A stretch of 33,446 nucleotides of DNA. Source: Fimbriimonadaceae bacterium. GTDB taxonomy: Bacteria > Armatimonadota > Fimbriimonadia > Fimbriimonadales > Fimbriimonadaceae. The stretch lies in assembly GCA_025455775.1 (NCBI GenBank), contig JALOLT010000016.1, positions 1-33,446 of the forward strand, given 5' to 3'. The position numbers were made by a program, and so were the translations under genes. Each line of letters opens with the position of its first letter. The first letter of the stretch is position 1. The notes beneath the pieces were generated by a model. It was given only the letters and a program-made list of their open reading frames with translations, was not told the DNA's origin and did no database searches. Below are positions 1 through 33,446 of the stretch, one piece after another.

Positions 1-386
1 CTGGCATCTCCTTCTTCATCGTTCCAAAGGGGAGGGTGGCAGGGATGAGTCACAAACAAGGTGATGTCTGGCCTTGTAGCAAGAACTCCCGCATGGGCTG
101 CGGCTGGATCCAGGGTGATCATTTGACAGCCAGGCTTGACCCTTGGTACGACCTGCTGGCTGACTGGACCAAGCAGGGTGTCCGGAAGAGCCAGGATCAC
201 AGAATCCGCCCGTTTGAGGGCTTCGTCTTCTTCCGTCGCCTTTTTACCAAGAGTAGCAAGATTGGCCCTTCCAGAGTCACTCGGTTCCACGAAAAGAGGC
301 ATATAGCGATCGGATTCGAGGAGGTTTCTGGCGATCCTCATTCCCATTTTGCCGCCTGCACCCATGAGAGCCACTGTTTTTGCCAT
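1..386 (-). CDS. NAD(P)-binding oxidoreductase, N-terminal part (ApnO / phosphogluconate dehydrogenase-like); runs off the left edge
   Basis: The reverse strand reads from an ATG at 386 for 128 codons and leaves the window in frame, so only the N-terminus is seen. It opens with a Rossmann nucleotide-binding motif (VALMGAGGKMG, residues 5-15). An acidic residue follows the second beta strand, then a VILALPDT segment near residue 70, and an HPCHPPLWNDE stretch close to the edge. The GAGGKMG opening and the HPCHPP motif recall the family that includes D-apionate oxidoisomerase and 6-phosphogluconate-dehydrogenase-like enzymes; that assignment is from memory. The substrate cannot be judged without the C-terminal half. 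No clear Shine-Dalgarno sequence precedes the ATG. The 113 bases to the next, divergent gene must hold promoters for both directions, but none is obvious. Confidence 0.75.
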   Translation of the reverse strand, partial: MAKTVALMGAGGKMGMRIARNLLESDRYMPLFVEPSDSGRANLATLGKKATEEDEALKRADSVILALPDTLLGPVSQQVVPRVKPGCQMITLDPAAAHAGVLATRPDITLFVTHPCHPPLWNDEEGDA

Positions 387-499
387 AAGCTTTTGAAATC
401 AGGATACGAGATGACGGCTGGGAGAACCCCGATTTGGAGGGCAACCCCAAAGAATTCGAGAAGGATCTTGCTCCCTCATCCTAGCCAGAATAAGGATTC

Positions 500-1390
500 A
501 TGTCGTCGCTGGTCATCTTAAACCCAAACTCTGGCAGAGGAGCAGGAGCAAAGGCGGAATCTACCATTCGGAAATCCCTCGATGCGGATCTTTGGCGTAC
601 CGAAGGCAGGGGTCATGCCCAAGACCTCGCTCAAAAGGCAATGGGTGCCGGATTTACCACGATCTATGCTGCCGGAGGCGATGGAACGGTGAACGAAGTC
701 CTGAACGGGCTGGATCTCTCTCAAGCCACGCTCGGGATCCTGCCAGTCGGCACTGGCAATGACCTCTGCCGGCATCTCGGGATCACGACCTTGGAAGAAG
801 GGATAAAGGTCGCTCTCGCAGGTCATACAACACTCGTGGATGTCGGAAAGCTCGTTTCGAGCAAGGGTGAGCGGCTTTTCCTGAACGTAGCAGGTTGTGG
901 TTTTGACGCAGCTGTCGCAGAGGCGATCAACCGAGGCTACAAGTTCCTCAGTGGTCGCACTGCCTATATCGCTGCTCTTCTCGGACAGCTTGTCTCCTTT
1001 CGGAGCCCTGATTTAGTCGTCAAGGGTCAGGATCAGGTGATTTATCAGGGGCGCGGGATGCTGTGTTCTGTGGCGAACTCCTCTTCCTATGGCGGTGGCA
1101 TGAAAGTCGCCCCTCTGGCAGATCTCACGGATGGCAGGCTAGATGCTGTGATTGTCCATCACTTGAGCAAGATCCGCTTTCTGCGAGAATTCCCTCAAGT
1201 TTTTGCCGGGTCGCACCTTGGGCTCGACGTCGTCACTTTCAGGCAAGATCAGGGCTTCACGGTTCAGACAACCCCCGAGATGCCAGTTTTGGTGGACGGA
1301 GAGATTTGGGGCTCTACCCCCGTCAGTTATTCCTTAATGCCCTCTGCTCTCACCCTTTTGGCGAAAAAAGACTTCACTGGCACACTATAA
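500..1390 (+). CDS. Diacylglycerol/lipid kinase family protein (YegS/BmrU-like)
   Basis: This 296-residue protein has the DAGK catalytic fold. The N-terminal VILNPNSGRG motif (residues 5-14) is the usual first strand and turn. The nucleotide-binding motif AAGGDGTVNEVLNGL follows near residues 57-71, then GILPVGTGNDLCRHLGI near 79-95. The C-terminal half has the expected GGGMKVAP and DG(R/E)LD segments of the beta-sandwich domain. Length is normal for cytosolic bacterial lipid kinases that phosphorylate diacylglycerol, phosphatidylglycerol or related lipids; the substrate is not predictable. The ATG at 500 has an AAGGA ribosome-binding site about five bases upstream. rnhC follows after 15 bases, so the two could be co-transcribed. 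A perfect TATAAT at 1386-1391 overlaps this gene's stop codon and could be a separate -10 for rnhC, though I see no matching -35. Confidence 0.9.
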   Translation: MSSLVILNPNSGRGAGAKAESTIRKSLDADLWRTEGRGHAQDLAQKAMGAGFTTIYAAGGDGTVNEVLNGLDLSQATLGILPVGTGNDLCRHLGITTLEEGIKVALAGHTTLVDVGKLVSSKGERLFLNVAGCGFDAAVAEAINRGYKFLSGRTAYIAALLGQLVSFRSPDLVVKGQDQVIYQGRGMLCSVANSSSYGGGMKVAPLADLTDGRLDAVIVHHLSKIRFLREFPQVFAGSHLGLDVVTFRQDQGFTVQTTPEMPVLVDGEIWGSTPVSYSLMPSALTLLAKKDFTGTL

Positions 1391-1405
1391 TTCAGTGGTT
1401 CAAGC

Positions 1406-2047
1406 ATGGCAGACGAACGAATCGGAGTTGACGAAAGTGGAAAGGGCGACTACTTTGGCCCCTTGGTCATCGCCGCTTGTTTTGTCGGGCCTTGGCACTT
1501 GGCAGAACTCGAAGGCGTGGCGGATAGCAAGAAGTTGACAGACCAGAAATGCCTGGCCTTGGACGGGAAAATCCGGGCCACATGCCCCCACACAGTCGTC
1601 GCGATCGGACCGAACAAATACAACGACCTCTACGCCAAGATCGGCAACCTGAACAAGCTCCTGGCCTGGGGTCACGCCAGGGCGATTGAAAATGTGTTAG
1701 AGAAACAGGCTTGCAACCTCGTCATAAGCGATCAGTTTGCCGACCCCCGGGGCCTGCAAAGAGCCCTGATGGAAAAGGGTCGCCAAGTCGAGCTGGTCAG
1801 CCGCGTTCGGGCCGAGAGTGACTTGGCCGTCGCGGCAGCCTCGGTCTTGGCACGGGCCGAGTTTCTGCGCCGCCTAAAGAGTCTGGGTGAAGAAATTGGT
1901 GTCCTCTTGCCAAAAGGCGCAGGACCCCAAGTGGATGAGGCAGCGAGAAAACTTGTGGCGAGCCAGGGCCGCGATGTCTTGCCCCGCGTGGCGAAGATGC
2001 ACTTCAAAACGACAGAGAAAGTCTTGGGCTCTCTTCCGGGGCTCTGA
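1406..2047 (+). CDS. rnhC: Ribonuclease HIII, short form lacking the N-terminal substrate-binding domain
   Basis: This 213-residue protein starts almost directly with the type 2 RNase H active site, IGVDESGKGDYFGPLVIAA (residues 6-24). The DESGKGDYFGPL form is typical of RNase HIII, whereas RNase HII usually has DEAGRG. Further acidic residues of the D-E-D-D/E centre are likely in ISDQFAD (about 111-117) and ESDLAVAAASVLAR (about 137-150). The enzyme would cut the RNA strand of RNA-DNA hybrids in the cytoplasm. Typical RNase HIII proteins are about 300 residues and carry an N-terminal TBP-like domain of about 80 residues; that domain is missing here and no upstream in-frame extension supplies it. 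The start was chosen because the motif begins at residue 6. It lies just behind the lipid kinase gene, with no recognisable functional link. Confidence 0.85.
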   Translation: MADERIGVDESGKGDYFGPLVIAACFVGPWHLAELEGVADSKKLTDQKCLALDGKIRATCPHTVVAIGPNKYNDLYAKIGNLNKLLAWGHARAIENVLEKQACNLVISDQFADPRGLQRALMEKGRQVELVSRVRAESDLAVAAASVLARAEFLRRLKSLGEEIGVLLPKGAGPQVDEAARKLVASQGRDVLPRVAKMHFKTTEKVLGSLPGL

Positions 2048-2111
2048 TCGGCGGAAAGTAAGACAGCCTTCTTTCTCGAATTCCTGTTTGATGTTCCGGT
2101 ACGATGCAACT

Positions 2112-2582
2112 ATGGGTTTTGAACCCCTCAAAACCGACGAAAAGATCCCGCCAACCAACAAGCCGAAGAGCGACTTCGAAGCACAGCTGATGTCGGGCTG
2201 CTCTGTGATCGTTGTCGTGGCTTTTCTCACTTACTTCCTCACGGCTTGGCCCTGGTTTGTCTTCCCTCTCTACACCTTAACCGGGCTTCAGACTGCCATT
2301 GTCGCTGGGTGTGGGACGTCTGTGGTTTTGGGGGGAATCTCCTGTTTCCGGTTCCGAATCGCAGGGGCTTCGGGATTCCTGGGGGGAGCCTTGGCAGCGG
2401 GAGTCTTTATCTTCTTGGTACTTAACGAGGTCGGCAAGGGCAGAGTCTCCCAAGACCTCCCCCGACCCGAGTATCCGGAAAGATGGCAGTGGATGGTGCC
2501 GCTGCTTTTTGTGGTCGCTTGTGTCCTGGTGGCGATTCTTCTGACCCGAAAGGAAAAGACTGAATCTCTAGCCGCCAACTGA
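2112..2582 (+). CDS. Hypothetical membrane protein, four predicted helices
   Basis: I do not recognise this protein. From the ATG at 2112 it has 156 residues: a charged N-terminus of about 25 residues, then four hydrophobic stretches (about residues 28-57 as one long or split helix, 61-85, 91-112 and 130-150), and a short charged tail. It is probably an inner-membrane protein. An earlier in-frame ATG exists at 2091. I prefer 2112 because the sequence TACGAT sits exactly six bases before it, the geometry expected of a -10 element for a leaderless transcript; no Shine-Dalgarno sequence supports either start. No convincing -35 is present, so this is weak evidence. The gene lies between rnhC and fliS. 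Confidence 0.7.
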   Translation: MGFEPLKTDEKIPPTNKPKSDFEAQLMSGCSVIVVVAFLTYFLTAWPWFVFPLYTLTGLQTAIVAGCGTSVVLGGISCFRFRIAGASGFLGGALAAGVFIFLVLNEVGKGRVSQDLPRPEYPERWQWMVPLLFVVACVLVAILLTRKEKTESLAAN

Positions 2583-2630
2583 ACTTGCCGAGAATCTCTT
2601 TGAGGGATCTTCCTTCAAGGATTCATTTGA

Positions 2631-3059
2631 GTGGCTTACCCAAGGTCTTCGGTTGATCAGTATCGGCAAGCATCTGTGAACGGGGCCAGTCCCCTACAGC
2701 TTGTCGTGATGCTTTATGACGGTGCCTTACGCTTCATGCAAGCTGGTCGCGAAGCCATTTTGAGTGGTGATCTCTATGCTCAAAACACGAATTTGCAAAA
2801 GGCACAGAGGATCGTTGCCGAGCTCACCTCATGCCTCGATTTGCAACAGGGGGGCGAGATTGCTCAAAACCTCTTTGCTCTTTATGACTTTGTCTACAAC
2901 CGCTTGATCGCTGCGAATGTAGAAGATAACCTTGCGGCATTGGATCAAGCAATGAAAGTCATGATTGATCTCCGGGAGAGCTGGGATCAGCTCGCGAGCC
3001 AGCCTCGGACGACTCCCCAGCTTGAGGTCGAGATCGGGGGCCACGACCGTGCCGCTTGA
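2631..3059 (+). CDS. fliS: Flagellar export chaperone FliS
   Basis: This 142-residue protein shows the FliS pattern. It has an N-terminal YRQASVNGASPLQLVVMLYDGALRFM segment (residues 11-36; YR.., P..L..MLYDGA is the family signature), followed by helices that make the four-helix bundle. A NL..LYDFVYNRLI-type segment lies near residues 80-95. FliS binds the C-terminus of flagellin in the cytoplasm, stops it polymerising early and delivers it to the flagellar export apparatus. The start is GTG at 2631, with AAGG about ten bases upstream. The gene overlaps the next reading frame by 11 bases, so the two are translationally coupled. Flagellin, fliD and other flagellar genes are not in the window; this is an isolated flagellar pair. 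Confidence 0.9.
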   Translation: MAYPRSSVDQYRQASVNGASPLQLVVMLYDGALRFMQAGREAILSGDLYAQNTNLQKAQRIVAELTSCLDLQQGGEIAQNLFALYDFVYNRLIAANVEDNLAALDQAMKVMIDLRESWDQLASQPRTTPQLEVEIGGHDRAA

Positions 3060-3375
3060 CCCTGCGGATCTCAACCGGGCTCTGATTCTGAGCTACGCTG
3101 CCGCTCACTCGGCTGAGGCTGGCGACGATGTCGAATGCCTCGCCCTGATTGTGGAGCGGGGAACGGTTTTGACCCAACTGGAAGGAACAGCTCTTACCCC
3201 GGACATGCGGGCCGTTCTGATCCAGATCCAAGAAACGGATCGCAAGATCTCCTCGGCTCTGGCGGATCTGCAGTCGCAGCTTGCCGGTGAATTGGTTCGG
3301 GTGTTCTATGACAAGCGCGGGATTCGTGGCTATGGCCAGCCCGGCACCTCCGGGATCTTAGACAAGACAGGATAG
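3049..3375 (+). CDS. Small helical protein in the FliT position, function unproven
   Basis: The predicted protein has 108 residues from a GTG at 3049, inside the 3' end of fliS. The start is supported by a GGGGG run about eight bases upstream. It is largely alpha-helical and rich in Ala, Leu, Glu and Gln, with a charged middle (about residues 25-85) and a Gly-rich tail. In many flagellated bacteria the gene after fliS encodes FliT, a small helical chaperone of similar length for the cap protein FliD and a regulator of FlhDC. The position, size and composition fit, but I see no diagnostic FliT motif. Calling it a FliT-like chaperone is inference from context. No signal peptide or membrane segment is visible. 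Confidence 0.65.
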   Translation: MPLDPADLNRALILSYAAAHSAEAGDDVECLALIVERGTVLTQLEGTALTPDMRAVLIQIQETDRKISSALADLQSQLAGELVRVFYDKRGIRGYGQPGTSGILDKTG

Positions 3376-3832
3376 CCTCTTGCCCTGGAAGATCTTCTTG
3401 CTAGAGGAAGGGGTGGCTGGTTCTGGGCCTCTAGCGTGAGAGTCTCGACGAAGACCACCAGTGGGTCATAGCCACGTGGCCAATCCCTTAAGAAAATGGA
3501 GGATCGACTTCCGACACCCAGAGCCTCCACCATGGCCAAGCGCTGGACCCCGGGGCTGGTGGAAGAGACAAGGCTATTGAAGGCGTCACAGTACCTCTTC
3601 GGCTAGCCGCTGTTGGGCAAGGCCAGAGGGTTGCGATTTACGGGCCTGAGTCCGTTGTTTTGATAGCTGGACACCCTTTCCTTTTTTCTGAGATTGCTGG
3701 CGTATCAGCAGCCCCAGATTGGCGAAGAACTGATCGGGAGACTTCACTCGCGGACTGATAAGGGTAAAGAAACGGAACTCGCGCCGCCCTGGCCCGCAGC
3801 CAAGCCTGAGTGGCAAAAAACCTGCCACCCCA
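3376..3832. other. Gene-poor gap between convergent genes
   Basis: These 457 bases separate the fliS pair from the leftward gene that ends at 3833. I see no tRNA, no strong inverted repeat with a T run, and no open frame with recognisable protein features. A short rightward frame from an ATG at 3496 ends at 3606, and a different forward frame stays open from about 3510 to 3765. Both could be decayed coding sequence, but neither resembles a known family. Confidence 0.5.
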
Positions 3833-6649
3833 TCAGTCTGGCTTCCGGACCGTAATCTTCCAGCTGAACACAATCTCGCCTCCCTTCACTTCTTTCATCT
3901 GCTTATTGTCGAAGTACTTCAAATCCCTCGTTCCATTCCCAGCCAGAACCTTGCTGCCATCAGAATTCCGGGTCAAAGTAAAGGGAGTTTCGAAAATGCC
4001 TCGCGATCCTCGCGAGTCAGGAGTCGTGTCAGGGCGGATCCCTTCCAAAAATGTCATCTGTCGCTTGCCGCGGTTCACTCGGGTCTTCCCCCGCGAACGG
4101 ACGGCTTGAACAAACTGCCCTTCATCCGCTGCTTGCAGGCTGAACGTTGCCATCCCTGTTTTTTCATTCGCCTCCATCGAGACAAAGAAGCGATTCGTAT
4201 TGGCCTCAGCAAATGTATAAGACTGCACGACATTGTTCCAAAGGAAACTCTGGGATGGTTCAGCCTTGGTGTCGCAATCACCGAATCCGCGAGCGAAAGT
4301 CTCCGCCCGGTCATCTTTCAGAATTGAAATCTCACCGCCACTGAAGAGCCTCCCTGTGATCTTAGACTCGTCAGCCTGGTTCTCCTTGGCCATCTCGGCT
4401 TCCATGCGCCGACGGATGTCGGGCGGAAGATCCTTCAGAATCTTATCCAGATCCCTTTTCGCAGCCTCAGGGTCGAAGTACATCAGGCCGATCCCGGTTC
4501 CAGCCAACTTGCCACGCTGCGAGATGGCCTGTGAGCTATCTTGGGTGGATTGACGGTGGTAGCCGCTGTAGGTCAGGGTGAACTCGAGAACCGCTGGTGC
4601 CTCGATCACGTCTCGCACTTCCAAAGTGACTCTTCGACCGCCAAACCAGTTCATTCGGTAGGCGGTCTCCATCGCAGCTGTCACAGCCCCCACAATGATG
4701 ACCGCTGGGCCACTGCTCAGTCCAGAAGCATTCGCCGCCTGACCGGAAACCCAACTGCGGAGCCCGGCAGCCCCCAAGACCGCATCGGTCAAATCCTGTT
4801 GGGGCGACGACTTGGGATCTCCCGTGTCCTTTACCTGAGGCGTCACAACGATCGGTACATACCGCATAATCGGCACGGTTTGTTTTGGATCGAGCCGCTT
4901 GCGACGAGGGGAACCCTCGACCGTGATCCGTGCCCAACCATCATCCCCCGGACGCAGTTTTGAAATATCAGATCTTGGTGTCACCAATCGAATCGCATGG
5001 TCTCGCGAAGAAAAGCGATCCTGAACGATATCCCAGTTTTGGTTTCCAGGAAGAGATTGGTTGCTCGGAGAGTCGAAATCCAACTGTCCGAAAGCCACAG
5101 TATTCGCCAAGAGTCGATTCTGCTTTAGAAAATCTTGAATCGCATTGCCATCGATGAAAAATCGAGCTTTCACTCTGCGCTCTTCCCCCCCATCCGTGGT
5201 CAAGGTTCGCTTGAGGGGGTTCCCTGGAGCTTCGATGATCAGCTCCCCTTTTAAATAGGAGTAAGTGCAGAGGAACTTGAAGATTGACGCAGCGATGTTA
5301 GCGATTTTCGCTTTTTCTTTGAACCCTGAGAAGTCCTTTCCGGAATGCTTCTCAATTTGGTCAAGGTACGCGCCAGCCGCCTCCCCAATTACTCCCGCCG
5401 CAGCATCTTCCGTCCACCCTTGGAAAATCGGCCCGTCTGGCTGGGGTCGCAAAGCAGCCAGGAGACTGCCCTCGTCAGCGACTTTTGCATAGGGCCAGAA
5501 AGGATGTGTTACAGCTTCGAGCAATACTCTGGTCAGAATCAAACCCTGAATGCCCCCCATTTTGGCCCCTGGCACAATTCCATAAGCCGTCAAGGGAATG
5601 TCGTTCTCCGAGGAGAGAGCCATAAGAAAAGTGTGGAGCGAACGGCCAGAAGGACTGCCCTTGTAGTTTCCTCTCGCCAGAAAGTCAAAGAGATAGGGGC
5701 GGAAGGAGAAGCCAGGGGCCGACTGCGTCATCGCTTGATCGAGAGCCGCGACAAAATCGTCCACCGAAACACGGATCCCAGCCGCGTGGGCAGTCGCGAT
5801 TGCCTTGACCTCGATTTCAGTGAATGCAAGGCCGACCCCTTTGCCGTGGGCTGGGGCCTTGATTCTTTTGCCATTGTTATCCCACAAGTAAAAGCCAGCC
5901 AAGGGGAGAGCCTCACGCAACAGAGCTTCGACCTTTGCGCCAGGCTGATCTAGCTCCTGGGCGATCTCGATCAGGCGCTGATTTCGCTCAAATGCTCTTG
6001 GATCATCCTCTGGCACGACCCCCTCCGCGGTCCAACGGGGTAAGCCATCTGACTCGATCGACCCGAACCCATCTGACTCTGCCTTCTGAGGTTGGGCAGA
6101 AGGGTTTTGTGACTGGGTGGCGGGGGGCTTTGCCTCTTCCTTCGGTCGCACTGGCTCATCCATGGTTCCGAGAATGTCGCTGGCGTCATCGATCCTCGCG
6201 TGCAACGCGGCAGCGTCCCGAGACTGGAGGATTCCATAGATGAGCGACTCGGAATTGCTGATCGCAAAGAGAACCGCCGCAATCTTGCTGGCCCCTCGCG
6301 TGATCGTCCCGCCACGAGCGAAGACATCGATGCCCTCTTCCTTCGTGGCCTGGTCCTTAACGTCACTGGCGGTTCCGCCATCAAGCATCCTGCGCCAACG
6401 TCCCTCGATTGCTCCCCTAAGATCCCCCGGCCTTGGCACGAGCTCAATCGTGAATGTGACCTGGGAATTCCCTTGACCGTGAGTGAGAACAATCGCCTGG
6501 CCCCGTGGCGCAGCCTGCCAGCCGAGACTCGGCAGAACGGAAAACCTTTCGTTGCTCACCCTTTCTGGATTCTGGGGCCTCGCGATTGCGGCAGCACTTA
6601 CCAGACAAATCCCAGCGAGGAGGAGCGTCGCGACACAGGTTTTGGCCAT
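3833..6649 (-). CDS. Large exported protein of unknown function (938 residues, signal peptide)
   Basis: I do not recognise this family. From the ATG at 6649 the protein begins with a classic signal peptide: Lys at residue 3, a hydrophobic core VATLLLAGICLVSAAAIA, and likely cleavage near residue 25. So it should act in the periplasm or outside the cell. Residues about 30-165 look like a compact globular domain. A Pro/Gln-rich linker follows (about 165-195), then a long mixed region. Residues near 650-690 (about 4540-4680) include Ala/Gly-rich, weakly hydrophobic stretches, and the C-terminus is charged and beta-rich. The open frame extends upstream to 6727, but that would bury the signal peptide, and a promoter-like sequence lies directly before 6649. 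Codon use looks like its neighbours. It stands alone, with gaps on both sides, so context gives no functional hint. Confidence 0.75.
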   Translation of the reverse strand: MAKTCVATLLLAGICLVSAAAIARPQNPERVSNERFSVLPSLGWQAAPRGQAIVLTHGQGNSQVTFTIELVPRPGDLRGAIEGRWRRMLDGGTASDVKDQATKEEGIDVFARGGTITRGASKIAAVLFAISNSESLIYGILQSRDAAALHARIDDASDILGTMDEPVRPKEEAKPPATQSQNPSAQPQKAESDGFGSIESDGLPRWTAEGVVPEDDPRAFERNQRLIEIAQELDQPGAKVEALLREALPLAGFYLWDNNGKRIKAPAHGKGVGLAFTEIEVKAIATAHAAGIRVSVDDFVAALDQAMTQSAPGFSFRPYLFDFLARGNYKGSPSGRSLHTFLMALSSENDIPLTAYGIVPGAKMGGIQGLILTRVLLEAVTHPFWPYAKVADEGSLLAALRPQPDGPIFQGWTEDAAAGVIGEAAGAYLDQIEKHSGKDFSGFKEKAKIANIAASIFKFLCTYSYLKGELIIEAPGNPLKRTLTTDGGEERRVKARFFIDGNAIQDFLKQNRLLANTVAFGQLDFDSPSNQSLPGNQNWDIVQDRFSSRDHAIRLVTPRSDISKLRPGDDGWARITVEGSPRRKRLDPKQTVPIMRYVPIVVTPQVKDTGDPKSSPQQDLTDAVLGAAGLRSWVSGQAANASGLSSGPAVIIVGAVTAAMETAYRMNWFGGRRVTLEVRDVIEAPAVLEFTLTYSGYHRQSTQDSSQAISQRGKLAGTGIGLMYFDPEAAKRDLDKILKDLPPDIRRRMEAEMAKENQADESKITGRLFSGGEISILKDDRAETFARGFGDCDTKAEPSQSFLWNNVVQSYTFAEANTNRFFVSMEANEKTGMATFSLQAADEGQFVQAVRSRGKTRVNRGKRQMTFLEGIRPDTTPDSRGSRGIFETPFTLTRNSDGSKVLAGNGTRDLKYFDNKQMKEVKGGEIVFSWKITVRKPD

Positions 6650-6655
6650 GCCTTT

Positions 6656-6684
6656 AGTGTATCGCTTGAGTGGTCTCGGGTCAA
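6656..6684 (-). promoter_or_regulatory. Sigma-70-type promoter for the 938-residue exported protein, possibly leaderless
   Basis: On the reverse strand TTGACC (6684-6679) and TACACT (6661-6656) are separated by exactly 17 bases. The -35 matches consensus at five of six positions and the -10 at four. Only six bases lie between the -10 and the ATG at 6649, so transcription would be expected to begin at or next to the start codon, giving an mRNA with almost no leader. The AAAGG just before the ATG is too close to serve as a normal ribosome-binding site. No experiment supports this here. Confidence 0.45.
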
Positions 6685-6826
6685 AGAGATTCTCTGTCTG
6701 ATTTTGGACAGGCCTTGTCGTTGGCAAAGGATGGGGTCCGGATTTCGCGGGTCTTCTCCTTTGGCTCGGAGCTTGGCTGACCAGAGGAAACCCTCACGTC
6801 AGCTTCAAGGTGGGCCGAGATCAGGA

Positions 6827-6910
6827 GGTGTTCGCCGCGGCGGCCCAAGGCCACTCCCTCCTCGGGTCTCGCTCCGCTCGCCCCTCGTCTGCCCCGCCGC
6901 GGAGAACACC
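6827..6910. repeat. GC-rich imperfect inverted repeat (hairpin), 84 bp
   Basis: Two 17-base arms, at 6827-6843 and 6894-6910, are inverse complements with one mismatch (GGTGTTCGCCGCGGCGG against GGTGTTCTCCGCGGCGG). They enclose about 50 bases of very GC-rich sequence that itself contains GCTCCGC/GAGCG-type short palindromes. No T run follows on either strand, so it is not a standard terminator. It resembles the intergenic palindromic repeats found in many genomes; no second copy is visible in the window. Confidence 0.6.
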
Positions 6911-6997
6911 CCTCTCGCGAAATCTCTGCCAAGAGAACCGCTTCGAACGAACAGACTCAACAAGCAGACCAGATCCCCTTCCCGATCTGTTCACAAA

Positions 6998-7196
6998 GGG
7001 GCTGTCTCAAAAGTGTTAGGCTTCCTAGGACGCAGTCCGTTCGCGTCTTGGTGACTTCAGTCCCCAGTCTCCATTTCAAACTCACCTGCCCTGCCGAGGC
7101 GCAGCCCCGAAGCGCAAGCGGAGGGGAGGGCGTGGCCTCGGGGAGGCGGGGCAGGCAAAATCAAAAAAACGAATTCATCACTTTTTAGACAGCCCC
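6998..7196. mobile_element. MITE-like element, 199 bp with 18-bp terminal inverted repeats
   Basis: The left end GGGGCTGTCTCAAAAGTG (6998-7015) and the reverse complement of the right end (7179-7196, GGGGCTGTCTAAAAAGTG) match at 17 of 18 positions. GGGGCTGTCT-type ends are familiar from insertion-sequence termini. The interior has no coding capacity. It holds a second, GC-rich inverted repeat (7085-7100 with 7135-7155), giving a nested hairpin. This is the layout of a non-autonomous miniature element mobilised by a transposase elsewhere. I see no convincing target duplication in the flanks. The right end lies 11 bases past the stop codon of the flotillin gene, so it sits harmlessly in the 3' flank. 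It could also act as a structured 3' end for that transcript. Confidence 0.65.
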
Positions 7197-7207
7197 ATCA
7201 CCCAAAC

Positions 7208-8527
7208 TCACTCGCGAACGGGAGGAACCCGTACGTCGTCGGAGCCACCCCCTGGCAAACTCGTCGGGGCAGAACGCTCCGTCATTCCCTTCAAGGCAGT
7301 GACAATATCCACTCCCAGAATCTGCTTGGCTTGCTCATTCATCACATAGAGCTTTGCTGGGTCTAAGCCACCGAAGCCACCCCCATTGGAGCCACCCGTG
7401 ATCGAACTGTCCATTACCGTGTACTTCTCGATCGTCGTTTCTCCGATCGTGTTGGTGATCTGTTCGATGATTGGTTCGATCTTTTGCATCAAGAAGATCT
7501 CACGGGCCTGAGGGCCGGCACTCGCCCAGCTAGCACTCAGCTTTCTCAGGGCTTCGGCTCTGGCACGTCCTTCTTCGATAATTGGGGCGGTCGTTGCCTT
7601 CGCTTTCTGTTCAGCCGCCTCACAGGCAGCCTTCGCCGGAGCGATCACGTCTGCTTCCAGTTGCTTTCTCACTTGCTCAAGCCGCGCCCGTTGGACTGCA
7701 ACATCTGCCTTTGCCTTTGCGACGGCTTGGGCGACGGTTGCTTGCTCTTCGGCAACAACCGCAGCCCGTCGCGACAGGGCATCAGCCAAGGCTCTTTGCG
7801 CGTCAGCTTGGACAATCCTCGTCTCTGCAGCAATTCTCGCTTCAGTCTCGCGCTCAAGGTTTTCGCTCGTGCGAACCGAGGAGTCAGCCCTGGCGATTGC
7901 CTCCGCCACCCTCGCGGTGCTCACGATCTCAGCATTTCGAATTCGACCAATGGAGTCGAGATACTGAACGTCGTCGGTAATATTCTGGATCTTGAGTGTA
8001 TCAACAGAAAGGCCGAGTGCAGTCATATCCTGCTCGACTTCTGCGACGAGTCGCTCAGCGAAGAGACTTCGGTCAACGTTCAACTCTTCCGGGGTCAAGG
8101 TAGCCAAAACGCCACGAAGAGACCCCTCGAGGGTCGACTTCGCGATCCCCATGATCTCCGCACGACCCTTGCCCAAAAACCGTTCGATCGCGTTGTTCAG
8201 AATCGGTTCGTGGCCAGCTATTTTGACGTTTGCAACGCCAACGACGTTGACCGGGACTCCTCCCTTGGCATAGGCATTCATCGCCTGAAGCTCAATGATC
8301 ATGTTGGTCAGGTCGAGACTGTCCACTCGCTCGATAAAAGGCTTTCGGAAACCCATTCCACCTTTCACAACGCGATATCCATAGATTTGCCCCCCCATGC
8401 GGGCCCGTGATCCGCTAAAGATCAAAACTTGGTTGGCTTGGCAGATCTTAACGAGACTTTTGAGGCTGAGGAGCAGCAAAGCGGCAAAGGTCAGAAAAAT
8501 TCCAATTAGAACGAAAACGATACTCAC
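7208..8527 (-). CDS. Flotillin-like SPFH-domain membrane protein (second paralogue)
   Basis: This 439-residue protein has one N-terminal membrane helix (residues about 3-27). An SPFH/band-7 domain follows (about 30-215), including the typical AMNAYAKGGVPVNV..VANVKI segment and the IERFLGKGRAEI..IAKSTLEGSLRGVLATLTPEEL block. Then comes a long Ala/Glu/Arg coiled coil (about 215-345) and a short C-terminal tail with a Gly-rich patch. Flotillins oligomerise on the inner membrane and organise membrane microdomains; the YqiK/FloT type fits best. The ATG overlaps the stop of the upstream paralogue by four bases (8524-8527), so translation is coupled. Two different flotillins in tandem suggest a hetero-oligomer. 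The C-terminal Gly/Ser/Pro segment differs from that of its partner. Confidence 0.88.
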   Translation of the reverse strand: MSIVFVLIGIFLTFAALLLLSLKSLVKICQANQVLIFSGSRARMGGQIYGYRVVKGGMGFRKPFIERVDSLDLTNMIIELQAMNAYAKGGVPVNVVGVANVKIAGHEPILNNAIERFLGKGRAEIMGIAKSTLEGSLRGVLATLTPEELNVDRSLFAERLVAEVEQDMTALGLSVDTLKIQNITDDVQYLDSIGRIRNAEIVSTARVAEAIARADSSVRTSENLERETEARIAAETRIVQADAQRALADALSRRAAVVAEEQATVAQAVAKAKADVAVQRARLEQVRKQLEADVIAPAKAACEAAEQKAKATTAPIIEEGRARAEALRKLSASWASAGPQAREIFLMQKIEPIIEQITNTIGETTIEKYTVMDSSITGGSNGGGFGGLDPAKLYVMNEQAKQILGVDIVTALKGMTERSAPTSLPGGGSDDVRVPPVRE

Positions 8528-9819
8528 TTCTTCTCATCCTCCTTTCCAGAAATGACTCCTGGCACGTCAATTCCGACCGTCTTGTCAAGAGCTTCGAACA
8601 CACTGCCGAGCATCGACGGATAAGAGCGGAAATAGTTGTTGAGAGATTGGCCGTCGCCGCCATCAACAACCTGAACCGCATCGACATGGATCTTTCCAAC
8701 CCCTCGGTTTGCGGCACCCAAGATCGACTCGATGTTCTCGATCAAAACGATCTGCTTGGCATTGGGGCCAGCCTCCTGCCAGGCTTCGTAGAGAAGATCG
8801 AGGGCCAGCGCTGTGGCATTTCCTTTCTCTCGAATAACCGCTGCGTCACCTCGTGCTTGGTATTCGGAGGCAACTCTCGCTGCCTCGGCTGGCAAAACCC
8901 TTTCGACTTGAAGCCGGAGGGCCTCGAGCTCAGCGCGAACCTCTTGAAGTTCCTGTTCCGCCTTGGCTCGTGCCTCCTTAGCCGCTGCTGCCGTACGCTC
9001 TTCTTCTGCCTGAACCTTGGCGTTGAGTTCTGCCTTGATTTTCCGAAGCTCGTTGGTCATCTGAAGAACTTTTGCGTCAACCCCTGCCTTCATGACACCA
9101 CTGCGACCAGAGTTGTCTGACTCGACCATCTCCGCTTCCTTTCGGCTATCCGATTCCGCCATTTCGGCAGTTTTTAAGACGTTGGCGATTGCTTTTCGTC
9201 CCGTGGCATCCAGGTAACCCACCTCGTCACTCACGTGGAGAATCTTCAGGGTGTCTAAATGAAGCCCCAATTTGCGCAAGTCTTCTTCCGTTTCCTTACT
9301 CAAATGATCAGCAAAAACCAATCGATCTTCGTTTACCTGTTCTGGGGTGAGGTTCGCAATGACGCCGCGAAGCTGACCTTCCAAGGTTTCCTTCGCCACG
9401 CGACGCACCTCGCTCATGTCGCGATTCAAAAAACGCTCAATGGCATTGCCAATCAAGTTCCGATCACTCGAAATCTTCACGTTCGCAATGGCCTCTACAT
9501 TCATCGCGATCCCGCCTTTTGAATAAGCGTTTCGCGCAGCCACGGGAACCTCCATCGTCGTAAGGGAGATACGATCCACACGGGTAAAGAAGGGAATCGC
9601 TAGCTTCCTCCCCCCAATTACAACGTCAAATCCGCGAGCTCTCCCATCTGAAACTGAGCGAGAACGGAACCCTGTAATCACAAGGGCCTCGTTTGGTGGA
9701 CAAATTCTCAGGAAAGTCCGAACGAACCACGCGAAGAAGATCACCAGGCCAAGCCCGATGATGCCTCCGATGATGACGCTTCCGAACGTTTCACCAAAGT
9801 TCTGAATGATTTCAAACAT
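8524..9819 (-). CDS. Flotillin-like SPFH-domain membrane protein (first paralogue)
   Basis: The 431-residue protein has an N-terminal membrane segment (about residues 14-38), then the SPFH domain (about 40-215) with ARNAYSKGGIAMNVEAIANVKI and AIERFLNRDMSEVRRVAKETLEGQLRGVIANLTPEQV. A heptad-rich coiled coil with repeated Glu/Ala follows (about 220-340), and then a conserved C-terminal region ending in Lys/Glu. It aligns with the next gene over most of its length, so the two are diverged tandem duplicates. The ATG at 9819 is preceded by GAGGAAAG, a good ribosome-binding site. It lies 27 bases after the NfeD-like gene. An NfeD-like gene beside flotillin is a known bacterial pairing (compare yqiJ-yqiK in E. 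coli), which supports a shared role in membrane organisation or stress response. Confidence 0.88.
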   Translation of the reverse strand: MFEIIQNFGETFGSVIIGGIIGLGLVIFFAWFVRTFLRICPPNEALVITGFRSRSVSDGRARGFDVVIGGRKLAIPFFTRVDRISLTTMEVPVAARNAYSKGGIAMNVEAIANVKISSDRNLIGNAIERFLNRDMSEVRRVAKETLEGQLRGVIANLTPEQVNEDRLVFADHLSKETEEDLRKLGLHLDTLKILHVSDEVGYLDATGRKAIANVLKTAEMAESDSRKEAEMVESDNSGRSGVMKAGVDAKVLQMTNELRKIKAELNAKVQAEEERTAAAAKEARAKAEQELQEVRAELEALRLQVERVLPAEAARVASEYQARGDAAVIREKGNATALALDLLYEAWQEAGPNAKQIVLIENIESILGAANRGVGKIHVDAVQVVDGGDGQSLNNYFRSYPSMLGSVFEALDKTVGIDVPGVISGKEDEKK

Positions 9820-9846
9820 TTTTCTTTCCTCAACCTTACGATAACC

Positions 9847-10461
9847 TCACCGATCAAGGAGTTCGCTCGTTCTCACGACGCGCACCTTGTTTCCATCCAC
9901 TCCCACCACCACGACTTCCTCACCAGAAACGATATCTTTTCCGTCGTCGCTGACTGCAAGCATATCAATAATATCACCCCGCAGAGTCATACGGACTTTC
10001 CCTGGTTCGGTTCCACGCAACGAGACCGTTGTCTGAGCAAGGCTTCCGAGCATGTCGTCTGTGGTGGCAGCAGAGCTAATCTGGTGGGTCGTCAAGAACC
10101 TCGTTACAAAGGCAGCGACCAATCCCATTACCAATCCAGAACCGAGGGAAACAAAGAGGGTAATCGGCTCGACCGATATGCGGAACAAGGAAAGAAGCAA
10201 CCCTGTTACCCCAAAGACCCCCACAAAATAAGTCCAGAAACGCAGGCTCAGAAAGGGAAGCCAGAGATCGGAAGGGCCGCCTGAGTCGCTGTGGCCCGCA
10301 TCGTGGCTCACATCGTGGCTCACATCGTGGCTTGCGTCGTGACTGATCTCGTGGTCACTTCCGACATCAGCGTCCCCATGGCCATGCCCGCCAATCCCCA
10401 ACGCGCTGAGGAGAATCAATCCACCCCCCAAGATCGCCGTGAAAATGTAGAGTGCCTGCAT
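9847..10461 (-). CDS. NfeD/YqiJ-like membrane protein with C-terminal OB-fold and His/Asp-repeat loop
   Basis: The protein has 204 residues. A first membrane helix covers about residues 4-23. A His- and Asp-rich periplasmic or cytoplasmic loop follows (about 25-65), with repeated HDVS/HDAS units, then two more helices (about 70-93 and 98-118). The C-terminal domain of about 75 residues is rich in beta strands (MLGSLAQTTVSLRG.., GEEVVVVGVDGNKVRVVR), the pattern of the NfeD OB-fold. NfeD-type proteins work with flotillins, and this is the first gene of the three-gene leftward operon. The His/Asp loop could bind metal, but that is speculation. A TATGAT hexamer lies 11 bases before the ATG with no good -35. 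Confidence 0.82.
   Translation of the reverse strand: MQALYIFTAILGGGLILLSALGIGGHGHGDADVGSDHEISHDASHDVSHDVSHDAGHSDSGGPSDLWLPFLSLRFWTYFVGVFGVTGLLLSLFRISVEPITLFVSLGSGLVMGLVAAFVTRFLTTHQISSAATTDDMLGSLAQTTVSLRGTEPGKVRMTLRGDIIDMLAVSDDGKDIVSGEEVVVVGVDGNKVRVVRTSELLDR
10299..10346. repeat. Four 12-bp tandem repeats inside the NfeD-like gene
   Basis: Four 12-base units lie head to tail. The first two are identical (CATCGTGGCTCA on the plus strand) and the next two are diverged. On the coding strand they encode the HDVS/HDAS repeats of the His/Asp-rich loop. The unit length is a multiple of three, so copy number can change without breaking the frame. Confidence 0.8.
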
Positions 10462-10636
10462 GACTTTGCCCTATCATATACTACTGACCCATGGTTGACT
10501 TCGTTCTGTCTCTCCCAGCCCTTCTGGTTTTTGTCAAGACCGATTCCAGCTGAGAACTAAAACCAGGTTGACAACGTTACTTGAATTGGCGGAACCTTTC
10601 CCTAAGCGTTGGGGCCGACCGACGACCTAGGCCTTT

Positions 10637-11819
10637 ATGACAAGTTCTTACTCCGGCTATCTCTTCATGGTACTGGTCGCTTATGCTTCTTTTTGCGGCC
10701 TGGCACTCAAGGATATTGGGGAAACGCTATTCCGCACCTTTTTGATCTTGAAGGGACGCCCGGTTGAACGAGCCCTGAAGGCTAAATCGCATAGCCTGAT
10801 TTCAGTTTCTTGGCCGACAATTCCTCTCTTTTTTGTTTGTCTCCTCCTCATCAACTTTCCCATTACCTCTGGACTTTTACACCCTCTGGTAAATAGCTTC
10901 TTCACTTTCTTATCCGTTGCTTACCTAGCAAGACCTTTTCTTATCTTTGGTGCCCAGCAAGTTCGAGAAGCAAGACAAACATGGAGACTCAGACGGGAAG
11001 GCTTTCCTGCCATAAAAAAAGTCTTTCCGGCTCGATCAACTCTGGCCCTGGCCTCTATTGGGCTACTCTTCTCCACCGGCTCATTGAATAGTGAAAGTAT
11101 ATGGCCTTTCACTGTTCCGGCAGCCATGATCCTCTTGGTCTCTTGTGTGGTGCAAGATTGGCGCAGAGTTATGGCGACTCTTCCCCAGAGCCACCCTGTT
11201 ACCAAGCTAACACAGGAAATCGCCTCCTCATTCGGATCCCAGCCTCCTCGGATCATCCTAAGCTCGTCATCGCTCGTGCCAAGCCCCTGCCGCGTGAATT
11301 CATGGGGCGACATCTTCGTTTCGCCAGACTATTTGCTAAAGTATTCCTACAAAGAGCAGGCAGTCCTTCTCATCCGTGCCATTTTTCTTACTCAGTTAAT
11401 AGAATATCGTTTTTGGCAATGTTTTGGCTTTTTGTACCTTGGCTTCGTGTTTATGGCACTCACCCAAAAGTCTCTCTTCTTATTGCTCGGATTCAACCTT
11501 GGGGTTGCCATTTTATTAGGGGGGCTATTTGCCTTCGTCTTGTGCCTTGCTCGACGCCAGTATCGAGAAAAGGCTTGACCGTGCTGCTTTCCTGCTCACG
11601 GCAGATTTCGACTTGGTTAGCAACTCGCTAAAGAGGGCTGAGAGTGTTTCGAAAGAGAAGCACTTCATCACACTTAGGTCTGGCCCAAAATTGGCAAACC
11701 GCTTGGCGATCCTAAAGAGATATGCTCGCAAAGAGCCTGTATCATGGATTCTTCCCTCACTCAGAACTAAATCCCCAGTAATAGCCCCTATCGGTCAAGA
11801 CCAAGTCAGCCAGCCTTGA
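10637..11819 (+). pseudogene. M48-like membrane peptidase relative, frameshifted and without the HExxH motif
   Basis: One forward frame runs from the ATG at 10637 to a stop at 11578 (313 residues, about six hydrophobic segments). A second frame, shifted by +1, continues to 11819. The joint fits the M48 family. Before it, NSWGDIFVSPDYLL resembles the strand and helix that precede the zinc motif. After it, RLDRAAFLLTADFDLV resembles the ExxxD..A.. segment that carries the third ligand. The frames meet at GAGAAAAGG (about 11567-11575); removing one A restores a continuous protein of about 393 residues. Where M48 enzymes have HExxH, this protein reads RAIFL (about residue 250), so it could not bind zinc even if intact. 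It may be a true pseudogene, a sequencing error in the A run, or a shortened functional membrane protein. It is divergent from the NfeD operon. Confidence 0.6.
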
Positions 11820-11867
11820 GGGCTAGTTTTGCAGGCTAAACTTAAGGCGGAAAGATCCTAAAAATAC

Positions 11868-12983
11868 TTGGCTCAAGAAGTCAGTGTCCCAGCGAAGTAC
11901 AATGGAGGGATTGTGGCGCTTGCACCCCTCATCGGGCTCACCACTGAGCAGCTCGTGACCGTCGCTCAAGAAGCGGGGGCAGAGCCCTATCGCGGCAAGC
12001 AGCTGGCCAAATGGATCTACGGGAAGGCCGCAACCACTCTCGAGGAGATGAAGGACCTCCCCAGCAATTTCCGACAAAAGCTAGCCGAAAGCTATACTCT
12101 TAGCCCCCTCTCTGTCGCTGATCATAAGAAGAGCACCGACGGGGTCGACAAGCTCCTTGTCCATCACGGCGATCAACAAGTCTATGAATGCGTTCTGCTG
12201 CCTTACACAGATCGCGTGAGCTGTTGTCTCTCCAGCCAAGTAGGGTGCCCGATGGGATGCACTTTTTGCGCAACCGGACTCGGGGGCTTCGATCGGAACC
12301 TTACGACGAGTGAAATTGTTTCGCAATACCTCCTGCTCCAAAGCCTGTCACCCCGACGAATCAGCCACGTCGTCTTTATGGGGATGGGCGAGCCACTCCT
12401 GAATCTGGCCAGCCTTGTCCCAGCGATGAAGATTTTCCACGAAGAAATTGGCCTTAGCTACCGCCATCTCACTGTCTCTACTGTTGGGCTCGTACCCCAG
12501 ATCCTCGAGTTGGCACAGCTGGAGCTCCCGATTCACCTCGCCCTCTCCCTCCATTCGCCCCACGACGAGATAAGGTCTCGACTGATGCCAGTCAATAACA
12601 AGTGGAACGTCCGCGAGACCTTTGAGGCGATGAAGGTTTATCAAAAGACAACCGGCCGAAAGATTACGATCGAATACCTGCTCATCGACCAATTGAATGA
12701 CACCCAAAATCAGGCGGAGAGTCTCGCATCTCTCGTGAAAGGAGTTCCCTGCGTCGTGAACCTCATCCCCTTCAACTACGTCGACACGAGCCAGGGTTTT
12801 CGGCGGCCGATTCGTGAAAGAGTGCGAGCTTTTCGGCAAGTCCTTGAATCAAAAGGGGTGAACGTAACGGAACGAGTGGAGAGAGGCCATGACATAGCTG
12901 CCGCCTGCGGACAACTCGCCGGACAGCACACAGGCAAATTTGCCAGGAGGGACCTATCGAACCAAATCCCTCTTCTATCGTGA
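11868..12983 (+). CDS. rlmN: Dual-specificity 23S rRNA/tRNA adenine-C2 methyltransferase RlmN (radical SAM)
   Basis: The 371-residue protein carries the radical-SAM cluster motif CPMGCTFCAT (about residues 126-135), preceded by the family's SSQVGC. It also has VVFMGMGEPLLN, STVGLVPQI, LALSLHSP and NLIPFNY, all conserved in RlmN. The cysteine needed for the methyl-transfer intermediate is in the C-terminal AACGQLAG segment. RlmN methylates A2503 of 23S rRNA and A37 of some tRNAs, using two SAM molecules. The start used is TTG at 11868; a later GTG at 11912 is possible because the first 14 residues are not typical of the family. The last bases overlap the next gene (GTGA), which makes rlmN the first gene of the lpt operon. 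Confidence 0.95.
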   Translation: MAQEVSVPAKYNGGIVALAPLIGLTTEQLVTVAQEAGAEPYRGKQLAKWIYGKAATTLEEMKDLPSNFRQKLAESYTLSPLSVADHKKSTDGVDKLLVHHGDQQVYECVLLPYTDRVSCCLSSQVGCPMGCTFCATGLGGFDRNLTTSEIVSQYLLLQSLSPRRISHVVFMGMGEPLLNLASLVPAMKIFHEEIGLSYRHLTVSTVGLVPQILELAQLELPIHLALSLHSPHDEIRSRLMPVNNKWNVRETFEAMKVYQKTTGRKITIEYLLIDQLNDTQNQAESLASLVKGVPCVVNLIPFNYVDTSQGFRRPIRERVRAFRQVLESKGVNVTERVERGHDIAAACGQLAGQHTGKFARRDLSNQIPLLS

Positions 12984-13576
12984 ATCGGCTGTGGATGATC
13001 GCCGTCATTTTCGTCGGAACCTCAATGGTCGTTGGCTGTTCACGAGAACTTCCGGCCAGAAAACCTGACCAAAGCGATAGTTCTGCCCCTCGGGATTCGA
13101 AAGAACAAGCGAAGCCACGGGATATTGCGACGGGAGGAGTGACGATTACAGCGAGAGAAGACCAGGGGCAAACAGCATGGATCGTCAAGGCAGAGTCCAG
13201 CCGAACAACCCTCACCCAAGACCAGACAAGCATAGGAACATTGCGAAAAGTAACAGCTGACCTATTTGAAGATGGCAAGATTGCGAGCCGACTCTTTGCC
13301 GATGAGGCGGTCGCGAACCAATCCACAAAGGAGCTCTTCGCCAAGGGGAATGTGAGAATTGTCGCTGACCAACTCCCCAATAGCTCGACAACCCAAAGCC
13401 CAGAACCAACCGTGCTCACGGCAAACGAAATGGAGTGGGGACAAGATAAGTCCTTCGTGAGGGCAAAGGGTGCTGTCACAGTGAAGTCAAACGTCTTTAT
13501 CTTGGGGCCCTTTCCGGAACTTTGGGCCACGCCCGATCTGACCAAATTTGGCACACCGAACCAGTTTAAGCCATGA
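12980..13576 (+). CDS. LptC-like lipoprotein of the lipopolysaccharide export system
   Basis: The protein has 198 residues, starting at a GTG that overlaps the rlmN stop. It begins with a signal sequence and a lipobox (MVVGC; Cys about residue 20), so it should be lipid-anchored in the membrane and face the periplasm. A Ser/Pro/Lys-rich linker follows. The folded part (about residues 50-190) has repeating beta segments of the OstA/LptC type (LFADEAVANQSTKELFAKGNV, LTANEMEW..). LptC links the inner-membrane LptB2FG transporter to the periplasmic LptA bridge. The assignment rests on the fold pattern and on the neighbouring lptA-, lptB- and lptF-like genes. E. coli LptC has a membrane helix instead of a lipid anchor. 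It overlaps the next gene by four bases. Confidence 0.8.
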   Translation: MNRLWMIAVIFVGTSMVVGCSRELPARKPDQSDSSAPRDSKEQAKPRDIATGGVTITAREDQGQTAWIVKAESSRTTLTQDQTSIGTLRKVTADLFEDGKIASRLFADEAVANQSTKELFAKGNVRIVADQLPNSSTTQSPEPTVLTANEMEWGQDKSFVRAKGAVTVKSNVFILGPFPELWATPDLTKFGTPNQFKP

Positions 13577-14460
13577 CCATTCGATTGATTTTCATCTGCG
13601 GCGCCTTGCTCGCCACCGGCACCCTGCTTGTCGCGCAATCGCGTCAGGCAAGCTCTTCCCCTGGTTTGCGTGACCCGAATGGTCGATGGGAAATTACCAA
13701 CATCTCTTCGCTCCTGCTTGATGCAGTAAAAAGACCCAGGATCACGTTTGAGGCCTCTGGCCAGCCCTTGCGGGGTTCAAGCCGAGCCCAAAATCTGACC
13801 TTCTCGGCCCAATCTGCCACTGGGGCTTTTGTAGAAGAAAGGGGCGGCGGACTGCGTCTGATCGAAGCTCTCTTGACAGGAAATGTCAGGATGGAAGTCA
13901 CAGGCAAGGATCGTTCCGGAGAACCAACAAGGAGTGATATCCAGACAGCAAGCGCAGAACTCAAGGCCAATGCAAACAGTGGAACAATCACTCTGCCGGA
14001 CAGTTTTACCTTTGTGAACCAAGCCACGACGCAAGGGAAAAATCGGTCTGGATCAAGAAATTTCCAAATTGAGGGGCGCGGTGGCATTTTTGAGCTCAAG
14101 GGAGAGGCTCGTGGAACCCAGGAAATCACATCGGCCACCATCCGCGGGCCTGTGAGGCTAACACTCGATTCAACAACTCTTGTTGAGGGAGCCGACGGCA
14201 GCTCTGAACGGGAGGATACAAAGATCATTGCCACGGGGAATAGTCTCACTTATACCGCTTCAACTGGAACTTTTCTCATGACTGGCAATATCAAGATTGA
14301 TGGGGATCGTCAGTCCGGCCAAGCGGGATACCTCGGAAGCCTCACCGGTGAAAGGCTGGAGATCAAAGTCGACAAGAGCTTTGATGTGATCTCCATGCGA
14401 CTGAGCGCTGGCCAAGCCACAGTAGAACAAAAACCGACAAAAGAGACGCCAAAACGATGA
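13573..14460 (+). CDS. LptA/OstA-like periplasmic lipopolysaccharide-transport protein
   Basis: This 295-residue protein has an N-terminal signal peptide (hydrophobic core LIFICGALLATGTLLVA, cleavage near residue 22). A long series of beta-strand repeats follows, with the LptA/OstA jelly-roll character: turns around Gly/Asp and alternating hydrophobics, as in LLTGNVRMEVTG and NSLTYTASTGTFLMTGNI. LptA forms the periplasmic bridge carrying lipopolysaccharide from the inner to the outer membrane. It is longer than E. coli LptA (185 residues), as if it holds two OstA-like blocks (about 55-130 and 160-270). It overlaps both neighbours by four bases, so all three proteins are made together. Function is inferred from fold pattern and operon context, as the family is poorly conserved in sequence. 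Confidence 0.82.
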   Translation: MTIRLIFICGALLATGTLLVAQSRQASSSPGLRDPNGRWEITNISSLLLDAVKRPRITFEASGQPLRGSSRAQNLTFSAQSATGAFVEERGGGLRLIEALLTGNVRMEVTGKDRSGEPTRSDIQTASAELKANANSGTITLPDSFTFVNQATTQGKNRSGSRNFQIEGRGGIFELKGEARGTQEITSATIRGPVRLTLDSTTLVEGADGSSEREDTKIIATGNSLTYTASTGTFLMTGNIKIDGDRQSGQAGYLGSLTGERLEIKVDKSFDVISMRLSAGQATVEQKPTKETPKR

Positions 14461-15254
14461 AGATTGTTGCGACAAACCTCATCAAAAAGTATCGCCGAAG
14501 AGAAGTCGTTCGCGACGTCTCGATTGAGGTCAGCCAGGGTGAAGTGGTCGGTTTGCTTGGCCCAAACGGTGCAGGTAAGACAACGACGTTCTACATGGTG
14601 ACTGGCCTGGTTCGGCCCACGCGAGGCAGGGTCTTCTTCGATGAAACAGAGGTGACGCGGTGGCCAATGTACAAGAGAGCGAGGGCCGGTGTGGGCTACC
14701 TTGCTCAAGAATCTTCTATTTTTCGTAAGCTCTCGGTCGAGGACAACATCAAGCTCGTCCTGGAGATGAACCGCGTTCCCAAAGCTATTGCGCAGCAAAG
14801 GATTGATCGTCTTGTCGAAGACCTCCATCTTCATAAGTTTATCGATAAGCCAGGGCAAGTTCTGAGCGGAGGCGAAAGGCGACGCGCCGAAATAGCTAGG
14901 GCTCTAGCAACCGAACCTAAATTTATCCTGCTAGATGAACCCTTCACTGGGATCGACCCTGTGACAATCGAAGAACTGCAAGCGATCATTCAGCGACTCA
15001 AGAGCCAAGGGATCGGAATCCTGATCACCGACCACAACGTCAGTGCAACCCTCAGCATCACAGATCGAAACTACATCCTCATTGATGGAGTCATCCAGGC
15101 ACGAGGGAGCGAGGAGGAGATTCGGTCAGACGAACACGTCAAGCGCTACTACCTGGGTCAGGGATTTGACCGATTCCGAGAGCGAACGGCAGCGAACAAC
15201 CCACCGGACGAACGAGACGCTGGCTTGAGTACAGAGGGGAAAGAGGAGTCTTAG
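14457..15254 (+). CDS. lptB: Lipopolysaccharide export ABC ATPase LptB
   Basis: The 265-residue protein has all the parts of an ABC ATPase: Walker A GPNGAGKTTTF (about residues 35-45), Q-loop YLAQESSIFRKLSV, signature LSGGERRRAEIARAL (about 138-152), Walker B FILLDEPFTGIDP and switch histidine ITDHNV. The AQESSIF..LSV and LSGGERRR forms are characteristic of LptB. Two copies of LptB power extraction of lipopolysaccharide from the inner membrane together with an LptF/LptG pair. The last 25 residues are a charged extension with no known role. The ATG overlaps the LptA-like stop by four bases, and its own TAG shares one base with the GTG of the next gene. Confidence 0.95.
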   Translation: MKIVATNLIKKYRRREVVRDVSIEVSQGEVVGLLGPNGAGKTTTFYMVTGLVRPTRGRVFFDETEVTRWPMYKRARAGVGYLAQESSIFRKLSVEDNIKLVLEMNRVPKAIAQQRIDRLVEDLHLHKFIDKPGQVLSGGERRRAEIARALATEPKFILLDEPFTGIDPVTIEELQAIIQRLKSQGIGILITDHNVSATLSITDRNYILIDGVIQARGSEEEIRSDEHVKRYYLGQGFDRFRERTAANNPPDERDAGLSTEGKEES

Positions 15255-16366
15255 TGAAGCGAATCGACCGACTCATCGTCGCTGAACTTCTTCCCTTTTG
15301 GGGATTCGGAGTCGCTATTTTCACAGTTTTGATAATGGCTGGCACCTATCTTTATACTTTCACAAGATTCTTGAGTCAGGGGGTTGGGCCACTGCTGGTC
15401 GGCGAACTCGCCATTCTTTTCCTCCCGGGCCTCATTGCCCAGACCTTTCCCATGGCGATGCTCCTCGCGACCCTTCTCGCCTTCGGGCGACTGAGTGGAG
15501 ACAGTGAGATCGTGGCGCTCCGGGCGGGAGGGGTCAGCATCACCCGCATCATGGCTCCCGTGGCGATTTTTGCAGCCCTAGTCGCAGTCACGGCTTTTGG
15601 ACTGACAGAATTTGTAGTACCTCAAGCAACAAAGCGGGCTATTTCGATGCAAGAAGATATCGAGAAGCACCTGAGCGGGGTGAGAAATCGCCGCACGACT
15701 CAGCCAATCATGGAAAACGGTCGGCTGGCTGGCTACCTCTTGGCGCGAGATTTCAACCTTTCCTCGGGGGTCTTAAGCGACTCAGTGATCGTCGGATTGA
15801 ACGATCAACTTCAGCCCACGACGGTCCTTCAAGTCCCACGCTTGAGGTTCACTGACTTGGAGAACTGGCGAATCGAAGGTTCCGCGACCCTGTACTCATT
15901 GGTCGATCACTCCACGGTTCGATTCGAGGATGGAGTTTGGCCAGCAAGCCTGCCCAAACCAAACGTCACTCCAGACCGCCTCTTCGCAGCAAGCCTCCGC
16001 CAACTCGAAGCAGCCAGCATGAGTCAAATCAGCGAGCAAATCAAGGAGCTTCGCGAAGACCCAAATCCAGACAAGGCCCAAATAGCTAACTTAGAGTTCG
16101 GATACTGGAACAAAATCACACTGCCCTTGGCTGCCCTCGTCTTTGCCCTTGTGGGGGCACCCCTAGGAATCAGAAGCCACAGGACAAACGCTGCCACAGG
16201 ATTCTGGCAATCCGTTATCATTATCTTTGGGTACATGATGTTGACAAATGCCCTCAGCATCATGTCGCAGGGTGGAGCAATTCCAAGCTGGGTGGCAAGC
16301 TTCTCCCCCATTGTGATTGGTCTCGGAGCGGCAGGCTTTTTGATCTTTAGGAAGAACGTGCAATAG
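15254..16366 (+). CDS. LptF/LptG-family permease (YjgP/YjgQ)
   Basis: The 370-residue protein starts at a GTG sharing one base with the lptB stop. Its layout is that of LptF/LptG. Three membrane helices lie in the N-terminal half (about residues 12-35, 52-80 and 95-120), with the coupling segment GRLSGDSEIVALRAGG between them (about 75-95). A periplasmic beta-jellyroll domain follows (about 130-270), and three C-terminal helices (about 275-295, 303-325 and 335-360) with LPLAALVFALVGAPLGIR. It forms the transmembrane part of the lipopolysaccharide exporter. Only one permease gene is present, so it may act as a homodimer, or a second permease may be encoded elsewhere. I cannot separate LptF from LptG. 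Confidence 0.9.
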   Translation: MKRIDRLIVAELLPFWGFGVAIFTVLIMAGTYLYTFTRFLSQGVGPLLVGELAILFLPGLIAQTFPMAMLLATLLAFGRLSGDSEIVALRAGGVSITRIMAPVAIFAALVAVTAFGLTEFVVPQATKRAISMQEDIEKHLSGVRNRRTTQPIMENGRLAGYLLARDFNLSSGVLSDSVIVGLNDQLQPTTVLQVPRLRFTDLENWRIEGSATLYSLVDHSTVRFEDGVWPASLPKPNVTPDRLFAASLRQLEAASMSQISEQIKELREDPNPDKAQIANLEFGYWNKITLPLAALVFALVGAPLGIRSHRTNAATGFWQSVIIIFGYMMLTNALSIMSQGGAIPSWVASFSPIVIGLGAAGFLIFRKNVQ

Positions 16367-17914
16367 ATGGACACCCTCATTCCGATCGGATTCTTGGTCT
16401 TTATGGCTTTGGTGGGGGGCTTAGTTGCCACTGCCGGAGACCACATCGGCCGAAAGATCGGCAAGGCACGCCTCAAAGTCGGAAAGATGAGGCCGAAACA
16501 CACGGCTGTTTTGGGTACCTTTTTATCAGGAATGCTGGTCACAGCGATTACTGTCTTATCGATTATTGCTTTCGTCGCCCCAGTTCGTGACCTCCTCTTC
16601 CAACGCGAAAGAATCGTGAGGGATCTTGCCGATACGCGTGCCTCACTCCAAGCAGCCAAGTCGGAACTGGCGACATCGCAGCAGGCACTTGCAGAACAAT
16701 CTAAAAAAGCGGACTCTCTTCAGAATGAGGTCTCGACAACGCAAGCCACACTCCAGACGGAGCGAGAGAAGCTCGACCGGACAACCCAGAGTGCCACAGC
16801 CGCCCAAAGCCGTGCTCGGGAATTCCAGACCAGAGCCCAATCCCTCCTCCAGCGCACGAAGGATCTTCAGGGAAAAATCGGCCCTCTCTCGGGAACAGTG
16901 CAGAAACTCAGCCAGGAAGCCACCCAGCTAGAACGCGAAGTTGCGACCCTCTCCAGTGAGGGCCAAAGGATTTCGGGGGACAATAGCGACCTCCAGCGCA
17001 GAAACGACGAGCTCACTCGCAGAAATCTCGACCTGGATCGGGAAATCCGAAACGGTCGCGAAGCCATCACGAACCTTCAAAAAGAAATTGATGATCTCCG
17101 TAAGGCACAATCCACCCAAGCAGACTCATTTAACCAGCGGCAAGTAGAAAACCAGAGACTTTTGGAGCAAGCGGAACGAAGCCTGAGGCAGGCGGAGAAT
17201 GACTTGTCGGCGTTGGAAGCAGAAAAGAGTCGGCTAGAGCAGTTTCTGCGCGAAAGTTCGGCCGCGGTCCGAACCGCCCCCTTGATGTTCAACCGCGAGG
17301 ACGAGATTGTCAGAATATCGGTGGAACCAAACCTAAGCCTAACGGAAGCGCGAAATCTCGTGAACTCCCTCATTACACGCGCGAGTCTCGAAGCCAGGGA
17401 CAGAGGCGCAACCGCACCCCCCGGAGGCCAAGCGGCGCGGCTCGTTCCTTTCACGGTGCGGGGCTCGCTCATCTCACCGGAAGAGCAGTTCGAAAAAGCC
17501 GCTCGGGAACTGGCAGGCAAAGGGCGTCCCCAGTTGATTCGCGCGATTGCCCCCTTTAACAGTTTCCGGGGCGAGACTGCCTCCATCGTCATTGACATTC
17601 GTCCAAATCCGGTCGTTTACGCCCAAAATGAGAGAATCATCGAGATGACTGTTGATGGCCGCTTGACCGAGGATCAGATCGCTGGCCAGATTATTGAGTT
17701 CGTCGGCACCAGACTGAGAGATCAGGTGATTCGCGATGGAATGTTGCCAGCCAAGGGCAAGGATGTTTCGATTGGAGAACTGACGCGAGACAAGCTACTG
17801 GAGATTCTCATCGAAGTGCGTCGCTATGGTCGCCCTGCGCGGCTACAATTTATTGCGGCGCAAGAGACAAGGGCTGGGGATACTCTCCGCCTGAGTTATC
17901 GCCTCAGACCCTAG
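16367..17914 (+). CDS. DUF3084 family protein: two membrane helices and a long coiled coil
   Basis: The 515-residue protein starts right after the permease stop. Two N-terminal membrane helices (about residues 6-24 and 45-68) flank a basic, conserved loop (GDHIGRKIGKARLKVGKMRP..HTAV) typical of DUF3084, a family I know mainly from cyanobacteria. Residues about 80-305 form a continuous coiled coil with many Gln, Glu and Arg heptads (the ELARRNLDLDR type). The last 200 residues fold separately, with mixed alpha/beta character. The function of the family is not known. The tight linkage to the lpt genes suggests a scaffold or regulator at the inner membrane for lipopolysaccharide export or envelope assembly; this is inference. 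Confidence 0.85.
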   Translation: MDTLIPIGFLVFMALVGGLVATAGDHIGRKIGKARLKVGKMRPKHTAVLGTFLSGMLVTAITVLSIIAFVAPVRDLLFQRERIVRDLADTRASLQAAKSELATSQQALAEQSKKADSLQNEVSTTQATLQTEREKLDRTTQSATAAQSRAREFQTRAQSLLQRTKDLQGKIGPLSGTVQKLSQEATQLEREVATLSSEGQRISGDNSDLQRRNDELTRRNLDLDREIRNGREAITNLQKEIDDLRKAQSTQADSFNQRQVENQRLLEQAERSLRQAENDLSALEAEKSRLEQFLRESSAAVRTAPLMFNREDEIVRISVEPNLSLTEARNLVNSLITRASLEARDRGATAPPGGQAARLVPFTVRGSLISPEEQFEKAARELAGKGRPQLIRAIAPFNSFRGETASIVIDIRPNPVVYAQNERIIEMTVDGRLTEDQIAGQIIEFVGTRLRDQVIRDGMLPAKGKDVSIGELTRDKLLEILIEVRRYGRPARLQFIAAQETRAGDTLRLSYRLRP

Positions 17915-17941
17915 CAGCCACGAGGTGCAAAAGGAATTGCT

Positions 17942-18364
17942 TTGAAAAAAGAACGAACTCTGCTCGCGATTGACCCAGGCTCCAGCAAGTCCGGATTGGC
18001 AGTCGTGCATCGAACCTCATCCGGCGGGATTGAACTGCGTTGGCGGGGGATCGTGCCCTCATCCAAGATCTCTCCAAAAGCCAAGGAGCTTCTTGACTTG
18101 TATGGGTTTCAGCAATTGGTTGTAGGATCAGGAACAGGGAGCAGAGCCATTGTTCAATCTCTGCGCGAGGGGATGCCTGGGATGGGGATCCTTTTGGTGG
18201 ACGAGCGCGACACGACTCTCAAGGCCAGAGAGCGATACTGGGAACACAACCCCCGCAAAGGGTGGCGCAGACTATTGCCTGCGACTTTGCAGACTCCGCC
18301 CGAGCCGATAGATGACTTTGCCGCTTTAGTTTTGGCTGAGCGGGTTCTGATTGATTCGAACTAG
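17942..18364 (+). CDS. YqgF/RuvX-like RNase H-fold nuclease
   Basis: The 140-residue protein begins at a TTG with an AAAGGA ribosome-binding site. It has the three acidic motifs of the RuvX/YqgF family: LAIDPGSSKSGLAVV at the N-terminus, DERDTTLKARERY (about residues 90-102; family form DERxTTxxA), and PIDDFAALVLAERVL near the C-terminus. The Gly-rich VGSGTGSRA replaces the usual VGLP segment. RuvX/YqgF proteins process pre-16S rRNA ends or act as Holliday-junction resolvase-like nucleases. The match is clear in the motifs but the body is diverged, so this may be a separate subfamily rather than the housekeeping RuvX. It is the last gene of the rightward lpt operon and ends ten bases from the convergent infA. 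Confidence 0.75.
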   Translation: MKKERTLLAIDPGSSKSGLAVVHRTSSGGIELRWRGIVPSSKISPKAKELLDLYGFQQLVVGSGTGSRAIVQSLREGMPGMGILLVDERDTTLKARERYWEHNPRKGWRRLLPATLQTPPEPIDDFAALVLAERVLIDSN

Positions 18365-18373
18365 AGAGTTTCG

Positions 18374-18637
18374 TTACCGATAGCGATAGGTAATTCGTGC
18401 CCTCGTGAGATCGTAGGGCGAGAGCTCCACCTTGACCCGATCTCCGGTCAGAATTCGAATCCAGTTCTTGCGCATTTTTCCACTCACGTAAGCGAGGATC
18501 TCCTGATCAGTCTCTTCGAGCTTGATTCTAAACTGCGCATTGGGAAGGTTCTCCAGGACGATGCCGTCCAGTTCGATACCCTCTTCCTTCGATTCGTCTT
18601 CTTTCTTTTTCGGTCTGAAATATCTATTTCTTGGCAT
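18374..18637 (-). CDS. infA: Translation initiation factor IF-1, with N-terminal extension
   Basis: The 87-residue protein carries the whole IF-1 OB-fold: [46 protein letters not shown] and the final [10 protein letters not shown]-1 binds the 30S A site and helps IF-2 and IF-3 in initiation. Typical IF-1 has about 72 residues; here about 15 extra residues precede the fold, rich in Lys, Arg and Glu ([19 protein letters not shown]). No start codon inside fits better, so the extension is probably real. It is the last gene of the leftward ribosomal operon, after map, and converges on the RuvX-like gene with no visible terminator in the nine-base gap. Confidence 0.95.
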
Positions 18638-18670
18638 ATTGGAGTGGTTCTCTTGTTTGACCAGACGATC

Positions 18671-19426
18671 CTAATCATCCTCACGCGTCAGGATTTCTGG
18701 GCCAGAGGGAGTCACGGCAACCGTGTGTTCAAAGTGCGCACTTAGTTTACCGTCTGCTGTGACGATCGTCCAGCCATCCGACAGAGTGTCAACTTTGTAC
18801 GTTCCCTGGTTGATCATTGGCTCAATGCACATCGTTGTCCCTGCTCTGAGCAGTTCGCCAGTTCCTTTGCGTCCAAAATTGGGCACGCTTGGTTCTTCGT
18901 GTAGGCTTTTACCGATTCCGTGGCCTACGAGGTCGCGGACAACACCGTAACCGTTCTTCTCGCAGTAAGACTGAACGGTGTAGGCAATGTCACCCACTTT
19001 TGCCCCGACTCTGGCCTTCGCGATTCCTTGCATCAGAGATTCTCGCGTCACGTTCAGGAGCCTCTGAGCCTCTTCGCTGATGGTGCCGACCGGAAAGGTC
19101 CAGGCAGAGTCTGTGTGATAGCCTTTGTAATAGACTCCGAAATCGAGCCCCACAATGTCCCCTTCCTGCAGGATTCTGTCGCTGGGAATGCCGTGGACAA
19201 CCACTTCGTTCACACTGATGCAGATATTGTTTGGGAAGCCTTTATAGTTCAGAAAGCTGGGGGTTGCGCCTGCTTCTTCAATCAGTCTGCCAGCCAAGCG
19301 ATCAAGTTCGAGCAGGTTGGTCTTGCCTGGCACGATGGCAGAACTCACTTCTCTCATGACCAACGCAAGGATTCTGCCTCCTTGTCGCATGATGTCCAAT
19401 TCCTGTGGCTTTTTGAGCTTAATCAA
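18671..19426 (-). CDS. map: Type I methionine aminopeptidase
   Basis: The protein has about 251 residues, with the type I MetAP pita-bread fold. The five metal ligands are visible as the Asp in GLDFGVYY, the Asp in HTDSAWTF, the His in LVGHGIGK, the Glu in CIEPM and the Glu in HFEHTVAV. It removes the initiator methionine from new proteins. The frame is open six codons further upstream, but I take TTG at 19426 as the start, because it places GAGGG and GGGGA motifs at a normal distance and gives the usual N-terminus (LIKLKKPQELDIMRQGG). That start overlaps the adk stop by eight bases, so map is coupled to adk. Confidence 0.94.
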   Translation of the reverse strand: MIKLKKPQELDIMRQGGRILALVMREVSSAIVPGKTNLLELDRLAGRLIEEAGATPSFLNYKGFPNNICISVNEVVVHGIPSDRILQEGDIVGLDFGVYYKGYHTDSAWTFPVGTISEEAQRLLNVTRESLMQGIAKARVGAKVGDIAYTVQSYCEKNGYGVVRDLVGHGIGKSLHEEPSVPNFGRKGTGELLRAGTTMCIEPMINQGTYKVDTLSDGWTIVTADGKLSAHFEHTVAVTPSGPEILTREDD

Positions 19427-20075
19427 TCCCCAATCCCTCAACAATCATGCGATAGACGCCTTCGGAATCACCATCGGCTGGCACTTTGAGCAAGCAGCCA
19501 AGCGATTCGTAGTAGTCGATCACTGGCCGAGTCGTGTCGCGAAAGACAGTGAGCCTTTGGCGGATCGTCTCCGGCTTGTCGTCTTCTCGCACCACCAAGA
19601 CTGAGTTACAGACATCACAGAAGCCTTCTCGCTTGGGTCGTTTGTTCACGCTGTGATAAATTTCTCCGCACTTGGTACAGCCAATTCTGCCTGCAAGGCG
19701 CCCGACGACGACGTCGTCCGCGACCTCAAGCGAGACGACCCCGTCAAGGTGGATCTCTTCGACTTTGAGTTCATCCGTCAGGGCTTCAGCTTGGCGAACG
19801 GTTCGAGGAAATCCATCGAGAACAAATCCGCGTCGCCGAACTTCTTCGGTTCGGAGCCTTTTCAGCATCATTTGGATCGTGACCCCGTTGGGGACCAGCT
19901 CTCCCCGATCAATGTAGGATTTCGCCAACTGTCCAAGATCCGTCTCGGCCTCGATTTCGGTTCGGAAGATGACTCCGGAGGAGAGGCCTTTGGCACCGAG
20001 CCGAGATTCCAGCAGGGCCGCCTGGGTGCCCTTTCCGACACCAGGCGGCCCCACGAGAATGATTCGGGCAGACAC
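19419..20075 (-). CDS. adk: Adenylate kinase, long form with zinc-type LID
   Basis: This 218-residue protein starts with the P-loop GPPGVGKGTQAA (about residues 8-19). It has the AMP-binding DGFPRTVRQAEAL and the LID-domain start VGRLAGRIGCTKCGEIYH. The LID has four cysteines in CTKCG and CDVCN form, the metal-binding type. It catalyses AMP + ATP to 2 ADP. The GTG start at 20075 follows secY by seven bases. Its place between secY and map is the classic spc-operon order. The C-terminus overlaps the map start. Confidence 0.96.
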   Translation of the reverse strand: MSARIILVGPPGVGKGTQAALLESRLGAKGLSSGVIFRTEIEAETDLGQLAKSYIDRGELVPNGVTIQMMLKRLRTEEVRRRGFVLDGFPRTVRQAEALTDELKVEEIHLDGVVSLEVADDVVVGRLAGRIGCTKCGEIYHSVNKRPKREGFCDVCNSVLVVREDDKPETIRQRLTVFRDTTRPVIDYYESLGCLLKVPADGDSEGVYRMIVEGLGID

Positions 20076-20082
20076 GGAGAGC

Positions 20083-21447
20083 TTAGCCCTCGTACTGCTT
20101 GGTCAAGAGGTTTGCCTCGATCTGTCTCATGGTTTCAAGTGCAACACTAACCATGATGAGAAGAGAGGTTCCTGCGATGAGGCTCAGGCTTTGAATATTC
20201 GCAATGAGCGGCATTAAGAATTGGGTAAGGGCAGCAAATGCCAAGAAGAGGGAGCCAACAAAGGTTACGCGGCTAATGACACCATCCAGAAATTCCTTCG
20301 TTTGTTTTCCTGGTCGGATGCCTTGGATATAGCTTCCTGCCCGGCGCAAATTGTCGGCGATATCGTCGACGTTGTACATCAGAGCAGTCCAGAAGTAGGT
20401 GAAGAAAAAGATCATCCCGGTGAAGAGAGCCACTCCCACGTAGCCTTCTGGGCGCGTGAAGTCTGGGACAAAGAGCCTTGCGATGAATTCGAGGGCTTGC
20501 GAGGGAGCTGATCCAGGCGGAAAAGCGGTTTGGAACATCGACGGCATAAAGAGCAGAGTGCTCGCGAAGATGATAGGGATCACCCCAGCCATATTCACCG
20601 AGACAGGCAGGTAGCTTGTCTGGCCACCATAACTCTTGGTTCCGACCTGCCTTCTTTGGTGCAGAATGGGAATTCGTCTTTGGGCGATGGTCATCATGAC
20701 GACGAACCACGTCACAGAGAGGAAGACGAGGAGAATCAGAACGACTTGCCACCAGCCGATGGTGTTGCTTCGCAGGGCAGAACCAACCGTTGCAGCGATA
20801 TTGGGCAAAGAGATGACGATTCCACAGAAGATGAGGATGGAAATACCGTTTCCGATGCCTCTCTCAGTGACTTGTTCACCCAACCAGAGCAGGAACATCG
20901 AACCTGCGGTCCAGAAGATGACGATCGCGATCGTCGCGAGGAAGTTTAGGCCGCCAGTGATCGTGGGGCCCATTGCTTGCAGGAGTCCGTAACCTTGGAA
21001 GGCACAAAGGGCGAGAGTCAGGAGGCGAGTCCGCTTGTTCTGTTGCTTGCGAGCGTACTCTCCTCCCTCCTTCATTTCCTGTTTCCAAGAAGGGATGCCA
21101 TAGGTCATCACTTGCATGATGATCGAGGCACTGATGTAGGGGCCGAGGCCGAGGGCAAAGATTGAGACGCGCTTAAAGGCTCCGCCGCCAAAGGTGTTGA
21201 TGAAGCTGAAGAATTGGTTTCCTTCGAGAAGGGCCGTCATTGCGGAGGGACTAAACCCAGGGATCGGCACAGGCACGTGGACACCAACCACATAGATTCC
21301 AAACACCATCAAGACAAAGATGAGCCTCGTGCGCAGATCTGGATCTGCCCACGCGAGTCTCAGGGTATCAGCGAGAGAGAGCTTTAGAGTTTTATCCCCT
21401 CCTGATCCTCCTTTGGCGTAGTTTGAGGCGACGGAGCCGAGTCTCAC
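20083..21447 (-). CDS. secY: Protein translocase subunit SecY
   Basis: The 454-residue protein has the ten membrane helices of SecY. The first lies at about residues 42-62, after a Gly/Lys-rich N-terminus. Family segments include the plug-region FSFINTFGGGAFKRVSIFALGLGPYISASIIMQ, the cytoplasmic AQRRIPI and the C-terminal VALETMRQIEANLL. SecY is the channel of the Sec translocon in the inner membrane. The GTG start overlaps the rplO stop (GTGA). adk follows after seven bases. Confidence 0.97.
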   Translation of the reverse strand: MRLGSVASNYAKGGSGGDKTLKLSLADTLRLAWADPDLRTRLIFVLMVFGIYVVGVHVPVPIPGFSPSAMTALLEGNQFFSFINTFGGGAFKRVSIFALGLGPYISASIIMQVMTYGIPSWKQEMKEGGEYARKQQNKRTRLLTLALCAFQGYGLLQAMGPTITGGLNFLATIAIVIFWTAGSMFLLWLGEQVTERGIGNGISILIFCGIVISLPNIAATVGSALRSNTIGWWQVVLILLVFLSVTWFVVMMTIAQRRIPILHQRRQVGTKSYGGQTSYLPVSVNMAGVIPIIFASTLLFMPSMFQTAFPPGSAPSQALEFIARLFVPDFTRPEGYVGVALFTGMIFFFTYFWTALMYNVDDIADNLRRAGSYIQGIRPGKQTKEFLDGVISRVTFVGSLFLAFAALTQFLMPLIANIQSLSLIAGTSLLIMVSVALETMRQIEANLLTKQYEG

Positions 21448-21884
21448 TGGGTGATTACCTCACCGCCAGCAGCCTTGATCTTTTCCTCGGCAGCACGGCT
21501 GAATTTGTTAGCCTTCACGACGAGCTTCTTGGTGATTTCACCAAAGGCGAGCACTTTTAGTCCGTCCTTATCTCCTCGGGCAAGTCCTTTGCTCACCAGG
21601 ATTTCGAGCGTAACTTCTGCGCCTTTCTCGAAGTGCTTTTCGAGAGCCGACAGGTTGACGACATCATATTCCTTATGGTTGATGTTGCGGAAACCCTTCT
21701 TTACTGGCAATCTGCGGTGGATCGGGGTTTGGCCGCCTTCAAACCAGGCGGGAATTTGGCGTCGAGCCTTCTGGCCTTTGGTTCCTCGGCCAGCGGTCTT
21801 TCCGAGACCGCTTCCGATACCGCGGGCGATGCGGCGGCGACGCTTGGTACTGCCCTTTGACGGGCGAAGTTCATGCAAACTCAT
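21444..21884 (-). CDS. rplO: 50S ribosomal protein L15
   Basis: The 146-residue protein opens with LHELRPSKGSTKRRRRIARG, then GSGLGKTAGRGTKGQKARR, the Gly- and basic-rich L15 N-terminus that threads into 23S rRNA. The GGQTPIHRRLPVKKGF motif follows, and a C-terminal globular domain ends in AAGGEVI. Length is normal. It sits in spc order between rpmD and secY and overlaps secY by four bases. Confidence 0.97.
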   Translation of the reverse strand: MSLHELRPSKGSTKRRRRIARGIGSGLGKTAGRGTKGQKARRQIPAWFEGGQTPIHRRLPVKKGFRNINHKEYDVVNLSALEKHFEKGAEVTLEILVSKGLARGDKDGLKVLAFGEITKKLVVKANKFSRAAEEKIKAAGGEVITQ

Positions 21885-21890
21885 GGTTCT

Positions 21891-22190
21891 TTACTCCTCG
21901 GTCTTGGTCTTGGCCGACTTGGTTTTTTTTGGCTTCACTTCCGCCGCCACTTCAATTGGGGCAGCAACAGCTTTAGGGTTTCGGCGCTTCCGTGGGATCT
22001 CGTCCACTTCCACTTCTTCCACAGTGACGAGGTGTTTGATTTGGTGCACCATGCCAAGGATGGAAGGGGTTGGGTGGTTGAGGGTGCTTTGGCCGATCTT
22101 GCGGATGCCGAGCGCGTGAGCTGTTTTCACGTTCTTTGGCACTTGCGCGATCAGGCTTTTGGCGAGGGTGATTTTGATTGCCTTAGGCAT
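21891..22190 (-). CDS. rpmD: 50S ribosomal protein L30, with a C-terminal extension
   Basis: The first 60 residues are bacterial L30 (IKITLAKSLIAQ, AHALGIRKIGQ, ILGMVHQIKHLVTVEEV). After these the protein continues for about 35 residues of low-complexity Ala/Val/Lys/Pro/Thr sequence, for a total of 99 against the usual 58-62. The extension is in frame, without any stop or frameshift, and ends KTKTEE. It may reach across the ribosome surface or be disordered. The ATG overlaps the rpsE stop by eight bases. Confidence 0.95.
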   Translation of the reverse strand: MPKAIKITLAKSLIAQVPKNVKTAHALGIRKIGQSTLNHPTPSILGMVHQIKHLVTVEEVEVDEIPRKRRNPKAVAAPIEVAAEVKPKKTKSAKTKTEE

Positions 22191-22770
22191 GGTCAGCTTC
22201 CTCCTTTCTGGCCTTAGCGAGCCAGGGCATCAGTTCGTTCACATCGGCCCCTCGTCGTCCAGCCATTTCCTCTGGCGAGGCGAGTTGGCGGAATGCTTCT
22301 TCGGTCGCATAGGCGATATTGACCGCGTTGCGGCTGCCGAGACACTTCGAAAGAACGTCGTGAATTCCGACGGCCTCCAGACACTGGCGCACAGCGCTTC
22401 CCGCCTTGACACCGGTACCAGGCGAGGCAGGGCGAAGGATTACTTCGCTGGTGCCGTGCTTGGCGCGGACTTCGTGGGGAATGGTCGAGCCGATCATGTT
22501 CACCCGGAACATGTTCTTGCGCGCTGCTTCTTCTGCCTTTCGAATGGCGTCTGGGATGCCGCGGGCTTTGCCCATTCCGACACCCATCATGCCCTTGTTA
22601 TCGCCAACAACGACCAAGACTGACCAAGAGGCAGTTTTACCGCCCTTGTGGGTCTTGAACACTTTGTTGCTGCGAATGACGCGAACGTCGAGCTGCGGCC
22701 CGGTATTTTCCCGGTTCTGATTCTGATTTTGTGGGCGTCGCCCAACGATGCGTGGTCCACCTCGTCCCAT
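22183..22770 (-). CDS. rpsE: 30S ribosomal protein S5
   Basis: From the ATG at 22770 the protein has 195 residues. A basic, Asn/Gln-rich N-terminal tail (about 25 residues) precedes the S5 domain: VIRSNKVFKTHKGGKTASWSVLVVVGD.., GMGKARGIPDAIRKAEEAARKNM, and the C-terminal GTGVKAGSAVRQCLEAVGIHDVLSKCLGSRN. The frame stays open for 33 more codons upstream, but those overlap rplR and lack family features, so I chose the ATG that lies one base after rplR. S5 helps to keep translation accurate. Confidence 0.96.
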   Translation of the reverse strand: MGRGGPRIVGRRPQNQNQNRENTGPQLDVRVIRSNKVFKTHKGGKTASWSVLVVVGDNKGMMGVGMGKARGIPDAIRKAEEAARKNMFRVNMIGSTIPHEVRAKHGTSEVILRPASPGTGVKAGSAVRQCLEAVGIHDVLSKCLGSRNAVNIAYATEEAFRQLASPEEMAGRRGADVNELMPWLAKARKEEADHA

Positions 22771-22771
22771 C

Positions 22772-23125
22772 TTAGAACTCCAACCCCGCTTCGCGTGCGC
22801 CGTCGGCAAGACTTGCCACGCAGCCGTGGTAGCGGAAACCACCTCGATCGAAGACCACTGCCTTGACACCCTTTTCGAGGGCTCGCTCGGCGAGAATCTT
22901 TCCTACTGTCTTGGCCCCATCGATATTGTCGAGGGCACCGATCGCCTTTTCTGCGGTTGAGGCAGCGGCGAGGGTGTGTCCCGTCGAGTCATCGATCACT
23001 TGGGCATAAATATGCTTTTGGCTGCGGAAGACGGAGAGGCGGGGCCTTTCAGCCGTGCCAGCCAAGTGCTTGCGCAAGCGGTTATGGCGCACAACGCGGA
23101 GCGCACTTCTGGTTTTGACACTCAT
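22772..23125 (-). CDS. rplR: 50S ribosomal protein L18
   Basis: The 117-residue protein has the basic N-terminus [31 protein letters not shown], then the TLAAAST segment and the C-terminal [28 protein letters not shown], all standard for L18, which binds 5S rRNA. It lies in spc order, three bases after rplF. Confidence 0.97.
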
Positions 23126-23128
23126 TTC

Positions 23129-23683
23129 TTACTTACCTGCCCTCTTTCCTGGCCTGGTCTTGACGATTTCGCCCTTGTATCGAACGCCTTTACCCTTGTA
23201 CGGATCTGGCTTTCGCACCTTGCGAATGTCTGCGGCAATCTGGCCGACTTGCGCCTTGTCGATTCCCTTGACGTTGATGCTGGTTTGGCGAGTCTTTTCG
23301 TCAGAGACAATCTCAAAAGTGATGCCTTCTGGAGCTTCAATCCGAACCGGGTGGCTATAGCCGAGGTTCAGGAGGAGGTTCTTGCCTTCCATCGAAGCCC
23401 GATAACCAACACCGACGATCTGAAGTGTCTTGCTGTGGCCATCGGTAACACCGACAACCATGTTGTTGAGCAGAGTTCGGGCGAGGCCGTGCTGGCTGCG
23501 GTTGCGGCGCTGATTGTTCGGTCGTCCCAGGCTCAAGTTTCCTTCTTCCTGGGTTAGGGTCAATTCTCTGGCAATCGGCTGAGCCAATTCGCCTTTCGGG
23601 CCCTTCACCTTCACGACACTATCTTCCACCGAGACAGTGACATTGGCGGGAACCTTGATCGGTTTTAATCCAATTCGAGACAT
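23129..23683 (-). CDS. rplF: 50S ribosomal protein L6
   Basis: The 184-residue protein starts SRIGLKPIKVPANVTV and has KGPKGEL, the GVGYRASMEGKNLLLNLGYSHPV segment, and the C-terminal RKVRKPDPYKGKGVRYKGE signature of L6. L6 has two similar alpha/beta domains and sits near the factor-binding site of the 50S subunit. It lies between rpsH and rplR as usual. Confidence 0.97.
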   Translation of the reverse strand: MSRIGLKPIKVPANVTVSVEDSVVKVKGPKGELAQPIARELTLTQEEGNLSLGRPNNQRRNRSQHGLARTLLNNMVVGVTDGHSKTLQIVGVGYRASMEGKNLLLNLGYSHPVRIEAPEGITFEIVSDEKTRQTSINVKGIDKAQVGQIAADIRKVRKPDPYKGKGVRYKGEIVKTRPGKRAGK

Positions 23684-23700
23684 GGTTCTTGCAGGGCTCC

Positions 23701-24096
23701 TTAATAGACCTCGCAGAGGATTTCGCCGCCGATATGGCGTCGTCTTGCCTCGCGGTCGGTCATGACACCTTGGCTAGTCGTCAGCACGCGGGTGGCAAGA
23801 CCACTGCGCAAGGGGCGCAGCTCTTCGCTACCGCGATAGACTCGCAGACCTGGCTTGCTCACCCTCTTGAGTGAGTTGATGACTGGTTTGCGGCGGGAGT
23901 CATACTTCAGGTGAACGCGCAGGGAGGGAAACTTTCCTTCCGTGATGACTTCGTGGGACTTCAGGAAGCCTTCCGCTTCCAAGGCCTTCACGACTTCAAC
24001 CTTGATCCTGCTATAGGGGCAATCCACGAACGGCATTCTGGCGTTAACGCCATTTCGAATCCGCGTGAGGAGGTCGGCAATAGGGTCACTATGCAT
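23701..24096 (-). CDS. rpsH: 30S ribosomal protein S8
   Basis: The 131-residue protein begins HSDPIADLLTRIRNGVNA. It has the SRIKVEVVKALEAEGFL segment and a C-terminal half with YRGSEELRPLRSGLATRVLTTSQGVMTDREARRRHIGGEILCEVY; GVMTD.EAR...GGE.LC is the S8 signature. S8 is a primary 16S rRNA binder and, in E. coli, the repressor of the spc operon; whether it represses here is unknown. It follows rpsN after 48 bases. Confidence 0.97.
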   Translation of the reverse strand: MHSDPIADLLTRIRNGVNARMPFVDCPYSRIKVEVVKALEAEGFLKSHEVITEGKFPSLRVHLKYDSRRKPVINSLKRVSKPGLRVYRGSEELRPLRSGLATRVLTTSQGVMTDREARRRHIGGEILCEVY

Positions 24097-24144
24097 CTTA
24101 AAAAACTTCCTTAAACGAAGGAGAAAGAGTCGAAAACACTGGGA

Positions 24145-24438
24145 TCACCAGCTCGACTTCACAACCCCAGGGAGCAAGCCCTTGTGAGCCATTTCGCGGA
24201 ACTGTTGTCGGCAGATTCCGAAGAATCGGATATTGCCCTTGGATCGTCCCGTGATGCTGCAGCGGTTGTAGCGGCGAGTCTTGAATTGACGATTCTTGAC
24301 TCTCCGTTTGGTGAAAGCCTCGGCAGCTTCCTTTCGCTTATCTGCCGGAAGTTCTAAGATCGCCTTCTCTTCGGCGGACAACCGCTCCCAGAGGGCTTGC
24401 ATCTTTTTATGCTTTTGTTTCAGACATTCTTTAGCCAT
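24145..24438 (-). CDS. rpsN: 30S ribosomal protein S14 (long, non-zinc form); first gene of this ribosomal run
   Basis: The 97-residue protein is the long form of S14. It has a helical N-terminal half ([22 protein letters not shown]..), then [33 protein letters not shown] and PGVVKSSW at the end. The paired CxxC motifs of the short zinc form are absent. In most bacteria rplE precedes rpsN; here the next gene upstream is divergent, so rpsN appears to start its own transcription unit. No good promoter or Shine-Dalgarno sequence is obvious before its ATG at 24438. Confidence 0.95.
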
Positions 24439-24812
24439 TGATTTGTTTTGTTCCCGCCGTGATCAGATCGGTTTGCTCGGGTGGCCATTGTTTTTTCGAC
24501 CGAACCCAAAACGGCTTCCCCAAGGAGAGAGTCGTTCCGAATGGCTCAATCGTCCTGAACGTTGCAGGATCTTTGTCCTCCGCACCTGGTCTGTGGCTAG
24601 ATTGTTTTGCCCGCCAAAAACAGGCAGACGATCTGTAATGATACCTGTTGGCTTCGTGCCCCTGGGTCCATCGAAAGGGGTTGCTCGCCGTCCCCCCAGG
24701 ACTCCTCCCGATTCTCTCCATTTTTGCTCTGTTTCTTCGACAAAACCACGAACGAACAAACCTCAGGCATAATAGCTTGTACACTCAATGTTGAATCATC
24801 GGGGATCCGCAT
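24439..24812. other. Divergent intergenic region between rpsN and the TPR gene
   Basis: These 374 bases must contain the start signals of the leftward ribosomal operon and the rightward TPR gene. A CATAAT hexamer (about 24769-24774) and a TACACT (about 24780-24785) are possible -10 elements for the rightward gene, but I find no matching -35. Reverse-strand frames are open over much of the region but resemble no known protein. I see no rplE remnant and no obvious structured leader. Confidence 0.4.
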
Positions 24813-26555
24813 ATGCAGTCAGCTGAACATACTCTCGCCGAAGCCAAGGCCGCCACCGAAAAAGCACCAGGGAGCGCGATCGCCTGGGCCGCCTATGGTG
24901 CAGCACTCCTGGAAAACAACCAGCCAGAAGAAGCGGCGAAGGCTTACAAAGAATCGAACATGCTCAACGGAAAGCAGGCTGATGTCCTCTTTGGGCTCGG
25001 AAAAGCCCTGGCCCTCGCGGGAGACAACTATCACGCTGTGCCTGCCCTCGAAGAATCTGTCAAGATTGACCCCAAAAACCCAGAAGCCAGAGCCCTTTTG
25101 GTAAAAGAACTCATCCTGAGGGGCAACGAACTTAAAGACCAAGCCAACCTTTGGGGAGCGGAACAGTACTACGAAAAGGCTTTCAAGTACGACAGAAAGA
25201 ACGATGAGGTCTATGACATCCTCACTGCGTTCTATGTCGATACAGGGCAGCAAGCCAAGATCGCCCAAATGGCTTACGAGGCTGGCAAAACGAACGTCAT
25301 GCCTTCGATTCAAACTGGCGAAGCTTCAACCGTCGAGAAAATCGACCACTCGGGCGAGGTCGAGGCTGCAATTCTCAGCGGCGAAGGGTCCGAGTTCCTT
25401 AAGGCAGGCTACGCAGCGCTAGAAGCGAAGGACTATCCCAAAGCAGTCGAGGAATTCCGAAAAGCAAGCACCTGCATGGCGGGAAACATCCATCTTTCCT
25501 TAGGACTCGGCAAGGCCTACGCGGCAGTGGGTGACAACCAACATGCAGTCCACGCCCTGCAAGATGCTCTGGAACGCGACAGTCACAATCAGGAAGCCCG
25601 TGAACTCCTCAAAAAGGAACTCATCATCCGGGGCCATGAACTCAAAGCAGAAGCCAACCTGCTGGGAGCCGAACAGTATTACGAAAAGGCCCTCCACCTG
25701 GATCGACATGACCCCAATACGCTAAAGATCCTGGAAGACTACTATCAGATGACTGGCCAGCAAAATAAGATCCCAGGGATTCGACGCGAGGCGGGACTCG
25801 TGGCTGAGGAGTCTGCCGTCGCTCAGCCCACCAACTACGACGACCTGATTCTTCCCATGGGAACTCCCGAATCCGGCCCTGCAACACCAGCGGCAACTTC
25901 TGGCATCTCCCATGCCTCCTCTCACTCCCCCCTCTCAGGTCCGGCAAACCCTGGACTTCTGCAGAATCCTGGCCAACCCCATCCCCAGAGCAACCCCCTC
26001 ACGCCAAACCCAGTGGTACGGCCAACCATCCCCTCTGGCCCAGGCCATGCGGCACCTGGCGTGAACATGATGCCTTGCGTGACCTGCAAGAAGCTGATCA
26101 TCAACACAGCCGTCCTCTGTCCCTATTGCGGAGCCAGACAGAACTCTGCCTTTGCAAACAAAACCGTGAAGACGACCTGGCAGGAGGTGGCTTACCGCAT
26201 CTTTGCCACGATCCTGATCTTGATGAACGTCGGGTCGATCGTTCTGGCTTTCTTGGGATCCCAGGGCAGCGTGAATGGGGTTGTCTTCATGGTGACTGTT
26301 TTCAGCGGCCTCGGCATCGCCCTGGGGGTGGGCCTGCTCCTGGAATGGGATATCGCCCAACAGATCGGCACCATCGTCTGCATTGCAGGATTCTTGTTCG
26401 CTGGAGTCTTGGGAGTTGTATCTGGCCTCATGCTCCTGGGGACGCCACTCTGGGTTTTGGGTGTCATCCAGCTGGTTCTCGGACTCGTTTCCGCGATCGT
26501 CTACGGAATGATGGTTTACCTGATTAGTTTTGTGCGCGACGGAGGCATCGTCTAG
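24813..26555 (+). CDS. TPR-repeat / zinc-ribbon / multi-helix membrane protein
   Basis: The 580-residue protein starts at an ATG with GGGGA seven bases upstream. Residues about 20-158 and 190-328 are two copies of the same block of TPR-like helical repeats, at exactly 170-residue spacing (compare GAEQYYEKAF and GAEQYYEKAL). A Pro/Ser/Gly-rich linker follows (about 335-418). Then comes a four-cysteine zinc ribbon, CVTC..CPYCG (C422, C425, C436, C439), and four membrane helices (about 460-482, 488-510, 515-540 and 545-572). A cytoplasmic protein-binding arm is thus tethered to the inner membrane. I know no named family with this order. The role is unknown; protein-protein scaffolding is inference from the TPRs. 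Confidence 0.85.
   Translation: MQSAEHTLAEAKAATEKAPGSAIAWAAYGAALLENNQPEEAAKAYKESNMLNGKQADVLFGLGKALALAGDNYHAVPALEESVKIDPKNPEARALLVKELILRGNELKDQANLWGAEQYYEKAFKYDRKNDEVYDILTAFYVDTGQQAKIAQMAYEAGKTNVMPSIQTGEASTVEKIDHSGEVEAAILSGEGSEFLKAGYAALEAKDYPKAVEEFRKASTCMAGNIHLSLGLGKAYAAVGDNQHAVHALQDALERDSHNQEARELLKKELIIRGHELKAEANLLGAEQYYEKALHLDRHDPNTLKILEDYYQMTGQQNKIPGIRREAGLVAEESAVAQPTNYDDLILPMGTPESGPATPAATSGISHASSHSPLSGPANPGLLQNPGQPHPQSNPLTPNPVVRPTIPSGPGHAAPGVNMMPCVTCKKLIINTAVLCPYCGARQNSAFANKTVKTTWQEVAYRIFATILILMNVGSIVLAFLGSQGSVNGVVFMVTVFSGLGIALGVGLLLEWDIAQQIGTIVCIAGFLFAGVLGVVSGLMLLGTPLWVLGVIQLVLGLVSAIVYGMMVYLISFVRDGGIV
24870..25796 (+). repeat. Internal gene duplication (two TPR blocks of about 417 bp)
   Basis: 24870-25286 and 25380-25796 encode the two related TPR blocks of the membrane protein, offset by 510 bases (170 codons). 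Protein identity is moderate. It is highest around RALLVKELILRG / RELLKKELIIRG and the GAEQYYEKA core. The duplication is therefore old, and longer than a single TPR unit. Confidence 0.75.
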
Positions 26556-26635
26556 TTCTTCTCTGAGCGTCCAAGCCCATTGCTCGTACCGTTTCACCAA
26601 GACATCCTGGTTCCCTTTCCCCAGGGGATTCCAGT

Positions 26636-27298
26636 ATGCTCCCTTGTACTGTGTATCAGTCCCTGAAAGATGTGCCCCTCTACTACGAAAGCCCTCGAAA
26701 CGACGTGATGCCCTTCGTGCCGGAAGGGGTGAAGTCAGTTCTCGACATTGGGTGCGGCTCGGGCGGCTTCGGCGAAAATGTCAAGTTGGCACGGGGGGCC
26801 GAGGTCTGGGGGATCGAACAGGTTGCCCATGTGGCAGAGTTTGCACGGACAAGATTGGACAAAGTCCTCGTTGGTGATGCCATCGAAATGATGAAGACGA
26901 TCCCGGAAAACACCTTTGATCTCATGACGGCAAACGATGTCTTGGAGCACCTCGCCTGGCCAGGCCTAGCCCTGCAAGAGGCTAAGCGCATCCTGAAACC
27001 TGGAGGCCGCGTCCAGGCAAGCTTGCCAAACATTCGCTTTTGGGACGCCTTTCGCGAACTCGCTTTTCGGGCCGATTTTCCCCAGTTAGACCAAGGAATC
27101 TATGATCGAACTCACCTTCGGTTCTTTACTGAGAAAAGCATGAAGCGATTCTTTGCCGAGAATGGCTACGAGATTGAGCGAATGCAAGGGGTGAACGCAA
27201 CTCCGAGCCGCGTGCTTCGCCTGATCAACCTCTTCACTGGCGGCAAGTACAAAGATTGTCAATATCTCCAGTTCGTGATCGTAGCAAGGCCTCTATGA
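26636..27298 (+). CDS. Class I SAM-dependent methyltransferase
   Basis: The 220-residue protein has the Rossmann methyltransferase motifs: I, VLDIGCGSGGFGE (about residues 35-47); the acidic end of strand 2, VWGIEQ; motif III-like DLMTANDVLEHL (about 93-104); and ILKPGGRVQASLPNIRFW (about 120-137). The THLRFFTEKSMKRFFAENGYEI segment is typical of methyltransferases in polysaccharide and glycan gene clusters. The acceptor is unknown. The ATG at 26636 follows AGGGGATT. The stop overlaps the start of the glycosyltransferase gene (ATGA), so the pair is co-translated and probably acts on the same glycan; that is inference. Confidence 0.85.
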   Translation: MLPCTVYQSLKDVPLYYESPRNDVMPFVPEGVKSVLDIGCGSGGFGENVKLARGAEVWGIEQVAHVAEFARTRLDKVLVGDAIEMMKTIPENTFDLMTANDVLEHLAWPGLALQEAKRILKPGGRVQASLPNIRFWDAFRELAFRADFPQLDQGIYDRTHLRFFTEKSMKRFFAENGYEIERMQGVNATPSRVLRLINLFTGGKYKDCQYLQFVIVARPL

Positions 27299-28230
27299 AG
27301 GTTTCAGTTATCGTCCCTTGCTATAACCACAGTGTCTTTATCGAGGATTGTCTGGCGAGTGTTGTCAAGCAAACGTTCAAGGATTTCGAGATCCTCCTTG
27401 TTGACGACCAAAGCCAGGACAACACTCTGGAGAAAGGAACGGAGCTGTTGATATCAACAGGTGTGGAGCACCGTGCCTGGAGAAATCCCCGGAATCTTGG
27501 CACCTATGGCACTCAGCAGGCAGCCCTCGAGAGAGCAGAGGGAGAATGGATCGCAGTTTTGAACTCTGATGACGTCTGGGAAGAGACCAAACTGGAGAAG
27601 CAACTTGCTCTTTTGGACAAGTCACACTCATTTTCCTGCACATTAGGCCACCAAATTGATGAGAATGGCAAAACGCTCCCAGTTGAGCAACATGGGGACT
27701 GGCCCAGGGGGCCTTCCCTTGGCTTTGCTGGCAGGCTCTTGCAGGAAAATCGGATTTTAGCTTCATCTGTTTTGTTTAGGAGAGAAGGATTGTCCTTTCA
27801 TGCAGAATGTCGCTACAGTGGAGACTGGCTCGCCCTGGTTGAGGCGAGCCAGAGGGGGACTGCATCCCTGATCGAGGAGCCCTTAACCTTCTGGCGCATC
27901 CACACATCCAATGCCCACTTCCGCAGTGCGAAGCAGGTCGCGGAAGAGATTGCTGTGAGGGGTGCGATCTTGTCTCGGCTTGGTCACCTGGATCGACATT
28001 GGGCGAGTCGAAGTTGGATGGATGTTTCTGCCCTCCGGATCTTGCGCGGAGAAGTGAGGGAGGCAAGAAGGGCGGCCTTTGCAGCGTTTCGCCTCAATCC
28101 CGGGGCTCTCACTGCCAAACGGCTGGCTGTAACCCTCCTCCCCTTGGCGGATGCCCAGACCAGATTGTGGCCTGGTGAAAAACCACTTGAACCCCTTAGT
28201 TTACCGGAAATCCAAGCGCTTCGCGTGTGA
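27295..28230 (+). CDS. Family 2 glycosyltransferase
   Basis: The 311-residue protein begins KVSVIVPCYNHSVFIEDCLASVVKQTF, the GT-A family 2 opening. It has LLVDDQSQDNT (about residues 34-44) for nucleotide binding and LNSDDVW (about 89-95), the DxD-equivalent that binds the metal and sugar nucleotide. Residues after 200 form a helical tail. No membrane segments are visible, so it is cytoplasmic or peripheral. It would transfer a sugar from a nucleotide donor to a glycan or lipid. I chose the ATG at 27295, which overlaps the methyltransferase stop. The sugar is not predictable. Confidence 0.9.
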   Translation: MKVSVIVPCYNHSVFIEDCLASVVKQTFKDFEILLVDDQSQDNTLEKGTELLISTGVEHRAWRNPRNLGTYGTQQAALERAEGEWIAVLNSDDVWEETKLEKQLALLDKSHSFSCTLGHQIDENGKTLPVEQHGDWPRGPSLGFAGRLLQENRILASSVLFRREGLSFHAECRYSGDWLALVEASQRGTASLIEEPLTFWRIHTSNAHFRSAKQVAEEIAVRGAILSRLGHLDRHWASRSWMDVSALRILRGEVREARRAAFAAFRLNPGALTAKRLAVTLLPLADAQTRLWPGEKPLEPLSLPEIQALRV

Positions 28231-28262
28231 TATAGTGAGAACTCAACGGCCGGAGTTATTCG

Positions 28263-29141
28263 ATGAGAAAGAGGAAAGAGGCAATCGCTGGATATCTGTT
28301 TGCTGCTCCTTGGTTCGTCGGCTTGGCTATCTTCCTCGTCTGGCCTCTTTTGCAGGCTTTGTACTTTAGCTTCTGCGATTATTCAATCCTTACGGAGCCG
28401 AGATGGATCGGTCTTGCGAACTACATAAATCTGTTCCAAGACGAGCTTTTTTATACAAGTCTCTTTAACACGTTTTTCATTGCCATCTTTGCTGTTCCTG
28501 GTGGGACGATCATGGCGTTAGTCCTTGCTATGCTTCTAAACAACAATGTAAAGGGGCAGTCGTTCTACCGGACATTTTTTTTCTTGCCAAGCCTTGTTCC
28601 CGCGGTTCCTCTGGCGATCCTCTGGGCCTGGCTCTTCAATGCAAACAATGGCGTGATAAATGAGCTGCTAAGGCTCGTGGGAATTCAGGGGCCAAACTGG
28701 CTTGGAGACCCGAATTTCAGCAAGCCAGTCATTATTTTAATGAGTATTTGGGGAGTTGGGAATGCGATGGTAATTTATCTTGCTGGATTGCAAGAAGTTC
28801 CGAGGCATCTTTACGAAGCAGCAGATCTGGACGGAGCGAACCCATGGCAAAAGACGCGGAACGTCACCTTGCCAATGTTATCTCCCGTCATTCTCTTTAA
28901 CGTCGTGATGGGAATTATCGGTGGGCTCCAAATGTTCACCCAACCATTCATTCTCTTTCCAGGGGGAGCGCCGGCTCGCTCGACATATCTTTATACGGTT
29001 TATCTCTATGAACAGGCTTTCATCAGTTTACGCATGGGTTACGCCAGCGCCATGGGCTGGGTTATGTTCTTGATTATATTAGTGCTTACGCTTATCGCCC
29101 TAAAAATCGGGGAAAAACGCGTTCACTACGAGGGAGGCTAA
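28263..29141 (+). CDS. Sugar ABC transporter permease (MalF/UgpA-like)
   Basis: The 292-residue protein has six predicted membrane helices, starting after a short basic N-terminus (about residues 9-31). It carries the EAA loop that contacts the ATPase (LYEAADLDGANPWQKTRNVTLPML, about 182-205). Motifs and size fit the CUT1 carbohydrate uptake family. The ATG has GGAG upstream, and TATAGT (28231-28236) just after the preceding gene is a possible -10, without a clear -35. The second permease starts seven bases after this one. Substrate unknown. Confidence 0.92.
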   Translation: MRKRKEAIAGYLFAAPWFVGLAIFLVWPLLQALYFSFCDYSILTEPRWIGLANYINLFQDELFYTSLFNTFFIAIFAVPGGTIMALVLAMLLNNNVKGQSFYRTFFFLPSLVPAVPLAILWAWLFNANNGVINELLRLVGIQGPNWLGDPNFSKPVIILMSIWGVGNAMVIYLAGLQEVPRHLYEAADLDGANPWQKTRNVTLPMLSPVILFNVVMGIIGGLQMFTQPFILFPGGAPARSTYLYTVYLYEQAFISLRMGYASAMGWVMFLIILVLTLIALKIGEKRVHYEGG

Positions 29142-29147
29142 GCGATC

Positions 29148-30017
29148 ATGGCAAAAGGAACTCTTGAAAACCAACGGATTGCGAGCGTCGCAACGATTCA
29201 CATCATTTTGATCATTCTGTCAGCGATCTTCTTGTTGCCTTTGGCCTGGATGATCTCCACATCTTTAAAACCTACTGAAGAAACCCTGCTTAGTCCTCCA
29301 ACCTGGATTCCCTCACGTATTCTCATCGAGAACTTTGGGAAAGCCTGGAATTACAATGCAGATACCCTTGGCTACGTCCCTTTCTTAGTTTACGGCAGAA
29401 ACACAATCATTATCTGTTTTCTGGTTGTCGCAGGAACAGTGATCAGTAACTCGATTGTGGGCTACTCATTTGCCAGACTGAAGTGGCCAGGGCGGGATCT
29501 TGCTTTCGCCTTAACTTTGGCCACGATGATGATTCCCTTCCCGATCCTCATGGTGCCACTCTTCGGACTGTTTAAAGAACTAGGCTGGATCGGAACATTC
29601 AGGCCCCTCTGGGTGGGGAGCTTCTTTGCTGGAGCCTTTAACATATTTTTGTTACGCCAGTTTTTCCGAACAATCCCCTTCGAACTCAGCGAAGCAGCTA
29701 AGCTGGACGGATGCAGTGAGTGGAATATCTTTACCCAAGTGATCTTGCCGCTGGCAAAGCCAGCCCTCGCAGTCGTTGCTCTCTTCAGTTTTCTGGGAAC
29801 ATGGAACGATTTTCTCGGCCCTCTTCTTTACTTACAATCTCAAGAAACCTTTACACTTGCCCTGGGGCTCCGCAGTTATCAAAGCCAGAACGGAGGCACA
29901 GATTGGAACCTCGTGATGGCTGCTTCTTGCATGGTCATCGCCCCAGTGATTATTCTGTTTTTCTTTGCCCAGAAAACGTTTATCCAAGGCATCGCTGCCA
30001 CTGGATTGAAGGGGTAG
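29148..30017 (+). CDS. Sugar ABC transporter permease (MalG/UgpE-like)
   Basis: The 289-residue protein has six predicted helices and the EAA loop (FELSEAAKLDGCSEWNIFTQVILPLAKPA, about residues 179-206). After the first helix it has the CUT1 STSLKPTEE segment. It pairs with the permease just upstream as a heterodimer. No substrate-binding protein or ATPase gene follows; the next gene, 15 bases on, encodes a VOC protein. CUT1 systems often share an ATPase encoded elsewhere (MsmK/UgpC type), but a missing binding protein is less usual and must be looked for outside the window. Confidence 0.92.
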   Translation: MAKGTLENQRIASVATIHIILIILSAIFLLPLAWMISTSLKPTEETLLSPPTWIPSRILIENFGKAWNYNADTLGYVPFLVYGRNTIIICFLVVAGTVISNSIVGYSFARLKWPGRDLAFALTLATMMIPFPILMVPLFGLFKELGWIGTFRPLWVGSFFAGAFNIFLLRQFFRTIPFELSEAAKLDGCSEWNIFTQVILPLAKPALAVVALFSFLGTWNDFLGPLLYLQSQETFTLALGLRSYQSQNGGTDWNLVMAASCMVIAPVIILFFFAQKTFIQGIAATGLKG

Positions 30018-30032
30018 TCTGGAGCGAGAAAG

Positions 30033-30488
30033 ATGAATCTTCCCTTCCGGCTTGCCCAGGTTGCTCTTGTCGTTCATGATATCGATCAAGCGAGGCAGAC
30101 TTGGGCCTCGGCCTTTGGATTAACCGAAGTTCCGCCAATCATGACAACCCAGCCAGGACTGGATACGAACATGGTGTACAAAGGCGAGCCGAGCAACGAC
30201 CAAGCGAAGCTCTGCTTTTTTAACCTCGAGAACGACGTTCAAATTGAGTTGATCGAACCAATTGGGGAAAAGAGCAGCTGGGCGGAAGTATTGAGGAAGA
30301 ACGGAGAAGGACTGCATCATATCGCCTTTTGGATCCCAGATGGGATTGACGCAGCCCCTCTTCTCGAACCATTCGGTTGTGAACTGCTGCACAGAGGTGA
30401 CATGGGGCCTCAGGGGGAAGGTCAGTTCATCTATTTCACCCCCGGCAGGTTAGGCGCGATGGTTGAGCTTCTTCAGAGTAAGCGCTGA
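30033..30488 (+). CDS. VOC-superfamily protein (methylmalonyl-CoA epimerase / glyoxalase-like)
   Basis: The 151-residue protein has the two beta-alpha-beta-beta-beta units of the vicinal-oxygen-chelate fold. The segments VQIELIEP, GEGLHHIAF and GAMVELLQ match methylmalonyl-CoA epimerase and glyoxalase-like proteins. Three of the four metal ligands are plausible (Gln or Glu in the second strand set, His in GLHHIAF, Glu in VELLQ). The first, usually His in an LDHIGIAV-type strand, is Gln here (LAQVALVV). Gln is accepted at that place in some glyoxalases, so activity is possible. It is probably co-transcribed with the permeases, 15 bases upstream. Substrate unknown. Confidence 0.8.
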   Translation: MNLPFRLAQVALVVHDIDQARQTWASAFGLTEVPPIMTTQPGLDTNMVYKGEPSNDQAKLCFFNLENDVQIELIEPIGEKSSWAEVLRKNGEGLHHIAFWIPDGIDAAPLLEPFGCELLHRGDMGPQGEGQFIYFTPGRLGAMVELLQSKR

Positions 30489-30574
30489 AGGGCCTTGAGG
30501 CAAGTGTGTCAGCGGTATCCTAGTAGCGAGTTTGACTCTATTTTGGAGTTGAGATTGTTTCCCAGAGGAGCTTT

Positions 30575-31690
30575 ATGAGCCTAAAACTTGCCCCCGCCGT
30601 TTCACTTGTCGCGCTCTTGACCCTTTGCTCCGTTTCGGCTTATAGCCAAACAAGCACCTTGCGTGTTGCAACCTGGAACGTCTCCAACTACTCATCTGGT
30701 AGAGTCGATGCGATTCGCAACGCAGTCTACGGATCTTTTCAAGGGAGATCGTTCCGTCCAGACGTGGTGATGGCCCAGGAGATGGGCAGTGCGACAGCAG
30801 CGAACAACTTTTTGAACGCGCTCAACTGGTCCGGCGGCTACACCGACTGGAGAGTTGCCTTCGGGACTCCCCTCAACGGACCGAGCGGCACGAATGATAC
30901 AGCCTTTTTCTACCGAAGCTCTCGAGTAACCTTTCTCGGCAGCAGCCTTGTGGCTCCTTCGGGCGGAGTCAACGGTCAACCCCGCGACACATGGCGGTTT
31001 GATGCTCAGATTGTCGGAAACGCAGCCTCCTCGGAAATTTTGGCTTTCTACAATAGTCACATGAAGTCGGGTGACGGATCCGATGACGTCGCCAGGCGCC
31101 TGATTGAAGCAAACAACATCCGCAACAACGCGAACTCACTTGCAAGCAATTACCAGATTGTTTTTGGGGCAGACACGAACACCCAAAGCTCGAATCAGAG
31201 TGCCTACCAGGCTCTTGTCGGTAGCCAATCTCAAAATCGAGGGAGATTCTTCGATCCGATTAGTTCTCCTGGCAGTTGGAACAATAACTCTAACTTCCGC
31301 TTCCTCCACACTCAAGACCCGAGCGGAACCGGCGGAATGGATGATCGGCACGACCAAATCCTGCTCGGCGGTGGCCTCGTGGACGGGGTTGGAACTGACT
31401 ACGTCGGGGCGTTTGGAACAGCTTTTTCGACAACGACTTGGAATGATCTGAACCACAGCTACCGAACCTGGGGTAATGATGGAACTTCCTTTAACGATAG
31501 CCTCGCGATCTCCGGTAACCAAATGGTCGGGAGTTCCATCGCCCGATCACTCGTGGATGTCGCGACCATAAACGGCGGACACTTGCCTGTCTTCCTCGAC
31601 CTGCGGTACCAGGTCGTCCCGGAACCCTTTACGATGTCAGTCTTGGGGCTCGGAGTTTTGGCTCTCGCCAGACGTCGCCGCAAGAAGTAA
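30575..31690 (+). CDS. Secreted endonuclease/exonuclease/phosphatase-fold protein with PEP-CTERM anchor
   Basis: The 371-residue protein has a signal peptide (about residues 1-24) and a DNase I-like fold. Metal and catalytic residues are visible as N35 in ATWNVS, E69 in MAQEM, H162 in YNSHMKSG, and D200 and N202 in GADTNT. The last motif, normally SDHxP, is GGHLPV here (about H336), so the Asp that usually supports the His is lost. The C-terminus is a PEP-CTERM sorting signal: VPEP, a hydrophobic helix and RRRRKK. The protein is thus exported and processed by an exosortase-type system, a family feature. AGAGGA gives a good ribosome-binding site. It may be an extracellular nuclease or phosphodiesterase; the substrate is unknown. 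Confidence 0.88.
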   Translation: MSLKLAPAVSLVALLTLCSVSAYSQTSTLRVATWNVSNYSSGRVDAIRNAVYGSFQGRSFRPDVVMAQEMGSATAANNFLNALNWSGGYTDWRVAFGTPLNGPSGTNDTAFFYRSSRVTFLGSSLVAPSGGVNGQPRDTWRFDAQIVGNAASSEILAFYNSHMKSGDGSDDVARRLIEANNIRNNANSLASNYQIVFGADTNTQSSNQSAYQALVGSQSQNRGRFFDPISSPGSWNNNSNFRFLHTQDPSGTGGMDDRHDQILLGGGLVDGVGTDYVGAFGTAFSTTTWNDLNHSYRTWGNDGTSFNDSLAISGNQMVGSSIARSLVDVATINGGHLPVFLDLRYQVVPEPFTMSVLGLGVLALARRRRKK

Positions 31691-31700
31691 GGGCGAAAGG

Positions 31701-31777
31701 TGGCGACTCCGACGTGACTCGAACACGTGACCCACAGCTTAGAAGGCTGTTGCTCTATCCAACTGAGCTACGGAGCC
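31701..31777 (-). tRNA. tRNA-Arg (anticodon UCU)
   Basis: On the reverse strand a 77-base cloverleaf can be drawn. The acceptor stem is GGCTCCG with CGGAGTC (one G-U pair), the D stem GCTC/GAGC, and the anticodon stem ACAGC/GCTGT with loop CTTCTAA. The T stem ACGTG/CACGT has a TTCGAGT loop; the discriminator is G and an encoded CCA follows (31703-31701). The anticodon UCU reads AGA and AGG arginine codons. It converges with the PEP-CTERM gene, ten bases away, and is not interrupted. Confidence 0.96.
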
Positions 31778-31884
31778 GCTTGCCTTTCATTTTACCGACT
31801 GAGTGCTGAGCGCTTTGCGCCTTCGTGCCTGGTAGCGGTCTCCCCTTGTCTTTGCTACCTCATCCCAGATGAATCATCAGGCAG

Positions 31885-31919
31885 AAAAAAACAAGCCACC
31901 TGGCGCGCTAGGTGGCTTG
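31885..31919 (-). terminator. Rho-independent terminator, leftward
   Basis: A perfect ten-pair stem, CAAGCCACCT with AGGTGGCTTG (31892-31901 and 31910-31919), with an eight-base GC-rich loop, is followed on the reverse strand by seven T's (31891-31885). It terminates leftward transcription entering from the right. The only candidate upstream is the short coding remnant at 31951-31995. It shields tRNA-Arg from read-through. Confidence 0.9.
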
Positions 31920-31950
31920 AGAGGTAACCAACGAAGGGGATTGAGAAGCC

Positions 31951-31995
31951 TTATTTCGTAGCTTTAAGACGTCGGCACCTGAGGGCGGCGAGCAG
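31951..31995 (-). pseudogene. Probable 3' remnant of a PEP-CTERM-type gene
   Basis: On the reverse strand the last 14 codons before a TAA (31951-31953) read LLAALRCRRLKATK: a short hydrophobic run followed by clustered arginines and lysines, the look of the last residues of a PEP-CTERM signal. The stop lies 32 bases before a strong leftward terminator, as a normal gene end would. Upstream in the same frame the sequence quickly stops making sense as protein, and it overlaps the truncated RHS frame on the other strand. I therefore read it as the tail of a gene whose body was replaced. It is short, and could be chance. Confidence 0.35.
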
Positions 31996-32046
31996 CGAGA
32001 ATCTGAAACAACGACCGTCTATCCGCTGTATGATACTCATGGGAAT

Positions 32047-32694
32047 ATGGTTGCGACGCTGAGCAAAATTGCGGCCGGCACTTCGTGGCATACCGGCAAT
32101 CAGAGGTCGTATGACGTCTGGGGCGGGGTGCGCTCTGGCTCCGCAACCGGCGGGCCGAAGCAGAGGTACTGCGCAAACCTAGGCCATGTTCATGACGACG
32201 AGTCAGGGCTGATCTATATGAGGGCCCGCTACTACGAACCGGCCAGCGGGAGGTTTATCAGTGAAGATCCGGCGAGGTACGGGCACAACTGGTTCGTCTA
32301 CTGCATGAATGATGGCTTGAACTATAACGATGAAACAGGTAATTCTCGTAATCTCGCTGCCATTGGTGCGGCCCTAGGCTTTGCCTTATTCTTTACATTC
32401 CTTTTCTTTAAAGATACGGATGGAAGCTCAGAAACACTTTTCCGTTTTGTTGTTGCCGGGCTAATTGGCTCTGGCGTCGCCTTTGCTGGCCCATATGTAG
32501 AGCCTTGGATTCTGCGAGCAACAAAACGGGTGGCCGCCATTCAACGACTGGATCAAATGAAGCACCCGAACCATCCGAGTATTAACCTCAGATACAGTCG
32601 AGCTCATGTTCAAGTGGCATTCTATGCAGGTTACTCTATGTTCTTAGCGATGATGATGGAGTACTTGCAAGATTGGGCTACCGGAGAGGCATAG
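32047..32694 (+). CDS. 5'-truncated RHS repeat-associated core with a membrane-helix C-terminal tip
   Basis: The frame, open from 31945, reads VYPLYDTHGNMVATLSK around the ATG at 32047, an RHS repeat motif cut off from its long N-terminal part. It has the canonical core YMRARYYEPASGRFISEDPARYG..FVYCMNDGLNYNDETG (about residues 58-98). After this core RHS proteins carry a variable toxin tip. Here the tip of about 117 residues is Leu/Phe/Ala-rich, with about three helices (residues 103-121, 132-152 and 192-207). No RHS repeats precede it, so this is an orphan or displaced tip and may not be expressed from this ATG. A pore-forming toxin is possible but unproven. The next gene begins two bases later. 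Confidence 0.75.
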   Translation: MVATLSKIAAGTSWHTGNQRSYDVWGGVRSGSATGGPKQRYCANLGHVHDDESGLIYMRARYYEPASGRFISEDPARYGHNWFVYCMNDGLNYNDETGNSRNLAAIGAALGFALFFTFLFFKDTDGSSETLFRFVVAGLIGSGVAFAGPYVEPWILRATKRVAAIQRLDQMKHPNHPSINLRYSRAHVQVAFYAGYSMFLAMMMEYLQDWATGEA

Positions 32695-32696
32695 CA

Positions 32697-32990
32697 ATGA
32701 CCAATTTGCCCTACGTAACTAGAGTTATGTTTTACTTAGTGTCTCCATTCTCACCTTCGCTTACAATAGAATCATTGCCAATACTCTTGGCTTTACTAAG
32801 CTCAATATTGTTTCTGATATTCGAAGATCGCAACAAGAAAACATCATGGCTGGTGATCCTACCGGTGCTCATCTCCGCTGCTTTTGTCATCATGCCATTA
32901 CATATGATTGTTTTGACATTATCGTTAGTCATTGGACTAGACTATTTCACGATATGGCGCCCGCGAGTTCAAAAGCATGCAAGTAATTGA
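32697..32990 (+). CDS. Small membrane protein, possible immunity partner of the RHS tip
   Basis: The 97-residue protein starts at an ATG two bases after the RHS stop, with a very good ribosome-binding site (GGAGAGG, seven bases upstream). It has about three hydrophobic helices (residues 22-42, 50-67 and 69-84) and a short basic tail. I recognise no family. In polymorphic-toxin loci the gene straight after an RHS tip is commonly its immunity gene. A membrane-spanning immunity protein would fit a membrane-acting tip. The assignment is by position only. Confidence 0.6.
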   Translation: MTNLPYVTRVMFYLVSPFSPSLTIESLPILLALLSSILFLIFEDRNKKTSWLVILPVLISAAFVIMPLHMIVLTLSLVIGLDYFTIWRPRVQKHASN

Positions 32991-33446
32991 TTGCGCAATA
33001 TCTCGCCTGTGCTTAGTTACTGTCCAACGATTCAATTTCTGTCCCGAACCATAACGGATGGTTGTCCCAGTGACCGGTCTCCTTTTCTGTCTCACTCTAA
33101 GAACTAGAGGCGAGCTCCCTCATTTTGTCCGGAAAGGCCTTGGAAAGCAACCGGGGGTGTGATCCGGGAATGCCGAGTGCTGCTGCAGTCTGCCCCAAAA
33201 ATGAAGACATTACAAACGCAGACATTAATACCGAATCCTCACAATCTCCTCAAGTTCAAGCCTGGTCGTCCTGCGATCATAAGGCTTGTTCGTTCGCCTC
33301 TCAGAGTATTTGGAGAGTTGTTGGGCTGTTTGCCCCTGTTTTCAAGTGGTCGCGGAAACGGGCGACGTGGAGTGTTTCCACCTGAGCAAAGACTCCTCGC
33401 CGCGCCTGCCCGAGCCAGACCCTCGACTTTTGCCTTGCAAAAGTCT
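32991..33446. other. Right-hand region without a supported gene
   Basis: I find no convincing gene in these 456 bases. A forward frame at 33125-33385 is of odd composition and has no ribosome-binding site. On the reverse strand two short open stretches look protein-like: about 27 codons ending at a TAA near 33016-33018 (containing GHWDNHPLWFGTEI), and a frame entering from the right edge and ending at 33301 (containing VETLHVARFRDHLKTGANS). Either may be debris of a mobile or toxin region, or the end of a gene outside the window. Confidence 0.4.
33425..33445. repeat. Perfect 9-bp hairpin at the window edge
   Basis: GACTTTTGC and GCAAAAGTC are exact inverse complements around a three-base loop. 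The stem is AT-rich and the window ends one base later, so I cannot tell whether a T run follows. It could be a terminator, part of a mobile-element end, or coding palindrome. Confidence 0.5.

Follow-up and report, generated by a model that had tools for sequence, protein, structure and literature searches.

A three-gene operon from a member of the Fimbriimonadaceae, encoding an NfeD2-like protein and two flotillins (A and B), probably specifies a single flotillin cage, attached to the membrane, with A and B as alternating subunits. Most discussion of bacterial flotillins treats them as scaffolds that self-associate. Here, at the main settings of our analysis, charges in the long wall helices covary with opposite sign between A and B at offsets of -8 and +8 residues and not within A or within B, as a barrel with the subunit order A-B-A-B would predict. 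The tandem itself has already been published for cyanobacteria (Hinderhofer et al. 2009, PMC2636767); the covariation across the A/B wall is the new finding.

Organization of the locus

The window, i.e., the whole 33,446-nucleotide stretch of DNA analyzed, carries the arrangement described in the original prediction, two tandem SPFH genes behind an NfeD-like gene, with all open reading frames on the minus strand:

9847..10461, minus strand: NfeD2-like membrane protein of 204 aa, encoded by the first gene of the operon (ORF list, Pfam)
8524..9819, minus strand: flotillin A (SPFH A), 431 aa, with N-terminal hydrophobic helix, SPFH domain, wall helix, and C-terminal helix
8770..9216, minus strand: wall helix of A, residues 202-350, 149 aa, between YL and AG anchors
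8575..8646, minus strand: C-terminal helix of A, residues 392-415 of the model, in the conserved NYxxxYPxMLxxVF..TTGIDIP region
8538..8543, minus strand: Shine-Dalgarno-like AGGAGG, within A and 10 nt upstream of the B start (sequence reading)
8524..8527, minus strand: four-base overlap GTGA of the A stop and B start (read from sequence)
7208..8527, minus strand: flotillin B (SPFH B), 439 aa, GTG start
7517..7963, minus strand: wall helix of B, residues 189-337, 149 aa, with YL and AG anchors as in A
7316..7360, minus strand: short C-terminal helix of B, residues 390-404 of the model; the tail after it varies and is often rich in proline

The four-base overlap is likewise present: GTGA combines the stop codon of A (TGA, 8526-8524) with the start codon of B (GTG, 8527-8525), and an overlap of this length is possible in 73 of 187 distinct scorable loci. 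Promoter and terminator scans of the locus returned nothing above the level of shuffled sequence. In 27 of 30 loci (blastp, counting the window's own) A is preceded by an NfeD-like ORF, and the 204-aa protein matches the Pfam NfeD domain at 26.7 bits (6.4e-06), below the curated cut-off of 29.1. The protein also features a His/Asp-rich loop after its first hydrophobic stretch.

Domain content and wall length

A and B both score above the cut-off for Pfam Band_7 (SPFH; 1.3e-19 and 3.8e-20, respectively), and sequence and predicted models give the two a common layout of N-terminal hydrophobic segment, long Ala/Glu-rich wall helix, and C-terminal helices. The solved structures nearest to each by sequence are flotillins. 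Single-chain AlphaFold models, in which confidence is moderate (mean pLDDT 73 and 76), find their best PDB fold matches in chains of flotillin complexes, with TM-scores of only 0.36-0.48 and large rmsd along the long helices. By domain, layout, and closest structures, we would place both proteins in the prokaryotic flotillin (SPFH2) family. FloT was the sole NCBIfam match at E 0.001, with no HflK/HflC model matching A or B, and scores on the FloT equivalog NF058507 (156 bits for A, 131 for B) fall far below its curated cut-off of 700.

The C-termini differ, as had been noted: A ends in the conserved helix listed above, and B in a short helix and variable tail. The coiled coils were also said to differ and do so in sequence, but not in length, since both span exactly 149 residues between the same anchors. 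Wall length has changed never in A and once in B, versus 15 times in long single flotillins. Autocorrelation of hydrophobicity and charge along the wall at lag 11 is slight for A and weak for B (0.09 and 0.24 for hydrophobicity). Co-assembly cannot be diagnosed from equal walls, because 149 residues is also the wall length of four single-copy relatives whose scores on the A and B profiles are equal; we dropped equal length as proof and regard it as consistent with co-assembly.

Distribution and ancestry of the pair

A is present in 32 of the 61 genomes searched (the window's own included) and B adjoins it in every one, an adjacency that exceeds chance. Within one 292-genome sample, A occurs in 27 cyanobacterial genomes and B accompanies it in every one, including seven in which the genes are unlinked. 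The two proteins form separate supported clades (99/99 for A, 100/99 for B) across Armatimonadota, Cyanobacteria, Myxococcota, and a few Acidobacteriota. Other Armatimonadota families (42 genomes) yielded one weaker match per genome, and no A/B relative was found in the viral contigs scanned.

Adjacent paralogues of one family could reflect a recent tandem duplication without specialization. However, A and B share only 37% identity across the 395 columns of their alignment, whereas the window's A is 52-64% identical to the A, and its B 53-66% identical to the B, of aligned relatives. Because the two form separate clades across phyla, the trees refute a recent origin, and we give this explanation next to no credence. 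A and B are instead ancient, separate, and widespread paralogues that co-occur even when unlinked, and specialization is supported.

The prediction of an obligate hetero-oligomer fares less evenly. Clade age, co-occurrence when unlinked, and the +8/-8 covariation favor specialization and a hetero-oligomer, but "obligate" is overstated because A occurs without intact B in three genomes (absent from G292 and from the single 5.84 Mb contig of cyanobacterial G1362, split over two frames in cyanobacterial G1378) and four Acidobacteriota-side genomes each encode a single outgroup-like flotillin with a 149-residue wall. Similarly, the suggested likeness to animal flotillin-1/flotillin-2 stands as analogy and not as kinship; human Flot1 and Flot2 form one clade among long single bacterial flotillins, outside A and B and with no one-to-one grouping, so that the human and bacterial pairs are separate duplications.

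Charge covariation between the A and B walls

We compared the 149-residue wall helices of 187 distinct A/B pairs at 281 offsets. At a clade cut of 0.4, the opposite-sign A-B covariation at -8 (z -8.9) and +8 (z -5.7) ranks first and second of all offsets, as it does at a cut of 0.5 (z -10.0 and -8.6); ranks are given for all pairs at these two cuts only, and small groups by z alone. No within-clade shuffle of 2000 reached either value, and again none did (0/2000) once the strongest pairs were removed (z -5.8 and -5.0). A mutual-information test agrees, with 6.5 and 4.2 at the two offsets and a maximum of 2.3 beyond offset 20. Within A and within B, the cut of 0.4 gives 0.0 to 1.0 at offset 8 and about -9 at i+3/i+4, the latter showing that the charge test detects salt bridges.

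The signal recurs across groups, at z -5.1 (-8) and -3.2 (+8) in an Armatimonadota-like group (n=49) and -2.1 and -6.8 in a cyanobacterial group (n=58); two small groups feature -8 without a clear +8 (-3.0 and -0.2, n=18; -3.6 and -1.7, n=14). Much of the -8 signal comes from one pair, A147-B139. Other near offsets at the cut of 0.4 are +15 (-5.0), -4 (-4.3), -11 (-4.2), -12 (-3.7), and +10 (-3.5). The A-B values weaken to -3.6 and -3.0 at a cut of 0.3 and, at the finest cut of 0.25, are equal to those of B-B (-2.1 and -2.5 in both), with other A-B offsets up to -3.8.

The covarying wall positions, counted from 0, are A147-B139, A44-B36, A51-B59, and A7-B15. With a period of 11/3, residues of the -8 set cluster on one face of the helix (R 0.93, a value that none of 2000 draws equaled) and those of the +8 set on another (R 0.56, p 0.018); for the +8 set, 3.6 and 11/3 are about equally good periods, and a heptad fits neither set. 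The stagger expected from dimensions of the Flot1/2 44-mer, as given in the available text of PMC11260169, is 5-14 residues.

Two other arrangements bear on these data. A and B could be specialized flotillins that each assemble only with their own kind within one membrane, as FloA and FloT of Bacillus mostly do, each interacting more strongly with itself than with the other (available text of PMC4409396). The genomes with A and no intact B, the single 149-wall relatives, and the finest clade setting, at which the A-B signal at 8 does not exceed that of B-B, are all in keeping with this arrangement, but it predicts covariation at the neighbor stagger within A and within B and not from one protein to the other, the opposite of what the main settings give. 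As a homo-oligomer control, used as a hint only, 53 long single flotillins do show self-covariation at 8 and 9 (z -4.0 and -3.2), though also at 23 (-5.1) and fading in finer clades; an HflK/HflC control was modest only. We consider separate homo-oligomers unlikely. Slightly less likely still is a mixed cage with A and B interchangeable and randomly placed, as their shared wall length and domain layout might allow; under random placement, A-A and B-B signals should appear at 8 along with that of A-B, and the main settings show none.

A proposed alternating cage

In the alternating cage that we favor, each A wall helix would be flanked by two B helices, shifted by about eight residues and bound to them through salt bridges, and the walls would form a helical barrel of the right-handed (11-residue) type. 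Its SPFH ends would rest on the membrane, and its narrow end would be closed by the C-terminal helices, with different C-terminal parts supplied by A and by B. NfeD2 may be the membrane partner of the cage, and translational coupling would favor an A:B ratio close to 1:1. We infer the assembly, stoichiometry, ring size, and NfeD contact from sequence; the role may be membrane organization or protein quality control, as in other SPFH-NfeD systems. With less assurance, we also lean toward a broader proposal: that an obligately alternating flotillin cage exists in at least three phyla, arose from a duplicated single 149-wall flotillin independently of Flot1/Flot2 and HflK/HflC, and has a neighbor register (a stagger of eight, two faces of a hendecad helix) that can be read from covariation.

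Relation to known systems

The closest counterpart is the cyanobacterial operon of NfeD2 and two SPFH2 genes (Syc1604_d/Syc1607_d/Syc1608_d), explained as a gene duplication in the available text of PMC2636767, which reports it for cyanobacteria and makes no mention of hetero-oligomers of the pair. The gene set is the same, and other cyanobacterial A and B fall in the window's two clades (the Syc proteins themselves are outside the tree); here the operon extends to Armatimonadota, Myxococcota, and Acidobacteriota.

Animal flotillin-1/flotillin-2 (9bq2, 9l3g) forms a right-handed barrel of 22+22 alternating subunits, per its authors, with differing C-terminal domains (available text of PMC11260169). 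Its two walls are equal in length, as in A/B, and it is the best PDB match of both proteins, but its walls measure 189 and 189 residues rather than 149, and the bacterial operon adds an NfeD-like gene. HflK/HflC (TIGR01933 and partner), a bacterial SPFH hetero-cage of 12+12 alternating subunits (same source), is likewise encoded by adjacent genes, unlike A and B in its family models. Finally, Bacillus FloT and FloA belong to the flotillin family, as do A and B, and YuaG (FloT) adjoins YuaF, a weak NfeD homologue. FloT is longer, at 509 aa, and mainly self-associating (available text of PMC4409396).

Implications

If the alternating cage is correct, hetero-alternation has more than one origin among SPFH proteins. 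A two-subunit flotillin that evolved independently would offer a genetically simple bacterial system for asking what a second subunit adds, with the single-copy 149-wall relatives as the before-duplication comparison. Because the covariation names residue pairs for charge swaps, the question of assembly would be directly testable.

The flotillin operon

The source genome (2.99 Mb in 170 contigs) carries two flotillins, A (431 aa) and B (439 aa), that follow an NfeD2-like gene on the minus strand in the order NfeD2-like, A, B:

9847-10461, minus strand: NfeD2-like gene; NfeD domain recognisable, under the Pfam cut-off
8524-9819, minus strand: flotillin A; SPFH domain above the Pfam cut-off
7208-8527, minus strand: flotillin B; SPFH domain above the Pfam cut-off

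A and B are 37% identical and have four bases (GTGA) in common, with AGGAGG ten bases 5' of the B start. Two more Band_7 matches (ORFs of 327 and 363 aa) lie on other contigs of the genome. Among the best 80 of 267 relatives in a named-genome scan, the nearest are Armatimonadota, chiefly Fimbriimonadaceae metagenome bins. A cyanobacterial NfeD2 gene with two SPFH2 genes, attributed to duplication, is described in Hinderhofer 2009 (PMC2636767). Our search, largely of open literature, found no paper proposing an A/B hetero-oligomer for this pair.

In NfeD2 proteins, the first hydrophobic segment is followed by a stretch rich in His and Asp that varies in length (10276-10389 in the window; NfeD2 alignment A3); one His within it is invariant across 23 sequences, and the stretch is possibly metal-binding. 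Near the operon, 12980-16366 carries a putative LPS-export set, its genes resembling LptC and LptF/LptG at scores under the curated cut-offs. At 6998-7196, 18-base inverted repeats (GGGGCTGTCTCAAAAGTG / CACTTTTTAGACAGCCCC; 94% complementary, spacing 163 bases) stop 11 bases beyond the B stop codon and are a MITE-like or insertion-sequence remnant.

Distribution of the pair

Matches occurred in 36 of 61 genomes, source genome included. A was present at 51% identity or more in 32 of the 61, B adjoined it in all 32, and blastp placed an NfeD-like ORF upstream in 27/30 loci. Across Armatimonadota, 101 of 291 genomes matched, and the family to which the window belongs includes many genomes with no match. 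Two families of one order account for 59 of these (57 with at least two matches, 2 with one contig-end fragment); the 42 genomes from other families have one match apiece, with open frames of 468-694 aa in the 34 listed. The A/B junction, scored at 187 distinct loci, allows a four-base overlap in 73 and a one-base overlap in 37; a further 33 permit a B start between -60 and +30 relative to the A stop, and in 44 the two genes are more widely separated.

The best 80 of 267 relatives are titled Armatimonadota, Cyanobacteria and Myxococcota, with single Acidobacteriota and proteobacterial bins and a few others; 78 of these 80 loci have both A and B. At pair loci, A and B profiles tell the two proteins apart with ample margin. 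The phylum group around a Myxococcota-titled genome gave matches in 95 of 282 genomes, 93 of them with at least two. The Cyanobacteria sample yielded 67 matching genomes of 292: 27 encode A, all with B, and 40 have one weaker match without the pair. A and B are unlinked in seven of the 27, either hundreds of kilobases apart on one contig (3/7) or on separate contigs, the stretch retrieved around A containing no B (4/7). An NfeD-like ORF precedes A in five of the seven; none was seen adjoining B. An overlapping cyanobacterial order sample gave 73 matches in 291 genomes, 70 with two.

There are exceptions. A lacks a partner in G1362, where neither profile found B across a single 5.84 Mb contig, and in G292, whose contig continues 2 kb past A; in G1370 the contig terminates just past A. 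One genome (L207, G1378) has B split over two frames with an unlinked, intact A, and one contig present in two collections (L030/L072) has a stop interrupting A beside an intact B. An Acaryochloris bin (L097, 3330-7584) encodes three consecutive SPFH genes: A, a second A and B. G030 encodes, besides the pair, a third, divergent SPFH protein on another contig (L140; 401 aa, wall of about 147 residues). Locus L069 is titled Methanoregulaceae archaeon; the title looks wrong, since its match coordinates are identical to those of Armatimonadota genome G010.

Age and origin of the duplication

A and B each form one clade of 40 rows in a 97-row tree (SH-aLRT 99 and 96), in which human Flot1 and Flot2 form another (99) amid long bacterial unpaired flotillins ("singles"). 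A careful 62-row tree supports A at 99/99 and B at 100/99. These separate clades, with the human pair elsewhere, indicate that the A/B duplication is old and independent of the animal one.

The phylum group around an Acidobacteriota-titled genome yielded 22 matching genomes of 297. Two have the pair, four a single protein of 423-431 aa, and 16 one weaker match. The four single proteins have a wall (the helix between the YL and AG anchors) of 149 residues, as in A and B, and score alike on the A/B profiles (413/416, 373/378, 320/320, 318/320); none of their genomes gave a second match, though one of the four proteins runs up to a contig end. Three fall outside both A and B in the 62-row tree, from which the fourth was left out. 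Equal scores, shared wall and the lack of a second match make these singles look like outgroups more than products of a recent duplication. Single-copy relatives thus exist, but the recent duplication without specialisation that would have undercut the original prediction of an obligate hetero-oligomer is not borne out.

In three Myxococcota-side loci (L062 in G299, L075, L076), A and B group with those of Armatimonadota, which suggests transfer between phyla; lateral transfer appears to have a part in the distribution, in a few genomes of that group.

Wall length

The wall, delimited by two fixed anchors, measures 149 residues in 235/235 complete A and 220/225 complete B (a genome present in two collections counts double; two broken A and three cut B are excluded); the exceptions are 146 in four B and 148 in one. 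On an SPFH-only tree, wall length changed 0 times in A, once in B and 15 times in singles, with branches summing to 22.3, 18.9 and 16.0 respectively. The 53 long singles (L141-L198) have ten wall lengths between 193 and 277, typically spaced by 11 residues; 200, 211, 222, 233, 244 and 277, plus 193 and 237, account for 51 of the 53, as if whole hendecads were gained or lost. No paper combining "flotillin" and "hendecad" was found in the same search, largely of open literature. Both human walls are 189. We dropped equal A/B wall length as proof of co-assembly because, given the single 149-wall relatives, it may be inherited.

Charge covariation between A and B

We compared A wall position i with B wall position i+d in 187 distinct pairs (effective number 122, gap-free alignment), with charges centred per clade and B shuffled inside clades as null. 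At clade cut 0.4, the most negative of 281 A-B offsets was d=-8 (z -8.9), then d=+8 (z -5.7); other negative offsets were +15 (-5.0), -4 (-4.3), -11 (-4.2), -12 (-3.7) and +10 (-3.5); none from 21 to 120 went beyond -3.3. Within A-A and B-B at this cut, i+3 and i+4 were prominent (about -9), offset 11 was weakly negative in A-A (-3.3), and offset 8 gave no negative signal (z 0.0 to 1.0). Mutual information matches the charge test (A-B 6.5 at -8, 4.2 at +8), and 0/2000 shuffles attained the observed values, even without the strongest pairs.

Among groups named after their first six members, z at -8 and +8 was -5.1 and -3.2 (Armatimonadota-like, n=49), -2.1 and -6.8 (cyanobacterial, n=58), and -3.0 and -0.2 (n=18) and -3.6 and -1.7 (n=14) in two small groups. 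Finer clades shrink the signal, to -6.8 and -3.6 at cut 0.35 and -3.6 and -3.0 at 0.3; at 0.25 (-2.1 and -2.5) B-B is equally strong and power is low, i+3/i+4 weakening from around -12 to the range -3 to -5. Residues behind -8 occupy one helix face (period 11/3, R 0.93) and those behind +8 another (R 0.56 at 11/3, 0.51 at 3.6).

The symmetric offsets are as predicted for alternating tilted helices, with every A flanked by B on both sides. A stagger of 5-14 residues is expected from the dimensions reported for the Flot1/2 44-mer (PMC11260169), assuming 9.5-11 Å between helix axes. HflK/HflC, known to alternate, has a weaker pattern of the same kind: the most negative offset is -5 (z between -3.4 and -4.2), and +4 and +6 are among those that follow (59/60 loci). 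Long singles, presumed homo-oligomers (53 rows, effective 21), self-covary at 8 and 9 (z -4.0, -3.2) and also at 23, with little left in finer clades.

Proposed assembly

Predicted single-chain models (mean pLDDT 73 for A, 76 for B) have human flotillin complex chains as best PDB matches; 8z5g, the solved E. coli SPFH-NfeD complex, is among the matches listed. In alignments and models, A ends in a conserved helix and B in a shorter helix and then a variable tail. The subunits of the human complex likewise differ in their C-terminal domains (PMC11260169). The likeness to animal flotillin-1/flotillin-2 is an analogy, the duplications being separate in the trees.

From these sequence comparisons we consider it likely that A and B would alternate in a single cage, with NfeD2 as membrane partner. 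With somewhat less confidence, we lean towards an obligately alternating flotillin cage in at least three phyla, with a stagger of eight, that arose from a duplicated 149-wall single independently of Flot1/Flot2 and HflK/HflC. FloA with NfeD of Staphylococcus aureus reportedly has a stabilising effect on unfolded proteins (cited in PMC13086221). By inference, A, B and NfeD2 may organise membrane protein quality control under stress.
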